Assembly (NCBI GenBank): GCA_021604525.1
Contig: BQJD01000015.1
Location: 1 to 64,000, forward strand
Reading direction: 5' to 3'
From: a marine bacterium B5-7
Lineage (GTDB): Bacteria > Pseudomonadota > Gammaproteobacteria > Arenicellales > CAJQKF01
Length of the DNA stretch: 64,000 nucleotides
Shown here: piece after piece, positions 1-64,000 of the stretch
Numbering within the stretch: position 1 is the first letter of the stretch
How the letters are laid out: every line of letters starts with the position of its first letter
Notes under the pieces: generated by a model
What the model was told of the DNA's origin: nothing
Seen by the model: only the letters and a program-made list of their open reading frames with translations
Databases searched by the model: none
Position numbers and translations under genes: made by a program

Positions 1-2
1 GC

Positions 3-149
3 GCCGCCGCCGCCCCACCCACCGTCGCCGTCAGCGCCGTCAACGAACACCCGCACGCGACCACACACCATGCCCTCGATCCGATCAATCCACATGACCC
101 CCTCAACCCGCATCCAGCTATCTACGAGAGCGATTTTATGGTCGGTTGA
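3..149 (+). CDS. C-terminal end of an unidentified protein (partial)
   Basis: An open frame enters from the left edge and stops at a TGA at 147-149. The 48 visible codons are rich in Ala, Pro, His, Thr and Asn and end in ESDFMVG. Third codon positions are strongly G/C, as in the real genes nearby, whereas the other two frames give unnatural Arg- or Ser-rich translations. This supports a genuine 3' end. The composition suggests a low-complexity tail or linker. No domain can be named. It converges on the operon read from 1951 to 199. Confidence 0.4.
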   Translation, partial: AAAAPPTVAVSAVNEHPHATTHHALDPINPHDPLNPHPAIYESDFMVG

Positions 150-198
150 AATGGCTTCGTCGTCGGCACGTATTTGTCGTTACAAGACGCACGGATAG

Positions 199-969
199 TT
201 AACGCAATCGACGTGACGGCTTGACCGCCTTGTAGCGACGAATAGTGCAGGCACCCGCCATTTTGCTACCGAAGTGGTCGCTGATGGCGGCGAGCCAGTC
301 GCTGTTTGAGAAGGGTGTCGATGACATGACGGCAACGATGTTTTCCAACGTCGCGAGGCTTAATGATGCGCGTTGTGTAAAGCGCGCAATGTGATTACTG
401 CGTGGACCGATGGCCGAACGTCGAAACTCGCCGGCGTCGGCGAAGTTGGCGACCAGCACGCCGTGTGGACTCATGCGTTTTTCAAGCAACGAGGCCCAGT
501 GATGATCGAATGATACGGCGCGACGGGGGTCGCCATCGAAGTCGCCAAAAAGGTCGTCGATAACCAGATCGTAGTGATTGTTACGTTTGGGCGGGGCGTT
601 CTCGAGCCAGTTAAAAGCATCGTCCGCGATCAACTCGAAATTATCGCAATCAAGGCCGAAGAAACGTTTGCCGAGTTCAAGGTGAATCGGATCATGCTCA
701 ATGCCGGTTATATGAATGTCGGGGAATATTTCGTTTAACAGGCGCAGTACGCCACCGCCACCCACGCCGAGGACCAGTACTCGTTTTAATTGCCGGGGTT
801 CAACCAGCAGTGCCGGTGTGGTCAGAAGATGCCAGAGATTCGGCAGGGCGCGCTTGCCGGGATTAATCTGGCTGTGCAGCACACCGTTGGTATAAAGACG
901 CAAGGACGCACCGGCGGTGCGCACCTGGTAAAGCCGACCATCGCGTCTTTGCTCATGGATAACGGCCAT
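199..969 (-). CDS. Spermidine synthase-like protein (class I methyltransferase fold)
   Basis: A 256-residue protein with the Rossmann fold shared by spermidine synthases and class I methyltransferases. The nucleotide-binding loop VLVLGVGGGGVLR lies at residues 64-76. An acidic GIEHDP segment at 89-94 follows, then IADDAF near 115-120 and VIDDLFGD near 136-143. In true spermidine synthases these regions bind decarboxylated AdoMet and putrescine. The N-terminal beta domain is short, so this is better called spermidine-synthase-like; aminopropyl transfer is not proven. It is the last gene of a three-gene operon, its start overlapping the glutaredoxin stop by one base. Cytoplasmic. Confidence 0.8.
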   Translation of the reverse strand: MAVIHEQRRDGRLYQVRTAGASLRLYTNGVLHSQINPGKRALPNLWHLLTTPALLVEPRQLKRVLVLGVGGGGVLRLLNEIFPDIHITGIEHDPIHLELGKRFFGLDCDNFELIADDAFNWLENAPPKRNNHYDLVIDDLFGDFDGDPRRAVSFDHHWASLLEKRMSPHGVLVANFADAGEFRRSAIGPRSNHIARFTQRASLSLATLENIVAVMSSTPFSNSDWLAAISDHFGSKMAGACTIRRYKAVKPSRRLR

Positions 970-1220
970 CAGTCAGCCTTTGCCAGACGTTCAAGCAGGG
1001 TGGCCTGATCGAGAAAATATTCGCAGATAAACTCTCCATTGAACTCAAGCACTGGTACGCGGGTATTGAATCGTTTTAAAAGAACAGGGTCGCAATCGAT
1101 GTCGTATACCTTAATCGGGTGGTCGTGGAGATTGCCGGTTTGCTGTAATTCATGGAGCTGTTCGAGCATATCTTCACACAGATGACAGCCGTCGCGGCTG
1201 TAGACGATCACTGGTTTCAT
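969..1220 (-). CDS. Glutaredoxin-family protein
   Basis: An 83-residue thioredoxin-fold protein. It carries a CxxC redox motif (Cys12-His-Leu-Cys15, in RDGCHLCE) and the cis-proline region RVPVLEF around residues 54-60. Length and motif fit the short DUF836/glutaredoxin-like family found beside membrane and envelope genes. It probably catalyses cytoplasmic thiol-disulfide exchange; the partner is unknown. Its start overlaps the stop of the upstream secreted-protein gene, and its stop overlaps the start of the spermidine-synthase-like gene, so the three are almost certainly co-transcribed. Confidence 0.85.
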   Translation of the reverse strand: MKPVIVYSRDGCHLCEDMLEQLHELQQTGNLHDHPIKVYDIDCDPVLLKRFNTRVPVLEFNGEFICEYFLDQATLLERLAKAD

Positions 1221-1951
1221 AACGGTGTAAAACGGAATACCAGTGCGAGTTTGCCTTCGAAGAGTGCGCTGAAAAGAATTTTTCCAGGTTGATATTCAAA
1301 TTCGGCGCCGTCTACTTCCGCCGGCTCAACACCCAGGTATTTCATTTTTGCAGCGGGATAATCAATGGTCAGATGGACGTCGAGAGGAAAGTATCCGTCG
1401 AACAGCTTGAGGTAATAAGGACCGATGCTCATACGATATTCATCGTTAACCTTGTCATAGGTAACGATGCGATTTTCGCTGGTAAAACACAGCCGGGTTT
1501 CAAGTCGGGTGCGCTTCATCTGAATGGTCGGTTCGTCGACATAGGCTTCGTCTGCCGCCTCGATGTTGACGATATTCATATTACGAACGGTCCCTTCACG
1601 AAAGGAAATCTGCAGCGCCGGGAATAGAGGAAAGTAACGATGACATTGATAATTGTGAACCCAGCCACCGGTCAGGCTGTTGGTTTCAAGGGTGATGACT
1701 TTTTGATGGACGAAGGCGGGACGATCGAGAGGTAGGGTGATGGCACGATAACCTTCATCGGCGATGGACCATAATGCAGCCAATTCTTCCAGATCGCTGA
1801 AGTCATCGTCAGATTCCGCCCTGGTGCTGGTTTCGCTTGCGACTAATCGTACAGGGCTACTGGATGGTCCGGCGGCGAAGGCGCTGGAGTATATGCCAAT
1901 CAGGGTAAGGCACAAGACGCAGGAGACGAGATAACCCGTACAAACAGGCAC
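1217..1951 (-). CDS. Exported protein of unknown function
   Basis: The frame is open upstream to 2269, but that part overlaps the divergent gene starting at 2067 and reads as non-coding. A GTG at 1951 gives a 244-residue protein with a convincing signal peptide (hydrophobic run ending IYSSAFAAG). An ATG at 2068 is the alternative start. The mature part is predicted mostly beta and contains no enzyme motif I recognise; segments such as NSLTGGWVHNYQCHRYFP and the closing GKLALVFRFTPL are typical of small periplasmic beta proteins. It is first in the operon with the glutaredoxin and spermidine-synthase-like genes. Start choice is uncertain. Confidence 0.7.
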   Translation of the reverse strand: MPVCTGYLVSCVLCLTLIGIYSSAFAAGPSSSPVRLVASETSTRAESDDDFSDLEELAALWSIADEGYRAITLPLDRPAFVHQKVITLETNSLTGGWVHNYQCHRYFPLFPALQISFREGTVRNMNIVNIEAADEAYVDEPTIQMKRTRLETRLCFTSENRIVTYDKVNDEYRMSIGPYYLKLFDGYFPLDVHLTIDYPAAKMKYLGVEPAEVDGAEFEYQPGKILFSALFEGKLALVFRFTPL

Positions 1952-2066
1952 ACGGTATAATGTTCTATCGCCACACGATCGATCCAGCGAGCCTCTCGTA
2001 AACACGGCATGCGGCGAAGGCGCTGCTAACAAACCTGATAAGAAAATCCTTGATAAGTGAAGGTCC

Positions 2067-2903
2067 ATGATTCGTTTTGTCTTGAGTATTTTCCTGTTGA
2101 TTTCGGCGAATGCAGCGGCCGCGTTTGAGCCGTTTTTCGATGATAACCCTGCAACTCGGTACGCGCCACAGGCGCCTGAACTGAGCAATCTCGATCTCGA
2201 TGTATTAATACTGTGCGGCGCTTGGGGTGCGCCGGTGGAAGCACGCGATTTCGAGATCATGATGCTCAAGGACGAACATCGGCCCTCGCTGCAACGTATC
2301 CATGGGGCGCTTGGTGGGCGGGTGTATTCATCGACCGACGATCTGACCGAATTTGTGCGTCAGCTACGTCGCGCATGGTTCGAACAAAAGGGATTCAAGC
2401 ATATTTTCTGCGGTGAACCCGGGGTAGGTCATGATCTTGGCGGGCTGCATTTTGCACCGCGTTACTGGCAGGCACAGGACGAGGGCTGGGCAGGTTATCG
2501 CAAGCTCGCCCGCAATCCCCAACAACGCCCGATTGGTAAATGTCGACAGCACTATATCCGCGAGCAGGTGTCGCCGCCGATTTTCAATATCAGCATCGAA
2601 TTTATTAACCCTGAGAACCCCCGCGACAACGTCAAGTGCATCGGTGGATACCACCTTGAGATGGATGCCGAACGTTTATTGATAGCCGGCACAGCGGCAT
2701 TCAAACAGGCCACTAAACGCGTTGGCAAAAATGTGACCGAATCCTGTTTGTTCGAAACCCGAGTCGATGGCGTTGCGAATCACTACAGCACATTGGTAAT
2801 CCGCCAGCGTGCCATTCGCACGTTCTATGCGTTGCCCGACAAGCGACCTTACTGTCGCAAGAATCGTAGTGACTTTAAGGCCTGCCTGTGTTCCAGACTG
2901 TGA
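2067..2903 (+). CDS. Secreted protein with probable EndoU-like nuclease domain
   Basis: A 278-residue protein with a clear signal peptide (MIRFVLSIFLLISANAAAA). The central motif FKHIFCGEPGVGHDLGGLHF contains His112 and His128 and is followed by an Arg (R132). Near the C terminus comes a Tyr/Ser-Thr strand (NHYSTLVIRQRAIRTFYAL). This spacing, with two His and a late Tyr/Thr strand, resembles EndoU/XendoU ribonuclease folds. Several cysteines suggest disulfides and export. No toxin-delivery domain or neighbouring immunity gene is visible, so it is more likely a scavenging or periplasmic enzyme than an effector. The family call is tentative. Confidence 0.6.
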   Translation: MIRFVLSIFLLISANAAAAFEPFFDDNPATRYAPQAPELSNLDLDVLILCGAWGAPVEARDFEIMMLKDEHRPSLQRIHGALGGRVYSSTDDLTEFVRQLRRAWFEQKGFKHIFCGEPGVGHDLGGLHFAPRYWQAQDEGWAGYRKLARNPQQRPIGKCRQHYIREQVSPPIFNISIEFINPENPRDNVKCIGGYHLEMDAERLLIAGTAAFKQATKRVGKNVTESCLFETRVDGVANHYSTLVIRQRAIRTFYALPDKRPYCRKNRSDFKACLCSRL

Positions 2904-2959
2904 TGGCTGCAAGTGACTCCCTGGAAGTGATGATCCGGTGGATCGGATCGGTACGATAG

Positions 2960-4309
2960 ATGAAATCCAGTAACGTATCGCTGATTGAAGGGGATGTCCG
3001 CGCGCATCTGATCCGCCTGACCGTACCGATGATCTGGGGCATTCTGGCGATGATGTCGCTGAACGTGGTGGATACCTGGTTCGTCGCCCAACTGGGTAAA
3101 GCAGAGCTGGCGGCGATGAGTTTTACCTTCCCGGTCATCATGGTGTTGATCAGTCTCGGTATCGGTCTGATGGCAGGAACCTCGTCGGTTCTCGCCCGTG
3201 TGATCGGCAAGGGCGACTGGCAACGCGTCCGTCGTTTAACCACTGACAGCGCGATTCTGGCAGTCATTATCGCCATTGTTTGCACTATTGTTGGTCTTGC
3301 CACCATCGATCCGTTATTCCGGTTACTGGGTGCCGACGATGAACTGTTGCCCTTGATTCGGGAATACATGATCACCTGGTATGTTGGCTTCGTGTTTTTC
3401 CTTGTTCCGATGGCCGGGGTGGGCGCGATTCGCGCCACCGGTGATGCCCGCCTGCAAAGCGGTATCATGCTGGTAGCCTCGCTGGTGAACCTGATTCTCG
3501 ATCCCTTACTGATTTTCGGTTTGTTCGGTTTTCCCGCTATGGGTATCGCCGGCGCTGCACTGGCAACGGTGTTGGCGCGGATGGTTTCAATGGCGCTCGG
3601 TTTCTACGCCCTGCACCGCGTGAAAGACATGATGGCGACCACGCTGCCAAGTCCGGTGATGTTTTGGGATTCAGTGAAATCCATCGGCCACGTGGCTTTT
3701 CCGGCGGCAGGCACCAACGTCATTATTCCTCTTGCCACCGGCGTTGTGGTGGCGATGATCGCCGGCTACGGTGCCTCGGCGGTGGCCGGATACGGCGCGG
3801 CCAGTCGTATCGAGTCCCTGGCGCTGGTGGTCTTTTTTGCCATGTCGTCGGTGATCGGCCCGTTCGTGGGGCAGAACCTCGGCGCCGGGCGCATCGATCG
3901 CATTCGCCTGGCGTTGATCGAGTCCACACGCTTATGCCTGCTGCTGGGGGCAATTGCAGCCATTGTCATCATGCTTGCCTCGCGTCATTTGCTGGGAGCG
4001 TTCAGTGACGATCTGGAAGTTATCGAATATGGTCGACTTTATCTTCTGATCGTGGCGCCGGCATACGGCGCTGCCGGTATCATCATGGTGGTCAATGCGA
4101 CATTTAACGGTGTGGGCCGGCCCGGACCCGCGGTTGTGATCTCGACCACCCGCATGTTTCTGGTCATGGTGCCTCTGGCATGGTTGGGTGCGCGGATCGC
4201 GGGTGTCGGCGGTGTGTTTGCCGGGCTGGCTGTTGCCAACATGATCGCTGCCGGTATCGCCTGGTTGTGGTTCAGGCGCGCGCTACGGAGTATGTTGCCG
4301 GATGTCTGA
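2960..4309 (+). CDS. MATE family efflux transporter
   Basis: A 449-residue polytopic inner-membrane protein with about 12 hydrophobic segments in two related halves. The first helix region reads TVPMIWGILAMMSLNVVDTWFVAQLG, shown here only in part; the conserved features are TVPMIWG and the Asp in NVVDTWFVAQLG, typical of the NorM/DinF superfamily. Such proteins export cationic drugs or metabolites in exchange for Na+ or H+. It stands alone between the EndoU-like gene and the TRAP operon, with no adjacent regulator, so its substrate cannot be inferred. Confidence 0.9.
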   Translation: MKSSNVSLIEGDVRAHLIRLTVPMIWGILAMMSLNVVDTWFVAQLGKAELAAMSFTFPVIMVLISLGIGLMAGTSSVLARVIGKGDWQRVRRLTTDSAILAVIIAIVCTIVGLATIDPLFRLLGADDELLPLIREYMITWYVGFVFFLVPMAGVGAIRATGDARLQSGIMLVASLVNLILDPLLIFGLFGFPAMGIAGAALATVLARMVSMALGFYALHRVKDMMATTLPSPVMFWDSVKSIGHVAFPAAGTNVIIPLATGVVVAMIAGYGASAVAGYGAASRIESLALVVFFAMSSVIGPFVGQNLGAGRIDRIRLALIESTRLCLLLGAIAAIVIMLASRHLLGAFSDDLEVIEYGRLYLLIVAPAYGAAGIIMVVNATFNGVGRPGPAVVISTTRMFLVMVPLAWLGARIAGVGGVFAGLAVANMIAAGIAWLWFRRALRSMLPDV

Positions 4310-4351
4310 AACACTCTACAATCATTACTGGCACACGCGAGAATCTAAAAA

Positions 4352-4373
4352 TACACTTTATCTATAAAATGTA
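4352..4373. promoter_or_regulatory. Imperfect palindrome upstream of the TRAP operon
   Basis: The 22 bases pair in 9 of 11 positions about their centre (TACACTTTAT... / ...ATAAAATGTA). They sit in an AT-rich intergenic stretch about 70 bp before the dctP start. This is a plausible operator or promoter element for the transporter; no regulator gene is adjacent. Confidence 0.35.
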
Positions 4374-4442
4374 GACGAATTATATTTGATATGTTACCGT
4401 GAAAATGCCTGAGTCCAAATACAATACTTTAGGAGGATATCC

Positions 4443-5447
4443 ATGAACTCATTTATACCGACTCATTATTCAAAAATGGCCAAGAGCGTCGGCGCGGCAA
4501 CCGCACTGTTGCTGGCGTCCGCGATTTACACCAGTGCCAGTGCTGAAACCTGGGACATGCCGACGCCTTATCCTGACGCGACTTTTCATACGGTTAATAT
4601 CAATCAGTTCGCTGAGGATGTTGCCAAGGCAACCAACGGCGCGCTTGAGATCAAGGTCCACTCGGCCGGTTCGCTGTTCAAACATCCGGAGATCAGCAAG
4701 GCGGTACGTGGCGGTCAGGTGCCTATCGGTGAATTTTTCCTGTCGTTGCTAAACAACGAAAACCCGGCTTTCGGGGTCGACTCGATCCCGTTCCTGGTCA
4801 CCAGTTACGATGATGCCGCGCGCTTGTGGTCCGCACAAAAACCGGTTATCGAAAAGTTGCTGGATGCGCAGAACATGATCCCCCTGTTCTCGGTGCCGTG
4901 GCCGCCCCAGGGGTTGTATACCAAGAAACCTATCGCATCGGTCGATGATCTCAAGGGCCTGAAGTTCCGAACATACAACGCCACGCTGGAGCAGTTCGCC
5001 AACCTGGCAGGCGCCGCACCAACCCAGGTTGAAGTGCCGGACATTCCCCAGGCGTTCTCCACCGGGCGGGTCGAGGCCATGATCACCTCACCGTCGACGG
5101 GCGCCAATTCGAAGTCGTGGGACTACCTCAGTCACTACACCGATATACAGGCCTGGATTCCGAAGAACATCGTGGTGGTAAACAAGCGCGCATTCAGAAA
5201 GCTTGACGACGCGACACGGGATGCAGTGCTGGCGGCAGCCGCCCAGGCTGAGAAGCGTGGCTGGCAGATGAGTCGAGAGGAGACCGATACCAAAACGGCA
5301 ATTCTTCGCGACAATGGCATTACCGTGGTTGAACCCTCTGCGGAATTGCTCGACGGCCTGCGTGCCATCGGTGCCACCATACTTGAACAATGGAAGAAGG
5401 ACGCGGGTGATACCGGTGCGGCCATCCTCAAGGCATATCAGCAATAA
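4443..5447 (+). CDS. dctP: TRAP transporter solute-binding protein (DctP family)
   Basis: A 334-residue periplasmic binding protein with a signal peptide ending TSASA before ETWDMP. It shows the DctP-family fold, including the carboxylate-contacting Arg in the segment LKGLKFRTYN and the later IPQAFSTGRVEAMITSP hinge region. It delivers an organic anion, usually a carboxylate, to the DctQM permease. The start is set by a near-perfect AGGAGG site 6 bases upstream. It is followed by a strong hairpin and then by the two membrane subunits. The substrate is unknown. The symbol refers to the family only. Confidence 0.92.
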   Translation: MNSFIPTHYSKMAKSVGAATALLLASAIYTSASAETWDMPTPYPDATFHTVNINQFAEDVAKATNGALEIKVHSAGSLFKHPEISKAVRGGQVPIGEFFLSLLNNENPAFGVDSIPFLVTSYDDAARLWSAQKPVIEKLLDAQNMIPLFSVPWPPQGLYTKKPIASVDDLKGLKFRTYNATLEQFANLAGAAPTQVEVPDIPQAFSTGRVEAMITSPSTGANSKSWDYLSHYTDIQAWIPKNIVVVNKRAFRKLDDATRDAVLAAAAQAEKRGWQMSREETDTKTAILRDNGITVVEPSAELLDGLRAIGATILEQWKKDAGDTGAAILKAYQQ

Positions 5448-5488
5448 ACAGCACGATTGTTGAGCCTGATTGAGATAAAAATATAAAA

Positions 5489-5530
5489 GGATGACGGGCG
5501 CCGGATCACAAAATCCGCTGCCCGTCATCC
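5489..5530 (+). promoter_or_regulatory. Strong intercistronic hairpin between dctP and dctQ
   Basis: Arms GGATGACGGGC (5489-5499) and GCCCGTCATCC (5520-5530) pair perfectly over 11 bp. After a wobble and one mismatch, an inner CGGAT/ATCCG stem adds 5 bp around a six-base loop. No T-run follows, so it is not a classical terminator. It more likely stabilises the upstream dctP message or partly attenuates read-through. Confidence 0.7.
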
Positions 5531-5564
5531 GCCTTGGGGCGAATACCGTCTCGGGAGGAGATCC

Positions 5565-6125
5565 ATGAGAGCACTCCTTGACAGGCTTTATGCCGTCAGC
5601 GGGGGTATTGCCGCGAGCTGCATCGTTGCTATCTGTGTGGTCGTCATGGCACAGGTGATGCTGAATCTGGCCGACCGGATTGCCGCTGCATTTTTTGGCG
5701 GTGCCATCGGCCTGACCATTCCGTCGTATTCCGATTTCACCGGGTTTTTTCTCGCTGCGGCGTCGTTTCTGGCGCTTGCCTATACCTTTCGCGCCGGCGG
5801 CCACATCCGCGTCACACTGGTCATCGGTTTATTGCCGGAGGGTGTACAGCGATGGGTTGAAATTGGCTGCGTTGCGATTGCAGCGGCAGTCGGCGTGTTC
5901 GCTACCTGGTATGCGGTTGCCCTGACCCACGAATCGTTTGTCTATAACGATCTTTCTTCGGGAATGGTGGCGGTACCCATCTGGATCCCCCAGGCAGCAA
6001 TGACCGGCGGACTTATCGTGCTGTCGATTGCACTCATCGACGACCTGATCTGCCAGCTTGCCGGAAAACCCGCATCCTATGCCGGCAAGGGCGAAGGACT
6101 GCTCGAAGCGGCGGGGGGTGAGTAA
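5565..6125 (+). CDS. dctQ: TRAP transporter small permease subunit (DctQ family)
   Basis: A 186-residue protein with four hydrophobic segments, starting MRALLDRLYAVSGG; length and topology match DctQ. DctQ pairs with the large DctM channel in the inner membrane and helps dock the substrate-loaded DctP. A strong GGGAGGAG site precedes the start. The stop overlaps the dctM start by one base (TAATG), so the two are translationally coupled. Confidence 0.88.
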   Translation: MRALLDRLYAVSGGIAASCIVAICVVVMAQVMLNLADRIAAAFFGGAIGLTIPSYSDFTGFFLAAASFLALAYTFRAGGHIRVTLVIGLLPEGVQRWVEIGCVAIAAAVGVFATWYAVALTHESFVYNDLSSGMVAVPIWIPQAAMTGGLIVLSIALIDDLICQLAGKPASYAGKGEGLLEAAGGE

Positions 6126-7423
6126 TGCCGGAAATTTTACTGGCTGGATTTTTACTGCTCATCCTGTTTGCACTACTGGGTGCCGGCATCTGGGTCGCCT
6201 TCTCACTCGCCATTGTCGGGCTGGTTGGCATGACCCTGTTCACCGATGCGCCGGTGGGTTCAATCCTCGCCACAACCTTCTGGGGACACAGTAATTCCTG
6301 GGCGCTGGCCGCGTTGCCGCTGTTTATCTGGATGGGCGAAATCCTGTTTCGTTCGACGCTGTCAGATGACATGTTTGTCGGCTTGTCACCGTGGATGAAT
6401 CGGCTGCCGGGACGCCTGTTGCATGTCAACATTTTCGGCTGCGCTATTTTTGCCGCCGTCACCGGATCATCAGCGGCCACCGCGGCCACGGTGGGCAAGC
6501 TGTCGATACCGGAACTCTCGCGGCGTGGTTATCCGGAAAAGATGATGATTGGAACGCTGGCAGGTTCCGCAACGCTAGGCCTGTTGATACCACCGTCCAT
6601 CATTCTTATTGTTTACGGCGTTGCCACCGAACAATCCATAGCGCGGCTGTTTGTTGCCGGTGTGCTGCCCGGCATTATGCTGGTGGTCATGTTCGTCGGC
6701 TTCGTGGCGATCTGGTCATTGCTTAATCGCGACAAATTGCCGAGCGAAAACGAATACACCAGTCTTCGCGAAAAACTCCGCCGTTCGCGACGCATCATTC
6801 CGGTCATGCTGCTGATCGGCGGCGTAATCGGTTCGATCTACTCGGGCATTGCCTCGCCCACCGATGCCGCTGCGGTCGGCGTGGTACTGGCACTGGTATT
6901 GTCGTGGTCGTCGGGGTCATTGAGCCGCGCCGTGTTCGTCGATGGTCTGATGAATGCCACACGCACCTCCTGCATGATCGCCTTCATACTTGCCGGCGCC
7001 GCCTTCCTCACCGTGGCCATGGGCTTTACCGGTATCCCCAAGTTATTGGCCGAGTGGATCGGCTCGCTTGAATTATCAACCTATGCGTTGCTGGCCGCAT
7101 TGACGGTCTTCTTCATCATCATGGGCTGCTTCCTCGACGGCATCTCGGTAGTGGTATTGACCACATCGGTGATCATGCCCATGGTGGAGCACGCCGGCAT
7201 CGATCCGTTGTGGTTTGGCATTTTCATCGTCATCGTGGTGGAGATGTCGCAGATTACCCCGCCGGTGGGCTTTAATCTGTTCGTGCTGCAGTCATTGACC
7301 GGTCGCAACATACTCAACATTGCCTGGGCGGCTCTGCCGTTCTTCCTGCTGATGTTGCTGGCCCTGGCAATGATTGTGATGGTGCCGGAGATTGTTACTT
7401 TCCTGCCCAATAATATGAGTTAA
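6125..7423 (+). CDS. dctM: TRAP transporter large permease subunit (DctM family)
   Basis: A 432-residue polytopic membrane protein of the DctM/ion-transporter superfamily with about 12 hydrophobic segments. Conserved features include the GSSAATAATVGKLSIPEL region and LGLLIPPSIILIVYG, and the C-terminal QITPPVGFNLFVLQ motif. It is the Na+-driven channel that imports the solute bound by DctP. It ends the dctP-Q-M operon and converges with the GST gene; only 43 bp separate the stops and no obvious terminator is visible there. Confidence 0.93.
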   Translation: MPEILLAGFLLLILFALLGAGIWVAFSLAIVGLVGMTLFTDAPVGSILATTFWGHSNSWALAALPLFIWMGEILFRSTLSDDMFVGLSPWMNRLPGRLLHVNIFGCAIFAAVTGSSAATAATVGKLSIPELSRRGYPEKMMIGTLAGSATLGLLIPPSIILIVYGVATEQSIARLFVAGVLPGIMLVVMFVGFVAIWSLLNRDKLPSENEYTSLREKLRRSRRIIPVMLLIGGVIGSIYSGIASPTDAAAVGVVLALVLSWSSGSLSRAVFVDGLMNATRTSCMIAFILAGAAFLTVAMGFTGIPKLLAEWIGSLELSTYALLAALTVFFIIMGCFLDGISVVVLTTSVIMPMVEHAGIDPLWFGIFIVIVVEMSQITPPVGFNLFVLQSLTGRNILNIAWAALPFFLLMLLALAMIVMVPEIVTFLPNNMS

Positions 7424-7466
7424 TGGCGTCCTCGAATTACAAAGTACGACACACACTGGAAACGAT

Positions 7467-8093
7467 TCAAAGCGGCGGTGCTGTCTGTGCCCAGGCGGGA
7501 ACACGCTCCAGTAACTGCATCCATTTGATGATGTTTGGATAATCATCAAGCGGCACCTGGGAATCCGGATGCAGCGCCATGATCGAGTAACAGCCGACGG
7601 AAAAATCGGCTAGCGTCAGCGTATCGCCCATGATGAACGCGCGGTTATCCAGTTGCTTGTTCAAGACGTTGGCGAAGGGATGAAACGCGGAGATGGATGC
7701 TGCGATGATGGTCTCGTCCGGCGTGCCCAGGTTCATCATGGGTTTGGCGAGTGTTTCCCAGCAGATACTGCTCACGGCCTTGTTAAAGTGCAGGGACTCC
7801 CAGAACTGCCAGCGATTGATATCCGCGCGAGCCATCAGATCCGATGGATAGAAGTCTTCTGCTGCGGCCTTGTCCGCAAGGTACTGAATGATGGCATTGG
7901 ATTCCCAGAGATTGAAGCCATCATCGATCAATAATGGAACACGCCCATTGGGATTCAGTGCCAGGAAGTCATCGCTCTTGAGTTCGCCGCTCGCGAAGTC
8001 CGCATGATGCACATCGATTTCCAGACCGAGATGCAAAATGGTGGCTTCGACACGCCGACAATTAGGCGAAAGAGGTGCGGAATAAAGTTTCAT
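7467..8093 (-). CDS. Glutathione S-transferase
   Basis: A 208-residue protein starting MKLYSAPLSPNCRR. The N-terminal thioredoxin-like domain has Ser9 near the usual catalytic position, and the gamma-glutamyl-binding ES pair lies in LWESNAIIQYL; an all-helical C-terminal domain follows. An open frame extends upstream to 8162, but the ATG at 8093 has an AGGAT ribosome site and the canonical family start. It is third in the ArsR-SRPBCC-GST operon, 23 bp after the SRPBCC stop, so it probably takes part in a detoxification response controlled by that regulator. Substrate unknown. Confidence 0.9.
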   Translation of the reverse strand: MKLYSAPLSPNCRRVEATILHLGLEIDVHHADFASGELKSDDFLALNPNGRVPLLIDDGFNLWESNAIIQYLADKAAAEDFYPSDLMARADINRWQFWESLHFNKAVSSICWETLAKPMMNLGTPDETIIAASISAFHPFANVLNKQLDNRAFIMGDTLTLADFSVGCYSIMALHPDSQVPLDDYPNIIKWMQLLERVPAWAQTAPPL

Positions 8094-8116
8094 ATTGATC
8101 CTGTAATTGATGTTTG

Positions 8117-8599
8117 TTATGACAGTTCGGTGGTGACATAGTCGCCAAGGCTGTTGAAGCAACCTTTCCAGCCGAACCCATGATTATCGCGGGACGTCTG
8201 TGTCGGCAGTCCCTCATGCACGAGGTGCAGTTCCGTTTGATGATCACCCACCGCATGAAATAAAACCGTCACCTTGGTTGTCACGGGCTCGTCGTTATCA
8301 CTTCCGCATGACTGACCTTCAAGAATCCAGGAAAACACCAGTTTCTCAGGCGGCACGATTTCAAGATAAGCACCATGATGGACTACGATGTCGCCGCTTG
8401 GCAGGTGCAATTCCAAACGATATTTTCCACCCACACGCAGATCGATATCAGCGCCCCGGGTTTCGACACCGTCGGGACCGAACCATGCTTTCAAGGCATC
8501 GGCATCTGTCCAGGCTTGAAACAGCGTTTCCCGTCCGACTTCAAACTGTCGACGAAACTCAACGACGTCGCCTTCACTGGATGGTTGTTCTGCCAGCAT
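8117..8599 (-). CDS. SRPBCC/AHSA1-family protein
   Basis: A 160-residue START-like hydrophobic-cavity protein. The AHSA1 signature runs from FRRQFEVGRETLFQAWTD through LKAWFGPDG to the beta strands LRVGGKYRLELHLP and EIVPPEKLVFSWILEG. Such proteins bind small hydrophobic ligands and very often pair with an ArsR regulator, as here: it starts 12 bp after the arsR stop with an AGGG site. Ligand and enzymatic role, if any, are unknown. Confidence 0.88.
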   Translation of the reverse strand: MLAEQPSSEGDVVEFRRQFEVGRETLFQAWTDADALKAWFGPDGVETRGADIDLRVGGKYRLELHLPSGDIVVHHGAYLEIVPPEKLVFSWILEGQSCGSDNDEPVTTKVTVLFHAVGDHQTELHLVHEGLPTQTSRDNHGFGWKGCFNSLGDYVTTELS

Positions 8600-8611
8600 G
8601 ATGTGTTGCCC

Positions 8612-8944
8612 TTAGTCTTTTTGCCTGGCCAGGTAATCGGCCAGTGAATCAAGATTCTGTTCCCAAAAACGTCGATAGTCTTCAATCCATCCCGCTGCGT
8701 TTTTAAGTGGCTCAGCCGCCAGACGACAACGCACCACCCGGCCCTTTTTTTCACGTTCCACGAGACCGGCCTGCTCTAATACGTTGACGTGTTTCATCAA
8801 CCCGGGCAGGGACATTTTTTGCGGTGTTTCAAGTTCGCTTATGGATGACTCGCCCTGCGTGAGTTGCGCGAGGATGGCGCGACGTGTCGGATCGGCCAGT
8901 GCCGAGAACACCGAGTCGAGTTGGGGTGTTGAATAGTTAACCAT
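8612..8944 (-). CDS. ArsR-family transcriptional regulator
   Basis: A 110-residue winged-helix protein. The signature LDSVFSALADPTRRAILAQL leads into the recognition region MSLPGLMKHVNVLEQAGLVER. It lacks the Cys-rich metal sites of classical ArsR/SmtB sensors, fitting the subgroup paired with SRPBCC proteins. No Shine-Dalgarno is obvious before the ATG. Instead, one of two copies of a palindromic site overlaps the start codon, which argues for direct autorepression. It is the first gene of the operon with the SRPBCC and GST genes. Confidence 0.9.
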   Translation of the reverse strand: MVNYSTPQLDSVFSALADPTRRAILAQLTQGESSISELETPQKMSLPGLMKHVNVLEQAGLVEREKKGRVVRCRLAAEPLKNAAGWIEDYRRFWEQNLDSLADYLARQKD

Positions 8945-8990
8945 TTGGTTAGGCTATCGGCTTTGCAGACAATAGTCAACCATCTGGTTA
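8932..8990. promoter_or_regulatory. Duplicated operator for the ArsR operon
   Basis: Two 20-base near-identical copies (8932-8951 and 8971-8990) start 39 bp apart and differ at only two positions. Each contains the inverted repeat AACCA-N2-TGGTT (8939-8950 and 8978-8989). The downstream copy covers the arsR start codon. This is the expected layout for cooperative autorepression. Confidence 0.7.
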
Positions 8991-9020
8991 AGTAAACAGC
9001 AGTGAGTGGGATAAAGACTG

Positions 9021-10757
9021 TCAGGCGGCTACCGCGCTTTGTCGGATATTGGATTGGGTATAGGGAATAACCTGGGTTATCTCGCCGCGCAGTCGCCGGT
9101 TCTTAACCTCGCGCCAGTAACCAGCGGTGAGCAGATCGCCATGGACCTCCATGAAGGCGGCGCGTTGAACGGCATCCAGGGACAGGAACTTGATGAATTC
9201 TTCGGGAAATATATCGTTGGGTGAGATGTAGTGAGTCGTGCCGGTGTCCATCAGGTCGAAATCATCGTCTGCCGGTTCCGGGAGTTCCCTGAAACGGCAC
9301 TCTGTCACCAGTGCCACCTCGTCATAATCGTAAAAAACCACGCGACCGGATGAGGTGACCCCGAAGTTTTTTAACAGCAGGTCACCAGGGAATATATTGG
9401 TTTCAGCAAGATCCTTGATTGCCTGACCATAGTCTAGAATGGCAGCACGTCCGGCGGATTCGCTGGCTTCACGGATATACAGGTTCAGCGGTCGTACCCG
9501 ACGCTCGATATAAACATGGTTGAGCACGAGATTGTCGCCATTACGGTGGATTGATTCAGTCGTCCCTTCGAGCAATTCGATCAGTAGTTTTTCCTCGAAA
9601 CGATTGACCGGCAAGGTCAGATTGCGAAATTCCTGGGTGTCGATAAGTCGACCGGCATGGTCATGGTTCGATACCAGACGGTACTTGCTCATCACCTCTT
9701 CACGGGTGGTATTTTTAGGGTAGCCGAACTGATCGCGAATGACCTTGAATACCAGGTTGAAGGATTTCAGCGTGAAAACCTGCATCACCAAACCACGGTC
9801 GCCGTCAGCGTGCACGAACAGGTCGTCAGTTTTGTTGAGATGGTCCGAGAACACTCGAAAGCGCTCGGTCTTGCCCTGACGGAGTCGACCGAGCACGGTA
9901 TAAAGCTCATCGATGGGTTTATCCGGCAGGATGGTATGCAGGAAATGTACGGCTGCAACCACCGAGGTTGGATCGGTAAAATAATACGATCGGGTATAGC
10001 TGAATACGTTGCTGACCTGGCGTTCTTCAAGCAGAACGGCGTCCACCCGAATACCTTCGCCAGTATTTTCAAACGCAACGACCATCGGATAGCGCTGACC
10101 ACCGTCGAGGATCCGGCCGACAAGATAGGCACGCGCGCCCTGAAAGAAGTGTGAGTCGATAAACTCGAAGCGCTGAAAGCTGTTGGTATCGAGATTCCAA
10201 CGGCGACCATAGTCGCGCACACTGGCAGCCATCTTTGTGATATCCGCCTCGATATCGATAAACGGTATGCGAAATTCGAAGTCTTTAAGTACCCGTAAGA
10301 AAACATCCTCCAGGTTTTCCCAGCAGGGATAGCGGCGTTTGGCGAGGGACTCGACGCCTTCATCCGGTGGTGGTTGCACAAACTCCAGGTTGGCATCCGT
10401 ACCGACCGTGCCGAATATTCGTCGACTGATGGAATTGAAGAACGTTTTCATGAAGCCGGCGTCCGGCACATTCTCGAGCCGTGTGCCAAAAAAATCGCGA
10501 ATCTCGCTCCATAATTCGCGGTTATTACTGCCGACGTGAAATGAGTTGATAAGCTCGCGATGAATCTTGTGGACCCACTTGTCATAGAGCTCGACCCGCT
10601 CGCCGATATCCTGAATTTGTCCTTTCCAGTCACGTTGTTCGAAGCGCCGCCGAGCGCGTGCGGTGATGCGCTTGAACTGCTTGTTGTAATGGGCGAAGCC
10701 GTCGTAGACAAGTTGCGCGGCGCGTGCGATTTCAGAATGTGAATGGTCGAGCTTCAT
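9021..10757 (-). CDS. aceK: Isocitrate dehydrogenase kinase/phosphatase
   Basis: A 578-residue protein matching AceK in length and sequence. Examples are the N-terminal YDGFAHYNKQFKRITARARR, the central GDRGLVMQVFTLKSFNLVFK and the active-site region FPGDLLLKNFGVTSSGRVVF followed by YDYDE. AceK phosphorylates and dephosphorylates isocitrate dehydrogenase and so partitions carbon between the TCA cycle and the glyoxylate shunt. Its substrate gene icd lies 1.7 kb upstream on the same strand. An AbiE islet now separates the two. One copy of a 20-bp direct repeat covers the aceK start codon. No malate synthase or isocitrate lyase gene lies in the window. Confidence 0.96.
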   Translation of the reverse strand: MKLDHSHSEIARAAQLVYDGFAHYNKQFKRITARARRRFEQRDWKGQIQDIGERVELYDKWVHKIHRELINSFHVGSNNRELWSEIRDFFGTRLENVPDAGFMKTFFNSISRRIFGTVGTDANLEFVQPPPDEGVESLAKRRYPCWENLEDVFLRVLKDFEFRIPFIDIEADITKMAASVRDYGRRWNLDTNSFQRFEFIDSHFFQGARAYLVGRILDGGQRYPMVVAFENTGEGIRVDAVLLEERQVSNVFSYTRSYYFTDPTSVVAAVHFLHTILPDKPIDELYTVLGRLRQGKTERFRVFSDHLNKTDDLFVHADGDRGLVMQVFTLKSFNLVFKVIRDQFGYPKNTTREEVMSKYRLVSNHDHAGRLIDTQEFRNLTLPVNRFEEKLLIELLEGTTESIHRNGDNLVLNHVYIERRVRPLNLYIREASESAGRAAILDYGQAIKDLAETNIFPGDLLLKNFGVTSSGRVVFYDYDEVALVTECRFRELPEPADDDFDLMDTGTTHYISPNDIFPEEFIKFLSLDAVQRAAFMEVHGDLLTAGYWREVKNRRLRGEITQVIPYTQSNIRQSAVAA

Positions 10758-10773
10758 AACGTGTGCGCCGGTG
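10754..10773. repeat. 20-bp direct repeat, aceK-side copy
   Basis: The sequence TCATAACGTGTGCGCCGGTG is identical to 12410-12429. It contains the aceK start codon (CAT at 10755-10757). Together the two copies bound the AbiE islet and look like a target-site duplication or an attachment-type repeat. Confidence 0.85.
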
Positions 10774-10876
10774 ATTCATGTACATCCATATATACCATAT
10801 TTACAATATAAATCATTAGGTTACAGAGCCACGAATCGTTTTGAAACACACTTTGATTTGGCGTCCGGTGCTTGAG

Positions 10877-11005
10877 TCATTTCGCCAGTCCCCTGAAATT
10901 ATTTATCGAGGTGTTCGTGTCGGCTTTTTCTCCTGAATGAAGGTCGTGCCATCGACACGTAGCTCGACGTCGCCGCCTACTCGCTTTCGTTTTCTTCTTA
11001 ACCAT
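10877..11005 (-). pseudogene. Possible remnant of a third gene in the AbiE islet
   Basis: An ATG at 11005 overlaps the toxin stop and opens 42 codons beginning MVKKKTKA. In the neighbouring frame the same DNA reads VGGDVELRVDGTTFIQEKKP and then stops, with G/C-rich third positions and natural composition. One frameshift in the A-rich AAGAAGAAAACG tract would join MVKKK to that peptide, so this may be a small decayed accessory gene. Not recognised; could also be chance. The adjacent 10774-10876 holds no gene. Confidence 0.25.
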
Positions 11006-11518
11006 GCTCTTGACTGTCAGCCTCTGAAAATTCCTCATCCGGCCACGCGTTCAATGTGGTCTCAAGTTCTGAAATGTCCGCGACGATCGCATCGAATGTC
11101 GGCGCTCCGCTGAAGATCATGCCCGACATGGCGTGATAGTCACGCCGAAGGTCATCGGACATTTTTCCTTCAGGGATGATTGAAAATGTCGGCGATGTAG
11201 CCGTCGTCAGGTCGAAAGCCGGACGATTGAAAAACATGCGGGCATGCGCGACGCAGTCGGCACCCAGCTCGCGATCCTGCAATGCCTTATCCCCAACTTC
11301 TGATGCCAATAGCTGGTAAATGTCATAATAGTGACGCGATACGCGCTGACCGTTACCTCTCAATTCTCCGCGTATATCGAACCAGCGCCGAAGCCCGTGC
11401 AAGATTACGATCTTGTCCCAGAAGGTGCGTTCTGCATCAACCGTTGTGACATTGTTGTGAACAGGCCCAGCCTGGTTTCATCATCGGTCTCCATGATCTG
11501 ATCAAATGCAGGATTCAT
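10998..11518 (-). pseudogene. AbiEii-type nucleotidyltransferase toxin, internally deleted
   Basis: The ATG at 11518 overlaps the antitoxin stop, as in intact AbiE operons, and encodes MNPAFDQIMETDDETRLGLF plus two Thr, the normal N terminus of this family. After those 22 residues the frame passes into out-of-frame sequence and soon stops. The following DNA, in another frame, encodes the family's C terminus (VTTVDAERTFWDKIVILHGL onward, to 10998). The catalytic nucleotidyltransferase core normally between them, including the GGTSL region, is absent. The junction lies in a 7-bp direct repeat GTTGTGA (11443-11449 and 11454-11460). It should have no toxin activity; a downstream ATG at 11402 could at most give a 134-residue C-terminal fragment. 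Confidence 0.8.
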
Positions 11519-12171
11519 CATGTGATTGCCTGATCTTTCAGCATCGGCCGTAACATGTTCTGCATCCATGTCGGCAGTGTCGATAGACCTTCCGACAGAT
11601 CCTTACGAAGGTTTCGTCCATCATCCGGATGATGAAGAATAGTGCTCAGTCGGTGGGTCAGAATCTCGTCTTCGTCCATCTGGCCCATAGTGTCCCGCAA
11701 CCAATGCAGTGCCTGAACGATACGCATGGCCGGTCTCCCGGCCCAATATAGCTTGCTTGCGGCTGTTGGTTTGAAGATGATTTCCATTTTGCCGAGAGAG
11801 ATCGATTTGAGTCGTGCATCAGTATGCACAACGATTTTCGCTGGAACCGCATTTGTAAGCCCGAGATCATTGGCAGCGGTCAGACCGTCGACAAGCACAC
11901 GTATCTGATCTCGTCGCGCAATGGCATCAATAACCTTCCGTGGGTCGGGAGGATTATTTTTTTGCGTCAGGCTGTTGAGGAAGGGTTGGTCGTAGAGACC
12001 ACGATCGACCCGTCGTAACACTCCGACCTGTGTCAGCCGCTGTAGAGTCTTGTCCACAGCATCGCGTGCGCCGAGATCGAGGAAATCTCGTGGCGTCCAT
12101 ACTCCTCGCGAACCCCCGTCTTCGATGCGGGACACGATTGCGGTCTTCAGGTCTGATACAGCTTCAATCAT
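11518..12171 (-). CDS. AbiEi-like antitoxin and repressor (DUF6088 family)
   Basis: A 217-residue protein from the ATG at 12171. The N terminus holds a winged helix (RGVWTPRDFLDLGARDAVDK, then LTQVGVLRRVDRGLYDQP). The C-terminal half matches the AbiEi/DUF6088 type (RVLVDGLTAANDLGLTNAVP, KIVVHTDARLKSI). In type IV AbiE systems such proteins repress their own operon through inverted repeats and oppose the nucleotidyltransferase toxin. Earlier in-frame starts exist (ATG 12189, TTG 12201), but they fall inside an operator; no clear ribosome site decides. The frame is intact although the partner toxin is deleted, so the protein may persist as an orphan repressor. Confidence 0.78.
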   Translation of the reverse strand: MIEAVSDLKTAIVSRIEDGGSRGVWTPRDFLDLGARDAVDKTLQRLTQVGVLRRVDRGLYDQPFLNSLTQKNNPPDPRKVIDAIARRDQIRVLVDGLTAANDLGLTNAVPAKIVVHTDARLKSISLGKMEIIFKPTAASKLYWAGRPAMRIVQALHWLRDTMGQMDEDEILTHRLSTILHHPDDGRNLRKDLSEGLSTLPTWMQNMLRPMLKDQAIT

Positions 12172-12172
12172 G

Positions 12173-12242
12173 TCCGAAATATGTAGCATTATTTCGGACA
12201 ATCGGCAAGCGCATCATCCGAAATATGTATTTAAATTTCGGA
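12173..12242. promoter_or_regulatory. Paired operators of the AbiE operon
   Basis: Two inverted repeats have identical architecture, TCCGAAAT-N10-ATTTCGGA: 12173-12198 and 12217-12242, with starts 44 bp apart. They lie directly before the AbiEi start. Paired inverted repeats bound by AbiEi are known in characterised AbiE systems. Confidence 0.8.
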
Positions 12243-12409
12243 CGAGTTGCTATTGCCGTCTATCCCGGCGCATGGGCGGAAGCTAGTACATCGGCTATGG
12301 AAGATTAGCCGGACTAACCCCGATTTGTTGTGCTTTAGTGGTGTAAATCGCGTTGCGGTGTTGGAATTTAAATTAATAAAATCAATTCGTTAAAATTACT
12401 CAAAACGAC

Positions 12410-12429
12410 TCATAACGTGTGCGCCGGTG
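12410..12429. repeat. 20-bp direct repeat, icd-side copy
   Basis: Identical to 10754-10773; bases beyond each end differ. It lies 15 bp from the hairpin downstream of icd. The gap between the islet operators and this repeat (12243-12409) is AT-rich and has no gene, only a weak 6-bp hairpin at 12292-12311. Confidence 0.85.
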
Positions 12430-12443
12430 GCAGGATGAGGAGC

Positions 12444-12469
12444 AACACCGGCCGAGCATGGCCGGTGTT
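12444..12469. terminator. Hairpin downstream of icd
   Basis: Arms AACACCGGCC and GGCCGGTGTT form a perfect 10-bp stem around a six-base loop, 22 bp past the icd stop. A short T-run follows on the plus strand only, so for icd it may act as a 3' stabiliser or a weak terminator rather than a classical one. Confidence 0.5.
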
Positions 12470-12490
12470 TTCAAGGGCAGTGCGCAATAA

Positions 12491-13786
12491 CTACATCTTG
12501 CTGATCATGATGTCACCGAATTCGGAACAGGATACCTTGTTGGCGCCTTCCATCAGACGGGCGAAATCGTATGTCACGCTCTTGCTGGCGATGGCTTCGT
12601 CCATGCCGCGAATCACGTTGTCGGCCGCCTCGGTCCAACCCATGTAACGCAGCATCATCTCCGCGGACAACACCAGGGAACCCGGATTCACCATGTTTTT
12701 GCCGGCATATTTCGGCGCGGTGCCGTGGGTCGCCTCAAAGACTGCATGACCAGTGTCATAGTTGATGTTGCCACCCGGTGCGATACCGATACCGCCGACC
12801 TGGGCCGCCAGGGCGTCGGACAGGTAGTCACCGTTGAGGTTCATGGTGGCGATCACCTCGAACTCGGACGGACGGGTCAGCACCTGTTGCAGCGCGATGT
12901 CGGCAATCACGTCCTTGCAGAGAATGCGTCCGGCATCGAGCGCTGCCTGCTGTTCCTTGTTGGCCTCTTCCTGACCCTTGTCAGCGACCGTGCGCTCCCA
13001 TTCGCTCCAGGTGTAGGTTTCTTTCGAAAATTCGTTTTCAGCGACTTCATAACCCCAGTTTCGAAAAGCGCCCTCGGTAAACTTCATGATGTTGCCCTTG
13101 TGGACAAAGGTCACGCTTTTGCGTTTGTTATCGATAGCGTACTTGATGGCCGCGCGCACCAGCCGCGAAGTGCCTTCCCGGGACACCGGTTTGATGCCGA
13201 TACCGGAGGAATTTGGAAAGCGGATTTTGTCAAAAGACGACGGAAAAGCTTCCTTGAACAATTCAAGAAAACGACGGTTCTCATCACTGCCTTCTTCGAA
13301 CTCGATCCCGGCATAAATATCCTCGGTGTTCTCACGAAAGATCACCATATCGACGTTCTGCGGATTGCGCACTGGCGACGGCACACCGTTGAACCAGCGC
13401 ACCGGGCGAAGGCACACGTACAGATCCATGATCTGGCGAACGGCCACGTTCAGTGAACGAATGCCGCCGCCGATGGGCGTGGTCAGCGGTCCCTTGATCG
13501 ATACCAGATACTCTTTGAGCATGTCGATGGTACTGTCGGGTAACCATGAGCCGGTAAGGTTGTTGGCTTTTTCACCGGCATACACCTCAACCCAGTGGAC
13601 CTTGCGTTTGTCGCCGTAGGCTTTGTTAATGGCCGCGTCGACTACCTTCATCATCACAGGGGAGATGTCGACACCGATACCGTCACCTTCAATGTAGGGG
13701 ATGATGGGGTTGTCGGGGACCTTCAGTACACCGTTTTCATTGGTAATTCTGGCGCCGTCTTGGGGGATCTTGATGGAGTCGGACAT
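12491..13786 (-). CDS. icd: NADP-dependent isocitrate dehydrogenase
   Basis: A 431-residue enzyme close to the E. coli Icd type. It oxidatively decarboxylates isocitrate to 2-oxoglutarate in the TCA cycle. Seen in the sequence are [11 protein letters not shown] near residue 31, and [13 protein letters not shown], whose Ser111 is equivalent to the serine phosphorylated by AceK (E. coli Ser113). Also present are the family motifs [13 protein letters not shown] and [21 protein letters not shown] ribosome site (AGAGGAA) precedes the ATG. The divergent gap to the next gene (13787-14069) has no gene. The conserved phosphosite together with aceK nearby indicates that glyoxylate-branch control operates. 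Confidence 0.97.
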
Positions 13787-14069
13787 AAACGGTGTTCCTC
13801 TGATATGAAGTGGGATTGGCTAAAACTTTTATTGAACCCCCTATTTTCCCATAGGCGGCGACCGGCCACCAAGCTAAACAAATCAATAGTCAGGATTGAA
13901 TCAGGGCAGACGCAAAACTCCAGGTCACAGAATTGATCAGAAAATGTTTGCCCGGATACAAAATAATCCATGTCGCCAGGTGTTCGGAATGATGTGAAAA
14001 TAGCAGTCAGATTAACGTTATATACTTATGTTCGATCACCTGCACAGCGACCGGCGGAGGTACGCGAAG

Positions 14070-14549
14070 ATGAAAATTCTGTTTTTGATACTTGCCTTGA
14101 CAGTTGCCACTGCAAGCTATGCGTTGGAGCCTATTAAGGACGAGGTTCACCAGGTATTGTTTAAAGTGGATGGCGATTTCAATGATGTGAAGGAGAATGT
14201 CGGCCTCGCTATCGAGAACCAGGGACTGGTCATCAACTATACCGCGACAGTCGGCGATATGCTGGAGCGAACCGGTAACGACCTCGGCCTAACCGATCAT
14301 ACCTACATGGCGGCCGACGTAATTGAATTTTGCAGCGCCGCTCTGACCCGCAAGATGGTCGCCGCCGATCCTTCAAATCTGGTGTTCTGCCCCTACGGGA
14401 TCCATCTCTACGAGTTGCGCAAAGAACCCGGAGTGATTTACGTGGGTTATAAAAGGCCGCAGCTGGTTGGTAACGATGAATCAAAAGCCGCGCTTGAGTC
14501 CATTGAAGAACTGCTGTCGACCATCGTCAATGAGGCGCTTGCCTGGTAG
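14070..14549 (+). CDS. Exported DUF302 protein
   Basis: A 159-residue protein from the ATG at 14070, which has a GGAGG site and begins a signal peptide (MKILFLILALTVATASYA). The body matches DUF302-type small periplasmic proteins, with VFCPYGIHLYEL and VIYVGYKRPQL typical of the C-terminal beta-alpha unit. The molecular function of DUF302 is not established; members are often exported and linked to redox or stress genes. A longer frame from 14028 would bury the signal peptide and is rejected. Confidence 0.8.
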   Translation: MKILFLILALTVATASYALEPIKDEVHQVLFKVDGDFNDVKENVGLAIENQGLVINYTATVGDMLERTGNDLGLTDHTYMAADVIEFCSAALTRKMVAADPSNLVFCPYGIHLYELRKEPGVIYVGYKRPQLVGNDESKAALESIEELLSTIVNEALAW

Positions 14550-14580
14550 CAAGCAGGTTCCAGCATTAATTGACAGTAAA

Positions 14581-15054
14581 TCAGGATGCGTTGTTGAATG
14601 CTTTCCGTAAACGTTTAACCCGACGCGCATTGGCGCCGAAATCGGAGCGGCCTATCCGCGATGCCGAGCGGATATGTATCACGCCGGCTTGTCGGTCGAG
14701 TCGCAGTTCCAAATCATCGACAAAACGAAACAATGTCGAGACATAGGTCGCGTGGAGATACTTAAGTCCTTCGCTTTGAAGCGTACCACCGGTTTTAATC
14801 ACCGCCGCCCGTGCACGCTTGAAGGCATCGTTCGGCTCACCGGTAAACGACAACGGCTGGATAACGTCATCTCCATGATCGCTGTCGCTGTTGACGCAGT
14901 TGGGGGTATCAGGGCATGGCAACAGTCGTCCGTCGACAAGACCCGGCGGCACCGGTGGTTTTGATTCACAGCCAGACATCAGCAAAGCAAACAGAAAAAG
15001 TGTTATTACCGTTTTGGGCGGTCGGTTAAGAAAACTGAAGTCGCATCGATTCAT
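14581..15054 (-). CDS. DUF1499 lipoprotein
   Basis: A 157-residue protein from the ATG at 15054. It has a lipoprotein signal ending LLMSGC (lipidated Cys29). The DUF1499 core follows: LPCPDTPNCVNSDS, then ATYVSTLFRFVDDLELRLD and the closing VIHIRSASRIGRSDFGANARR. Family members are small envelope proteins without a defined activity. The lipobox is followed by Glu, which does not signal inner-membrane retention by the Asp+2 rule. It stands alone, facing the DUF302 gene. Confidence 0.85.
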   Translation of the reverse strand: MNRCDFSFLNRPPKTVITLFLFALLMSGCESKPPVPPGLVDGRLLPCPDTPNCVNSDSDHGDDVIQPLSFTGEPNDAFKRARAAVIKTGGTLQSEGLKYLHATYVSTLFRFVDDLELRLDRQAGVIHIRSASRIGRSDFGANARRVKRLRKAFNNAS

Positions 15055-15172
15055 GGTCCACTCAGTCATCCCCAAAAAGCGTATTGATCGACAAATCGCA
15101 ATCAGTGTTTATCGCAGGTGTACGATAACATGTCGTCTTGCTTGAAATTAACCGCGAGAGACAGACCAAGCC

Positions 15173-16099
15173 ATGACTGATACAGGCGACTACTCAACAC
15201 ACGATGCCGACCACGATCCACGCAACGATGACCTGAAGCTTTTCGTCAACAGTCGAATTGTGCCACGCACCGAGGCCGTGGTGTCGGTATACGATGCAGG
15301 CTTTATGCTGGGCGATGGGGTATGGGAAGGATTGCGGTTGTACAACGGCCACTGGGCGTTTCTTGATGAACATCTCGATCGCTTGTTCGAAGCTTCCCGC
15401 GCCATCGATCTCGACATTGGCATGGACAAGGCGGATCTAACCCGCGCCCTTGATGATACCGCGCGCGCCAATGACATGACCGCCAATGTGCATGCGCGGT
15501 TGATGGTGACGCGCGGGATAAAATCAAAACCGTTTCAGGATCCGCGTCTGTCTCGACATGGCCCAACCGTTGTCATCATCATGGAGCATTCAATACCATC
15601 GAATGCAACCTTCGAGCGCGGCATTCGCCTGCATACCGTGCCTATCTATCGCGGTCTGCCGGTGACCCAGGATCCCAAGCTGAATTCGCATTCGAAATTA
15701 AACTGTATCCTTGCCGGGATTCATGCCCAGAAGGCGGGTGCCGACGAAGCGTTGATGCTGGACCCTCACGGATTCGTCAACACCACTAACTCATGTAACT
15801 TTTTTATTGTTCGTCATGGTGAGCTGTGGACCTCGACAGGGGACTACTGCATGCCTGGCATTACCCGGCGCAAGATCATCGAACTGGCGCGTGTAGAGGG
15901 TATCGCCGTATTCGAGAAAAACTTCTCGCTCATGGAGGCGTACAGCGCGGACGAGGCATTTATAACCGGTACCTTCGGCGCGCAAACACCGGTGACGGAA
16001 ATCGATGGACGACGCATCGACCAGGCGCCTGGACCGGTGACCATTCGTTTGCGAGAGCTATACCGGGCCTTGATTGAAAGCGTCACGACGGATCCTTAA
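15173..16099 (+). CDS. Class IV (BCAT-like) PLP aminotransferase
   Basis: A 308-residue fold-type IV PLP enzyme. The N-terminal signature is VSVYDAGFMLGDGVWEGLRL; the C-terminal PLP-phosphate region is TGTFGAQTPVTEIDGRRI. It probably transaminates a branched-chain, D- or other amino acid with a 2-oxo acid. In the usual PLP-lysine region the sequence reads DPKLNSHSKLNCILAG, so the Schiff-base residue is likely Lys175 or Lys169, and the site normally written K-x-x-N looks shifted. Substrate is unknown. It converges with the flavoprotein gene ending at 16125. Confidence 0.85.
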   Translation: MTDTGDYSTHDADHDPRNDDLKLFVNSRIVPRTEAVVSVYDAGFMLGDGVWEGLRLYNGHWAFLDEHLDRLFEASRAIDLDIGMDKADLTRALDDTARANDMTANVHARLMVTRGIKSKPFQDPRLSRHGPTVVIIMEHSIPSNATFERGIRLHTVPIYRGLPVTQDPKLNSHSKLNCILAGIHAQKAGADEALMLDPHGFVNTTNSCNFFIVRHGELWTSTGDYCMPGITRRKIIELARVEGIAVFEKNFSLMEAYSADEAFITGTFGAQTPVTEIDGRRIDQAPGPVTIRLRELYRALIESVTTDP

Positions 16100-16124
16100 C
16101 GCATCAGACTAACTGGTCTGATTG

Positions 16125-17864
16125 TCAGCCGCCCGGTGTTCCTGCATCGCCATCGATCAGTGACTGGCCCGGCACGACGATACTGAATTCCACTGGCAGC
16201 ATGTCTGCTTTGATACCATCGCCATTGTCGCAAATTCGCGTGTAGGTGCTGGATTCCAGTGATCCGGTTTCAGGGAAATCTTCGCGAAAATGTGCCCCAC
16301 GGGAATCCTCCCGCAGTCTGGCTGCAGCGATGATTATCTGACTTGCCGACAACAGGCTGTGTAAATTCAGCCAGTCATGCCAGGTGAGATTGAATCGCCG
16401 GTCGTCGTCGCTGACACCGGTTGAATCCAGTTCTGCCGACAGTGCCTTAACTCCGTCGGCAGCGCGGTCGAGGCCAGCACGGTCGCGCAGGATACCGGCA
16501 TCGTCCCACATGAGTGCCGATAAACGTTCGCGCAATTCGTAAAGCGCACCCGGTGATTGGGTGAACGGTTTTTCGGCACGCGCTACGGCCGCATCGATGG
16601 CGGACGCATCGACATCGCGACGATGTTTGGACAGGTCAACGAAAGCCGCCATGCTGTCACCGGCGATGGCACCGAAGACGGTTGAATTGGCGACCCCATT
16701 ACCTCCCAGGCGATTTGCTCCATGCACGCCGCCGCAGTCTTCGCCAGCGGCGAACAGTCCGGGCCAGGCAGTGGAACAATCGGCATCGAATTCCACGCCG
16801 CCCATCATGTAGTGCGCGGTCGGCACCACTTCGACTCGGCCACCGGCGAGATCGAAACCGCAGTCGGCGCAGCGCTTGACCATGCCCTTGAACATTCGCG
16901 TGACGTTATCTGGCCCGAGATGCTTCATCTCGATATACACGCCGTCGTTCGGCGATGTCCGTCCGGCCCGCATCTCGGCATAAATTGCCCGCGAGACGAT
17001 GTCGCGGGTGGCGCGTTCGCCGCGCGGATCGTAGTGTTCCATGAAGCGTGCGAGGTCGCCGTTCAGCAGCCATCCGCCGGCGCCGCGCAACCCTTCTTCA
17101 AGCACCGTACCGGTCATGCGGGTATCCGGTCCGCCCAGCAGACCGGTGGGGTGAAACTGCACCATCTCCATATCGCGTAACCCCAGGCCGGCACGCAGCG
17201 CCATGGCAAGGCCGTCACAGCTCTTGTCGCCGCTGGGTGTGTGATAGCGATACATGGTCGGCCCGGCGCCGGTGGCAAGCAGCACTGCGCGGGTGCGTAC
17301 CAGTTTGTAGTCACCGCTGCGCACGTCGATCATCAACACCGCAGCGATACCCGAGCCGTCGGTTGCCGGTAACAGTTCGATGGCACGATGCTCTTCCAGT
17401 CGACGCACATCGCGCGACCAGACTTTTTCCATCAACCGGTTGATGATCTCGATGCCGGTCAGATCGCCCTTGTGTACGGTGCGATCGAAACTTTGTCCTG
17501 CAAAGGCTTTCTGATGCAGCGAGCCATCGGCATTGCGGTCGAAGAAACAGCCGAGCTCGTTTTCAAGCTCGCGTACTCGCACAACCGCCGTCTCGCATAA
17601 TGTCCAGGCCAAGTCCTGGCGTGGCAACCACTTGCCGCCGACGATGGTATCCATGAAATGGCGTTCCACCGAATCACCCGCCGCCAGTGCGACGTTATAT
17701 CCCCCCTGAACCATGCGGGTGCAGCCACTCTTGCCGAGCAGTCCCTTGCTTGCCACGGTAACGCCAAGATCCGGGTTTGCCTTGATGGCATGCAGCGCGG
17801 CAAACAGTCCAGCGCCACCGGCGCCGAGAATGAGGATGTCGGTATTTACGGATTCGATGTGCAT
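16125..17864 (-). CDS. Succinate dehydrogenase/fumarate reductase-like flavoprotein subunit
   Basis: A 579-residue member of the SdhA/FrdA/NadB family. It shows ILGAGGAGLFAALHA near residue 12 and the dicarboxylate-site residues His238 (FHPTG), Arg287 (RATRD), His351 (PTAHYMMGG) and Arg385 (HGANRLGGN). At the position of the histidine that covalently binds FAD in SdhA/FrdA there is Cys48, in SGCTRMVQGG. FAD is therefore probably bound non-covalently. In E. coli FrdA such changes abolish succinate oxidation but keep some fumarate reduction. Last gene of a B-D-C-A operon downstream of a GcvT-domain oxidoreductase. Direction and substrate remain open. Confidence 0.88.
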   Translation of the reverse strand: MHIESVNTDILILGAGGAGLFAALHAIKANPDLGVTVASKGLLGKSGCTRMVQGGYNVALAAGDSVERHFMDTIVGGKWLPRQDLAWTLCETAVVRVRELENELGCFFDRNADGSLHQKAFAGQSFDRTVHKGDLTGIEIINRLMEKVWSRDVRRLEEHRAIELLPATDGSGIAAVLMIDVRSGDYKLVRTRAVLLATGAGPTMYRYHTPSGDKSCDGLAMALRAGLGLRDMEMVQFHPTGLLGGPDTRMTGTVLEEGLRGAGGWLLNGDLARFMEHYDPRGERATRDIVSRAIYAEMRAGRTSPNDGVYIEMKHLGPDNVTRMFKGMVKRCADCGFDLAGGRVEVVPTAHYMMGGVEFDADCSTAWPGLFAAGEDCGGVHGANRLGGNGVANSTVFGAIAGDSMAAFVDLSKHRRDVDASAIDAAVARAEKPFTQSPGALYELRERLSALMWDDAGILRDRAGLDRAADGVKALSAELDSTGVSDDDRRFNLTWHDWLNLHSLLSASQIIIAAARLREDSRGAHFREDFPETGSLESSTYTRICDNGDGIKADMLPVEFSIVVPGQSLIDGDAGTPGG

Positions 17865-17866
17865 GC

Positions 17867-18223
17867 TTACAGTATTCGCCAGATGAATGCGCCACCGATG
17901 AGCGCCGCCAGCACGATGCCGGCGTCGATCAGTTGCGGTGCAAGATTACGTTCATTCCGCCAGGTACCGAATTCCAGCATCATCAGCCGCAGGCCGAAGG
18001 CGAGATGAATGGTAAGCAACACAACGAGACCGGTCTCGGCAGCCTTGACCACCAGGTTATCGGTGAAGGCGAGTCCCGCATCAAGTCGTGCCTCGCCATC
18101 AAGCGCGAGACCGAGCATCAGGAAATGCACGGGCAGAAACAGTGCCAGGGCAATACCCGATATACGATGCAAAAAGAAAGCCCGGTGCGAACGGCCATCG
18201 CTGCGATCCATGTTACGGCTCAT
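17867..18223 (-). CDS. SDH/FRD-like membrane anchor, cytochrome b subunit (SdhC-like)
   Basis: A 118-residue integral membrane protein with three hydrophobic helices. It has LHRISGI near the N terminus and IHLAFGLRLMMLEFG, whose His73 fits the heme b ligand of SdhC. The ATG at 18223 overlaps the previous gene's stop (ATGA); an upstream extension to 18334 is out of keeping with the family. With the adjacent anchor it would bind heme and quinone and dock the flavoprotein/iron-sulfur pair to the inner membrane. Confidence 0.82.
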   Translation of the reverse strand: MSRNMDRSDGRSHRAFFLHRISGIALALFLPVHFLMLGLALDGEARLDAGLAFTDNLVVKAAETGLVVLLTIHLAFGLRLMMLEFGTWRNERNLAPQLIDAGIVLAALIGGAFIWRIL

Positions 18224-18561
18224 GACATGTAACCAACAAATACCGCAACGACCGCACGAGAGCCGAGAAACAGCAACAACCCCGCAAACAGCAGCATGGC
18301 GATATCGATAAATTGCCGGGACAGGCGGGTCCATTCGATCAGCACATTACGGAGGCCGATGGGTGCGTGGATGGCGGCGGCAATGACGAAGGTCTGGTAG
18401 AACAGTGCCCAACCGAAATTGCCACGGGTTCGGCCAAGAATTTCAGCGGCACTCAATCCGCCGCCGCTGGCATATACGATCACGATGATGTGCACCATCA
18501 CCATGACGGCCAGCAATACGGCGGTGAGGCGCTGCAGGACAAATAACCGGGCTTCCGTCAC
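18220..18561 (-). CDS. SDH/FRD-like membrane anchor (SdhD-like)
   Basis: A 113-residue protein with three hydrophobic helices. His24 lies in the first helix (VMVMVHIIVIVY); His65 lies in IHAPIGLRNVLIEW, the position of the second heme b ligand in SdhD. Its ATG overlaps the iron-sulfur gene stop (ATGA). The two anchors with paired axial histidines suggest a type C, heme b-containing complex that reacts with quinone. Confidence 0.8.
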   Translation of the reverse strand: MTEARLFVLQRLTAVLLAVMVMVHIIVIVYASGGGLSAAEILGRTRGNFGWALFYQTFVIAAAIHAPIGLRNVLIEWTRLSRQFIDIAMLLFAGLLLFLGSRAVVAVFVGYMS

Positions 18562-19292
18562 GACGCCACCTTGTCAGTAGCAAGTCCCAGGGTATTAAGC
18601 AGGGTCGCGCGTTTTAAACCGGCGATACTGCGAGTCGGACTGAGTTCCACCGGACAGGCCTCGGTGCAGCGACCCTGGGTGTGGCAACTCGAACAGCCGC
18701 CGGCGGCGCTGACTACTGCTAATAATCCGCGATGATCTCCATGACGGCAGTCGTTGAGCAATGTCCATGCGCGATTAAGTGCGGCGGGGCCGAGATAGTC
18801 CTTGTTCCAGCCAGCCACGTCACAGGCGCTGTAGCACACCGCGCAGTTGATACATTCGATACCGGCATCGGCGTTGCGTCGTTGGCGATCTTCATGAGTC
18901 ACGCTGGCAGGCGGATCATGACGTGTCGCGGTGCCCTCAAAAACACCGCCTGCACGCTGCCATTTTTCAAAGAACGGCGCCATGTCCGTGATGAGATCCT
19001 TGATATGCGGCAGATTGCGCAATGGTTCGATAGTCAGCTCGCTGTTAATGGCGACCCGGGTGACATGGGTGCGGCAGGTCCATCGCGGCCGACCATTGAC
19101 GGTCATGGCGCACGAACCGCATACACCGACCCGGCAGGCGAAGCGGTAGCTCAAGGTGGGATCGATGCGTTGCTGAATCTCGGTGACCACGTCGAGCACG
19201 GTCTGGTTATCTCTTGCAGAGACCGAGTAGGTTTTCAGCGCACCCTTTTCTCCACCCCGCCAGACGTGTACCTGAAGTTGCCCATCGCTCAT
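18558..19292 (-). CDS. SDH/FRD-like iron-sulfur subunit
   Basis: A 244-residue SdhB/FrdB-type protein. The [2Fe-2S] ligands are Cys53, Cys58, Cys61 and Cys73 in the plant-ferredoxin-like domain. The [4Fe-4S] set is Cys147/150/153/157 (CINCAVCYSAC). The [3Fe-4S] set is Cys203/209/213 (CHTQGRCTEACP). All three clusters are therefore intact, giving a full electron wire between flavin and quinone. It starts 44 bp after the GcvT-domain oxidoreductase stop and overlaps the first anchor gene. Confidence 0.92.
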   Translation of the reverse strand: MSDGQLQVHVWRGGEKGALKTYSVSARDNQTVLDVVTEIQQRIDPTLSYRFACRVGVCGSCAMTVNGRPRWTCRTHVTRVAINSELTIEPLRNLPHIKDLITDMAPFFEKWQRAGGVFEGTATRHDPPASVTHEDRQRRNADAGIECINCAVCYSACDVAGWNKDYLGPAALNRAWTLLNDCRHGDHRGLLAVVSAAGGCSSCHTQGRCTEACPVELSPTRSIAGLKRATLLNTLGLATDKVAS

Positions 19293-19336
19293 CTAACTAT
19301 CGTATTCCCCATGGTCTTTACTGAGAAGAGTTTAAC

Positions 19337-21781
19337 TCAGGATTCATTACCCGCGTCAGCTCTGGGGCGCCCACTGCTGGCGTCCCAGACCGGTTCCGCC
19401 AACACCGTGGCCGCACACCGCTTGCCGAGCAGCTCGACGGAAAAACCGCTGCCGACAGCAGCAAAGGCAGATTCCACATAAGCGAAGCCGAGACTCTTGC
19501 CGGTGACGTGACCGTAGCCGCCCGAGGTGGTCACGCCTATGGGCCTGTTGCCATCGAATACCGACTCACCACCCATGACGTCACTATCGTTAGTCGCAAT
19601 CTCGAAGTAAACGCATGAAAGTTCAGCGCCCGTTTCACGAACCTTGAGGGTTGCCTCCTTGCCGATAAAATTATCCTTGGCTTCAGCGAAGAACCGTATC
19701 ATGTCGGCCTCCACCATGGTGATTTCATTGGTGAGTTCCGAGCCATAGCCCTTGTAGGCTTTTTCCATGCGCAGCGAATTGACCGCATAGGCGCCGAAGT
19801 TGGCAATGCCGAAGTCCTGTCCTGCTTCCCATAACGCTTCGTAGACATCAGCGAGATCGGCCATCGGAACATGTAGTTCGAAGCCGAGTTCTCCGACATA
19901 GTTGATTCGCAGCGCGCGCAGCGACACGCCGGCCACGGTGATCTCGCCAGCCGTCAGCCAGGGAAAGGAAGCGTTATCGAGTTGCGCGTCGGTTACTCGG
20001 GCCAGTGTGTCGCGGGACCTGGGTCCCGCCAGCACCAATACGCCCCAGTCGTCGGTGATGTTGTTGACCTCGACGGCTTCGCCATGGATTTTAGCCTGAC
20101 ATAAGGTATCGAAATCACGGTCTTCATAAGCCGCGCCGGAGAGGATGTAGTAGCGTTCACCGTTAAGACGGGTGATGGTGGATTCTCCAGTAATCCGGCC
20201 CTGTTCGGAGAGATAATGGGCCAGCACGATTCCACCATCGCGACGCGGCATGCGATTGGCGGTGACACGATTCAGAAGCGTCTCGGCGTCAGCGCCGCTC
20301 ACCTCGTACTTGGCGAAGCTCGACAGGTCGAGGATCCCCACCCGTTCACGCACGGCGCGACATTCATCGGCGACCACATCGAAGACATTGCTGCGGGTGA
20401 GTCCCGGTACTTCTTCGCGCCCATCCAGAGAGAACCACTGCGGTCGTTCCCAGCCGTTAGCTTCGGTATACACACAGCCGGCATCTGCAAGCCGTTGATA
20501 CAACGTTGAGACCCGAGCCGGACGCGAGGCCGGTCGTTCCTCGCCCGGCAGGTGCAGGGCGTACATGTGTTCATAATCCTGATGCGACTTGGCACGGGTG
20601 TAATCCCCCGGCGCATGTTTGCCGAAACGTCGTGGATCGAGCCCCGCCATGTTGATTTCGCTGTCACCGTAGACCATCCATTGGGCCAGATACTTGCCGC
20701 AGCCGGCGCCGGCCGCGATACCGATCGAGGCGCCGTTACAGTGCCAGAAGTTCCTTAACCCCTCGGCCGGACCGAGCAGCGGATTGCCGTCTGGAGTATG
20801 CGGTATGGCGCCACACACCACCCGCTTGATGCCGAGGTTACGCCATGACGGCATACGCTCCATCACCCGATCGATAAATGGTTCGAGAGTATCAAAATCC
20901 GGATCGAACAATTCGTTTTCCGAGTCCCACTCCGGCCAGCCGCCGCGATGGGTCCAGCACTCCCGCGAACCGCGGGTTTCATAAATACCGATCAGCGCGG
21001 ATTTTTGTTCCTGTCGGTAATAAGCCGATGGATACGGATCGCGCATCACCGGCATCTCATCATCGCGGGCGGCAAATTCATCGAACGTTTCGGTCACGAT
21101 ATAGGTGTGCTGCATGTTGGTGATGGGGCTATCGGTGCTCACCATCTGGCTGATCTGGCGGGCATAGCAGCCGGCCGCATTGACTACCATCTCGCAGATC
21201 ACCGAACCCTGCTCGGTGACCACTTCCCATTCTCCTGATGAACGCATGCGAATATCGAGTACCCGATTATGGGTCACGATGCTCGCACCCATGGCGCGTG
21301 CGCCCTTGGCCAGGGCGTTGCAGCAGCCGGCGGGATCGACGTGGCCGTCATCGGTGGTCCAGGCGCCGGCAATGACGCCGTCGAGATCGATATACGGGTT
21401 TAGCTGGCGAATTTTTGCGGGATCGATAATCTCGCAGTGAAAGCCGAGCAGCTTGCCAACGCCGGCGACATGGCGAAACCACTCAACCTCCTGGGGTTTG
21501 GTGGCGAGACGAATACCGCCCGAACCGTGCCAGCTCACGTATTGACCGGTTAACGCTTCAAGACGCGGATACAGGCGAACGCCGTAATCGTGGATCTTGG
21601 CCATGTTGTAGTCGGCAATGAAACTTGGGCACTGGCCGGCAGCGTGCCAGGTGGAGCCTGACGTCAGCTCGCCTTTTTCAATCAGCAGACAGTCGCTGAC
21701 ACCCTCTTCAGCAAGGTGATACAACAAACCCGCGCCCATCATTCCGCCGCCAACTATGACGACCCGTGCCTGACTTTGCAT
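19337..21781 (-). CDS. FAD-dependent oxidoreductase with C-terminal GcvT folate domain (dimethylglycine/sarcosine dehydrogenase-like)
   Basis: An 814-residue two-part enzyme from the ATG at 21781. The N-terminal half is a DAO-type FAD domain (VVIVGGGMMGAGLLYHL), with WHAAG at 45-49 holding a His at the covalent-flavin position of dimethylglycine dehydrogenase. The C-terminal half is an aminomethyltransferase domain (GESTITRLNGERYYILSG; NYVGELGFELHVP). Relatives demethylate N-methylglycines and pass the C1 unit to tetrahydrofolate. It heads the operon with the four SDH/FRD-like genes. The real substrate is not known. Confidence 0.88.
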   Translation of the reverse strand: MQSQARVVIVGGGMMGAGLLYHLAEEGVSDCLLIEKGELTSGSTWHAAGQCPSFIADYNMAKIHDYGVRLYPRLEALTGQYVSWHGSGGIRLATKPQEVEWFRHVAGVGKLLGFHCEIIDPAKIRQLNPYIDLDGVIAGAWTTDDGHVDPAGCCNALAKGARAMGASIVTHNRVLDIRMRSSGEWEVVTEQGSVICEMVVNAAGCYARQISQMVSTDSPITNMQHTYIVTETFDEFAARDDEMPVMRDPYPSAYYRQEQKSALIGIYETRGSRECWTHRGGWPEWDSENELFDPDFDTLEPFIDRVMERMPSWRNLGIKRVVCGAIPHTPDGNPLLGPAEGLRNFWHCNGASIGIAAGAGCGKYLAQWMVYGDSEINMAGLDPRRFGKHAPGDYTRAKSHQDYEHMYALHLPGEERPASRPARVSTLYQRLADAGCVYTEANGWERPQWFSLDGREEVPGLTRSNVFDVVADECRAVRERVGILDLSSFAKYEVSGADAETLLNRVTANRMPRRDGGIVLAHYLSEQGRITGESTITRLNGERYYILSGAAYEDRDFDTLCQAKIHGEAVEVNNITDDWGVLVLAGPRSRDTLARVTDAQLDNASFPWLTAGEITVAGVSLRALRINYVGELGFELHVPMADLADVYEALWEAGQDFGIANFGAYAVNSLRMEKAYKGYGSELTNEITMVEADMIRFFAEAKDNFIGKEATLKVRETGAELSCVYFEIATNDSDVMGGESVFDGNRPIGVTTSGGYGHVTGKSLGFAYVESAFAAVGSGFSVELLGKRCAATVLAEPVWDASSGRPRADAGNES

Positions 21782-22217
21782 GCTATGAATTTCCCGTATT
21801 GGTTTACACAAATTCCCGGACGGTTGATTGTGCCGCAGCCTGACAATCAACCACAGCAAAAGATAGCAGGCATATTCCAGGACAGCGAGTGATCAATTCA
21901 CAATACGCGCGCCCGACTTACACGAATGCGAAAACCAACCTGATTTTTTCCGCTAATCGAATTATCTGTTTTATGAGGCACGCAACCTCACCTGTCTGAC
22001 GCTACCTTGATATGAATGATTGATCGACTCCGCCAGCGAGGCGCGGCAGTCGAGAATCAACAGTTTTATAAAGGCGAAGGATGTTACTGAGTAGTTGCGT
22101 CCCCATTTGCCTTGTTCTGGCGACCTTCGTTGATTTTGCGATAGGTTCCTGTATCTGAATGTACAAAAAAGCCACCCGAAACAGGTCGTTCGGGTGACGT
22201 GAGGGATTCCGCTGTTA
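21782..22217. other. Intergenic region with no gene
   Basis: This 436-bp gap contains the upstream region of the oxidoreductase operon and the terminator of the isochorismatase operon (listed separately). A minus-strand frame covering 21971-22282 runs through that terminator and into the neighbouring gene, and has no recognisable motif. I see no RNA gene or riboswitch fold. Confidence 0.5.
22165..22196 (-). terminator. Rho-independent terminator of the isochorismatase operon
   Basis: Read on the minus strand, CACCCGAA and TTCGGGTG form an 8-bp GC-rich stem around an 8-base loop, followed by GC and a run of six T. It begins about 22 bp after the stop at 22218. Confidence 0.9.
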
Positions 22218-22895
22218 TCAACGAGCTGAATCAAGAGTCTCGTTGTTTTTAACCACTTCCTGTGCCTTGGCATAACTCTCAATCAACAACTGGTAGGCCG
22301 GGAAGATTTTGGTATAGATCTCTGCCCATTCCTGCGCATCGTCACGATTCCAGGTCTTTTGTAGCTCCGAAGCTACAGCAGCGGCATCCATTGGTACCGC
22401 ACCGGCCTGGACGACGCGGGCCAGAGTGATTTCCTGAGCCATCTTGTTATAGGTACCGGAGGCGTCGATTACGGCAAACACCTTGTAACCCTCCGCCAAT
22501 GCGCTGATTGCAGGAAAGGCCATGCAAACACTGGTAATGGTTCCCGCGATGATAAGGGTCTTACGGCCTGTTGCTTCTACAGCTGCAACAAAATCCGGGT
22601 TATCCCAGGCATTAATTTCACCTTTGCGTGCAATGTACTGAGCGTGAGGCGCGTTCTCGTGAATTTCCGGAATCAGTGGACCATTGGGCCCTTGTGGGAC
22701 CGACGCCGTAGTGATAACCGGCAGCTTTGATAAGGTGGCGATATTGGCTAGAGCGGCAACTCTGGCTCGTAGCTCAGGCATGGGCATGTCGCCTACAGTC
22801 TGGAACAGACCACTTTGATGGTCGATCAAGAGCATCACAGCGTCTTCCGGGTTGATCACGGGACGTTGACCGTCAAAATTGGCTGGTATAGTCAT
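22218..22895 (-). CDS. Isochorismatase-family cysteine hydrolase (paralog 2)
   Basis: A 225-residue YcaC/isochorismatase-like hydrolase from the ATG at 22895, which has a GAGAGAAG site. The putative nucleophile is the Cys in [16 protein letters not shown]. The conserved Asp lies in [12 protein letters not shown]. Family members cleave amides or related bonds. It is a clear paralog of the next gene upstream, sharing GPNGPL, INAWDN and the Cys loop. It ends the pirin-led operon just before a terminator. Substrate unknown. Confidence 0.88.
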
Positions 22896-22930
22896 GGTAT
22901 TACTTCTCTCGTCAATGGAAAGCGAGGCAA

Positions 22931-23560
22931 TCATTTACCGCTTTCGGTGAGTGTGATGAAACTCGAGATCAAGTTTCGGTAATCAGGGATGTGGTTCGAG
23001 AATAGCGACCCGAGGCCTTCGATATCATTGCGCCAGTCGCGGTGAAGTTCACACGCCAGACCGAACCAGGTCATCAGTTGTACACCGGATTGAGACATGC
23101 GATCCCATGCCGAGTGGCGGGTCAGTTCATTGAAAGTGCCGGATGCGTCAGTGACGACGAAGACATCGAAACCTTCTTCTATGGCAGACAGGGCTGGAAA
23201 CGCCACGCAGACTTCAGTCACCACGCCGGCAATAATCAGCTGCTTTTTACCCGTGGCTTTAACTGCCTTAACAAAGTCCTCGTTATCCCAGGCATTGATC
23301 TGTCCCGGACGAGCGATGTATGGAGCGTCTGGAAACTGCTCCTTCAATTCCGGGACGAGTGGGCCATTTGGTCCTGTCTCAAAACTGGTTGTCAGGATTG
23401 TGGGCAGTCCGAAGTATTTGGCCAGATCGCCTACAGCCAACACATTGTTTTTGAATTTATCCGGATCAATATCGCGAACAAGAGACAATAGACCGGTTTG
23501 GTGGTCGACCAACAAAATCGCAGCATTGTCTTTATCGAGTCGAACATATGGATTACTCAT
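22931..23560 (-). CDS. Isochorismatase-family cysteine hydrolase (paralog 1)
   Basis: A 209-residue hydrolase from the ATG at 23560, with a strong AGGAG site. Features are [13 protein letters not shown] with the catalytic-type Asp, [14 protein letters not shown], and [15 protein letters not shown] with the nucleophile-type Cys. The length fits the YcaC subgroup. Tandem arrangement with a diverged paralog suggests duplication, followed by specialisation or hetero-oligomer formation. It lies 35 bp upstream of paralog 2 and 75 bp downstream of the pirin gene. Confidence 0.88.
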
Positions 23561-23635
23561 GATTTTCTCCTGCATGGTTTAGCTGGTGCTATGCACCGGT
23601 GATTTCCGGCTGCCAACTGGCCCCCGGAACCTTGC

Positions 23636-24502
23636 TCAGGCCGGCACTTGTCCGAACCGGCCACTGTTGAAGTCGTTGATTGCTTGCACGATTTCCTTCT
23701 GACTGTTCATCACGAACGGACCATGCCCCGCAATCGGTTCGTCGATGGGTTCACCATTGAGCAGTAGAACGATGGCGTCACTGTTGGCTTCAATGGAAAA
23801 GTTCTGACCATCACGATCCAGCAAGACCATCTGTGCTTCACGAGCGATCTCGCTGCCATTGATTTGCACGGTGCCACGCAGCACGATCAACGCGGTTGTC
23901 CAACCATCGGGAAGTGCTATCTCGCTGTAACTGCCCTGTGTGAGCCGCATATCCCAAACGTTCATTGGCGTGAAGGTGTGTGCCGGACCGGCGTGTCCAT
24001 CGAACTCGCCCGCGATTACCCGCACGGTGCCAGCTTCATCGGGCAGGGCAATGACAGGGATGTCGTGGCTGGAGATCGCCTGATAGCCAGGCAGGGTCAT
24101 CTTGTCCTTGGCCGGCAAGTTCACCCAAAGTTGCACCATCTCAAGAGCGCCACCGGATTGGCTGAATGCCGGTGAGTGGAATTCCTCGTGCATAATGCCG
24201 GCACCAGCCGTCATCCACTGCACATCACCAGGGCCGATAACACCGCCTTGACCGGTTGAGTCGCGATGCGCTACCTCGCCCTTGTAGACGATGGTCACGG
24301 TCTCAAAACCACGATGCGGATGCTGCCCAACGCCGCGAGATTGGTCCGTTGACGTGAAATCGGCCGGCCCAGCGTAATCGAGTAGCAAAAAAGGGCTCAG
24401 TTGCTTGCCGTGGTTGTCGTATGAAAACAGGGAGCGCACAGGGAAGCCGTCGCCGACCCAATGGGAGTGAGGGGCAGTGTAAATACCCAGTGTCTTTTTC
24501 AT
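23636..24502 (-). CDS. Pirin-family bicupin protein
   Basis: A 288-residue protein with the pirin signature. The metal-site histidines and glutamate are carried by QHPHRGFETVTIVYKGEV and by MTAGAGIMHEEFHS. Bacterial pirins include quercetin 2,3-dioxygenases and redox-sensing regulators. A ribosome site (CGGAGAG) precedes the ATG. It is the first gene of the operon with the two isochorismatase-like hydrolases and is divergent from a LysR gene, which probably controls it. The catalytic role here is not known. Confidence 0.9.
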   Translation of the reverse strand: MKKTLGIYTAPHSHWVGDGFPVRSLFSYDNHGKQLSPFLLLDYAGPADFTSTDQSRGVGQHPHRGFETVTIVYKGEVAHRDSTGQGGVIGPGDVQWMTAGAGIMHEEFHSPAFSQSGGALEMVQLWVNLPAKDKMTLPGYQAISSHDIPVIALPDEAGTVRVIAGEFDGHAGPAHTFTPMNVWDMRLTQGSYSEIALPDGWTTALIVLRGTVQINGSEIAREAQMVLLDRDGQNFSIEANSDAIVLLLNGEPIDEPIAGHGPFVMNSQKEIVQAINDFNSGRFGQVPA

Positions 24503-24622
24503 GATGCTCTCCGATATTTCAGTATTGATTGCAAGGTCAGGCTTAAGATAGATTCAGAACACTGAGAGGGGTAGAGTGCTAAAGTGAATCTCAGAGTTCT
24601 ATTTTTTGAACGATAAAACATC

Positions 24623-25528
24623 ATGCAGGACTTGAACGATCTCTATTACTTTGTCCAGGCAGTAGACCACGGGGGTTTTGCACCGGCGGGGCGAGCTCTG
24701 GGCATGCCAAAATCCAAACTCAGCCGTCGCATCGCCCATTTGGAGGGCAGGTTGGGCGTTAGGCTCATTCATCGCACGACACGCCATTTTTCAGCGACAG
24801 AAATTGGCCGAACCTATTACGATCATTGCAAAGCAATGCTGGTGGAAGCTGAGGCGGCGCAAGAAGTGATTGATGAAATACAGGCCGAACCACGAGGCGT
24901 GATTCGCATGACTTGTCCGATTGCGCTGCTGCACGTGCATATCGGTTCGATGCTGGCCGATTTCATGGCGCAGTGCCCTAAGGTTACCGTGCACCTTGAA
25001 GCAACCAATCGTAGCGTTGATGTAGTTAGAGAAGCCGTGGATGTGGCGATCCGTGTTCGCCCACCTCCTCTACAAGACAGTGATCTGGTAATGCGCGTGT
25101 TGGCCGACAGAGGGCAATGCATGGTTGCCAGCCCTCGGCTGGTTCAAAAACAAAACTTTCCAATCTCGCCCATCGAACTGGATGACCTGCCTAGCCTCGG
25201 CCTGGGTAGTCCACAACAAACTTACATCTGGACACTCTTTGGGCCAGAAAATGCACAGGCCAGCGTGCATCACACGCCCCGTTTCGTGACGACTGACATG
25301 ATTGCATTGCGAAATGCGTGTCTGGCAGGCGTTGGCGTTGTCCAACTTCCCTTGCTCATGGTGCGTGATCAGCTAGCGGATGGCGCGCTTGTCAGAGTCG
25401 TTCCGGATTGGGCTCCGCGCCGTGAGATCATTCATGCGCTATTCCCTACAAGGCGGGGCTTATTGCCTTCGGTGCGCGCATTAATCGACTATCTGGTCCT
25501 GCGGTTCGCCAAAATTGACGAAGAATAA
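24623..25528 (+). CDS. LysR-family transcriptional regulator
   Basis: A 301-residue regulator. The N-terminal helix-turn-helix is DLYYFVQAVDHGGFAPAGRA followed by LGMPKSKLSRRIAHLE; the effector-binding domain fills the rest. The short AMCK-like linker and ISP-type sequence place it in the large CrgA/DmlR-like group. It is divergent from the pirin-isochorismatase operon with a 120-bp shared promoter region, the usual layout for a local activator or repressor of that operon. The inducer is unknown. Confidence 0.9.
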   Translation: MQDLNDLYYFVQAVDHGGFAPAGRALGMPKSKLSRRIAHLEGRLGVRLIHRTTRHFSATEIGRTYYDHCKAMLVEAEAAQEVIDEIQAEPRGVIRMTCPIALLHVHIGSMLADFMAQCPKVTVHLEATNRSVDVVREAVDVAIRVRPPPLQDSDLVMRVLADRGQCMVASPRLVQKQNFPISPIELDDLPSLGLGSPQQTYIWTLFGPENAQASVHHTPRFVTTDMIALRNACLAGVGVVQLPLLMVRDQLADGALVRVVPDWAPRREIIHALFPTRRGLLPSVRALIDYLVLRFAKIDEE

Positions 25529-25567
25529 ACTCCAAAGATCAAGCGAGTAGAAACTGCAACCGGACAG

Positions 25568-26230
25568 CTAGAGCTGGGTCAGGCCGTGTTTTTCAAGAAG
25601 CGAGACCAGCAGCTTTCCGGAATTCAGGCGGTGCCGGCGGTGAATGATATAGGCGGCATCGGCATCGCCGCGTTCGATGGCCTCGATAAGGGCGGCATGA
25701 TCGCGGTTGGATTCCGATGGCGGCGGCCGCAGCCGCAATGTCACCAGGCGGGTGCGGTGCGATTGATCCCAGAAGGTATGCACGATATCGATCAATCGGC
25801 TGTTGCCGGAATACTCGACCAGCAACTTGTGAAACTGTTCATCGGCGCGTGCCCATAAGTCAAGATCCTGCTCTGCCAGGGCGCGATCCATGTCGTTGAC
25901 GGCCTGATGCAGCGCCGCCAGCCGGGATTCATCGAGACCCATCTCGGCGACCCGACGGGCGGCGGTGGATTCAAGTTCCGTCAGCACTTCATAAATCTCA
26001 CGCATGTCCTCGGCCGAGACCGGCAACACCCGCACACCATGGCGTGGACGGACCTCCAGCATACCTTCGCGTGCCAGGCGGATGGTGGCCTCACGAATCG
26101 GTGTTCGGCTCATCTTGAGCATCTCGCCAAGCTCGGTTTCAAGCAGCTGGGTACCGGCGGGAATGCGGTTGTCCAGTATCCGTGCCTTGATTTCACGGTA
26201 GGCGTGTTCAGTACTGCTAAGACGGGCCAT
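25568..26230 (-). CDS. GntR-family regulator, FCD subfamily
   Basis: A 220-residue protein. It has an N-terminal winged helix (MSRTPIREATIRLAREGMLE is the recognition region) and a C-terminal all-helical FCD effector domain containing the metal/ligand residues of the FadR group. FCD regulators commonly sense sugar acids or their lactones. It is last in the SMP-30 / Gfo-Idh-MocA operon and is the obvious regulator of both that operon and the divergent transporter operon. A 14-bp palindrome in the shared promoter (28559-28572) is a candidate site. Confidence 0.9.
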   Translation of the reverse strand: MARLSSTEHAYREIKARILDNRIPAGTQLLETELGEMLKMSRTPIREATIRLAREGMLEVRPRHGVRVLPVSAEDMREIYEVLTELESTAARRVAEMGLDESRLAALHQAVNDMDRALAEQDLDLWARADEQFHKLLVEYSGNSRLIDIVHTFWDQSHRTRLVTLRLRPPPSESNRDHAALIEAIERGDADAAYIIHRRHRLNSGKLLVSLLEKHGLTQL

Positions 26231-26289
26231 GACTGTGCCGTAAGTTTGTTGCTTTCGCAGATACTACCTGAACTTTCATGAGTAAAATC

Positions 26290-27354
26290 TCAATCGCTGG
26301 CCGCATTACGGTGTTTTAGAAAGTCGGCGATATCCACCCAGCAACGGCAGTCCGCCGAGTGATAGATAGCCTCCTCGATGAGTTGATTGACGAGGTAGCT
26401 TGTCGCATCGTTTTCGAGCGGCGTGCCGGTCAGCAGATGATCGACGACATGCTGCTGGGTGGCTTTAACGGAATCACCGCCAAAGCCTGTTGCAGGTGAC
26501 GTAAATTCAAGCCCATGTTCATCGTTGCTGCCGTGTGAACGGAGGAAGATTCGACCGTCGCCGTCGACACGCAGGGTGCCGCCATCGCCCTCAAGCCACA
26601 TCTCGCCCATGGTGAGTCGGCGGTTGTTGGCGGCATGGTCGATCAGCCGGTTGCCGTCGAACAGGCCACGGCTGTTATCAGCAAAACGGAACTGGACCAA
26701 CGCCGCGTCCTCACCGCGAATGGCAGGATTCAGGCGACGAAGATCAGCGCAGACGGCGTCGATCTCACCCATCAGATAGCGGAAAGTATCGACAAAGTGA
26801 ATGCCGGTTTCGTGAATCAAAAACCGCGGCATGGTCTGAAAGTAGGGCTGACGATCAAGATAGGCTCGCTCGCCCTGACCGTCTCCCGGTCGCAGTCTGA
26901 AGGTAATCTGGCGCGGCACGCCGACATCGCCGGCGGCAAGCCCCCGGGCCAGTTCGCGGTACCACGGTTGAAAACGAAAGTTCTCATGCACCACCAGCAA
27001 AATTCCGGCATCGTGAGCACGAGCCGCCATGACGGTCGCCTGATCGAGACCGCCGCAAAACGGTTTCTGGCAGATGGCATGAACGCCACTTGCACAGGCC
27101 AGTTCGATAGCTCCGGCGTGATGTTCCGGCGGTAAGACGATGTCGAGCAGATCGGGCGATGTTTCCGCAAGCATCTCATCGAGATCGTCGAACACGCGGG
27201 GGACCGAGAATTTTATTGCCGTCGAATCGGCCTGCTCGCGGTTAACGTCAGCCAGCGCCACCAGTTCAGCCTGAGGCATGCGGCTCCACGCGTCGTAGTG
27301 AAACTGGGCGAAGTAACCGGCGCCGGCAACGGCCACACGAACCTTGTCAATCAT
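26290..27354 (-). CDS. Gfo/Idh/MocA-family oxidoreductase
   Basis: A 354-residue NAD(P)-dependent dehydrogenase. It has an N-terminal Rossmann motif (VAVAGAGYFAQFHYDAW) and the family's catalytic-lysine motif in an altered form, CQKP rather than EKP, with Lys97 kept. A GIHFVDTFRYL segment at 185-195 follows. Such enzymes oxidise sugars or polyols, often giving a lactone. It overlaps the lactonase gene by four bases (ATGA), which supports sequential action: oxidation, then lactone opening. Its position among transporter, kinase and aldolase genes points to sugar-acid catabolism. Confidence 0.88.
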   Translation of the reverse strand: MIDKVRVAVAGAGYFAQFHYDAWSRMPQAELVALADVNREQADSTAIKFSVPRVFDDLDEMLAETSPDLLDIVLPPEHHAGAIELACASGVHAICQKPFCGGLDQATVMAARAHDAGILLVVHENFRFQPWYRELARGLAAGDVGVPRQITFRLRPGDGQGERAYLDRQPYFQTMPRFLIHETGIHFVDTFRYLMGEIDAVCADLRRLNPAIRGEDAALVQFRFADNSRGLFDGNRLIDHAANNRRLTMGEMWLEGDGGTLRVDGDGRIFLRSHGSNDEHGLEFTSPATGFGGDSVKATQQHVVDHLLTGTPLENDATSYLVNQLIEEAIYHSADCRCWVDIADFLKHRNAASD

Positions 27355-28412
27355 GCAGGAGTTACTCCGGCGGCTTCGGCAGATGTTGATGCGTCGTCGG
27401 CCTGTGCGAATATCGCCTCCCCAAGGGCACCGAGGTCGGCGTTGCAGGAATTCGCCAGCCGACCCTTAACCGGCATATCGACGCGATGGATGGCGTCATC
27501 CAGCAGGCAACCGAGATACGCTGTTTTACCATCAGGTCCGGCGAAGGCCAGGCTCGAGATATTGGCCAGACGGCGACCGGCTGCGTGATCGAGATGCGGC
27601 CGCCCCACTGCGTTATCGCGGTAGGCACGCTCGACCCATTCGAGATGATCCGGATCGACATCTTCCAGCACCGTCTCGACGCGGCCATTAGTATCGACTC
27701 GCAGCAGCCGATTGCTGATGATGCTGGTAATCCATAACGCACCGGATTGATCCATGGCGAGCCCATCAGGGAAATCGCCGGAGCCGAAACGGGCGACTGT
27801 GCGGCGGCTACCGAGACCACCGTTAGCATCTATGCTAAAGGCCGACAGTCGCCGCGCGAAGGTCTCGTTGACGAAAAGTGTCGAGCCGTCTTCAGCCAGC
27901 AGGCATTCATTGGTATAGCCGAGATCATCGGCCACGATGCGCGCGCCATCTTCATCCATCAGCACGATGAAGCCGTCGCTGACATCCGCCCGGTAGGCCA
28001 GTGCACGTGGGCAACGGCGGGTACTGACTGTGATCCATAATCGCCCACGGTTATCGACAGTCACGAAGTTGGCTGGTGGCAGCGGTTCACCGTCCACTGC
28101 ATCCAGAACCGTTTCAACCGAGCCATCGACGAACAAACGCAATATCGCGCCGCGAGTTTCACCAAGGTGGGCGATGAGGAAGGAGCCACCGGCTTCAAGT
28201 GCAATGCCGTTAGGTCGCAGTGATTCATCACCCAACGGATGACCTGCCTTCGCCAACAGGTGGCGAACGCTGCCGTCGGGGTGGATGATTGAGATGCCGC
28301 CGTTACCGCTCCAGTCCGGAACGAATACGCAGCCCGAACTGTGGGTGAGTACGCATTCAGGCCGATTGAGACCACTACCGATGCGGGTAAGACTGTCGAG
28401 ATCAATCTGCAT
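27351..28412 (-). CDS. SMP-30/gluconolactonase-family protein
   Basis: A 353-residue six-bladed beta-propeller. Metal-ligand candidates are Glu19 (LNRPECVLTH), the Asn in DDLGYTNECLLAEDG and the Asp in FPDGLAMDQSGALWIT. The family hydrolyses aldonolactones. It heads the operon, overlapping the Gfo/Idh/MocA gene. The length is slightly above the typical 300, mainly through a C-terminal tail rich in Ala and Asp. It is divergent from the TctC gene across a 316-bp control region. Confidence 0.85.
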   Translation of the reverse strand: MQIDLDSLTRIGSGLNRPECVLTHSSGCVFVPDWSGNGGISIIHPDGSVRHLLAKAGHPLGDESLRPNGIALEAGGSFLIAHLGETRGAILRLFVDGSVETVLDAVDGEPLPPANFVTVDNRGRLWITVSTRRCPRALAYRADVSDGFIVLMDEDGARIVADDLGYTNECLLAEDGSTLFVNETFARRLSAFSIDANGGLGSRRTVARFGSGDFPDGLAMDQSGALWITSIISNRLLRVDTNGRVETVLEDVDPDHLEWVERAYRDNAVGRPHLDHAAGRRLANISSLAFAGPDGKTAYLGCLLDDAIHRVDMPVKGRLANSCNADLGALGEAIFAQADDASTSAEAAGVTPA

Positions 28413-28728
28413 GGCGAATCAAATAACTTCCGGGCGATTCAATCACACTACATTCTCCGCACAAAATTTCACGCATTCCCATATTCACATTACTTCAAAC
28501 AATGTCTTGCTAAAAAGCATCTGGCAATCATAGGTCGGAATAATGGATTTGACAATGTATACGTAAACGTATCTATAATTCACCCACGTCGCCAGGTGAT
28601 TAACGAAACAGATTTCGCGACCTGATGGAGCAAAACGTCAACGCTCGATGAGTTTCAAGCGGGATGCCTGCGACGAATAAATCAACATGATTACAACACG
28701 TTAAATATGATCTGAACAGGAGAACAGC
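28413..28728. other. Divergent control region of the sugar-acid locus
   Basis: 316 bp without a gene between the lactonase and TctC starts. It is AT-rich and contains a strong plus-strand promoter with an internal palindrome (28549-28579) and, near its end, the AGGAG ribosome site of tctC. I see no second clear promoter for the minus-strand operon. Confidence 0.6.
28549..28579 (+). promoter_or_regulatory. Promoter with internal operator for the TctCBA operon
   Basis: A consensus -35 TTGACA (28549-28554) and a consensus -10 TATAAT (28574-28579) are 19 bp apart; TCTATA at 28572 would give the ideal 17. Between them lies the perfect palindrome ATACGT-AA-ACGTAT (28559-28572). This is a likely FCD-type GntR site, placed to block RNA polymerase. 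Confidence 0.65.
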
Positions 28729-29742
28729 ATGAAACGATTGATCACCCTGGCGAGCGTGGGACTATGGTCCCTGGGGCTCGTAACCCTTGCCGGCACGGCG
28801 GCAGCCGATTATCCAGAACGCGATATTACCAACGTGGTGGTATGGTCGGCGGGCGGCGGAACCGATGTCAGCAACCGCATAATCTCGGCGGAGATGGAAC
28901 AGTTCCTGCCGGTGCGCATCAATGTCACCAACAAGCCGGGCGGGGTTGCCGGCTCCATCGGCATGAGTTACGTGCATGGTCGTCCGGCTGACGGCTACAC
29001 CATCGTCGGCCTGTCGGAGTCGTGTGTCACGGCTGGCGTGCAGGGCGGCTGGGATCAGAAAATGGACGTCTGGTATCCGTTCATCGTCGGTGGTTCACCG
29101 GATCTCATTTCGGTCACTGCCGATGCGCCGTATCAAAATCTGAAAGAACTGGTTGAAGCCGCACGCAGCAATCCCGGCAGCATCAAGGCCGCCGCCAGCG
29201 GCGCCGGCTCGATCCACCACCTGAATTTGCTGGCGTTGATGAAAGGCACCGGCGCACAAATGAGCTTCATTCCCTACGCCGGTTCGGCACCTGCACAGAA
29301 CGCCGCCATGACCGGCGAGGTCAGTGTAGTGGTCACCTCGCTGGCGGAACAGCAACAGTTGCTGAAAGGCGGCAAATTGCGAGCCTTGGGCATGCTGGTG
29401 CCGGATGCCTTTACGGTCGATGGCGTCGGCGATATCCCATCAGCCTTCACCGCCTACCCTGAGTTGTCCGAGCATCTACCTATCAGCCAGGCGATTGGCA
29501 TGGCAGTGCGCAACGATGTGCCTGATGAGGTCAAAACCGTACTCTCGGATGCTTTCACCAAGGCGCTGGCCACCGATAAGGTCAAGCAGTGGGCGGCTGA
29601 TAACTACTACGTGCTGTCGGGCAAAACCGGCGATGCCGCAAGCGAGGAATTCGCACGGCTTGAAAGCCTGTTTGCCTGGACCCTGCATGATCTCGGAGCG
29701 GCCAAGCTCGATCCATCCACCCTCGGTATTGCCAAACCGTAG
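28729..29742 (+). CDS. tctC: Tripartite tricarboxylate transporter substrate-binding protein (TctC/Bug family)
   Basis: A 337-residue periplasmic protein with a signal peptide ending GTAAA before DYPERDI. Bug-family features are VVVWSAGGGTDVSNR, the ligand loop NVTNKPGGVAGSIGMSYV, and the later AASGAGSIHHLN. It captures a carboxylate and passes it to TctAB. An AGGAG ribosome site sets the start. It is first in the catabolic operon, directly behind a promoter with an internal operator, so it is probably induced by the substrate. Symbol denotes family. Confidence 0.9.
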   Translation: MKRLITLASVGLWSLGLVTLAGTAAADYPERDITNVVVWSAGGGTDVSNRIISAEMEQFLPVRINVTNKPGGVAGSIGMSYVHGRPADGYTIVGLSESCVTAGVQGGWDQKMDVWYPFIVGGSPDLISVTADAPYQNLKELVEAARSNPGSIKAAASGAGSIHHLNLLALMKGTGAQMSFIPYAGSAPAQNAAMTGEVSVVVTSLAEQQQLLKGGKLRALGMLVPDAFTVDGVGDIPSAFTAYPELSEHLPISQAIGMAVRNDVPDEVKTVLSDAFTKALATDKVKQWAADNYYVLSGKTGDAASEEFARLESLFAWTLHDLGAAKLDPSTLGIAKP

Positions 29743-29753
29743 ATTAAGTACAA

Positions 29754-29791
29754 GGTAACGACAACCGCAACCGCTGAAGGTTGTCGTTACC
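29754..29791 (+). promoter_or_regulatory. Strong intercistronic hairpin between tctC and tctB
   Basis: GGTAACGACAACC (29754-29766) and GGTTGTCGTTACC (29779-29791) form a perfect 13-bp stem around a 12-base loop, just past the tctC stop. No T-run follows. It probably protects the 3' end of the tctC message and raises binding protein over permease, as with the hairpin after dctP. Confidence 0.75.
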
Positions 29792-29811
29792 ACTACGGGG
29801 AAAAATGATTC

Positions 29812-30582
29812 ATGGACAAGCAAACAGATCAGATTAAGGGCCTACGCAGAAAAGACTTCTGGACTGCACTGGTACTGATCGGGTTATCGCTTGCAATGTT
29901 GATGGAGGTATCTGGATACCCCATAACCGACAGCTACGGCGGCGTGCAGAATGTCTGGTATGTCTCACCGGCGCTTTTCCCGTTACTGGTGTCGCTGGCC
30001 TTGCTGTTGTTGTCATTGGTGTTGCTAACCAAATCGATTATCAGCGGCGGTGCCAGGGAGGCCTTGCGGCGTCTCGGTTCGGCAAACAAATCAAACTTAT
30101 CGGTTGAGGCGAGCCAAGCGGAATCTCGGACGCGGGTGCGTTTCTGGACGATACTCACGGTACTTGTTTGTTACGTCTACGGACTGGTGCCGGCAATGGA
30201 TTTTATTGTTGCCTCGGTGCTGTTCCTGAATGTATTCATCGGCAATTTCTATCTCGAAATTGACCGGCCGTTGAATTTGCCAATACTGATCCTGGTGGCT
30301 ATGGCGGTCGTGGGGCTGGCACAAACCCTTGGCTGGTTGCCGGATCAAGGCGACCTGTTCGACTGGCTTGGCCTTGTCATGATCCTGGTGATAGCGGGTT
30401 ATTTTTTCTCGCGCAGTGGGGAGCGTTTCAAGGTGGCGCGGGTTTTCACGGTCAGCCTCATCACGGTATTACTGGTCGCGCCGCTGTTTCGATTTGTGTT
30501 GCTGGTACCGTTGCCCCATGAAGGGCTGGTTATCGGCTGGATGGACTCGGTTCGTTACCTGCTACGCAGCATCATTGGATAG
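29812..30582 (+). CDS. tctB: Tripartite tricarboxylate transporter small membrane subunit (TctB-like)
   Basis: A 256-residue membrane protein in the TctB position, with five to seven hydrophobic segments. It is longer than typical TctB proteins of about 150-180 residues: after the usual four helices it has an extra hydrophobic tail (residues about 190-256). It is expected to support TctA in carboxylate import. The context between tctC and tctA fixes the call more firmly than sequence alone. An open frame without stops rules out a frameshifted fusion. Confidence 0.8.
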   Translation: MDKQTDQIKGLRRKDFWTALVLIGLSLAMLMEVSGYPITDSYGGVQNVWYVSPALFPLLVSLALLLLSLVLLTKSIISGGAREALRRLGSANKSNLSVEASQAESRTRVRFWTILTVLVCYVYGLVPAMDFIVASVLFLNVFIGNFYLEIDRPLNLPILILVAMAVVGLAQTLGWLPDQGDLFDWLGLVMILVIAGYFFSRSGERFKVARVFTVSLITVLLVAPLFRFVLLVPLPHEGLVIGWMDSVRYLLRSIIG

Positions 30583-30596
30583 CAAGTATCACCGAT

Positions 30597-32138
30597 ATGG
30601 AACTGGCATCCCGATTCGCAGATTTTTTCGTCATATTGGTCACCCTGCTGTCCGATCCGGCTAACTGGGTTGTGCTCATGGGTGCCAGCATTCTTGGCAT
30701 CGTATTTGGTGCACTGCCGGGACTGACGGCAACCCTCGGGGTTGCCCTGCTGACCACCCTGACCTACGGCATGCCGCTCGATACGGCATTGATTGCCCTG
30801 CTGGGATTGTATGTCGGGGCAATTTACGGCGGCAGTTTTCCGTCCATTCTCATCAATATCCCTGGAACCGCCGCGTCGGCGGCAACAGCGATGGATGGTT
30901 ATCCCATGGCGCAGCGCGGCGAGGGTGCACGTGCCCTTGGTCTGTCTACCACGGCGTCGTTCCTCGGCACCGTGATCGGCATGTTGTGCCTGGTGGCAAT
31001 CGCACCGATCATCGCCAACTTCGCGTTGAAATTCACTTCATACGAATTCTTTTTACTGGCGCTGTTTGGCATCGTCATCAGCGGTACCCTGACGAGTACA
31101 GACCTGGTTTACAAGGGCTGGATCAGCGGTCTGCTTGGCCTGGCGCTGGCCTGTATCGGTCGCGACCGGCTGCAATTTTTTCCGCGCTTCACCTTCGACT
31201 TGTCTGTGCTTGAAAGTGGCATCGAGGTGGTGCCGGTTCTCATTGGCGCATTCGGCATTCCGCAGATAATTCGGGTCTTGAGTGATGGCGAGGTTCTGGC
31301 GCGACCCAAAAATTTCGGCCGGATACTGCCCGAACTAAAGACCATCAGCGCCAATTTCAAACATATTGTGCGGTCCGCCATGATCGGCGTCGGCATTGGT
31401 TCGGTGCCTGGTGTGGGTGAGGATATTGCCGGCTGGGTGTCCTACGGCGCGGCGCGAAACACATCGAAGCATCCGGAGCGTTTCGGCCGCGGTGAGCCGG
31501 CCGGGTTGGTCAGCTCCGAGACGGCCAACAATTCGTGCATCGGTGGTGCACTGATTCCACTTCTGACCCTCGGTATTCCAGGCAGTCCGCCGGCTGCAAT
31601 GCTGCTTGGCGCACTGATGTTGCATGGCGTCAATCCTGGTCCGATGATCGGCTTCGAACGTCCGGGTTTCCTGCTCGAAGTCACCGCGATTTTATTGCTG
31701 GCATCATTCGCCATGTGGATTAACGGCATGCTGCTGGCGCGTCAGGTGGTACGGCTACTGGCGGTTCCGGCGTCGATATTCCTGCCTATCGTCGCACTGA
31801 TGTGCGTGTTGGGTTCCTACGCCCTCGGTCTCAATATGGTCAATTTGTATCTGATGGTACCGATGGGAATCGTCGCCTACCTGCTGGTACGCATGGAGTA
31901 TCCCATCGCACCACTGGTTATCGGGGTGATTCTCGGGCCCATGGCGGACGAGAATCTGCGTCGTGCGCTAATGGTTTCCGATGGCTCGCTGGTACCGTTC
32001 TTTACGCGCCCCGTGGCGCTGATCCTGGTGACAGTAATTGTCCTGACCTTATTGTCACAGGTGCCGTTTGTGCGACGTCTGACAGGACGATTGATCGGCG
32101 TGATCGGCCATGTGTTCAAGCGGGGTACGGGATCTTGA
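30597..32138 (+). CDS. tctA: Tripartite tricarboxylate transporter large permease (TctA)
   Basis: A 513-residue inner-membrane protein of the TctA family with about 12 hydrophobic segments. Diagnostic stretches are GIVFGALPGLTATLGVALL, YGGSFPSILINIPGTAASAA, and the second-half repeat SVPGVGEDIAGWVSYG with LGIPGSPPAAMLLGAL. It is the cation-coupled channel of the system. It closes the transporter part of the operon; the isopropylmalate-dehydrogenase-like gene follows after 114 bp, which contains a small GTGATT/AATCAC hairpin. Confidence 0.94.
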   Translation: MELASRFADFFVILVTLLSDPANWVVLMGASILGIVFGALPGLTATLGVALLTTLTYGMPLDTALIALLGLYVGAIYGGSFPSILINIPGTAASAATAMDGYPMAQRGEGARALGLSTTASFLGTVIGMLCLVAIAPIIANFALKFTSYEFFLLALFGIVISGTLTSTDLVYKGWISGLLGLALACIGRDRLQFFPRFTFDLSVLESGIEVVPVLIGAFGIPQIIRVLSDGEVLARPKNFGRILPELKTISANFKHIVRSAMIGVGIGSVPGVGEDIAGWVSYGAARNTSKHPERFGRGEPAGLVSSETANNSCIGGALIPLLTLGIPGSPPAAMLLGALMLHGVNPGPMIGFERPGFLLEVTAILLLASFAMWINGMLLARQVVRLLAVPASIFLPIVALMCVLGSYALGLNMVNLYLMVPMGIVAYLLVRMEYPIAPLVIGVILGPMADENLRRALMVSDGSLVPFFTRPVALILVTVIVLTLLSQVPFVRRLTGRLIGVIGHVFKRGTGS

Positions 32139-32252
32139 TTCAGATCGGTACGATCCAAATGACGCGGCCACTAATGTGATTCGTAAATCACGCGGACGAA
32201 TTACAATGTCACCTTCTAACAATTTCCCGTTTGTTAATGGATTTGTCTTTCA

Positions 32253-33356
32253 ATGAGCAATAAAAAACAGCGTGTCGCGGTGATTCGTGGCGACGGTATC
32301 GGTGTTGATGTCACCGATGCAGCCCTGGCGGTTGTCGATGCTGCGCTGGTACGTATCGGCGGTGATCGTCTCGATTACGACTATCTCGAAACCGGCGCCG
32401 GTTATTATCGCGATCACGGTGTCGATGTCGCGCCAGGCGCGGAAGCAGCTATGGATGACGCTGATGCCATATTTCTCGGTGCCATCGGCCTACCGGGCGT
32501 CCGTTACCCGGACGGCACCGAGATCTCGCCACATCTGCGCATACGCAATCGTCTTGGACTTTATGCCGGGGTTCGTCCGGTCAAGGCTTATCCCAACTCG
32601 CCAAGGCGATTGGCTGATCCGCGTGCTGCCGATATCGACATGATTATCCTGCGTGAATCGACCGAGGGTCTTTTTTATTCGGCCTCAGTGCTCGAGCAGC
32701 GTGATATCTGCACCGATGATGAAGTCCGGGATGTGTTGCGGATCACCCGGCCGACTACCGAAAAACTCCACGACTTCGCTTTTAATCTGGCGCGTCGCCG
32801 TAAACAGCGTGGCGGGCGCGGTCATGTGACCTGTGTCGACAAGGCCAATGTGTTTCGTTCCATGGCATTTTTTCGCAAGATCTTCGACGAACGGGCCGTG
32901 GCCTTTGGCGATATCGAACGCGGCTACAATTATGTCGATGCCCAGGCGCTTGATATGGTGCGGCGGCCGTGGGAATTCGATGTACTGGTTATGGAGAATA
33001 TGTTCGGCGATATCCTGTCCGACCTCGCCGGTGGACTGGTGGGCGGTATGGGGATGGCGGCCTGCGCCGAGATCGGTGATCATCACGGCCTGTTTCAACC
33101 GGCCCATGGCAGCGCACCGGATATTGCCGGCGAAGATCGAGCCAACCCGCTGGCTGCGATTCTTTCCGGCGTGTTGATGCTGGATTACCTGGCTGAGCGT
33201 AGCGGTGAAGCCGTCTTCGCAGATGCCGCGAAGCTGATCGATTCGTCAGTGAACGCGGGCTTTTCGGCGGGTCGTTTGCGGCCCATTGAATTCGGTGGTG
33301 ACCAGGGCACCAGGACCCTGACCCGGGAATTGGTCGATATTGTTCAAAGTAAATAA
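32253..33356 (+). CDS. Isocitrate/isopropylmalate dehydrogenase-family enzyme
   Basis: A 367-residue metal- and NAD(P)-dependent hydroxyacid dehydrogenase. It shows [13 protein letters not shown], the substrate loop [13 protein letters not shown], and the nucleotide-site region [15 protein letters not shown]. The ESTEGLF loop differs from LeuB and Icd and resembles the uncharacterised and tartrate-dehydrogenase-like branches. It probably oxidises, perhaps with decarboxylation, a hydroxyacid in the pathway served by the surrounding transporter, kinase and aldolase. The usual tetronate dehydrogenase LtnD belongs to another family, so this enzyme may define a variant route. Confidence 0.85.
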
Positions 33357-33403
33357 ACAGGCATGACCAGGCGGCCAGATGCTGATTTCATGAGTAGCCA
33401 TAA

Positions 33404-34732
33404 ATGAGCGTGCTGCTTGGTGCCATTGCCGACGACTTTACCGGTGCAAGTGATCTCGCCAGCACCCTGGTCAAGGGGGGTATGCGCACGGTTCAGGTGA
33501 TCGGCGTGCCCGCCGATGATAACGATATGGGCAATGTGATGAATAATGCGGAGGCGGTTGTGGTGGCGCTGAAAACCCGCAGCACGCCGGTCGTCGACGC
33601 GGTACGTGAATCCCTCGCTGCGCTCAACTGGCTCAAAGGGCTTGGCACGGAGAAATTTTTCTTCAAATATTGTTCGACCTTTGATTCCACCAGCGACGGT
33701 AATATCGGCCCGGTCGCCGATGCCTTGCTCGATGCCCTCGATGACGACCTTGCCTTGATCTGTCCGGCCTTCCCCGCCAATAAACGCAGCATTTATCAAG
33801 GCTACCTGTTTGTGGGCGATCAGTTACTGGAAGAATCATCGATGCGTAACCATCCGTTGACTCCCATGCGTGATTCGAATCTCATCCGCCTGATGCAGGC
33901 ACAGTCGCAGCGCCCGGTGGCTCTAGTGCCTTACGGCGTGGTCAGGCAGGGTGTTGATGCAGTAAAAACAGCCTTTGGGGACCTCAAGGGACGATCCGGA
34001 TATGCTGTGGTCGACGCTATTGACGATGCTGATTTGTCGGTTATCGGGCGAGCCGCGGCGGATCACCGACTGATAACCGGCGGCTCCGGCGTGGCCATCG
34101 GCGTTGCCGAAAATTTCCGCAATAGCGGCCGACTGACGGGAACCGTGACGGATTTTCACAGCCTGCCCCATGGTCGTTCGCTGGTACTTGCCGGCAGTTG
34201 TTCCGAAACGACCCGTGGCCAGATCGCCCACAGCATGCAGCACTGGCCGGCGTATCGCATCGACACCGGATCATTACTCCTGGATACTGCCGATACGACC
34301 ACGGCGATCGAGGTTGCGGTCGAGATGGCGCTGCAACAATTCGATGCAGCACCGCCTGAAACCCCATTCCTGATATACAGTTCAGCGGATCCGGTGGAGG
34401 TCGAACGTATCCAGCTTGCCCTTGGCCGCGATGCCGCTGGCGTGTTGGTGGAATCTATCCTCGCCGGCATTGCCCGTGAGGTGCTTGATCGAGGTGTTAA
34501 TCGGCTGGTGGTCGCCGGTGGCGAAACCTCTGGCGCGGTGGTCTCGGCGCTTGGTATCAAAGCCCTTGAGATCGGCGCGGAGATCGATCCGGGCGTACCC
34601 TGGACCCGGGCCACTATACGCAGCCGAAAGCTGGGGCAAGTCGATATCGCCCTGGCACTGAAGTCCGGCAATTTCGGCCAGGTCGATTTCTTCGAACGTG
34701 CCTTTGATCAACTCGCCGGGTACTTGGGATGA
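33404..34732 (+). CDS. otnK: Four-carbon acid sugar kinase-like protein (DUF1537)
   Basis: A 442-residue kinase of the DUF1537 family. Conserved features are GAIADDFTGASDLASTLVKG with acidic residues at 10-11, a C-terminal nucleotide-binding glycine loop (VAGGETSGAVVSALG), and PFLIYSSADP. Characterised members phosphorylate 3-oxo-tetronate, threonate, erythronate or 3-oxo-isoapionate. Its stop overlaps the class II aldolase start by four bases, so kinase and aldolase are translationally coupled. The pairing favours 3-oxo-tetronate 4-kinase, but the substrate is not proven. Confidence 0.85.
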   Translation: MSVLLGAIADDFTGASDLASTLVKGGMRTVQVIGVPADDNDMGNVMNNAEAVVVALKTRSTPVVDAVRESLAALNWLKGLGTEKFFFKYCSTFDSTSDGNIGPVADALLDALDDDLALICPAFPANKRSIYQGYLFVGDQLLEESSMRNHPLTPMRDSNLIRLMQAQSQRPVALVPYGVVRQGVDAVKTAFGDLKGRSGYAVVDAIDDADLSVIGRAAADHRLITGGSGVAIGVAENFRNSGRLTGTVTDFHSLPHGRSLVLAGSCSETTRGQIAHSMQHWPAYRIDTGSLLLDTADTTTAIEVAVEMALQQFDAAPPETPFLIYSSADPVEVERIQLALGRDAAGVLVESILAGIAREVLDRGVNRLVVAGGETSGAVVSALGIKALEIGAEIDPGVPWTRATIRSRKLGQVDIALALKSGNFGQVDFFERAFDQLAGYLG

Positions 34733-35358
34733 ATCTTGCCGCCTTACGTGAATCGATTTGCCGCATGGGTGAATCGTTGTTCAATCGCTCTCTCACCTTC
34801 GGCAGCGCCGGCAATATCAGTGTACGACTGGACGATGGTGGCTTGCTGGTCACACCCACCGGGGCCTCGTTGGGCAATCTCGATCCGGCCCGCCTGTCGC
34901 GGCTCGATTCGAACGGACAATTGGTCGATGGAGACAAGCCCACCAAGGAAGATTTCCTGCATCGCGAGATGTATCGACAGCGAGCCGATGCCGGTGCGGT
35001 GGTGCATCTTCATGCCACCCATTCGGTGGCGGTAAGTTGTCTCGCCGATGTCGATCCGACCAATGTATTGCCACCGATCACGGCCTACTACGTCATGCGC
35101 GTCGGCACCCTGCCGCTGGTTCCCTATCATCCGCCGGGCGATGTCGATCTCGCTCGCGCGGTGGGCGAGATGGCCTCGAGTCACCACGCAGTGCTGCTTG
35201 CCAATCATGGACCGGTGGTGGCCGGCAGATGCCTTGAGGATGCGGTATATGCCAGCGAGGAACTCGAGGAAACCGCCAAGCTGTATCTGTTGTTGCGGGG
35301 CATGCCGTTGCGGCCGCTGACCGCCGAACAGGTGGCACGGCTGACACGCCGTAATTGA
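34729..35358 (+). CDS. otnC: Class II aldolase, probable 3-oxo-tetronate 4-phosphate decarboxylase
   Basis: A 209-residue class II aldolase/adducin protein. The zinc-site histidines are His93, His95 (VVHLHATHS) and His160 (LLANHGPVV); the catalytic acid/base is Glu80 (LHREMYRQ). OtnC enzymes decarboxylate 3-oxo-tetronate 4-phosphate to dihydroxyacetone phosphate and CO2. It ends the operon, coupled to the kinase. The product would enter glycolysis or gluconeogenesis directly. Confidence 0.85.
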   Translation: MNLAALRESICRMGESLFNRSLTFGSAGNISVRLDDGGLLVTPTGASLGNLDPARLSRLDSNGQLVDGDKPTKEDFLHREMYRQRADAGAVVHLHATHSVAVSCLADVDPTNVLPPITAYYVMRVGTLPLVPYHPPGDVDLARAVGEMASSHHAVLLANHGPVVAGRCLEDAVYASEELEETAKLYLLLRGMPLRPLTAEQVARLTRRN

Positions 35359-35438
35359 CCCTGTCGATTGCAATGATACCGATGCCGGGGTAGTCTCATC
35401 TGCGACGGATTCCTCGTAAACTTTTAAGGAGGCCGAAC

Positions 35439-35636
35439 ATGTCCGCATCGCTTTCCCCTGCTCCCCTTGATACCACCGCCCTCAACGAGATCAAGCACCT
35501 CGAAGAAGAAATCGGCAGCGTAGTGGTGGCCCTTGAGCCCATGCCGGCTTACGCCAATCTCGATAACGATCAACTACAACGCTTACGAGAGACAGAGCAG
35601 CGTCTCGGCGTGGTGATGGTCGCCTACGATAGCTGA
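35439..35636 (+). CDS. Small protein of unknown function (65 aa)
   Basis: The 65-codon frame opens with an ATG behind a strong AAGGAGG site and is acidic, with a probable helix (LNEIKHLEEEIGSVVVALEP) and a C-terminal helix containing QLQRLRETEQRLGVVMVAY. No cysteine, signal or membrane segment is present. It sits alone 80 bp after the aldolase and about 200 bp before the glutamine-synthetase-like gene. The good ribosome site and codon use support a real gene. The region 35637-35838 has no gene. Confidence 0.65.
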   Translation: MSASLSPAPLDTTALNEIKHLEEEIGSVVVALEPMPAYANLDNDQLQRLRETEQRLGVVMVAYDS

Positions 35637-35838
35637 CCTTTTCGATATATGACCTTGGCGTGTGACGGCAAGGACCTCATCCTGCCTGGCCTGATCAAAC
35701 GGGTATCCTCCGCCGGATGATAACCGGATGTAAGTGATACGGTCGTCGTATTTTAGGTGCCGGGCTGATGAATTTTCTCCTTTCAAGACGCGGCCTTCCT
35801 GCTATGCTTCGCTTTTTAAATCCGGTTAAGGCGACGCC

Positions 35839-37230
35839 ATGGGCCAATTTGATATCGACAACTATACCCCGCCGATAGTCAACGACGAAGAGGAGTTGAT
35901 TCGCTGGTTGAATGACACTCGAATCGACGAGGTCGAATGCCTGTTACCTGATATCAATGGGGTCATGCGAGGCAAGATTGTGCCTCGTGCCGAGTTTATC
36001 GCCGGCCTGTCTCGTGACGGCCTGCGAGTTCCTGAAACTGCGCTGATTCAATCGGTGACCGGAGAGAGCGATCCAGACAGTGGTGTCGCCGCCGATATCG
36101 ATCTCGATATTTTCATGCGGCCGGATCCCACCACCGTCGAGATCGTCCCCTGGATAGATGTTCCCACCGCGCAGATAATTTGTGATGCATTCGACAAGCG
36201 CGGCGAGCCGGTGGACTTTGCGCCGCGATCGGTACTGCGCAAGATTCTCGACCGCTATGCCGAGCGCGGCCTTGAAGCCGTGGTTGCACCGGAGCTTGAA
36301 TTTTACCTGGTCGAGAAAAATATCGATCCCGATCTGCCGCTCAGTGTACCGACAGGTATGTCGGGGCGTCGCGAAGCCGGTCGTCAGGCTTATGGAATCG
36401 AAGCGGTCAACGAGTACGATGATGTCGTTAACCTGATATACGACTATTGTGAAGCGGGCGATATTCATGTCGGCACGGTGGCCCACGAAGCCGGTCCCGC
36501 GCAGATCGAAATCAACTTTCGTCATGGCGATCCCATGGTCATCGCCGACCAGGTATTTCTATTTAAACGCATGGTGCGAAAAGCCGCCATACGTCATGAC
36601 ATGTATGCCACGTTCATGGCTCAGCCCTATGCCAACGAGCCCGGCTCCGCCATGCATGTTCATCAGTCGATTATAACCACCGCGGATGGCAACAACCTGT
36701 TCTCGACCGCCGATGGCGGCGATACCGATGCGTTATTGCATTATGTCGCCGGTCTGCAAACTTATGTGGAACAGGCCATTGCGCTGTTCTGTCCGAACGT
36801 GAATTCCTTCAGGCGCATGCGGCTTGAATCCGATGCGCCGATCAATCTTAACTGGGGTCGCGATAATCGAACCTGCGGTCTGCGCATACCGGACTCGGGC
36901 CCTGATGCGAGGCGTGTGGAAAATCGTATCGGCGGTGCCGACGCCAATCCGTATCTGGCCTTTGCGGCGACACTCGCCTGCGGTCTGCTGGGTCTTGAAG
37001 AAGGCAGGCAACCGGGCCCCATGACCGAGGGCGATGCCCACGAACTCGCCTTCACACTGCCGCGCCATTTGCCCGATGCCCTGATCAAGCTGGAAAACTC
37101 GACAGCCCTGCGTGACATATTAGGCTCACGCTTTGTCGATGCCTTTGTCGAGGTCAAGAACCTTGAGCTGATGAAGTACAACCGGGTGGTCAGTTCCTGG
37201 GAGCGCAACTACCTGTTGCTCAGCACTTAA
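35839..37230 (+). CDS. Glutamine synthetase-family protein (gamma-glutamylpolyamine synthetase-like)
   Basis: A 463-residue enzyme with the beta-grasp N-terminal domain (CLLPDINGVMRGKIVPRAEF) and the catalytic domain. Metal and ATP residues are carried by VVAPELEFYLV, VAHEAGPAQIEINFRHGDP and SAMHVHQS; the PuuA-like segment is ENRIGGADANPYLA. The regulatory adenylylation tyrosine region of GlnA is not conserved. Relatives ligate glutamate to polyamines or other amines. It is followed 25 bp later by a nitrilase-family hydrolase, which could remove or recycle an amide. Confidence 0.88.
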   Translation: MGQFDIDNYTPPIVNDEEELIRWLNDTRIDEVECLLPDINGVMRGKIVPRAEFIAGLSRDGLRVPETALIQSVTGESDPDSGVAADIDLDIFMRPDPTTVEIVPWIDVPTAQIICDAFDKRGEPVDFAPRSVLRKILDRYAERGLEAVVAPELEFYLVEKNIDPDLPLSVPTGMSGRREAGRQAYGIEAVNEYDDVVNLIYDYCEAGDIHVGTVAHEAGPAQIEINFRHGDPMVIADQVFLFKRMVRKAAIRHDMYATFMAQPYANEPGSAMHVHQSIITTADGNNLFSTADGGDTDALLHYVAGLQTYVEQAIALFCPNVNSFRRMRLESDAPINLNWGRDNRTCGLRIPDSGPDARRVENRIGGADANPYLAFAATLACGLLGLEEGRQPGPMTEGDAHELAFTLPRHLPDALIKLENSTALRDILGSRFVDAFVEVKNLELMKYNRVVSSWERNYLLLST

Positions 37231-37255
37231 CAGCGCCTGATCGAATAGTCGTACT

Positions 37256-38131
37256 TTGTTCGTGAACCCAACGCATCTTCAGGTCGCGATTGCGCAGATC
37301 GATTGTGTGTTGGGCGACGTTCGCGCCAATGCCGACAAGCATATCGAGTACATTGAGCGTGCCCGCACCGAGGGTGCCGAGCTGCTGCTGTTTCCGGAAT
37401 TATCGTTGACCGGCTATCGACTCGGTGCGGATATCATTAAAGTCGCACTCGGGCGTAATGATCCCTTGATCACTGAACTGGCAGAAGCGGGTCGTGGCAT
37501 GACGGTGGTGCTCGGTCTCGTTGAAGAAGGACCCGCCGCGCAGTATTACAACTCAGCCGTTATCCTGCGGGACGGTGGTGTGGCATTTCAGCATCGCAAA
37601 CTGAACCTGCCGACCTACGCCAATCTTGAAGAAGGCAAGCTGTTCGCCCAGGGCAGCTTTGTGGATGTGTTGCGCGATGGCTCCAACTGGACGCTGGCGA
37701 CGTTGATCTGCGCCGATTTATGGAATCCTGCGCTGGTTCATCTGGCTATGGTCAGTGGTGCCACCCTGTTGCTGGCACCAATTAACTCGGCTACGGATGC
37801 AAGCGAGTTTTCCAATGGCCGAAGCTGGAATCTGGCGGTTAATTTCTACGCCATGATGTACGGCATGCCGGTGATGATGGCCAATCGTATTGGCGAAGAA
37901 TTTGGTGCGCGTTACTGGGGTGGTTCACGCATTCTCGATCCGTTCGGCAAGGTATTGGCGGAGGCCGGTGATGAAGAAACCCTGATCCACGCGACCCTTG
38001 ATTACGACGATGTACGCCGCGCGCGGTTCGCCCTGCCTACGGTACGAGATTCGAATATCAATCTGGTACATCGAGAGATGGGACGCCTTCAGGCGGTGGT
38101 TGGCGTCCCGGAATTTGTTCGCAACGAATGA
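37256..38131 (+). CDS. Carbon-nitrogen hydrolase (nitrilase superfamily)
   Basis: A 291-residue amidase-type enzyme with the nitrilase catalytic set: Glu48 (LLLFPELSLTGY), Lys115 (HRKLNLPTY) and Cys152 (LICADLWNP). It hydrolyses a C-N bond in an amide or N-carbamoyl compound. No ATG precedes the domain: TTG at 37256 or GTG at 37262 must start it, and no clear ribosome site decides. It probably works with the glutamine-synthetase-like enzyme directly upstream. Confidence 0.88.
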   Translation: MFVNPTHLQVAIAQIDCVLGDVRANADKHIEYIERARTEGAELLLFPELSLTGYRLGADIIKVALGRNDPLITELAEAGRGMTVVLGLVEEGPAAQYYNSAVILRDGGVAFQHRKLNLPTYANLEEGKLFAQGSFVDVLRDGSNWTLATLICADLWNPALVHLAMVSGATLLLAPINSATDASEFSNGRSWNLAVNFYAMMYGMPVMMANRIGEEFGARYWGGSRILDPFGKVLAEAGDEETLIHATLDYDDVRRARFALPTVRDSNINLVHREMGRLQAVVGVPEFVRNE

Positions 38132-38256
38132 TTGACGCAGCGGTTCGATCCTCATCACGGCATCATTACCGCACAGCTTGAAGCGTTGAAAAAATCCTCG
38201 CCGGCGCCCACACTGATGAACTAACACTCGAAATGAATCACTAATTCAGCCTGCTT

Positions 38257-39858
38257 ATGGATGCACCGGTACTTGCAAAAAGTCTTGACGAGCTCAAGCT
38301 GAGACAATCGGTTCAGGACACCCTGCCCGGCGATCGCGGTTCCAATCAGATTCGCCAGACACCGGGCGTGTGCTATGCCTATGTCGCGCCACGCACGCCA
38401 CATTCGCCGAGTCTGGTTGCGCTGTCGGATGAGATGGTCGATGCATTGGAACTGCATCCGCAAATTACCGCGAGTCCGGAATTTTTGCATCTGGTATCCG
38501 GTGGCGAACTACCCGAAGGCATGGACCCGTATGCCTGGTGTTACGGCGGCCACCAGTTCGGTCACTGGGCAGGCCAGCTCGGTGACGGGCGGGCCATCAA
38601 TCTGGGCGAAGTGCTGGGTCGTGGTAATTCGCACTACGTGCTGCAACTAAAAGGCGCCGGCAAAACACCTTATTCAAGAACCGCCGATGGCCTGGCGGTA
38701 TTGAGATCCTCATTACGCGAGTTTTTATGCAGTGAAGCGATGCATCATCTGGGCGTGCCGACGACGCGTGCCTTGAGCCTCGCCCTGACTGGCGAAGAAG
38801 TCATCCGCGACATGTTTTACAACGGCAATGCCAGGGCCGAGCCTGGCGCAGTAGTGTGTCGGGTCGCGCCGAGCTTCGTTCGCTTCGGCAACTTCGAGAT
38901 TCATACCGCACGTGGTGAAACCGAACTGCTTAAAACACTGGCCAACTACACCATTCGCCAGGACTTTCCCCATCTCGACGAACCCACGCGCAGCGACGAT
39001 CCGACGGACATTTACATCGAGTGGTTTAACGAGATCTGCCGGCGCACGGCCGACCTGATGGTTCACTGGATGCGGGTTGGTTTCTGTCACGGCGTGATGA
39101 ATACCGACAACATGTCGATCCTGGGTCTCACCATCGACTATGGACCCTATGGCTGGCTGGAGGATTACGATCCCAACTGGACGCCGAACACGACCGATGC
39201 ATCCGGTCGTCGTTATGCCTTCGGTAATCAGCCGCGCATAGCGTTATGGAATCTTAACCAGCTTGCCAATGCGCTATATCCATTGATCAACAAGACCGAA
39301 CCCCTTGAAGCGGCGCTATCCGCATTTGCAGAACGCTACAACGACCGTTGGCGTAGCATGATGGCGAACAAGCTTGGTTTAATCGATTTCCGGGAGGGCG
39401 ATGAAGCGCTCATCAAGGAAGTCATCGAAATTCTGTCCCACGTTGAAACGGACATGACTTTATTCTTCCGCGCCCTGGCCAAGGCAGGTGATCCTGGTGA
39501 CACTCGTGCGCTCTTCAAATGCGCCTGGTATCAGGAAGATGAGATTAACGACGAATATCTGAACCGCCTCGATCATTGGTTAAACGACTATCTCGTGCGC
39601 CTTGCATCCGATAATGAATTAAGCGATGCACGAATGCGTCGAATGAATGCGGTCAATCCGAAATACGTGTTACGCAACTATCTCGCCCAGGTCGCTATCG
39701 ATGCGGCGGAGTCGGGCGACTTCAAAGAGGTTCATCGACTGCTAGACGTCATGCGTCGTCCTTATGACGAGCAGCCGGAATATGAAAGCTATGCTGCCCG
39801 GCGGCCGGAATGGGCGCGCAACCGCCCAGGATGTTCGATGTTGTCGTGCAGTTCGTAG
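38257..39858 (+). CDS. selO: Protein adenylyltransferase SelO (YdiU/UPF0061)
   Basis: A 533-residue pseudokinase-fold AMPylator. Hallmarks are YGGHQFGHWAGQLGDGRA, QLKGAGKTPYSRTADG, and FCHGVMNTDNMSILGLTIDY, the inverted active site. It AMPylates Ser, Thr or Tyr of partner proteins in redox homeostasis. The C terminus is GCSMLSCSS: Cys531 takes the third-from-last position that is selenocysteine in human SELENOO. Length and motifs are complete. It converges with the Sel1-repeat gene, 12 bp between stops. Confidence 0.93.
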   Translation: MDAPVLAKSLDELKLRQSVQDTLPGDRGSNQIRQTPGVCYAYVAPRTPHSPSLVALSDEMVDALELHPQITASPEFLHLVSGGELPEGMDPYAWCYGGHQFGHWAGQLGDGRAINLGEVLGRGNSHYVLQLKGAGKTPYSRTADGLAVLRSSLREFLCSEAMHHLGVPTTRALSLALTGEEVIRDMFYNGNARAEPGAVVCRVAPSFVRFGNFEIHTARGETELLKTLANYTIRQDFPHLDEPTRSDDPTDIYIEWFNEICRRTADLMVHWMRVGFCHGVMNTDNMSILGLTIDYGPYGWLEDYDPNWTPNTTDASGRRYAFGNQPRIALWNLNQLANALYPLINKTEPLEAALSAFAERYNDRWRSMMANKLGLIDFREGDEALIKEVIEILSHVETDMTLFFRALAKAGDPGDTRALFKCAWYQEDEINDEYLNRLDHWLNDYLVRLASDNELSDARMRRMNAVNPKYVLRNYLAQVAIDAAESGDFKEVHRLLDVMRRPYDEQPEYESYAARRPEWARNRPGCSMLSCSS

Positions 39859-39870
39859 AAAAAGTCTCTT

Positions 39871-40296
39871 CTAAAATCCCGCTTCTTTTAAAAGACGTTC
39901 GGCCAGCGCCTCGTCTTTTTCCACCAGCGTGCCCTCGCGATACATCATCGCCAAGGTCGTCTTTGAGCCGACCAGTCCCTGTTCGGCAGCCTTGCCAAAC
40001 CACTCCACAGCCTTGGCGCCGTTTTGCTCAACGCACTCGCCGTCCATGTACATGAAGCCGAGTCCATGCTGCGCCAAAGGGTGTCCGCGTGTGGCAGCAT
40101 TTTTCATTGCACTGAACGCTTTCAAATCATTGCGTAATACCCCAAGGCCGTTTTGATACATGATGGCCATGCGGTATTCGGCCTCGGGCTCACCCGCATC
40201 AGCGAGGGGGGCGAGAAGTTTCAATGCCTGGGTAAAATTTTTCGACTCGAACGCCGATATGCCGCTGGCAAGATCCATGTTGTTATTATCGTTCAT
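39871..40296 (-). CDS. Sel1-repeat protein
   Basis: A 141-residue protein made of about three to four Sel1-like repeats. The unit is seen as AEYRMAIMYQNGLGVLRNDL, AQHGLGFMYMDGECVEQN and SKTTLAMMYREGTLVEKDEA. No signal peptide is present, so it is cytoplasmic. Sel1 repeats are helical scaffolds for protein contacts. It is convergent with selO; a functional link is only suggested. Confidence 0.88.
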   Translation of the reverse strand: MNDNNNMDLASGISAFESKNFTQALKLLAPLADAGEPEAEYRMAIMYQNGLGVLRNDLKAFSAMKNAATRGHPLAQHGLGFMYMDGECVEQNGAKAVEWFGKAAEQGLVGSKTTLAMMYREGTLVEKDEALAERLLKEAGF

Positions 40297-40428
40297 AAAA
40301 TACCTGTGAACCGATGAATTGATTGATGGCGATCATTATCTCGCATCACCAGACATAGATCGTTACCCCATAAGAGATGCTGTATAAATTCAATAGAAGA
40401 CGAGCTGCTCGTTTTATTCTGGATTGAC

Positions 40429-40446
40429 CGTACGTTTTAACGTACG
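40429..40446. promoter_or_regulatory. Palindromic operator of yefM-yoeB
   Basis: CGTACGTT-TT-AACGTACG is an 18-bp perfect inverted repeat nine bases before the yefM start, overlapping a TTGACC -35-like hexamer. E. coli YefM binds palindromes with a TGTACA core; here the core is CGTACG. It is a likely site of conditional autorepression by YefM and YefM-YoeB. Confidence 0.7.
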
Positions 40447-40454
40447 ATAAGCGC

Positions 40455-40697
40455 ATGAGTACATTAACTGCCAGTGAAGCCCGTGCCAAGTTGTACCGCC
40501 TGATCGACGAGACGGCTGAATCCCACGTGCCGATTCGAATCACCGGTAAGCGTCATAGTGCTGTCCTGATCTCTGAAGAAGATTGGGCCTCGCTGCAGGA
40601 AACGATTTACCTTCTTTCAATCCCCGGAATGAGAGAGTCGGTTCGTGAAGGAATGAATAGCCCAGTCAATGACTGTGCAAAGGAACTTGATTGGTGA
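40455..40697 (+). CDS. yefM: YefM-family antitoxin
   Basis: An 80-residue Phd/YefM protein. The N-terminal DNA-binding region is STLTASEARAKLYRLIDETA; IRITGKRHSAVLISEEDWAS follows, and the C-terminal toxin-binding helix is MRESVREGMNSPVNDC. It neutralises the YoeB toxin and represses the operon through the palindrome just upstream. Its stop overlaps the toxin start. Confidence 0.9.
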   Translation: MSTLTASEARAKLYRLIDETAESHVPIRITGKRHSAVLISEEDWASLQETIYLLSIPGMRESVREGMNSPVNDCAKELDW

Positions 40698-40957
40698 CCT
40701 GGAGCGTTGCCTATACCAAACAAGCTCAGAAAGACGCCAAAAAAATTGCCCAAAGCAATCTTAAGCAAAATGTGTTGGAACTGATATCTCTACTTGAACA
40801 GGACCCACGTAAAAATCCACCGCAATTTGAAAAACTGATTGGTGACTTGGAGGGCGCATATTCACGAAGAATAAATATTCAACATCGGTTGGTGTACCAA
40901 GTGTTGGATGAAGAACACGTAGTAAAAGTCTTGCACATGTGGACACACTACGAGTAA
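40694..40957 (+). CDS. yoeB: YoeB-family mRNA interferase toxin
   Basis: An 87-residue RelE/YoeB ribosome-dependent ribonuclease. The catalytic-type residues are Glu46, the Arg in IQHRLVYQV (about residue 65) and the C-terminal His-Tyr (MWTHYE), so it should be active. GTG at 40694 overlaps the antitoxin TGA; a TTG three bases earlier is the alternative. Production is coupled to the antitoxin. The chain ends in Glu after the His-Tyr pair. Confidence 0.9.
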   Translation: MTWSVAYTKQAQKDAKKIAQSNLKQNVLELISLLEQDPRKNPPQFEKLIGDLEGAYSRRINIQHRLVYQVLDEEHVVKVLHMWTHYE

Positions 40958-41039
40958 TAAAATTTCAAGCCTGTTCCGGTTATCGATTTGTAAAAAAACG
41001 CCTGCTGCGTATCCGCCGATTAAGCTGCATGGTAAGTGC

Positions 41040-41486
41040 ATGATGTTCGTACCCAGGGAAAATCTGAAAAAGATTCCAAGTCGTCGCTGGGCTCAACCAG
41101 ATCGACGATTCTTTGCTTGTGGAGCGTGCCATATACTTGCGCATGCATATATGGAAGAGTTTTTCGGCAATGACTTCCGACCTTTCTGGGTTCGTCCAGT
41201 AGAAGGTTTCACCGGGAATCATATTTTTGTCTCAAACGGAGTGAGTGCGTTTGATTATCATGGATACTCAAATGTCACTTCGTTGTTGCGTCATTACGCA
41301 AAGAGGGGCGAGTGGTATTACCCCGGCTGGATGGCTGATATCGTGCCAATCGAAGCCGCAGAATTGCTTGGTCAAGGACAGCGGGATGGCTTGTATTTAC
41401 TTCCACCCGATAGGTTTTTAAAAGATCCCCTGCCTCGGGCTAAAAAGTTTCTCGCACGCTTTGCACATATTTTTACGGATAATTAA
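41040..41486 (+). CDS. Putative papain-like/transglutaminase-like protein, unknown function
   Basis: A 148-residue protein with no signal peptide. Cys30-His31 lies at the start of a helix (FFACGACHILAHAYMEEFFG). About 30 residues later come GNHIFVSNG with His61, and AFDYHGY with Asp72. The order Cys, then His, then Asp recalls small papain-like folds found in toxin-related and unclassified proteins. No experimental family is recognised. It follows yoeB after 82 bp in an AT-richer accessory pocket. The catalytic reading is inference. Confidence 0.6.
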   Translation: MMFVPRENLKKIPSRRWAQPDRRFFACGACHILAHAYMEEFFGNDFRPFWVRPVEGFTGNHIFVSNGVSAFDYHGYSNVTSLLRHYAKRGEWYYPGWMADIVPIEAAELLGQGQRDGLYLLPPDRFLKDPLPRAKKFLARFAHIFTDN

Positions 41487-41563
41487 GAACAGCCAAAAAG
41501 TAATCAAGAACACATATGCATGGGTCGGTTGCTATCTGCCAATCGTTAGTTTGAATATTGAAA

Positions 41564-42094
41564 ATGAATCCGTTGATTCTTTTTTATACGGGAAGCCATC
41601 CGGATAGCCGGGGACGGTTTCTGTTCGATGTTCTTCAACAGGATGATGATTGGCTGGAGACTTGCCATGATTATATTCAATGGCTTTTCCCAAACAGGGA
41701 ACCCAGCAGGGTCACACCGGATGCGCCGATTATCACCAAAGAGGTTCAAAATGCCTTCCTTGATGATGAGTTGTTACGTAATCAGTTAAGAGCAAGTTTT
41801 AAACGTATCCTGTCCTTTTACGGACTGAAACAGGCAGGGAGTGAGATCGTCAAGGCTGAGAACTGGAGTGATCGAAAGAGTTACTGGTTTACTCATGATA
41901 CGCATAATAATTTACGTATTACCCGTATTTTGAAATGCTTGTCCACGCTGGGTCTGTCATCTGAAGCGTGCATGTTTTACAAGACGCTAAACAAACTACA
42001 ACAAGAAGAGCCAGATTGCGGACCAGGAACGAGGGCTTACAAATTCTGGCATGAAGCTATTGCGGAAAATTCGTCCAGCAAAGCTAACCCATGA
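41564..42094 (+). CDS. OGFr-domain protein (opioid growth factor receptor-related)
   Basis: A 176-residue protein from the ATG at 41564. It carries the OGFr_N pattern DDWLETCHDYIQWLFPNREP followed by Ser. In this family a helical domain of unknown activity is shared between bacteria and animals. An upstream TTG is in frame but unnecessary. No ribosome site is clear. It ends the accessory pocket; about 120 bp of non-coding DNA follows before the TrpD-like gene. Confidence 0.75.
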   Translation: MNPLILFYTGSHPDSRGRFLFDVLQQDDDWLETCHDYIQWLFPNREPSRVTPDAPIITKEVQNAFLDDELLRNQLRASFKRILSFYGLKQAGSEIVKAENWSDRKSYWFTHDTHNNLRITRILKCLSTLGLSSEACMFYKTLNKLQQEEPDCGPGTRAYKFWHEAIAENSSSKANP

Positions 42095-42217
42095 TACTTA
42101 ATTCTCCGCTCAAGTTAACAAGGTCGTTCCAACGCGCCCCCAAACAGGGATATTAGTTTGAAGGTGGCTATGGGCTAAACTACTGCGCTCTTGGTTACGC
42201 ACATAACGTGAGGTTCG

Positions 42218-43354
42218 ATGCAACATTCATTCAGTCCGGCACAGGCCGAGATGCGTTCCCTGCTTCAGCGGGTGGCGACAGGACCGGAGCTTAGTAAGGA
42301 TCTCGATCGCGCAGAGGCGTGTTCGGGTATGCGGCAGGTGTTGTGTCGCGAGGCCGATCCGGTGCAGGCAGCGATTTACCTGATTGCGCTTCGCATGAAG
42401 CGTGAGACCGACGATGAGAATGCCGGTATTCTGGACGCCCTGCTGTCGTCGGTTACCAAGGCCGATGTCGATGTCGATGAGCTGGTGGAAATTGCCGATC
42501 CCTATGACGGCTTCGTTCGCGGCACGCCGGCATCGTCATTCCTGCCACCGGTGCTGGCTGCACTTGACGTTCCGGCAGCAATAACCGGTGCACGAGTCGT
42601 GGGCCCAAAGTATGGTGTGACCCATTACATGATCCTCAAGGAAGCCGGCATTGATGTACATCGCGATCCCCAGACGGTGGCCGGTCACATCGCCGATCCC
42701 GATATCGGCTGGGGTTATCTCGATCAATCACGCTTTGCCCGTGAACTGCATGGCCTGCTGGATCTCCGCGAGCTTATGGTCAAGCGTACGGTTTTGACGA
42801 CGCTTGAGGTGTTGCTGCATCCGCTGCATGCGCGTCGTACCCACCTGATGACCGGCTATGTGCATAAGCCTTATCCGCCGCGTTACCTGAAGCTGGCGCG
42901 TCAGGCGGGTTATGCCTCGGCGATGATTGTGCGTGGTGTCGAAGGCGGAGTTGTGCCATCCCTGACTCAGCCGTCGAAATTTTTTCGTTTCGTTGCCGAT
43001 GGTGTGGATGAGGAAGTTCGTCTCGACCCTGATGATATTGATATTCGCCAGCATGCGCGAATCACACCCCTACCCGACGATGCCGAGCAACAAGAACCCG
43101 AAGGGCAACCATTTGCGAGTATCAATGCACCTGCGGTAGCACGCGCGGCGGCAGCCGCAGGTCGGGCTGCGTTGGCGGGTGAGGCGGGAAGCTTCCGCGA
43201 CTCACTCGTTCTGGGTGCATCGATCTGTCTCACCCACCTGGATCGCGCAACAAGTTTGATCGAAGCCGCAAGTGTAGTGCGTGGTGTCCTGGACGATGGT
43301 TCTGCCAAGGCACGCTTCGATGCGCTGGCTGCAGTTGGTTCAGATCTCGCGTAG
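42218..43354 (+). CDS. TrpD-like (anthranilate phosphoribosyltransferase-fold) protein, atypical
   Basis: A 378-residue protein of the glycosyltransferase family 3 / TrpD fold: an N-terminal helical domain (AAIYLIALRMKRETDDENAG) then the alpha/beta domain. The PRPP/Mg signature GTGGD and the KHG motif of true TrpD are replaced by RGTPASSFLPPVLAAL and VGPKYGVTHYMILKEAG. Tryptophan synthesis is therefore unlikely, and it resembles YbiB/TrpD2. Its stop lies 15 bp inside the convergent phosphoribulokinase gene. The pairing may reflect a role in ribose phosphate or RuBP metabolism, but this is inference. Confidence 0.82.
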   Translation: MQHSFSPAQAEMRSLLQRVATGPELSKDLDRAEACSGMRQVLCREADPVQAAIYLIALRMKRETDDENAGILDALLSSVTKADVDVDELVEIADPYDGFVRGTPASSFLPPVLAALDVPAAITGARVVGPKYGVTHYMILKEAGIDVHRDPQTVAGHIADPDIGWGYLDQSRFARELHGLLDLRELMVKRTVLTTLEVLLHPLHARRTHLMTGYVHKPYPPRYLKLARQAGYASAMIVRGVEGGVVPSLTQPSKFFRFVADGVDEEVRLDPDDIDIRQHARITPLPDDAEQQEPEGQPFASINAPAVARAAAAAGRAALAGEAGSFRDSLVLGASICLTHLDRATSLIEAASVVRGVLDDGSAKARFDALAAVGSDLA

Positions 43355-44224
43355 TTTACGGCGGCGTTCAATCATCTCGTCGAGAATCGGCGCAAGGATA
43401 ATTTCCATGGCCAGACCCATCTTGCCACCCGGCACCACCATGGTGTTGCGGCGTGATATGAACGAGTCGTGCAACATCGACAAGAGATAGGGAAAGTCGA
43501 TATCGAAAGATTTCGGGTCGCGAAAACGAATGACCACGAAGCTTTCGTCGGGATTCGGAATATCGCGGGCGATAAACGGATTCGATGTATCCACCGTTGG
43601 CACACGCTGAAAGTTGACGTCGGTACGTGAGAACTGTGGGGTGATGTACTTGATATAGTCAGGCATTCGTCCGAGTATGGTCTGGGTCACCTGCTCCGCC
43701 GAGTAGCCGCGATGAGCCGTGTCGCGATGAATCTTTTGAATCCACTCGAGATTGACGATGGGTACGACGCCAATCTTGAGATCAACATGTCGCGCTACAT
43801 TGACTGTGCCGTTGACCACCGCACCATGCAAGCCTTCATAAAACAGGATGTCGGTATTGGCGGGAATGTCCTCCCACGGGGTGAAGGTTCCGGGTTCCTG
43901 GTTGTAATGTTCGGCTTCGCTTTTGTCATGCAGGTAGTAACGGCGTTGGCCTGTACCGTTTTCCCCGTATTGGCGAAAGGTTTCCTCAATCTTGTCGAAG
44001 TGGTTGGCCTCGGCACCGAAATGGCTGAGGTACTCGCCACGCGTTCTCGCCTCCTCCAGTTTCTCCCTCATTTCAATACGATCATAGCGGTGGAAGCTGT
44101 CGCCTTCGATCACGCAGGGAGTCACGCCTTCGCGCAGGAAGATATGTTCGAAGGCAACTTTCACGGATGAGGTTCCCGCCCCGGACGATCCGGTCACCGC
44201 AACTACCGGGTGTTTTGCAGACAT
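43340..44224 (-). CDS. prkB: Phosphoribulokinase
   Basis: A 294-residue proteobacterial-type PRK from the ATG at 44224, which has an AGGAG site. The P-loop is GSSGAGTSS at 12-20; the acidic Asp42 lies in VIEGDSFHRYDR. The family stretch HYNQEPGTFTPWEDIP and the C-terminal FISRRNTMVVPGGKMGLAME are present. It phosphorylates ribulose 5-phosphate to ribulose 1,5-bisphosphate in the Calvin cycle. A CbbR-type regulator is divergent. No RuBisCO or other cbb gene lies in the window. Confidence 0.93.
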   Translation of the reverse strand: MSAKHPVVAVTGSSGAGTSSVKVAFEHIFLREGVTPCVIEGDSFHRYDRIEMREKLEEARTRGEYLSHFGAEANHFDKIEETFRQYGENGTGQRRYYLHDKSEAEHYNQEPGTFTPWEDIPANTDILFYEGLHGAVVNGTVNVARHVDLKIGVVPIVNLEWIQKIHRDTAHRGYSAEQVTQTILGRMPDYIKYITPQFSRTDVNFQRVPTVDTSNPFIARDIPNPDESFVVIRFRDPKSFDIDFPYLLSMLHDSFISRRNTMVVPGGKMGLAMEIILAPILDEMIERRRKLREI

Positions 44225-44507
44225 GGATATCTCCTCGCAATAAATTATCGAATGCGTTTCATGACCGTAGATCAACCGGCTCGGGCTTATTGAAGTCTCC
44301 CGGCGTGGATGTGCACAGCAGCCGATCCGCGGTAAAAATCCCTGACAAATTCATGGTTAAAGGCGACTATACGTGAGCGCAAACCATAAGCGAAAGTTAG
44401 AGATATTTATTTTATGTATAAGTATCTATATATTTTGATGCCTCTATCGACATTCAATGGCGGCGGTCGCCAGCATGGCACACGATTCGCTGTCAGGAGA
44501 TGAAACG
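44225..44507. promoter_or_regulatory. Divergent prk/cbbR control region
   Basis: 283 bp without a gene between two divergent starts. The half nearer cbbR is very AT-rich (around 44400-44445, with TATGTATA and TATCTATATA), a likely promoter and LysR-type site (T-N11-A class). The cbbR ribosome site CAGGAG lies at 44494-44499. Confidence 0.5.
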
Positions 44508-45431
44508 ATGCATTTCACGGTCCGGCAACTACAGGTCTTCGAGGCGGTTGCCCGCCATTTAAGCTTCACCAGGGCGGCGGAGGAATTACATTTGACGCAG
44601 CCGGCAGTATCCATGCAAATCAAGCAGCTCGAATCATCTGTCGATTTGCCTTTATTCGAACAGGTTGGCAAGAAAATCTATCTCACCGAGCCGGGCTGCG
44701 TGCTGCTGTCCCATGCACGTTCGGTAATCGAGTGTCTCAATAGAGCGCGCAACGAGCTTAACGACATGCGTGGGACGGATCGTGGTGTATTGCGTATCGG
44801 CGTGGTGTCGACAGTCAACTATTTCGCCGCCAGGCTGTTGGCTGAATTTAACCGTCGTTACAACGATGTGGACATTACCCTGGATGTTACAAACCGTCGC
44901 GAGATACTGCAAAAACTCGAGCGTAACGAACCCGATATTGTATTAATGGGCGAGCCACCCGCAGAGATCGATCTCGTTTCCAGACCGTTTAAAATTAATC
45001 CGCTGGTGTTGATTGCTGCTCCCGGCCATCCCCTGGCCAGGCGAAAACGCGTTAATCCGAAAGATTTGACCGGCAAGACATTTGTCGTTCGCGAAACAGG
45101 TTCCGGAACGCGAAATGCCATGGAACGTAGTTTCAAGGATGCTGGAATCGTGCCTGGCCGTACCATGGAAATGACCGGCAACGAGACCATCAAGCAGGCA
45201 GTGGAGGCTGGCATCGGTCTCGCTGTGGTGTCACGCCACACAATCGAACTTGAACTCGATGCAGGAAGGCTGGTTGAGCTGAATGCGACCGGTTTTCCAA
45301 TCAATCGGAAATGGTACATCGTCCACCGGGTCGGTAAGCGTCTGTCGCCAACAGCAAAGGAATTTCTCGACTTTGTGCTATCTCATGGTGATCTGGATCA
45401 AATCAGTCACGATAATCCAATAAAAGCCTGA
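44508..45431 (+). CDS. cbbR: LysR-family regulator, CbbR-like
   Basis: A 307-residue LysR regulator from the ATG at 44508. The DNA-binding region is QLQVFEAVARHLSFTRAAEE with LHLTQPAVSMQIKQLE; the effector domain contains VVRETGSGTRNAMERSF and ETIKQAVEAGIGLAVVSRHT, typical of CbbR. CbbR controls Calvin-cycle genes in response to metabolites such as NADPH or RuBP. It is divergent from prkB, which it probably activates. The gap after it contains the 14-bp palindrome TTGATTCGAATCAA (45439-45452), of unknown role. Confidence 0.85.
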   Translation: MHFTVRQLQVFEAVARHLSFTRAAEELHLTQPAVSMQIKQLESSVDLPLFEQVGKKIYLTEPGCVLLSHARSVIECLNRARNELNDMRGTDRGVLRIGVVSTVNYFAARLLAEFNRRYNDVDITLDVTNRREILQKLERNEPDIVLMGEPPAEIDLVSRPFKINPLVLIAAPGHPLARRKRVNPKDLTGKTFVVRETGSGTRNAMERSFKDAGIVPGRTMEMTGNETIKQAVEAGIGLAVVSRHTIELELDAGRLVELNATGFPINRKWYIVHRVGKRLSPTAKEFLDFVLSHGDLDQISHDNPIKA

Positions 45432-45560
45432 AAAATCGTTGATTCGAATCAAATCGTTCATTGCCTATAAGCAATTCTCTCGCTGATAGTTTTAAAGTGT
45501 GGACCTGATCATGTGGTATTTTAACGACCGGTCCAATTCAACAATCGAGCGGGGGTTACC

Positions 45561-46853
45561 ATGTTGAAGTCCAAACTTGTCTTGAGTACAGTCGCGGCAC
45601 TTATCGCCAGCAATCCGGTGTGGGCTACGAACGGATTATTTTCGGAAGGGTTCGGCGCCAATTCGGGCGCAATGGCTGGAGGCGGTGCAGCACTCGGCCT
45701 CGATACCATGGTCGCGGCGACCAATCCTGCGGGGTTGGTCAATATCGGTAAACGCAGTGATATCGGTCTTGTTTATTTCTCGCCACGTCGTGAATACACT
45801 GTTTCCGGCGCCTTCAGTCCAACATTTCCGCCATTCCCCGGGGATACTGTGGAAAGCGGTTCGGAATCATTTTTTATCCCCAACTTCGGCTGGAATCGAC
45901 CCATCGATGACCAGTCTGCATTTGCCATTACCGTATATGGTAATGGCGGAATGAATACCGACTACTCCGCATTCGACACCATCTTGCCAACCCCGGCCGG
46001 GCCGCGGCCGGTGGGTACATTCGGTGGTGGCGATGCCGGTGTCGATTACAATCAGCTTTTCTTTAACTTGAGTTATGCGCGACGAGTTGCTGAAAGTGTG
46101 TCTCTCGGCGTGGGCGGCATCGTTAACTATTCATGGTTTAACATGAAAGGCATTTCCGGATTTGCACCGTTCTCGGTCGATTCTGCCAATCTTTCAAATA
46201 ATGGGAAAGATGATGACTTTGGCTTAGGCGGAATTGTCTCGGCACAGGCCGATTTGGGCGATCAGTTTTCAGCGTCGTTGTCCTATCAAAGCAAAATCTC
46301 AAACACCTTCGACAAGTATGCCGGGTTATTTCCAGGCGGTGGCGAGCTCGATATACCGGCACGCGTCAATCTCGGCTTCGCCTACAAGGCGAAGTCTGGA
46401 TCGGCAGTGACGTTTGATATCGAGCAGATTTATTATGAAGACGTCGATGCCATCGGCAATTCATCATCCAACCTGTTTGCTTGTGCGGGCGGCGATCCCA
46501 GTCAGTGCCTCGGTGGCAGCAACGGTGCCGGATTCGGCTGGAATGACATGACAGTCTACAAGCTCGGATTTCAGTGGAAATCTTCCAATGACATGACCTG
46601 GCGATTTGGCGTGAGTCATGGCGATCAACCGATCGATCCGCAGGATGTCACACTTAATATTCTTGCGCCCGGTGTGATCGAAGATCACATCACGGCCGGT
46701 TTCAGCCGCGTGCTTGACGGTGGCCGCGAATTCTCCTTGGCGTTGATGTATGCACCCGAGGAGTGCGTGTCCGGTCCATCACAGTTTGTTCCCGGGCAAT
46801 CAGTGGAAATCTGTATGCATCAGCTTGCTCTCAAGGGGCAATATAGCTGGTAG
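45561..46853 (+). CDS. FadL/TodX-family outer-membrane channel
   Basis: A 430-residue protein with a signal peptide ending NPVWA. The mature N-terminal plug begins TNGLFSEGFGANSGAMAGGG with the FadL signature (ALGLDTMVAATNPAGL). The rest is amphipathic beta strands ending in the aromatic QYSW. OmpP1/FadL proteins import hydrophobic compounds through a lateral opening. It stands alone. The ligand is unknown; two Cys pairs (FACAGGDPSQC; EECVSG... EIC) may form disulfides in loops. Confidence 0.9.
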   Translation: MLKSKLVLSTVAALIASNPVWATNGLFSEGFGANSGAMAGGGAALGLDTMVAATNPAGLVNIGKRSDIGLVYFSPRREYTVSGAFSPTFPPFPGDTVESGSESFFIPNFGWNRPIDDQSAFAITVYGNGGMNTDYSAFDTILPTPAGPRPVGTFGGGDAGVDYNQLFFNLSYARRVAESVSLGVGGIVNYSWFNMKGISGFAPFSVDSANLSNNGKDDDFGLGGIVSAQADLGDQFSASLSYQSKISNTFDKYAGLFPGGGELDIPARVNLGFAYKAKSGSAVTFDIEQIYYEDVDAIGNSSSNLFACAGGDPSQCLGGSNGAGFGWNDMTVYKLGFQWKSSNDMTWRFGVSHGDQPIDPQDVTLNILAPGVIEDHITAGFSRVLDGGREFSLALMYAPEECVSGPSQFVPGQSVEICMHQLALKGQYSW

Positions 46854-47035
46854 TATTTTTATCCACATCGCCTTAAGCGTATTCAATAGGCGAGGGTGAC
46901 TTGGTTAGCGTGGTCAAAATGATCCGTGGCGGCTGTCACTTGTACCTGACATCGTGGAACAACTTGCCCGGGCAATCTCAATGCCCTACATAAGAAAGAA
47001 GGTATAAAAATAAAGTTTTGCGCGTCGCGCGCCCA

Positions 47036-47063
47036 GTTTGTATAAAATGGTTTGTATAAAATG
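47036..47063 (+). repeat. Tandem 14-bp repeat in the pilT-like promoter
   Basis: GTTTGTATAAAATG occurs twice without a gap (47036-47049, 47050-47063). Each copy contains a TATAAA -10-like hexamer, so the repeat may give two overlapping promoters. It lies about 70 bp before the start of the ATPase gene in a region free of other genes (46854-47132). Confidence 0.6.
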
Positions 47064-47132
47064 ATAGAAATATAAAAATTGGGCTATTCGATATGGATGT
47101 GAGAGTCGCCCTCCTGACGGTAATTGGCACAC

Positions 47133-48344
47133 ATGTTTGGAAAATCGCAGTCGCTCACCGGATCGCCCAATAACACCATTACCCGCGATGCACGTAACGC
47201 GTCGACGACCACAACGAACGATGACACGCAATCAGCACTGTCGCGAGAGGACATCAATCATGATCGCTTGAGGTTCGTCGAAAACCTGGTTCGGATTGCA
47301 GTCGACAAGGGCGGATCGGATATTCACCTGCGCGTGGGTTGCGCTCCGGTTATCCGAATCGATGGCGATCTGGTGCCAATCGAATCGTCCAGTACCATTA
47401 GTGTTGGCGAGATGGAAGGCATCGTTAGTGTCATGCTGCGCGAAAATGAGCGCAGGATGCTGGATGAAAACCGTCAGATAGACACATCACTGGGTCTGGC
47501 ATCTATTGGGCGGATTCGTATCAACGTATTCTTCCAGCGTGGCACCATGGCGGTTGCCATTCGCATTATCAAAACCAGTATTCCGACGCCGGAAGAGCTC
47601 GGTTTGCCGGAGGTTGTTTATAAGCTCGCCCGATTGCGCAGTGGCCTGGTGTTGTCCACCGGGGCCACCGGTAGCGGCAAATCCACCACCCTTGCTTCAC
47701 TTCTCAATGAGATAAACAAGCGATATCCGAAGCACATTATTACGATTGAAGACCCGATCGAATTTTTATTTCGGGATGTAAAATCGATCGTCGCGCAGCG
47801 TGAAATCGGCATTGATGCAGTCACGTTTTCAGATGCCATGGCGGCAGCCTTGCGGGAAGATCCGGACGTTATCATGTTGTCGGACATGCGTGATTACCAG
47901 TCGATGGAATTTGCCATGAACGCCGCCGAGACCGGACATCTTGTGCTCGGTACCCTGCATGCGCCGACCGCGCCCGATGCCATTAATCGAATTGTCGGCT
48001 CATTTCCTGCCGAGGCGCAAAACACCATTCGCACCAAGCTGTCGCAAAACCTCAAGGCGGTGCTGGGACAGCGTCTACTGCCCCTTAAGGACAGCAGTGG
48101 GCGGGTACTCGCCTCCGAGGTCATGATTGTGACGCCACGAATTCAGGAGCTCATACTTGATCCCGAAAAAGTCGGTGAGATCGCTGATTTGATGAGAAAG
48201 AGTAAATCGGTGGACGGTGTGGTGTCATTCGATCACAACATTTTCGAGCTGTATTGTAATCAGCGAATCAGCGAAGAAGTGGCTATACGATATTCCACCA
48301 GCCCCAATGACATGGGCCTGAAGGTACGCGGCTTCGCAAACTGA
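47133..48344 (+). CDS. PilT/PilU-family type IV pilus ATPase with altered Walker B
   Basis: A 403-residue protein from the ATG at 47133, preceded by an in-frame TTG. The N-terminal 45 residues are Ser/Thr/Asn-rich and probably disordered. The secretion-ATPase core includes GGSDIHLRVG, Walker A GATGSGKS (177-184), and the His box GHLVLGTLHA. The Walker B region reads IMLSDMRD where PilT/PilU have VGEMRD, so Gly becomes Ser and the catalytic Glu becomes Asp251. Activity may be lowered or absent. The gene is not in a pil cluster; pilMNOPQ lies 11 kb away. Confidence 0.85.
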   Translation: MFGKSQSLTGSPNNTITRDARNASTTTTNDDTQSALSREDINHDRLRFVENLVRIAVDKGGSDIHLRVGCAPVIRIDGDLVPIESSSTISVGEMEGIVSVMLRENERRMLDENRQIDTSLGLASIGRIRINVFFQRGTMAVAIRIIKTSIPTPEELGLPEVVYKLARLRSGLVLSTGATGSGKSTTLASLLNEINKRYPKHIITIEDPIEFLFRDVKSIVAQREIGIDAVTFSDAMAAALREDPDVIMLSDMRDYQSMEFAMNAAETGHLVLGTLHAPTAPDAINRIVGSFPAEAQNTIRTKLSQNLKAVLGQRLLPLKDSSGRVLASEVMIVTPRIQELILDPEKVGEIADLMRKSKSVDGVVSFDHNIFELYCNQRISEEVAIRYSTSPNDMGLKVRGFAN

Positions 48345-48609
48345 CCGGTTGTAATTCGACAAATTGGTTGAATTATCGGACCGCCCCTTACCGGAGAGGG
48401 TGGAAAACCTTCGAGATGGTAGGCTTTCAAACACCAGCAGAACGTCATAAACTCATCCTATGCAGCAAATGAAGCGATTGCTCGTCGTTACCGTTTGGTT
48501 GTCATTTGCCACGTATCAATAAAATCTACTCATCACCAACCACGATAGAAGGTAAGCGCCACGCCGGTTACTGTGTTCAGCGTTAGAGGTATCTCAAGGT
48601 TTTCCCGTT

Positions 48610-49521
48610 ATGGCTGATAGACGATTACAGGTTTTCTCAACGGTTGCGCGATTGCTCAGCTTCACCAAAGCGGCAGAATCTCTCCACATGACGCAGCCGG
48701 CGGTCACGTTCCAGATCCGCCAGCTTGAGGATTATTTTAATACCCGGTTGTTCGATCGCACCCACAATCGTATCAGCCTGACCCATGCCGGTGAGCTGGT
48801 TAAGACCTACGCCGAACAAATCATATCGCTGTACAGCGAAATGGATAACGAGGTGCGCAAACTGACCGGTGACGTACTTGGGCCACTGGTTCTCGGTGCC
48901 AGCACAACCATCGGCGATTACATGGTGCCGGCATTGCTTGGTCAGTACCAGGTAAAATTTCCCGAAGTCTCGGTGCGCCTTAACATCGCCAACACCCTTG
49001 GCATTATCCACATGGTGGAAAATAACGAGATTGATATCGGTATCGTCGAGGGGCCGGTCAGTAATCGTAATCTGGTAACCCGGGTGTGCTGGAATGACGA
49101 ACTGGTGGCCGTCGCGGCGCCCGATCATCCATTGGCCGTAAATGATGTGGTCGATATTACCGAGATTTTCAAACATCCGTTTATCTCACGGGAAGAAGGC
49201 TCCGGTACTCGCGAGGTGATCGAGGATTACATGGCAGAGCACCATGTTGATCCCGGCGATGTGCATTCGGTTATGGAGTTCGGCGGGCCGGAATCCATCA
49301 AAAGCGCGGTGTCCGTAGGTCTTGGAGTGTCCATTTTGTCCGTCGCCACGCTGGAGAAGGAACTGGCGCTCGGCACATTAAAGGCCATGAGCCTGTCGAC
49401 ACCCTTGATGCGGCCATTCACCATTGTTTATCAGCGGCAGAAATTTCGGCTGCGGGCAATGGAAGAATTCCTCGAATTCATTGAGGCGCATTGCGAGCAG
49501 AAAAAAGCCAGGGCCAAATAG
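48610..49521 (+). CDS. LysR-family transcriptional regulator (YeiE/CysB-like group)
   Basis: A 303-residue LysR protein. The DNA-binding region is RRLQVFSTVARLLSFTKAAE with LHMTQPAVTFQIRQLE; the effector domain includes GPLVLGASTTIGDYMVPALL and FISREEGSGTREVIEDYM. It resembles the group that includes YeiE and sulfur-related regulators. Its stop overlaps the GTG start of the next small gene (TAGTG). The gap before it (48345-48609) shows no gene or terminator. Confidence 0.88.
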   Translation: MADRRLQVFSTVARLLSFTKAAESLHMTQPAVTFQIRQLEDYFNTRLFDRTHNRISLTHAGELVKTYAEQIISLYSEMDNEVRKLTGDVLGPLVLGASTTIGDYMVPALLGQYQVKFPEVSVRLNIANTLGIIHMVENNEIDIGIVEGPVSNRNLVTRVCWNDELVAVAAPDHPLAVNDVVDITEIFKHPFISREEGSGTREVIEDYMAEHHVDPGDVHSVMEFGGPESIKSAVSVGLGVSILSVATLEKELALGTLKAMSLSTPLMRPFTIVYQRQKFRLRAMEEFLEFIEAHCEQKKARAK

Positions 49522-49889
49522 TGGGCGACCACCGTGAGCAGCTATTACTGGCTCGGTTCAACGCGCTGCCCGACGCGGACAAGGACACCCTGCTCGATTT
49601 CCTGGCATTCCTCTACGATCGATCGGGCGGTGATAAATATCCGGCTGCGATAGTCCAACCGCTTGACATCGAACGGCCGGAATCCGAGACCGTGGTTGCA
49701 GCGATGCGTCGTTTGACAAAGACGTACTCGATGCTGGATATCGATACGTTATTCAAGCAGGCCGGCGTGTTGATGTCAGAGCACCTGATTGGCCAACGGC
49801 CGGCGGTGCAGGTCATCGATGATCTGGAGACCCTGTTTCGGCAACGCTACCAGGAAATGGCGGGTAGCGCTGACGATTCAATTCAATGA
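49521..49889 (+). CDS. Conserved small protein of unknown function
   Basis: A 122-residue protein from a GTG at 49521 that overlaps the LysR stop by one base. It is mostly alpha-helical: LLARFNALPDADKDTLLDFL then AFLYDRSG, ESETVVAAMRRLTKTYSMLD and a C-terminal RQRYQEM helix. No cysteine, signal or membrane segment is present. I do not recognise the family. Coupling to the LysR gene and proximity to rppH are the only functional hints. A TTG at 49491 inside the LysR gene is an alternative start. Confidence 0.7.
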   Translation: MGDHREQLLLARFNALPDADKDTLLDFLAFLYDRSGGDKYPAAIVQPLDIERPESETVVAAMRRLTKTYSMLDIDTLFKQAGVLMSEHLIGQRPAVQVIDDLETLFRQRYQEMAGSADDSIQ

Positions 49890-50020
49890 CATGCCTTGCT
49901 AGCGGCCGAATATCTCCCCGCCCGTTTTCCACAATGAACATCGTCCGATGTTGCCCGATTGCGAAATCCGGACGAACGTGGAAGAATATCACGACAAATT
50001 TACAGTTTCTTTTCAATATC

Positions 50021-50533
50021 ATGCAACGCTTCACCGTATCCACAAAGCTGGACTCTGAAGGGTATCGCGCGAATGTCGCGATCGTGATCTGCAATGATTT
50101 GGGAAAAGTGCTCTGGGCGCGACGTACGCGACGCGACGGCTGGCAGTTTCCCCAGGGCGGTGTGGAGCGCGACGAGACAGTCGAAGACGCTGCTTTTCGG
50201 GAGTTATATGAAGAGGTCGGGCTTTCCCGCGAGCATGTTCGGCTGGTTGGTCGGACTCAATCCTGGCTCAAGTACGACGTTCCACGATTTCATCTTGCAC
50301 CTCGACGCAATGCCTTTCGTGGTCAGAAACAGCTATGGTTTCTATTCGAGCTGGTGGGCGAAGATTCAGATGTTCGGTTGGACTGCGTTTCACGTCCCGA
50401 ATTCGATCGCTGGCGCTGGGTAGACTACTGGGACCCGGTTGACCGGATTGTCGAGTTCAAGCGCAATGTCTACCAGCGCGCACTGGAAGAGCTTGCACCG
50501 CTGATGTCGCAGTTCACCGGAGTGACGCGATAG
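50021..50533 (+). CDS. rppH: RNA pyrophosphohydrolase
   Basis: A 170-residue Nudix hydrolase with an intact Nudix box from Gly46 to Leu68 (GGVERDETVEDAAFRELYEE plus VGL). The typical RppH start is GYRANVAIVICN; after the box come KQLWFLFEL and the closing FKRNVYQRAL. It converts 5'-triphosphate RNA to monophosphate, opening mRNA to RNase E decay. A 9-residue N-terminal extension before the usual start is unusual but short. An open frame upstream to 49886 is not needed. Confidence 0.93.
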   Translation: MQRFTVSTKLDSEGYRANVAIVICNDLGKVLWARRTRRDGWQFPQGGVERDETVEDAAFRELYEEVGLSREHVRLVGRTQSWLKYDVPRFHLAPRRNAFRGQKQLWFLFELVGEDSDVRLDCVSRPEFDRWRWVDYWDPVDRIVEFKRNVYQRALEELAPLMSQFTGVTR

Positions 50534-50537
50534 TCTT

Positions 50538-51131
50538 TTAGTCTTGTTTCGGATTGTCTTCGCGGGCGAAGACAATCATCTGGTAAACCGTTCCTGATTT
50601 ATACACGATACCCAGGCCACGAGTGGTATAGCGCTGCTGATTATCGACGATCTCGTCAGGCTGGCCGTAAATCAGATGCACCTGATATTCCGGCATACCG
50701 TAAGCAACACCTTCCGGTGTTGAAAATCCGTTACGACCCTGTACGCCGATTTCCTCAACCGTTTTGTCGCCGGTAACCTGTATATAGGTATCGGTATCCG
50801 ACTTGTAAACCAGCGTTGTGCGACGTTTAATAATACCGCTGCGATCATGACGATACGGCTCACCCCATAATTGTGGCACGCTGGCGATGGGCGCGCCGAT
50901 TCGAACCTTGTCGAGGCCGACCCCGGGAACGATATTGACCACCCGGTCGAGGTAACGCAAAACGGCCTCGCGGGTACTGGTATTTGTTGTCTCGGCGGTG
51001 AGTCCCGGTTCACTGATGGTGATGGCCAGCAGCATGATCGCGACTGCAGCAGGTAAGCGACGACTCACCGGGCGCATCCGTTTTAGTATCTGATTCAGCC
51101 ATGATCGACGGGTAAGCCGAAGCCATGGCAT
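50538..51131 (-). CDS. Exported protein with two internal repeats, unknown function
   Basis: A 197-residue protein from the ATG at 51131, with an N-terminal Arg-rich segment and hydrophobic signal (LPAAVAIMLLAITISEPGL). The mature part has two related units: VRIGAPIASVPQLWGEPYR and VAYGMPEYQVHLIYGQPDEI. These resemble SmpA/BamE-like GxP strand-loop repeats, but no firm family can be given. An ATG at 51161 would overlap the rfaE2 stop and is also possible. It is convergent with rppH and lies just downstream of rfaE2. Confidence 0.7.
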   Translation of the reverse strand: MPWLRLTRRSWLNQILKRMRPVSRRLPAAVAIMLLAITISEPGLTAETTNTSTREAVLRYLDRVVNIVPGVGLDKVRIGAPIASVPQLWGEPYRHDRSGIIKRRTTLVYKSDTDTYIQVTGDKTVEEIGVQGRNGFSTPEGVAYGMPEYQVHLIYGQPDEIVDNQQRYTTRGLGIVYKSGTVYQMIVFAREDNPKQD

Positions 51132-51162
51132 GGTGATGATTTGAAATCTTCGGCGTTGCATT

Positions 51163-51663
51163 TCAGGGCAACGTAAACACGTTATGAAATGCCTTGATGC
51201 GGTCGGCGAGTGCGGTGGTGGAGCGCTGATAACGAATCGGTATCGAATGAACTTCGCCACCGTATTCGCGTACTACGTCAGCACCGACGATCAGATCCAC
51301 CGACCAGTCGCCACCCTTGACCAGGTGGTCCGGTCGCAATGCACGAATCAGCTCGATGGGTGTTTCATCATCAAAACCGATCACCGCTCCGACCGATTCG
51401 AGACTCGCGACCACCAGCATGCGGTCTTGCTGATTATTGTAGGGCCGGTCGTCGCCCTTGCCGAGATTGCGGATGGACCGATCGCTGTTAACACCGACGA
51501 TCAGCGTCTTGCCGAAACTGGCCGCCTGCGCGAGATAATCGACATGCCCAAGATGCAGCAGGTCGAAACAACCGTTGGTGAAGACGACGGGTCGTTCAAG
51601 TTCGGCAATGTGCGATTCGAAAGCCGAGAGATTCTCGTAAGTTTTTAATTCATATCGCAGCAT
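51163..51663 (-). CDS. rfaE2: D-glycero-beta-D-manno-heptose 1-phosphate adenylyltransferase (C-terminal HldE-type)
   Basis: A 166-residue nucleotidyltransferase from the ATG at 51663, which has a GGGAGGA site. The HxGH site is HLGH at 37-40, in VFTNGCFDLLHLGHVDYL; KGGDW and ALADRIK follow. In ADP-heptose synthesis it transfers AMP to heptose 1-phosphate for LPS core. Here it is a separate protein; the kinase half found in fused HldE is not in the window. It follows dolP and diaA on the same strand. Confidence 0.92.
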   Translation of the reverse strand: MLRYELKTYENLSAFESHIAELERPVVFTNGCFDLLHLGHVDYLAQAASFGKTLIVGVNSDRSIRNLGKGDDRPYNNQQDRMLVVASLESVGAVIGFDDETPIELIRALRPDHLVKGGDWSVDLIVGADVVREYGGEVHSIPIRYQRSTTALADRIKAFHNVFTLP

Positions 51664-51739
51664 CGCAATCCTCCCATGCGGGAACACCCCGGTAACTCGC
51701 TGTTGTTATGGCGACTGCACTCATCTGCGCTGAGTATGA

Positions 51740-52342
51740 CTATATATACTCGAATACCTTGACTATACGCGTCACGCCACGCAGTCGCCTGGTTGCTTCA
51801 ACCGCCGCATCGGCCTCTTCGCGGGTGACCACACCCATCATATAGACGGTGCCACGTTCGGTCACCACCTTCACACGATCTGCGCTGACCCCCGAGTTGA
51901 CGGCCAGTACGCTTTTTACCTTGGTGGTAATCCATGAGTCACTCACATGACTGGACACGCTGGTTTTGGGTGCGACATTCAGTTGATTTATAACCTGACG
52001 AGCTTCGGAGTAACCCCTTGCAATAGCAACCGCGCGGCGCCCCTGTTGATGATCCGGTACTTCACCGGTGAGCAGAACTATGCCGTTCATGGAAGTGACG
52101 CTAAGATGTGCATCATCACTGATCTGGCTGTCCTGTTTTAAGGAACTGCGAATTTTCATCTCAACCGAATTATCGTCTACGTAGGTACCAAGAGTGCGTC
52201 GATCCCGGGCAATATCAACACTAACAACAGCCACCGCTCCAACCGCTGCAACCGCGCAGCCACCGAGGTAGGCGGCCAGCATCACGCAGATCAGCAAGCC
52301 GGTAAAGGGATGTTTTTCACAAACCGTATTGTGTCTCGACAT
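51740..52342 (-). CDS. dolP: BON-domain outer-membrane lipoprotein DolP
   Basis: A 200-residue lipoprotein with lipobox YLGGC (Cys29) and two BON domains: VEMKIRSSLKQDSQISDD onward and WITTKVKSVLAVNSGVSADR onward. DolP (YraP) localises to the division site and supports outer-membrane integrity and BAM function. A strong AGGAGG site sets the start. It follows diaA, as in E. coli. Confidence 0.92.
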   Translation of the reverse strand: MSRHNTVCEKHPFTGLLICVMLAAYLGGCAVAAVGAVAVVSVDIARDRRTLGTYVDDNSVEMKIRSSLKQDSQISDDAHLSVTSMNGIVLLTGEVPDHQQGRRAVAIARGYSEARQVINQLNVAPKTSVSSHVSDSWITTKVKSVLAVNSGVSADRVKVVTERGTVYMMGVVTREEADAAVEATRRLRGVTRIVKVFEYI

Positions 52343-52362
52343 GAGTGTTCCTCCTGATCTGT

Positions 52363-52962
52363 TCAGTCGTTAACGGCGTGTTTGAGAAAATGACTTTCGA
52401 TTATGGCGCACAGGCAATGGATAATGACCGCATGCGCTTCCTGAATATGTGCTGTCACATCGTTGGCTACGCACAGTAACATGTCATGGTCGCCACGAAG
52501 TCTGGCGCAGACACCGCCATCGCGACCGCTGAGAAGTATTGTTGTTACACCGGCATCACCGGCGGCCTGCATGGCCTTCAAAATATTTCGTGAGTTGCCC
52601 GATGTAGTGATGGCCAGCAGGATATCTCCGCGTCGACCGAATGCCGTGACCTGTTTAGAGAACACATCGTCATAGTGATAATCGTTGGCGATGGCGGTCA
52701 ATGTGGCGACATCGGCATTCAACGCAATTGCTGCAAGCGGTATGCGATCGTCACGATAGCGATTGACCAGCTCGGCAGTGAAATGCAGGGCATCACTGGC
52801 TGAACCGCCATTGCCGCAGGCGAGGATCCGGCCGCCTTCCTCAAGGCAACGAATCATCTGCCCGGCGGCTTTAAGAATATCCTCGTCGAGATCGTTGACC
52901 GCAGCGATGATGACATCAGTAGATCGTTGTGCATGGGCGCGAATTGCGTCGACCGTTTTCAT
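52363..52962 (-). CDS. diaA: SIS-domain protein DiaA (DnaA initiator-associating)
   Basis: A 199-residue SIS-domain protein from the ATG at 52962, with the phosphosugar-fold motifs ILACGNGGSASDALHF, LLAITTSGNSRNILKAMQ and AHAVIIHCLCAIIE. Sequence alone does not separate DiaA from sedoheptulose-7-phosphate isomerase GmhA; the synteny lpoA-yraN-diaA-dolP decides for DiaA. GmhA remains possible because rfaE2 is nearby. DiaA tetramers bind DnaA and promote timely initiation at oriC. Confidence 0.85.
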   Translation of the reverse strand: MKTVDAIRAHAQRSTDVIIAAVNDLDEDILKAAGQMIRCLEEGGRILACGNGGSASDALHFTAELVNRYRDDRIPLAAIALNADVATLTAIANDYHYDDVFSKQVTAFGRRGDILLAITTSGNSRNILKAMQAAGDAGVTTILLSGRDGGVCARLRGDHDMLLCVANDVTAHIQEAHAVIIHCLCAIIESHFLKHAVND

Positions 52963-53039
52963 TATTTGTGGGGCTCGCTGGATAAATACAGATTGTCGGG
53001 TGATCGGGTCATGTGCAGATATCGGCGTGGTGTTTCGAT

Positions 53040-53402
53040 TTAGTAGAACGCATCGGCAATCCACTCCGTACGCGATGCTGTTCGATCACCGGTTACAGTG
53101 ACCACATCGAAACGGCAGGACTCAGAGAAACTCTTTCCCTTGCTGGCAAGATAATACTCGGCGGTCTTGCGAATTCGCTCTCGCTTACTGGCGTTAATGG
53201 TTTCGGCCGGATGTCCGAAGGCGGTGCTGCGGCGCAAGCGAACTTCAACGAATACCAACGTATCTTTTTCGCGCATGATCAGGTCTATTTCACCATAGCG
53301 ACTGGAATAATTTTTTTCCACCAGCTTCATGCCGTGTTTTTTTAAATGCATGCCCGCCTGGCGTTCGGCCCAGGCGCCATCAATGAGATGTCGGGATGAC
53401 AC
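53040..53402 (-). CDS. yraN: YraN/UPF0102 family endonuclease-like protein
   Basis: A 120-residue protein starting with GTG at 53402. The restriction-endonuclease-like core is seen as YGEIDLIMREKDTLVFVEVR, with Glu38, Asp40 and Glu53. It sits between lpoA and diaA, as in E. coli. UPF0102 proteins are predicted nucleases of unsettled function, found across bacteria. Confidence 0.9.
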   Translation of the reverse strand: MSSRHLIDGAWAERQAGMHLKKHGMKLVEKNYSSRYGEIDLIMREKDTLVFVEVRLRRSTAFGHPAETINASKRERIRKTAEYYLASKGKSFSESCRFDVVTVTGDRTASRTEWIADAFY

Positions 53403-53407
53403 AATCT

Positions 53408-55342
53408 TCAGTCCGCCAAGCCCGCACCGAAACCGTTATCACGCCGCAGTGGTTGCGGTTCGCCTTTGCGAAATTCAGCCCATGCAAGTTGCCGTGCGAC
53501 GCTACCATTAGCGTTCAGGCTTAACAATCCGGTTACACCGCTATATTTGAGTAGTGGATTCGTTTTCATTGCCTCCAGCCGGAATAGTAACTGGTAAGTG
53601 TCGATGCCCAGCGCAAACAGCCGGTCAAGCGGCTGATTGGCATAACGGCTGGCTTGCGGGAACTGTTCGTGGATGGCTCGGCTGATGCCGGAGTCGAGTA
53701 ACAACCAGGGCATGTCGGCAAATATCACCCCTTCAAGGTCAAGATCTTTCACCTGCTCATCGCGACCACTATACACTTGCGAGATGGCGTAAACCGGCAG
53801 GTTCTGACCCTTGTAGAAATTGATCTGCGGTTTCAGCAATCGGCCCTGATCCGAGCGGGCAATCATGAACACGAAATCGATATCTTCACGTCGTTTCGGA
53901 ACGAACTCGAGTTCTTTTCCGGTGATGCGTTTAAGTTGCCGATGCCGTGTTTCGCTCTCATCGAGATTAAGCAGCAACTTGATGGTCTGTGAATGATCCG
54001 GGGCATTGAGCTGATATGCACGGGACTCGGTCAGCGTGCCGCCGAGATTACGCCACTCGTCCATAAATGCATCCAACTGGCGAATGCCCCAGTCGGCTTC
54101 CGGATACAAGGCAGCCGCCACGCGGTAGCCTTCGCGTGCCGCATGACGCGCTAACTGACGGGCTTCGTCTTCCGGCGACAGTCCGAATTCAAACGTGTTG
54201 GCTCTGCCCGCAAAAGCGCCTTCGGTATTACCGAGAAGGAGGGTCGGGACCGTGAGTTCGGTGGTTGCCACCAATGAATCCACGGCAACTTTTCCAAGCG
54301 GTCCGAGTACCAGTTGAGCACCGTCGCGAACGGCCGCTTGATAGTAAAAACCGATCAACTCCGGATTCTCGCCGGTGTCGTATAGCATGATCTCAGGCTT
54401 GTTCGGATTGTTGTCGGCTTCATACATCATGGTGAGGCCGTCGTAGACTGCCTGGGCGGCGGCGCCGAATCCCGATGTCAGGGGGAGTAGCAGGGCGACC
54501 TTGCGATATTCCGTAACTGACGAACCGAGATTGTAAAGAAGGCGTGGTATCAGCACCCGTGATGCCGGGTGTGACGGATGCTGTTGCTGCCAGGCAGTAA
54601 GCGCCTGACGCGACGCATGGACATTCCAGCCGAGTCGGCTGCTGACGATGGCCAGATCTGCCCACTGAGTCAGAGTCGGGTTGGTTCGGTCGGTGGTCAG
54701 TGCATTGAGTTCGGTGGGCTCTACCTGTGCGAGAACCTGCCAGATGGTATCCTGATTCCGTGCAATCGCATCCGTATCGGGCAGCAATGGTTCACGAGCA
54801 ATGAGCAGGACGAGTGCGGGTCGGTATTGACCGCTGGCCGAGAAAGCACGCGCCCTGAGTAACATGATCTGTTCGGCGTCTTCGGCAACCAGTCCCTGCA
54901 CAGCCGCCAGGGGTTTGAGTATTGCTTCTACTTCGGTGTATTGCTGTTCCAGGAAGTGACTGCGAGCTAAAAGGAGTTGGCGGCGAATGAACAGCCGGCC
55001 CTGCAGCGGCTGGTTGTCGAGTTGATCAAGTACGGTTCTGGCTGTCGATGACTGGCCAAGGTCGAGAAATCCCTCAACGGCATCGAGCAAGTAGCCGGTT
55101 TTTTCATCGCCGACCGAATCCCGTGCGAGAGCGATGTATTCCCAGGGAGATGTCGCAACGGCCGAAGACTCAAGGGGTGTAGTGGTTGCACCGGTCGTTA
55201 TCTCCGGTAATACGGTAATCTCCGGGCGGGTGGTTCCCGGTGCTCTGGAAGGGGGTGTGAACGAACACGCGCCAAGTGCGAACATGGCGGTTATCAACAC
55301 GGTGCGAATGACCGTCAAGCTGGGTTTTAAAGCGGATTGCAT
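53408..55342 (-). CDS. lpoA: Penicillin-binding protein activator LpoA
   Basis: A 644-residue outer-membrane lipoprotein from the ATG at 55342, with lipobox ALGAC (Cys26). The N-terminal part holds TPR-like helices; the C-terminal part is a periplasmic-binding-protein fold (YRKVALLLPLTSGFGAAAQA, LGPLGKVAVDSLVATTEL). LpoA activates the transpeptidase of PBP1A, whose gene mrcA lies at 56474-58864. It is divergent from rsmI across 282 bp with no other gene; near the rsmI start, two similar 14-base units (CAGCATAATC...) repeat. Confidence 0.93.
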   Translation of the reverse strand: MQSALKPSLTVIRTVLITAMFALGACSFTPPSRAPGTTRPEITVLPEITTGATTTPLESSAVATSPWEYIALARDSVGDEKTGYLLDAVEGFLDLGQSSTARTVLDQLDNQPLQGRLFIRRQLLLARSHFLEQQYTEVEAILKPLAAVQGLVAEDAEQIMLLRARAFSASGQYRPALVLLIAREPLLPDTDAIARNQDTIWQVLAQVEPTELNALTTDRTNPTLTQWADLAIVSSRLGWNVHASRQALTAWQQQHPSHPASRVLIPRLLYNLGSSVTEYRKVALLLPLTSGFGAAAQAVYDGLTMMYEADNNPNKPEIMLYDTGENPELIGFYYQAAVRDGAQLVLGPLGKVAVDSLVATTELTVPTLLLGNTEGAFAGRANTFEFGLSPEDEARQLARHAAREGYRVAAALYPEADWGIRQLDAFMDEWRNLGGTLTESRAYQLNAPDHSQTIKLLLNLDESETRHRQLKRITGKELEFVPKRREDIDFVFMIARSDQGRLLKPQINFYKGQNLPVYAISQVYSGRDEQVKDLDLEGVIFADMPWLLLDSGISRAIHEQFPQASRYANQPLDRLFALGIDTYQLLFRLEAMKTNPLLKYSGVTGLLSLNANGSVARQLAWAEFRKGEPQPLRRDNGFGAGLAD

Positions 55343-55624
55343 GGCGCGGAGTATACCTGATCGGTTGTTTTTAACGTGGTTCGACTTGGTCAGCGATGCC
55401 GATATGTCGAGGTGATTTGTTACCAATTACATACACCATGATCTGCATGCCGTGTGGATCGTTCGTTGTCTTGCTGTGGATGTTGAGCGGTATTACCGGG
55501 ACGCTTAATCGGGCGAATCGATCATTGCCTGTGGAGATTTTCCAATCAGCATAATCAATTCAGCATAATCTAATGACCGGTTAACGTGAACAAAGTCATA
55601 GGCTGTTTAAAGAGTACTGAAAAT

Positions 55625-56482
55625 ATGTCCAGGATCAAAGCGCCAGCCGGCACACTGTACGTGGTGGCGACACCAATCGGTAACTTCGACGATATCGGCA
55701 AGCGTGCCATTGAGACATTACGATCAGTCGATTTGATTGCCGCCGAGGACACCCGTCATACCGGTTTGTTGCTCAAGCACCTTGCCATCCCCACTTCGAT
55801 GGTATCCCTGCATGAACATAATGAAGATCGAAAAACCCAGCTACTTATCGATCGAATCGAGGCAGGAGATTCGGTGGCGCTGGTATCAGATGCCGGCACC
55901 CCGCTGATCAGCGATCCGGGTTACCGGCTGGTGAAGGCGGCGCATGGTGCGGGTCTTCGAGTATCACCGTTACCCGGACCGTGCGCACTGATCGCCGGCT
56001 TGAGTGTGGCGGGGGTTGCGACCGACCGTTTTACATTTGAAGGATTCCTGCCATCTGCCGGTAGCGCTCGACGGCGGACCCTGAGATCCCTTGTGGAGGA
56101 GCGGCGCACGATGGTTTTCTACGAGTCGCCGCGGCGCGTGCTGAATTCTCTCGCAGATATGGCGGAGATCTTTGGTGACAATCGCCCGACGGCGATATGC
56201 CGGGAGATTACAAAGCACTACGAGACTATCCGCAGCGCCACCCTGGCAACGCTGCTTGAAGAGCATGGTAAAGCGGATCAAATGGCGCGTGGCGAATATG
56301 TTTTGGTTGTCGGCGGCAACACGCTGCCGATGGATGAGACGTGTCGCACGGAGTGGGTCGAGGCAGTATGCGAGTTACGCTCGGTGATGCCCTTGAAACG
56401 GGCCGCACGGATCATTTCAGGTGTTACTGGCGTTAGCAGCCAACTGCTTTATCGGCTGGCCGAGGAGACTGGATCAGAATAG
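55625..56482 (+). CDS. rsmI: 16S rRNA (cytidine1402-2'-O)-methyltransferase
   Basis: A 285-residue SAM methyltransferase with the tetrapyrrole-methylase fold. The N terminus is GTLYVVATPIGNFDDIGKRA; AAEDTRHTGLLLKHL and VALVSDAGTPLISDPGYRLV are the family's signatures. It 2'-O-methylates C1402 in the 16S decoding site. The ATG at 55625 fits the family; a GTG at 55586 adds 13 residues. Its stop overlaps the convergent mrcA stop by 9 bp. Confidence 0.94.
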   Translation: MSRIKAPAGTLYVVATPIGNFDDIGKRAIETLRSVDLIAAEDTRHTGLLLKHLAIPTSMVSLHEHNEDRKTQLLIDRIEAGDSVALVSDAGTPLISDPGYRLVKAAHGAGLRVSPLPGPCALIAGLSVAGVATDRFTFEGFLPSAGSARRRTLRSLVEERRTMVFYESPRRVLNSLADMAEIFGDNRPTAICREITKHYETIRSATLATLLEEHGKADQMARGEYVLVVGGNTLPMDETCRTEWVEAVCELRSVMPLKRAARIISGVTGVSSQLLYRLAEETGSE

Positions 56483-58864
56483 ATCCTGAACATTTTTCTG
56501 GTTACCGCCGTTGCCATCACGCACCAGGTTCGACTGATTCGGATCGAGCTGTGGTTCGGTACCCATAATGAAATATTCTGTCATGGCATTTGCCGATCCA
56601 GGCGGCACCGCCTCGCCAGTTTCGCGGCTGACCAGTGTACTCACCACGTTTTCCGGAGCCTCGAGCGGTTTCTCGGGTATGCCGTCGAGTGCGACCCGCA
56701 TGTAATCGATCCAGATCGGTAACGCAGCCCTGGCGCCGGATTCACTCTTTCCCAGTGTGGTCGGTTGATCGTTGCCTACCCATACGGTAGCGGTGACCTG
56801 ATCGTTAAACCCCGAGAACCAGGCGTCGCGGAAATCGTTTGTGGTCCCGGTTTTGCCAGCCAGGTCGTTGCGACCGAGTTCCATGGCTTTTTTACCGGTT
56901 CCGACGCGGATTACGTCGCGCATCATGCTGGTCATGAGAAAGGTGTTTTCGGGCGACAGCACCTGGCGCGCATAACGTGGATCAGGTCGGTCGGGATTGG
57001 TGGCTTGCTCGAGCTCGGACAGTTCGCATTCTTCGCAGATTTTTACCCGGTTGGAGTATTCGACAATCTCACCATTTTGATCCTCCACCCGGGAGATGTA
57101 GTACGGCTCCACCCGATAGCCGCCATTAGCGAACACAGCGTAGGCACTGGCTATCTCCAATGGTGTCAGGGTCGCGGTACCAAGTGCCAGCGACAGGCCC
57201 TTGGGTAGTTGGTCACGATCGAAGCCGAAGGTCTGCAGGTGATCGAGAACCACTTGTAAGCCCATGGCGCGCAACAGGCGTACCGATACCAGGTTCATGG
57301 ATTGGGTCAGCGCTTCGCGAATACGGGTCGGACCGTAAAATTTTCCGCTGTAATTTTCCGGTCGCCAGGTGCCTTCCACCGGGTCATCAATAACAATGGG
57401 TGCGCCACTGACCAGAGTCGATGCGGTGAAGCCGTTTTCAAGCGCCGCAGAATAGATGAACGGCTTGAGATTGGAGCCCGGCTGCCGACGCGCCTGGGTA
57501 GCGCGATTGAATTTGCCGAGGTAATAATCGAAACCACCTACCAGTGCCAGGATCGCACCGTCCCTGGGATCAAGCGATACCATGGCGCCCGAGACTTCCG
57601 GAATCTGCGCGAGCCACCAGTTGGAATCGTCGCGCGGGGTTACGTGAACCACGTCGCCGACCTTGAGCAATGTGGACGGGTCATCGGTGGCCCAGGACCA
57701 ACCCTCGCTATCGATGGTGATTTCACCAAGATCTGGCGCATAAGCCTTGATAACATCCTTATCGGCAGCAATAACCATTGCCGGCTGCAATGATCCACTC
57801 GATACGAAATTACGCAAGATGCCGTTTAGTGCATCATTGTCTTCAATTGCATCGGGTTCGATATGCGTCAGCACACCGCGAAAACCATGACGGCGATCAT
57901 AAGCCAGTAATCCCGACCGCAATGCCTCGTTGGCCGCAACCTGGTTCTTGCCCTTTATCGTCGTATATATCTGAAAGCCGGATTCGTAGGCACGGTCGCC
58001 ATACTTCTCGTAGATATAATCTCGAGCCATCTCGGCGACGTAGGGTGCATCGATATCCACCAGGGAAGCATGGCGTGCGGCGGTAAGTGGTGCCGCGGTC
58101 GCCAGTTCAAATGTGGGGAGGTCGATATTATCAAGCTCGTGCATTCGTCGAAGGACGTAATTACGTCGGTCCAGTGCGCTTTTTGGATTCGACAGCGGGT
58201 TGCTACGCGACGGTGCCTTAGGCAGGCCGGCCAGCATGGCAATCTCGGCGACGCTCAACTCGTTTAACGGTTTGTCGTAATAAAATTGTGCAGCGGCCTG
58301 AAAACCATATGAACGGTGTCCGAGAAATATCTTGTTGATATACAGTTCAAGAATTTCGTTCTTCTCAAGTTCCTGCTCGAGACGAAACGACAGCAGAATT
58401 TCCTTGATTTTGCGGGTGTAGGTTTTTTCTCGTGACAGGAAGTAGTTGCGCGCCACCTGCATGGTGATGGTGCTGGCGCCCTGACCATGGCCACCGCTGC
58501 GAAGATTGGCGAAGAAGGCGCGTGCGATTCCCTTGAAGTCGACGCCGGGATGATCATAGAAGTTGTTGTCCTCAGCGGCCAGGATGGCCTCGATCATCAA
58601 CGGCGGAACGTCTTCAATGTGCGTTGGGCTGCGCCGGTAGTCGCCGTATTCACCAATCAACTGACCATCGATGGTGAATACGCGCAACGGCACCTTCAAT
58701 TCGATATCGCGAATAGACTCCACCGACGGCACGCTCGGCATGAGTTTGTACAGGAACACGCCGCCGGCAACGGCCATGGTCAGGCCGAGGGCAACAGCAG
58801 CGAGCATGAGGCGTTTGATCCACGTCCATGCGGTGGACGGTTTGGATCGATTCATTCCGTACAT
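56474..58864 (-). CDS. mrcA: Penicillin-binding protein 1A (bifunctional)
   Basis: A 796-residue peptidoglycan glycosyltransferase/transpeptidase with an N-terminal membrane anchor (LMLAAVALGLTMAVAGGVFLY). Glycosyltransferase motifs are AILAAEDNNFYDHPG and QGASTITMQVARNYFLS. An OB-like insert typical of PBP1A is followed by the transpeptidase SxxK (GSNLKPFIYSA) and KTGTT boxes. It polymerises and crosslinks peptidoglycan, activated by LpoA. ATG at 58855 is an alternative start. Confidence 0.95.
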   Translation of the reverse strand: MYGMNRSKPSTAWTWIKRLMLAAVALGLTMAVAGGVFLYKLMPSVPSVESIRDIELKVPLRVFTIDGQLIGEYGDYRRSPTHIEDVPPLMIEAILAAEDNNFYDHPGVDFKGIARAFFANLRSGGHGQGASTITMQVARNYFLSREKTYTRKIKEILLSFRLEQELEKNEILELYINKIFLGHRSYGFQAAAQFYYDKPLNELSVAEIAMLAGLPKAPSRSNPLSNPKSALDRRNYVLRRMHELDNIDLPTFELATAAPLTAARHASLVDIDAPYVAEMARDYIYEKYGDRAYESGFQIYTTIKGKNQVAANEALRSGLLAYDRRHGFRGVLTHIEPDAIEDNDALNGILRNFVSSGSLQPAMVIAADKDVIKAYAPDLGEITIDSEGWSWATDDPSTLLKVGDVVHVTPRDDSNWWLAQIPEVSGAMVSLDPRDGAILALVGGFDYYLGKFNRATQARRQPGSNLKPFIYSAALENGFTASTLVSGAPIVIDDPVEGTWRPENYSGKFYGPTRIREALTQSMNLVSVRLLRAMGLQVVLDHLQTFGFDRDQLPKGLSLALGTATLTPLEIASAYAVFANGGYRVEPYYISRVEDQNGEIVEYSNRVKICEECELSELEQATNPDRPDPRYARQVLSPENTFLMTSMMRDVIRVGTGKKAMELGRNDLAGKTGTTNDFRDAWFSGFNDQVTATVWVGNDQPTTLGKSESGARAALPIWIDYMRVALDGIPEKPLEAPENVVSTLVSRETGEAVPPGSANAMTEYFIMGTEPQLDPNQSNLVRDGNGGNQKNVQDLF

Positions 58865-59314
58865 TTAAAATATTTTGTCAGGTCGCGGGGCGAGTGTTTC
58901 CGGTATAACAGGCCGGCGGATTCAGACAGAACAGTCGTTAAGGCCGACGTGCGGCGCATACTGCCCTGACTTACGAGGAAAATTTTCGTTATCATACCAG
59001 ATGGGTTGCGCGTCGCGATAAAATTGCATGGCGTATGGTTCATGGAATACACAGGATAGATTTGCACGATCGGTGCGTGTTGTCAGGTCGGTGGAAAACT
59101 TCATGTCTGGATGCATTGCTACGCGCTCAATGGTTCGTGGAAAGGATCGTGGTGTCCCCACCATGGCGTTCGAAGATATAGGGAAGATATAGGGATGAGT
59201 ACAATGCACATGCATCATACCGCGGGAAAATCATTCATGATCTCTGGTGTTATGGGGTTTTGTCGAGTATATTCTTGAAAAAATCCACCCAAATATATAA
59301 TAAGTAAGCATTAA
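58865..59314. other. Divergent control region between mrcA and pilM
   Basis: 450 bp without a supportable gene; the frames present lack coding character. It contains an 11-bp tandem duplication GAAGATATAGG (59172-59182, 59183-59193). Just before the pilM GTG lies an AT-rich stretch (ATATATAATAAG near 59292-59303) with a good -10 match, probably the pil operon promoter. Confidence 0.5.
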
Positions 59315-60373
59315 GTGTTTAAAAGCAAACGCCCGCCTGCCATTGGAGTGGACATTGGATCCGCCGCCATAAAAGTCATGGAGATGACTGAGCAACGCGG
59401 CCGCTATCGGGTCGAGCGCTTCGCTGTGGAGCCATTACCGCGAAACATCGTGGTAGAGAATTCGATTACCGATATTGACCGTGTTGGTAAGGCAATCCGG
59501 GCGGCGGTAAAGAAATCGGGCAGCCGTCGTAATCATGCCATTGCAACAGTCGCCGCAGCCCAGGCAATCACCAAAGTCATTAATGTTCCGGGCGGACTTA
59601 ATGCCGGCGACCTCGATCAACAGATTGAACTGGAGGCTGAACACTACATTCCGTATGCGATCAGTGAAGTCAATCTCGATTACCAGTTGTTGCAACCAAT
59701 GGTCGAGAATCCCACCAACGACGAGGTTTTGCTTGCCGCCTGCCGCAAGGAGATTGTAGACGAACGCGTCGATGCACTTGAAGCCGCGGGCCTCAAGGCG
59801 CAGGTGATCGATATCGCCTCCCTTGCAAGTCAGCGCGCGTTTCAGCTTATTGCTCCAAGCCTGCCGGACGGCGGCGCCCAGAAAGTCGTTGCGGTAGTTG
59901 ATTACGGCACCACTACCAGCCATTTATATGTTTTGCATCGCGGTCGCCTGGTATATCACCGCGACTATCCCTTTGGTGGCAAGACATTGACCGAAAGTAT
60001 TCAACGCCGGTTCGGTATCTCTCATACCGAGGCTGAAAACAAGAAACGAAATGGCGATCTGCCGGAGAACTATCGTACCGACATACTTGAACCGTTCATC
60101 GACTCGATGGCAATCGAGGCAAATCGCGCCATCCAGCTATTTGTCTCGTCATCACAATTTTCCAAGGTCGATTATGTTTTCGTCAGCGGCGGTAGTGCGT
60201 CGCTGCCCAAGGTAGCCGAGCGGGTTGCCGAGAAAACCTCGATCTCGACTCGTCTCGCCTATCCGTTTGCGCATACCAAGTTGTCCTCTTCCGTATCGAG
60301 GGACAGGCTCAATCGCTATGCGCCGGTGTTGTTAACCGCCTGTGGGTTGGCAATGCAGGGAGCTCACCGATGA
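59315..60373 (+). CDS. pilM: Type IV pilus inner-membrane platform protein PilM
   Basis: A 352-residue actin-like cytoplasmic protein starting at a GTG. The ATPase fold is seen in AIGVDIGSAAIKVMEMTEQR, VVAVVDYGTTTSHLYVLHRG and YVFVSGGSASLPKVAERV. It binds the PilN N terminus and is part of the pilus alignment complex. Its stop overlaps the pilN start by four bases. Confidence 0.95.
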   Translation: MFKSKRPPAIGVDIGSAAIKVMEMTEQRGRYRVERFAVEPLPRNIVVENSITDIDRVGKAIRAAVKKSGSRRNHAIATVAAAQAITKVINVPGGLNAGDLDQQIELEAEHYIPYAISEVNLDYQLLQPMVENPTNDEVLLAACRKEIVDERVDALEAAGLKAQVIDIASLASQRAFQLIAPSLPDGGAQKVVAVVDYGTTTSHLYVLHRGRLVYHRDYPFGGKTLTESIQRRFGISHTEAENKKRNGDLPENYRTDILEPFIDSMAIEANRAIQLFVSSSQFSKVDYVFVSGGSASLPKVAERVAEKTSISTRLAYPFAHTKLSSSVSRDRLNRYAPVLLTACGLAMQGAHR

Positions 60374-60948
60374 GCCAGACCGGCATCAATCTCCTGCCCT
60401 GGCGCGATCGTGCCAGGGCGCAACGTTCACGCCGGTTGGTTGCCGGTACCGTAATGCTTTGGGCGCTGGCCGCCCTGCTGGTACTCGGCGCTTACCAATA
60501 TATGGAGCAACGCAAGAATCAGCAAAATGCCCGTAATGGGTTTTTGCGATCTGAAATAGCTGCACTGGAGGACGAGATCAAAGAGATCGAAAGTCTCAGG
60601 AATCGCCGTGACCAGCTGATTGCACGCATGGATGTCATTCAGGGGTTGCAGCAAAATCGAACTGAACTGGTGCGGATATTCGACGATCTGGTGCGCCTGT
60701 TGCCTGAAGGCGTGTTCCTGACACGGCTCGAAAAGCGTGATGCGGCGATGGTGATCGAAGGTCGTGCCCAGTCTAATGCGCGGGTGTCTGCCCTGATGCG
60801 TAACCTCGAGGAATCACCCTGGTTTCATGATCCAATACTTGATGTTATCAACATCATAGAGGATGACAGCGGGCGGGTCAGCGCTTTTACACTGCGGATT
60901 TCAAACGTAGGCCGTGCACCGCCCAAAACATCACAGGCGCAGGGGTAG
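60370..60948 (+). CDS. pilN: Type IV pilus assembly protein PilN
   Basis: A 192-residue bitopic protein. The short cytoplasmic N terminus INLLPWRDRARAQR is the PilM-binding motif; one transmembrane helix (VMLWALAALLVLGAYQYM) and a coiled-coil then periplasmic ferredoxin-like domain follow. It pairs with PilO. Coupled to pilM by an ATGA overlap. Confidence 0.94.
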   Translation: MSQTGINLLPWRDRARAQRSRRLVAGTVMLWALAALLVLGAYQYMEQRKNQQNARNGFLRSEIAALEDEIKEIESLRNRRDQLIARMDVIQGLQQNRTELVRIFDDLVRLLPEGVFLTRLEKRDAAMVIEGRAQSNARVSALMRNLEESPWFHDPILDVINIIEDDSGRVSAFTLRISNVGRAPPKTSQAQG

Positions 60949-60952
60949 GGTT

Positions 60953-61582
60953 ATGGCGATTGACCTCAGTGAACTGCGCGACATCGACATTGCCGACATT
61001 GGCAGCTGGCCGCAGTGGTTAAAAACAATTGCCGTGTTTGCCGTATTCTGCGGGATCGTATATGCCGGATATCATTTTATCGTTCGCGAACAAGTGGAGG
61101 ACCTGACACGCCTTGAGACGGAAGAGAAAAACCTGCGCAATGTATTTTTAGACCGGAAGGCAAAGGCCATTAATCTGCCGGTCTACCGTGAACAAATGGT
61201 TGAGATGGAAGAAATGTTCGGCATTATGGTTGATCAGCTTCCTGACGAAACCGAGGTGCCGCAGCTTCTTGACGATATTACTCAGGCAGGACTTGCTCGT
61301 GGCCTCGAACTGTCACGATTCAAACCGCTGCGCGAACAGCTCGGAGATTTTTATTCAACATTGCCGTTCGATCTGCAAGTGGGTGGTAGTTATCATCAGT
61401 TCGGGCAATTTATCAGTGATCTTGCAGGCCTGCCAAGAATAGTGACCATGGGTAATATCACCATGGTCGGTTCACCCGACGGAACCCTTAAGGTTAACGC
61501 AGTAGTCAAGACGTATCGCTATCTGGACGATGACGAGGCCGGTGCTGCTGGCGACGATGCGCCAGTGCGTACGGTGAGGTAA
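60953..61582 (+). CDS. pilO: Type IV pilus assembly protein PilO
   Basis: A 209-residue bitopic protein from the ATG at 60953, which has a strong AGGGGTAGGG site four bases past the pilN stop. One transmembrane helix (WLKTIAVFAVFCGIVYAGYH) is followed by a coiled coil and periplasmic domain (LPFDLQVGGSYHQFGQFI). It forms heterodimers with PilN and contacts PilP. The stop overlaps the pilP start (TAATG). Confidence 0.94.
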   Translation: MAIDLSELRDIDIADIGSWPQWLKTIAVFAVFCGIVYAGYHFIVREQVEDLTRLETEEKNLRNVFLDRKAKAINLPVYREQMVEMEEMFGIMVDQLPDETEVPQLLDDITQAGLARGLELSRFKPLREQLGDFYSTLPFDLQVGGSYHQFGQFISDLAGLPRIVTMGNITMVGSPDGTLKVNAVVKTYRYLDDDEAGAAGDDAPVRTVR

Positions 61583-62136
61583 TGCCGGTGACTCATATGC
61601 AATCGTCCCTGATTCGATATCGTACCGTCATGGCTCTGCTGGCGCTGGTATGGCTTGCTGCCTGTACGCCACGTCCGGAACTCGACGACCTTCGCGCCTT
61701 TACTCGCGACGCATTCAAGGACAAACCACCGGAAGTTGAAGATATTCCCCGACTGGAGCCGTATGAGCCCTACATTTATACGGGTGAAGCGTTGGTGGAT
61801 CCATTCCTGTCATTGAATCTGCGCGGTAATCAGGCGACCACCGCGAGTAATGATAGCGGCAATGTATACGAACCCGAGCGGCGTCGCGAACCGCTCGAAC
61901 AGTTTCCACTTGACGCGTTGTCCATGTATGGCACCCTATCGCAAGACGGCACCATCTGGGCATTGATCGGTACGCCTGACGGCGGTACCCACCGCGTGAC
62001 CCTTGGCAACCACGCCGGGCAGCAAAATGGTAAGATAATTGAAATCACCGAGCAGGAAGTCGTATTGCGCGAAGTGGTAAAGGGTCCAACGGGCCAATGG
62101 GAAGAACGAAGAGCCACGCTCACCTTGGTACAGTAA
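61582..62136 (+). CDS. pilP: Type IV pilus assembly lipoprotein PilP
   Basis: A 184-residue lipoprotein with lipobox WLAAC (Cys28). A disordered linker with DPFLSLNLRG precedes the C-terminal beta domain (LDALSMYGTLSQDGTIWALI; HRVTLGNHAGQQNGKIIEIT). It connects PilNO to the PilQ secretin. A later ATG (sixth codon) is possible. The pilQ start follows its stop immediately. Confidence 0.93.
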   Translation: MPVTHMQSSLIRYRTVMALLALVWLAACTPRPELDDLRAFTRDAFKDKPPEVEDIPRLEPYEPYIYTGEALVDPFLSLNLRGNQATTASNDSGNVYEPERRREPLEQFPLDALSMYGTLSQDGTIWALIGTPDGGTHRVTLGNHAGQQNGKIIEITEQEVVLREVVKGPTGQWEERRATLTLVQ

Positions 62137-64000
62137 ATGGTCTTGTCAAAAATTCTTCACTTCACGGTCAATGCGATTGATTCGGGACACAACGTCTGCG
62201 GTAAGGGACGAACCAGGCGGTCATGGTTGTCATTGTTGTTGATCATTGCGTTGTCGACGGTTGCGTTCGGTAGTCATGCCCAGGAGCTTTCAGACCTGCG
62301 TTGGCTTGATACGAAGTCCGCTATATTTGAAATCCATACTTCTGCCGAGGCGCCCTACACTACCGAGGTTCTTGACAACGGCTACCGGCTGCGACTGTCT
62401 TTCCCTGGCGCAAAGTTGAATCGTAACATTCGTGATATCAGCGAAGCCGGTATTGTGCGCGGTGTTTTCCCCTATGAAACCGATTCCCCGAATCGGGCGA
62501 ATTTCGACATATTATTAACAAGTACAGGGCATCTTGATATTCAACGGATTGCTGACGGTTACCGGGTGAGTATTGTCGAAGGTGTAGCCGATCTGGCACA
62601 GACCGCCGCCGCCAAAGCGGCAGAGCAAAGTGCGGCGGTGAGTACCAGTGCCGATCCTGGACCGTATGCCGGTCTGACGGAACTTGAGCGTCAAGTACTG
62701 GAAGAAATTCAATCAACCACCAGCGAAGTCGCAGCGGCATCAGCAGTAGCCACCGCAAGTTCGTCCGCAGACTCTGATACTACCGAGGCGGTGAGTCAGG
62801 CGGCTCAGTCGGCAACCACCAGCAATGCCAGTACCAATAGTAGTGATCGGGCGCGGGTCGTGTTGCCAGCAGCAGGTACTGCAAAAGCTTCACAAACGGC
62901 TGCGAATACATCTTCGACCCCAGCACCGACTACAGTATCGACTACAGCGGCCAGTGTTGATGTTGCGACAGATGCCGATACCGTAGTTGTATCCACCGCA
63001 AAGGACAGTGCGGCTGATGTCATGCCACCGCCATTGGTTAACAACAATGCGGCCAGTGGCAATGTTGATGTAGTCAATATGGACGATGTCGTGAGCGAGG
63101 AAGTGGAACTTGCAGTTAGTCAAAGCAATGAGGTTGCCTACAGTAACGCACAGACCAACAGCGCACAGATCAATGAACCAACCGGCCAATCAGGCTCGTC
63201 GAATTCCGCACCGGTGGTTACCGTTTCAGCCGCAGCCGAGCAGACTTCCATGCCATCTGAAACGACTGACATGCCGGCAGAGCAGACTTCCATGCCTGCG
63301 GAGGCAACCAATCCGCAAATGACTGTCAGCACTGCTGGCAGTCTGCAGGACATCACCTATTCCCAGCTTCCCGGTGGCCGACTGCAGGTCAATTTTAATG
63401 TCAGCAACATGGCAGAAGAACCGGGGATATTCCGCACAAATCAACCGCCACGAATCGTGCTGGATTTCTTTGCCACAGACACGGATTTGGCCGACTCAAT
63501 GCAGCGAGTTGATTTTGGTGCGCTGGAAAGCATAGTCACTGCAGAGAGCGATGATCGTACTCGGGTCATCCTCAACCTCGTGGCACCGGTGGATTTTGAG
63601 AAGCGTGTTGACGGTAACGGTCTGGTGCTGGTGATGGAATCGCCCACGAGTGTTCAGGTGAGTAGCGCGGTACGCAATCGCGATGACCGGCCAATGTTCG
63701 AAAAACCCAGCGACGAGCTTGAATTCGCCGTTTCCGATGTCGATTTTCGGCGCACGCCGGAAGGCGGCGGCAAGATTACTGTCATGTTGACAAGTCCTGA
63801 GATCGGTGTCGATGTGCGTGATGAAGCGGGCGAGATACTTATCGATTTTCCAGGCGCCAGCCTGCCCCCAGAGCTCGAAAAGCGCCTTGACGTGACCGAC
63901 TTCGCAACACCAGTGCAAACGGTCGATACCTTTTTCACCGGCGCCGGTGCACGCATGATCATCAGTCCGGTGGGCGAGTATTCCTATTCGTCGTACCAGG
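62137..64000 (+). CDS. pilQ: Type IV pilus secretin PilQ (partial, N-terminal part)
   Basis: 621 codons are visible; the gene runs off the right edge. It has an N-terminal signal region (WLSLLLIIALSTVAFGSHAQ), a first AMIN domain (LRWLDTKSAIFEIHTSAEAP), then a long Ala/Ser/Thr/Val-rich linker from about residue 165 to 405, then further AMIN-type domains (VNFNVSNMAEEPGIFRTNQP; LDFFATDTDLADSMQRVDFG). The start of the pre-secretin region, DFATPVQTVDTFFTGAGARM, is also visible. PilQ is the outer-membrane pore for the pilus. The linker is unusually long. Confidence 0.95.
   Translation, partial: MVLSKILHFTVNAIDSGHNVCGKGRTRRSWLSLLLIIALSTVAFGSHAQELSDLRWLDTKSAIFEIHTSAEAPYTTEVLDNGYRLRLSFPGAKLNRNIRDISEAGIVRGVFPYETDSPNRANFDILLTSTGHLDIQRIADGYRVSIVEGVADLAQTAAAKAAEQSAAVSTSADPGPYAGLTELERQVLEEIQSTTSEVAAASAVATASSSADSDTTEAVSQAAQSATTSNASTNSSDRARVVLPAAGTAKASQTAANTSSTPAPTTVSTTAASVDVATDADTVVVSTAKDSAADVMPPPLVNNNAASGNVDVVNMDDVVSEEVELAVSQSNEVAYSNAQTNSAQINEPTGQSGSSNSAPVVTVSAAAEQTSMPSETTDMPAEQTSMPAEATNPQMTVSTAGSLQDITYSQLPGGRLQVNFNVSNMAEEPGIFRTNQPPRIVLDFFATDTDLADSMQRVDFGALESIVTAESDDRTRVILNLVAPVDFEKRVDGNGLVLVMESPTSVQVSSAVRNRDDRPMFEKPSDELEFAVSDVDFRRTPEGGGKITVMLTSPEIGVDVRDEAGEILIDFPGASLPPELEKRLDVTDFATPVQTVDTFFTGAGARMIISPVGEYSYSSYQ
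63238..63296 (+). repeat. Short direct repeat in the pilQ linker
   Basis: GAGCAGACTTCCATGCC occurs at 63238-63254 and 63280-63296, 42 bases (14 codons) apart and in frame, encoding EQTSMP twice. It is probably a slipped duplication in a disordered linker. Confidence 0.7.

Follow-up and report, generated by a model that had tools for sequence, protein, structure and literature searches.

A complex II paralogue with an altered substrate pocket and its likely role in organosulfonate catabolism

The genes at positions 16125-19292 of the window, by which we mean the whole 64,000-nucleotide stretch of contig BQJD01000015.1 from the marine bacterium B5-7 analyzed here, are predicted to specify a complex II paralogue that is membrane-bound, linked to quinone and active in organosulfonate catabolism. 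Most likely it is a 3-sulfopropanoate dehydrogenase, a reading to which we assign a probability of roughly 0.55. 3-Sulfopropanoate is succinate with a sulfonate in place of one carboxylate. A sulfonate role for the gene module as such is well supported.

Gene content and family membership

Five genes, all on the minus strand between positions 16125 and 21781, encode a complete complex-II-like complex together with a protein resembling dimethylglycine dehydrogenase (DMGDH) (Table 1). The four genes for the complex are arranged in the order B-D-C-A and overlap or nearly touch, and a 44-bp gap separates them from the DMGDH-like gene. This layout with an SDH/FRD-like complex agrees with a preliminary description of the locus, which had also claimed that all three iron-sulfur clusters are kept; indeed, all Cys ligands for these clusters in the iron-sulfur subunit P0004 align with those of E. 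coli SdhB. Likewise, the heme-ligand histidines of both anchors align with E. coli and the quinone-site His of P0004 is conserved. The SdhC-like anchor P0002, with its conserved heme-ligand His and HR motif, scored 44.5 bits against TIGR02970, which has a cut-off of 52.3. Judged by its flavoprotein domains, three-cluster iron-sulfur subunit and heme b anchors, the predicted complex is a member of the complex II superfamily. Its four subunits, fold, clusters, heme histidines and dicarboxylate-binding residues are shared with E. coli SdhABCD and FrdABCD, whereas its gene order, its sequence (about 33-36% identity) and its linkage to sulfonate genes set it apart.

Table 1. Features of the complex-II-like locus and its DMGDH-like neighbor, in window coordinates
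Feature	Position	Strand	Observation
Flavoprotein subunit P0001, 579 aa	16125..17864	-	Pfam FAD_binding_2 and Succ_DH_flav_C, both over cut-off
Cys48 codon, loop of the covalent-FAD His in SdhA/FrdA	17721..17723	-	Invariant 113/113
Glu256 codon, position of FrdA Thr244 / SdhA Thr254	17097..17099	-	Invariant 113/113
Arg249 codon, insert between His238 and Glu256	17118..17120	-	Arg 110/113, Lys 3/113
SdhC-like membrane anchor P0002, cytochrome b556 family, with overlapping ATG start	17867..18223	-	Pfam Sdh_cyt over cut-off
SdhD-like membrane anchor P0003	18220..18561	-	Pfam Sdh_cyt over cut-off; heme-ligand His conserved
Iron-sulfur subunit P0004	18558..19292	-	TIGR00384 181.9 bits, cut-off 88
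DMGDH-like DAO + GcvT protein P0005	19337..21781	-	Matches DMGDH structures over its full length (4p9s, E 6e-179)

In a phylogeny with SdhA, FrdA and NadB, the P0001 family formed a separate clade with an SH-aLRT support of 100, although long branches limit any placement deeper than this clade itself. The best NCBIfam model for P0001 was TfrA (NF004900), from the thiol:fumarate reductase of methanogens, yet the score of 487 bits is far under the cut-off of 718, and the complex, unlike TfrA, comes with membrane anchors and has its SdhB-type subunit as a protein of its own. The score against the L-aspartate oxidase model TIGR00551 (340 bits) was also under its cut-off (453). NadB shares with P0001 the lack of a covalent-FAD His and a longer loop after the HPT motif, but it acts alone as a soluble oxidase, and a separate NadB-like gene is present in the genome (C11:77244). 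Neither the substrate Thr, nor the link His for 8-alpha-N3-histidyl FAD, nor a grouping with SdhA/FrdA in the tree, as would characterize EC 1.3.5.1, was found for P0001; a canonical SdhA-like gene is located elsewhere in the same genome (G000:C11:73943). Relatives of the complex occur across the Pseudomonadota, in one Rhodococcus and in haloarchaea, and a search of a phage collection gave only ordinary SdhA/FrdA-type proteins, with about 31% identity, among the matches listed.

The flavin and substrate sites

The preliminary description had noted a Cys instead of the flavin-linking His and the retention of the dicarboxylate residues His238, Arg287, His351 and Arg385, and both points held up across the family alignment, the four residues being invariant in 113 members. 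The flavin-link loop of P0001 reads KSGCTRMVQGG, compared with RSHTVSAQGG in SdhA, and contains no His. Compared with SdhA/FrdA, the loop has one extra residue, so that the placement of the gap decides whether the His column coincides with Gly47 or with Cys48. The invariance of Cys48 means that this is no chance substitution. The FAD may be non-covalent, as the preliminary description argued by analogy with E. coli FrdA, but the residue could equally carry an 8-alpha-S-cysteinyl FAD.

A further difference, absent from the earlier description, is found in the substrate pocket, where Glu256 replaces Thr244 of FrdA (Thr254 of SdhA) and the basic residue at position 249 sits in an insert that SdhA and FrdA do not have. 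In FrdA, Thr244 is the substrate-twisting residue that acts on fumarate (PMC5773532). By this pattern, one carboxylate site has been kept (His351/Arg385, Arg287) and the site in the capping domain has been rebuilt, with Glu256 and the inserted Arg/Lys249. Although an AlphaFold model of P0001 reached a pLDDT of 79, values were below 50 in the loops of the active site (42-54, 235-237 and 383-388), and the model was therefore left out of arguments about geometry.

Conserved partner genes

Gene maps of the neighborhoods were built by homology. The conserved partner of the complex is a two-subunit hydratase related to fumarases and tartrate dehydratases, and the coupling between the two is obligate: in raw counts over genomes or modules, which here and below ignore shared ancestry, the P0001-type flavoprotein and the alpha subunit of the B5 hydratase have an identical distribution, both being present in the same 7 of the 299 genomes of the phylum, and all 12 plasmid records with a B5 hydratase of more than 66% identity carry the flavoprotein. 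Like class I fumarase and L(+)-tartrate dehydratase, the hydratase has two subunits (Pfam Fumerase and Fumerase_C) and conserved Cys residues; unlike them, it comes in two subfamilies, B5 and B7, each tied to the dehydrogenase and only 35% identical to each other. In the genome of the window the B5 hydratase is encoded on contig C49, separate from the complex. An ArgH-superfamily enzyme is the alternative partner in haloarchaeal modules.

The DMGDH-like protein P0005 contains DAO, FAO_M and GcvT domains and a GSTWHAAG flavin motif over its full length. Many paralogues per genome are seen in the DMGDH-like group. It had been proposed that the complex takes electrons from, or works with, this enzyme in N-methyl or C1 metabolism. 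The two are adjacent on the same strand, and the five-gene order does recur, at locus L115 of a congener (G001). Beyond these two genomes the linkage is lost: orthologues of P0005 elsewhere in the order (67-75% identity) stand apart from the complex or occur in genomes that lack it, and a DMGDH-like gene, mostly a distant paralogue, is found near only 5 of 111 modules. P0005 is a lineage-specific neighbor outside the conserved module. With an arrangement confined to the genus of the window, a hydratase as the conserved partner and a wider context of sulfonate catabolism, we reject this coupling as very improbable, so that of the original interpretation the complex with its Cys stands and the N-methyl/C1 connection does not.

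Sulfonate genes near the module

A TauE/SafE sulfite exporter gene is located within 10 kb of the module in 15 of 20 genomes, where about 0.5 would be expected, and genes for SorA/SorT sulfite dehydrogenases and YeiH sulfate exporters adjoin the module in several lineages. The sulfolactate lyase genes suyAB adjoin B7 modules in 22 of 41 cases and B5 modules in 1 of 52. Conversely, 6 of 11 B5 genomes but none of 10 B7 genomes carry a malonate-semialdehyde dehydrogenase gene within 10 kb, and in Pseudomonas MPC6 this gene overlaps that of the hydratase. In the window's own order, no TauE or other sulfite gene is present within 10 kb of the complex. The genome of the window does encode a SuyAB-SlcC-ComC-like cluster on contig C12, beside an ABC transporter whose relatives (64-74% identity) adjoin the module in other genomes. 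SuyB was identified in 13 of 24 order-mates with the complex and in 11 of 36 without it; the difference is not significant, and we dropped it as support. More variable neighbors include an amidohydrolase, transporters and a TPP enzyme, the latter near 37 of 111 modules.

The published sulfolactate pathway consists of SlcC/ComC and SuyAB with TauE (PMC12421959), and the same gene set adjoins the B7 modules and recurs on C12. That pathway lacks an SDH-like step, whereas the module described here would feed it from 3-sulfopropanoate. In the same study, growth of Paracoccus on a sulfonate induced a cluster annotated as “fumarate and tartrate metabolism” together with TauE (PMC12421959). We liken this cluster 3 of Paracoccus wurundjeri (MDP0926751-0926761) to the module by its description rather than by its sequence.

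These patterns bear on the alternative that the complex handles ordinary C4 substrates, as an additional succinate dehydrogenase or fumarate reductase that travels with sulfonate islands together with a class I fumarase. In its favor, the complex shares with complex II its fold, its iron-sulfur and heme ligands and most of its substrate residues, and the hydratase is a member of the fumarase/tartrate dehydratase family. Nevertheless, the fumarate-twisting Thr is replaced in all members and a basic residue has been inserted, a canonical SdhA already exists in the genome, sulfite genes recur as neighbors, and each of the three dissimilar hydratases has ties to sulfonate genes. We thus regard this explanation as unlikely. 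Fumarate reduction, as first suggested, also loses ground, because the hydratase partner and the sulfonate context argue instead for oxidation of a succinate analogue.

A proposed route from 3-sulfopropanoate

We infer the following scheme, including its substrate, regiochemistry and reaction direction. The complex would oxidize 3-sulfopropanoate to 3-sulfoacrylate, with electrons passing from FAD through the three iron-sulfur clusters and heme b to quinone, and the dedicated fumarase-like hydratase would then hydrate 3-sulfoacrylate. With the B7 hydratase, or the ArgH-superfamily enzyme in haloarchaea, the product would be 3-sulfolactate, which SlcC/ComC and SuyAB would convert to pyruvate and sulfite. 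With the B5 hydratase, the subtype in the genome of the window, the hydroxyl would most likely be added to the sulfonate-bearing carbon; the product would be a bisulfite adduct and would fall apart to malonate semialdehyde and sulfite. The sulfite may be exported by TauE or oxidized. One hypothesis, which we advance tentatively and at somewhat less than even odds, is that the module runs the succinate-fumarate-malate segment in a sulfonate version, with either of the two class I fumarase subfamilies or, in haloarchaea, an ArgH-type lyase as the alternative partner. Hydration by B5 would have the opposite regiochemistry, so that the C-S bond would break spontaneously to give malonate semialdehyde and sulfite.

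Some observations sit uneasily with the 3-sulfopropanoate scheme. A Glu beside the sulfonate is odd unless it is protonated or paired with Arg249, the TPP enzyme has no place in the scheme, and much of the same context also fits sulfosuccinate. The latter would be oxidized to sulfofumarate, the hydration of which could yield oxaloacetate and sulfite, or sulfomalate, to be converted by oxidative decarboxylation to sulfopyruvate and then to sulfolactate. Such a substrate would suit the partly kept dicarboxylate site and the tricarboxylate and C4-dicarboxylate type transporters close by, and the sulfite and sulfolactate genes fit it equally well. Still, it requires an extra decarboxylation on the way to sulfolactate and leaves the malonate-semialdehyde dehydrogenase beside B5 modules unexplained, and a literature search on sulfosuccinate, sulfofumarate and SDH-like sulfonate enzymes retrieved nothing relevant on such a route; we consider it a fairly unlikely alternative. 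The altered pocket and the variable neighbors also leave room for another sulfonated or bulky succinate analogue, such as an alkyl- or amino-succinate. This seems quite improbable, since on general chemical grounds a fumarase-type enzyme would not hydrate an enamine product, and non-sulfonates would not account for the sulfite genes.

3-Sulfopropanoate, the substrate that we favor, is a natural product that microbes excrete during the use of sulfoquinovose, dihydroxypropanesulfonate or homotaurine; breakdown of the compound by bacteria has been described as unreported, with the exception of one thesis (PMC11489063). For Roseovarius nubinhibens, that thesis, as cited there, proposed a route from 3-sulfopropanoate via sulfoacrylate to sulfolactate, the same intermediates as here; the citing paper gives no genes for it (PMC11489063). 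Our literature search found no published genes for the 3-sulfopropanoate oxidation step, and papers on thiol acids in Variovorax and Advenella do not mention the module.

Implications

Our findings provide specific candidate genes for the missing steps of 3-sulfopropanoate degradation in culturable strains, among them Cupriavidus necator N-1 and Methylobacterium nodulans ORS 2060 with the B5 subtype and Methylobacterium oryzae with B7. They also point to a complex II that may have been recruited, across the Pseudomonadota, into a pathway for sulfonates, with relatives in one Rhodococcus and the haloarchaea. Current annotation labels the proteins of the module simply as succinate dehydrogenase and fumarase, which can mislead metabolic models. 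Finally, a different mode of C-S bond breakage is predicted for each hydratase subtype.

Gene Content of the Locus

Five minus-strand genes span positions 16125-21781 of the window, and family searches are consistent with a complex II-like enzyme encoded next to a dimethylglycine dehydrogenase (DMGDH)-like protein. The flavoprotein fell below the cut-offs of all specific NCBIfam models, the top model being TfrA (487 versus 718 bits required). The aminotransferase-like gene and an isocitrate dehydrogenase gene hold the same position in a congener (G001, locus L115). Tripartite tricarboxylate transporters are frequent companions of the module elsewhere; in the window, about 7 kb separate the transporter from the five genes, an interval that contains regulators and an oxidoreductase.

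Features of the window, its genome and loci of relatives
Feature	Sequence	Position	Strand	Remark
DMGDH-like protein (P0005)	window	21781-19337	-	full-length match to dimethylglycine dehydrogenase structures
Fe-S subunit	window	19292-18558	-	dhsB family, above cut-off
Membrane anchor	window	18561-18220	-	Sdh_cyt
Membrane anchor	window	18223-17867	-	Sdh_cyt
Flavoprotein (P0001)	window	17864-16125	-	FAD_binding_2, Succ_DH_flav_C
Two adjoining isochorismatase-family hydrolases	window	22218-23575	-	immediately upstream of DMGDH-like gene
D-amino-acid/branched-chain aminotransferase-like	window	15173-16099	+	convergent with flavoprotein gene
Tripartite tricarboxylate transporter	window	28729-32138	+	TctC receptor, TctA permease
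Canonical SdhA	C11	73943
NadB-type protein	C11	77244
SuyAB-like proteins	L054	15399-16571		labeled just UxaA family hydrolases
SuyAB-like proteins	L133	17730-19335		labeled just UxaA family hydrolases
SuyAB-like proteins	L158	8935-10514		labeled just UxaA family hydrolases
Haloarchaeal plasmid module	L137	9488-16456		flavoprotein and Fe-S subunit without anchors, ArgH-type lyase, SuyAB-like genes, TauE
Haloarchaeal plasmid module	L154	6425-14422		as L137

The preliminary description proposed that the complex may couple N-methyl oxidation or C1 chemistry to quinone or fumarate through the DMGDH-like neighbor. The five-gene order does recur in G001, but in no further genome. A DMGDH-like gene, mainly a distant paralog, was located within 10 kb of just 5 of 111 modules, and the orthologs of P0005 in the same order (67-75% identity) reside on other contigs or in genomes that lack the complex. 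Because the linkage is rare and the orthologs are unlinked, we find no support for N-methyl coupling as a general function, while a local role of the neighbor within the window's genus is possible.

A Flavoprotein Family With a Modified Pocket

The canonical SdhA and the NadB-type protein of the same genome are each about 34-35% identical to the flavoprotein. A maximum-likelihood tree separated the 113 family members, as a single branch with a support of 100, from SdhA, FrdA, NadB and three other plasmid-borne paralogs; since the method was quick and the outgroup branches are long, we claim only this separation. The family is present in alpha-, beta- and gammaproteobacteria, and Rhodococcus jostii RHA1 and haloarchaea encode relatives with 47-53% identity. 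Of the 60 nearest genomes, 24 encode the family, among them genomes of the window's genus, but it is sparse over the phylum (7/299 genomes). The copy in another congener, G002, belongs to a different sub-branch than those in the window and G001, and many copies are plasmid-borne, which suggests spread by horizontal transfer.

We aligned the 113 members with SdhA and FrdA from E. coli and with SdhA and NadB from the window's genome. As previously described for the window protein, the dicarboxylate-site residues H238, R287, H351 and R385 are kept, and they are invariant across the family. So is Cys48 in the flavin-link loop (G-C-T-R-M), which is one residue longer than in SdhA and FrdA and contains no His. 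Glu256 occupies the position of FrdA Thr244 in every member, and the insert separating it from His238 carries Arg249 in 110 members and Lys in three. In FrdA, fumarate is oriented by H232, H355 and R390, with R287 as proton donor, and the capping-domain residue Thr244 hydrogen-bonds and twists the substrate (PMC5773532). Matched against these roles, the residue pattern suggests a pocket geometry in which one carboxylate site is apparently retained and the other rebuilt; the active site of the predicted structure was too uncertain for use. The ligands of the three Fe-S clusters, the haem-ligand histidines of both anchors, the SdhB quinone-site His and the SdhC HR motif all align with E. coli, pointing to a quinone as the most likely electron acceptor.

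A Coupled Hydratase and Sulfonate-Related Neighbors

As its conserved neighbor, the complex has a two-subunit hydratase from the class I fumarase/tartrate dehydratase family, with subfamilies B5 and B7 (72-75% identity within, 35% between). The window's genome encodes a B5 pair on another contig (C49), adjoining a LysR regulator that resembles those flanking other modules. Although these loci are apart, the coupling is strict: the 7 of 299 phylum genomes that encode the flavoprotein are exactly those that encode the B5 alpha subunit, and each of the 12 plasmid records whose B5 alpha subunit exceeds 66% identity encodes the flavoprotein too. In two haloarchaea, neither the anchors nor a class I hydratase is encoded locally, and an ArgH-type lyase (fumarase II superfamily) in the hydratase's place is a candidate third, unrelated hydratase. 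This protein scored 260 bits, under the cut-off, with the NCBIfam model XcbC of bacterial coenzyme M synthesis.

Of 20 genomes, 15 encode a TauE/SafE sulfite exporter no more than 10 kb from the flavoprotein, against about 0.5 expected from some 7 such genes per 5.7-Mb genome, without correction for ancestry; the window's own order has none at that distance. SorA/SorT sulfite dehydrogenases, YeiH sulfate exporters and SuyAB-like (sulfolactate lyase) genes are further annotated neighbors, in Methylobacterium, Pseudomonas, Paracoccus, Sulfitobacter, Pseudorhizobium and haloarchaea. SuyAB-like genes flank 22 of 41 B7 modules versus 1 of 52 B5 modules (p 3e-9, ignoring shared ancestry); for those searched against NCBIfam, no specific model was found. 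Conversely, 6 of 11 genomes with B5 modules have a malonate-semialdehyde dehydrogenase gene no more than 10 kb from the module, against 0 of 10 genomes with B7 modules, also uncorrected for ancestry. The Pseudomonas copy is TIGR01722, an identity established for that copy, and in Pseudomonas MPC6 the gene overlaps the hydratase gene. Within the window's order, SuyB presence did not differ significantly between genomes with (13/24) and without (11/36) the complex. A SuyA-SuyB-SlcC-ComC-like cluster is located on contig C12 of the window's genome; here as above, these names are assigned by synteny and family. An ABC transporter lies 3 kb away from the cluster, and relatives of this transporter (64-74% identical) adjoin the complex in other genomes.

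A Proposed Sulfonate Pathway

3-Sulfopropanoate, 3-sulfoacrylate, sulfolactate and sulfopyruvate are the sulfonate analogs of succinate, fumarate, malate and oxaloacetate, respectively. Alongside the observed gene content, hydratase coupling, neighbor enrichment and pocket change, we infer a substrate, regiochemistry and direction for the dehydrogenase-hydratase pathway. With B7 modules and in haloarchaea, 3-sulfopropanoate would be converted to 3-sulfoacrylate, sulfolactate and finally pyruvate and sulfite, by the dehydrogenase, the hydratase and malate-type dehydrogenases next to SuyAB. With B5 modules, water may instead be added at the sulfonate-bearing carbon, yielding malonate semialdehyde in the form of its bisulfite adduct; this would explain the presence of malonate-semialdehyde dehydrogenase and the absence of SuyAB. 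The main rival is sulfosuccinate as the substrate, and the 3-sulfopropanoate scheme has no step for the acetolactate-synthase-like TPP enzyme located within 10 kb of the flavoprotein at 37 of 111 loci of both module types (L032, L054, L133, L135 and others).

According to PMC11489063, no bacterial breakdown of 3-sulfopropanoate had been described except in a thesis on Roseovarius nubinhibens, in which the intermediates are sulfoacrylate and sulfolactate. When Paracoccus wurundjeri grows on sulfofucose, nine "fumarate and tartrate metabolism" proteins, encoded in a cluster with a TauE homolog, are induced (PMC12421959), and this cluster is likely the same module as that in P. versutus.
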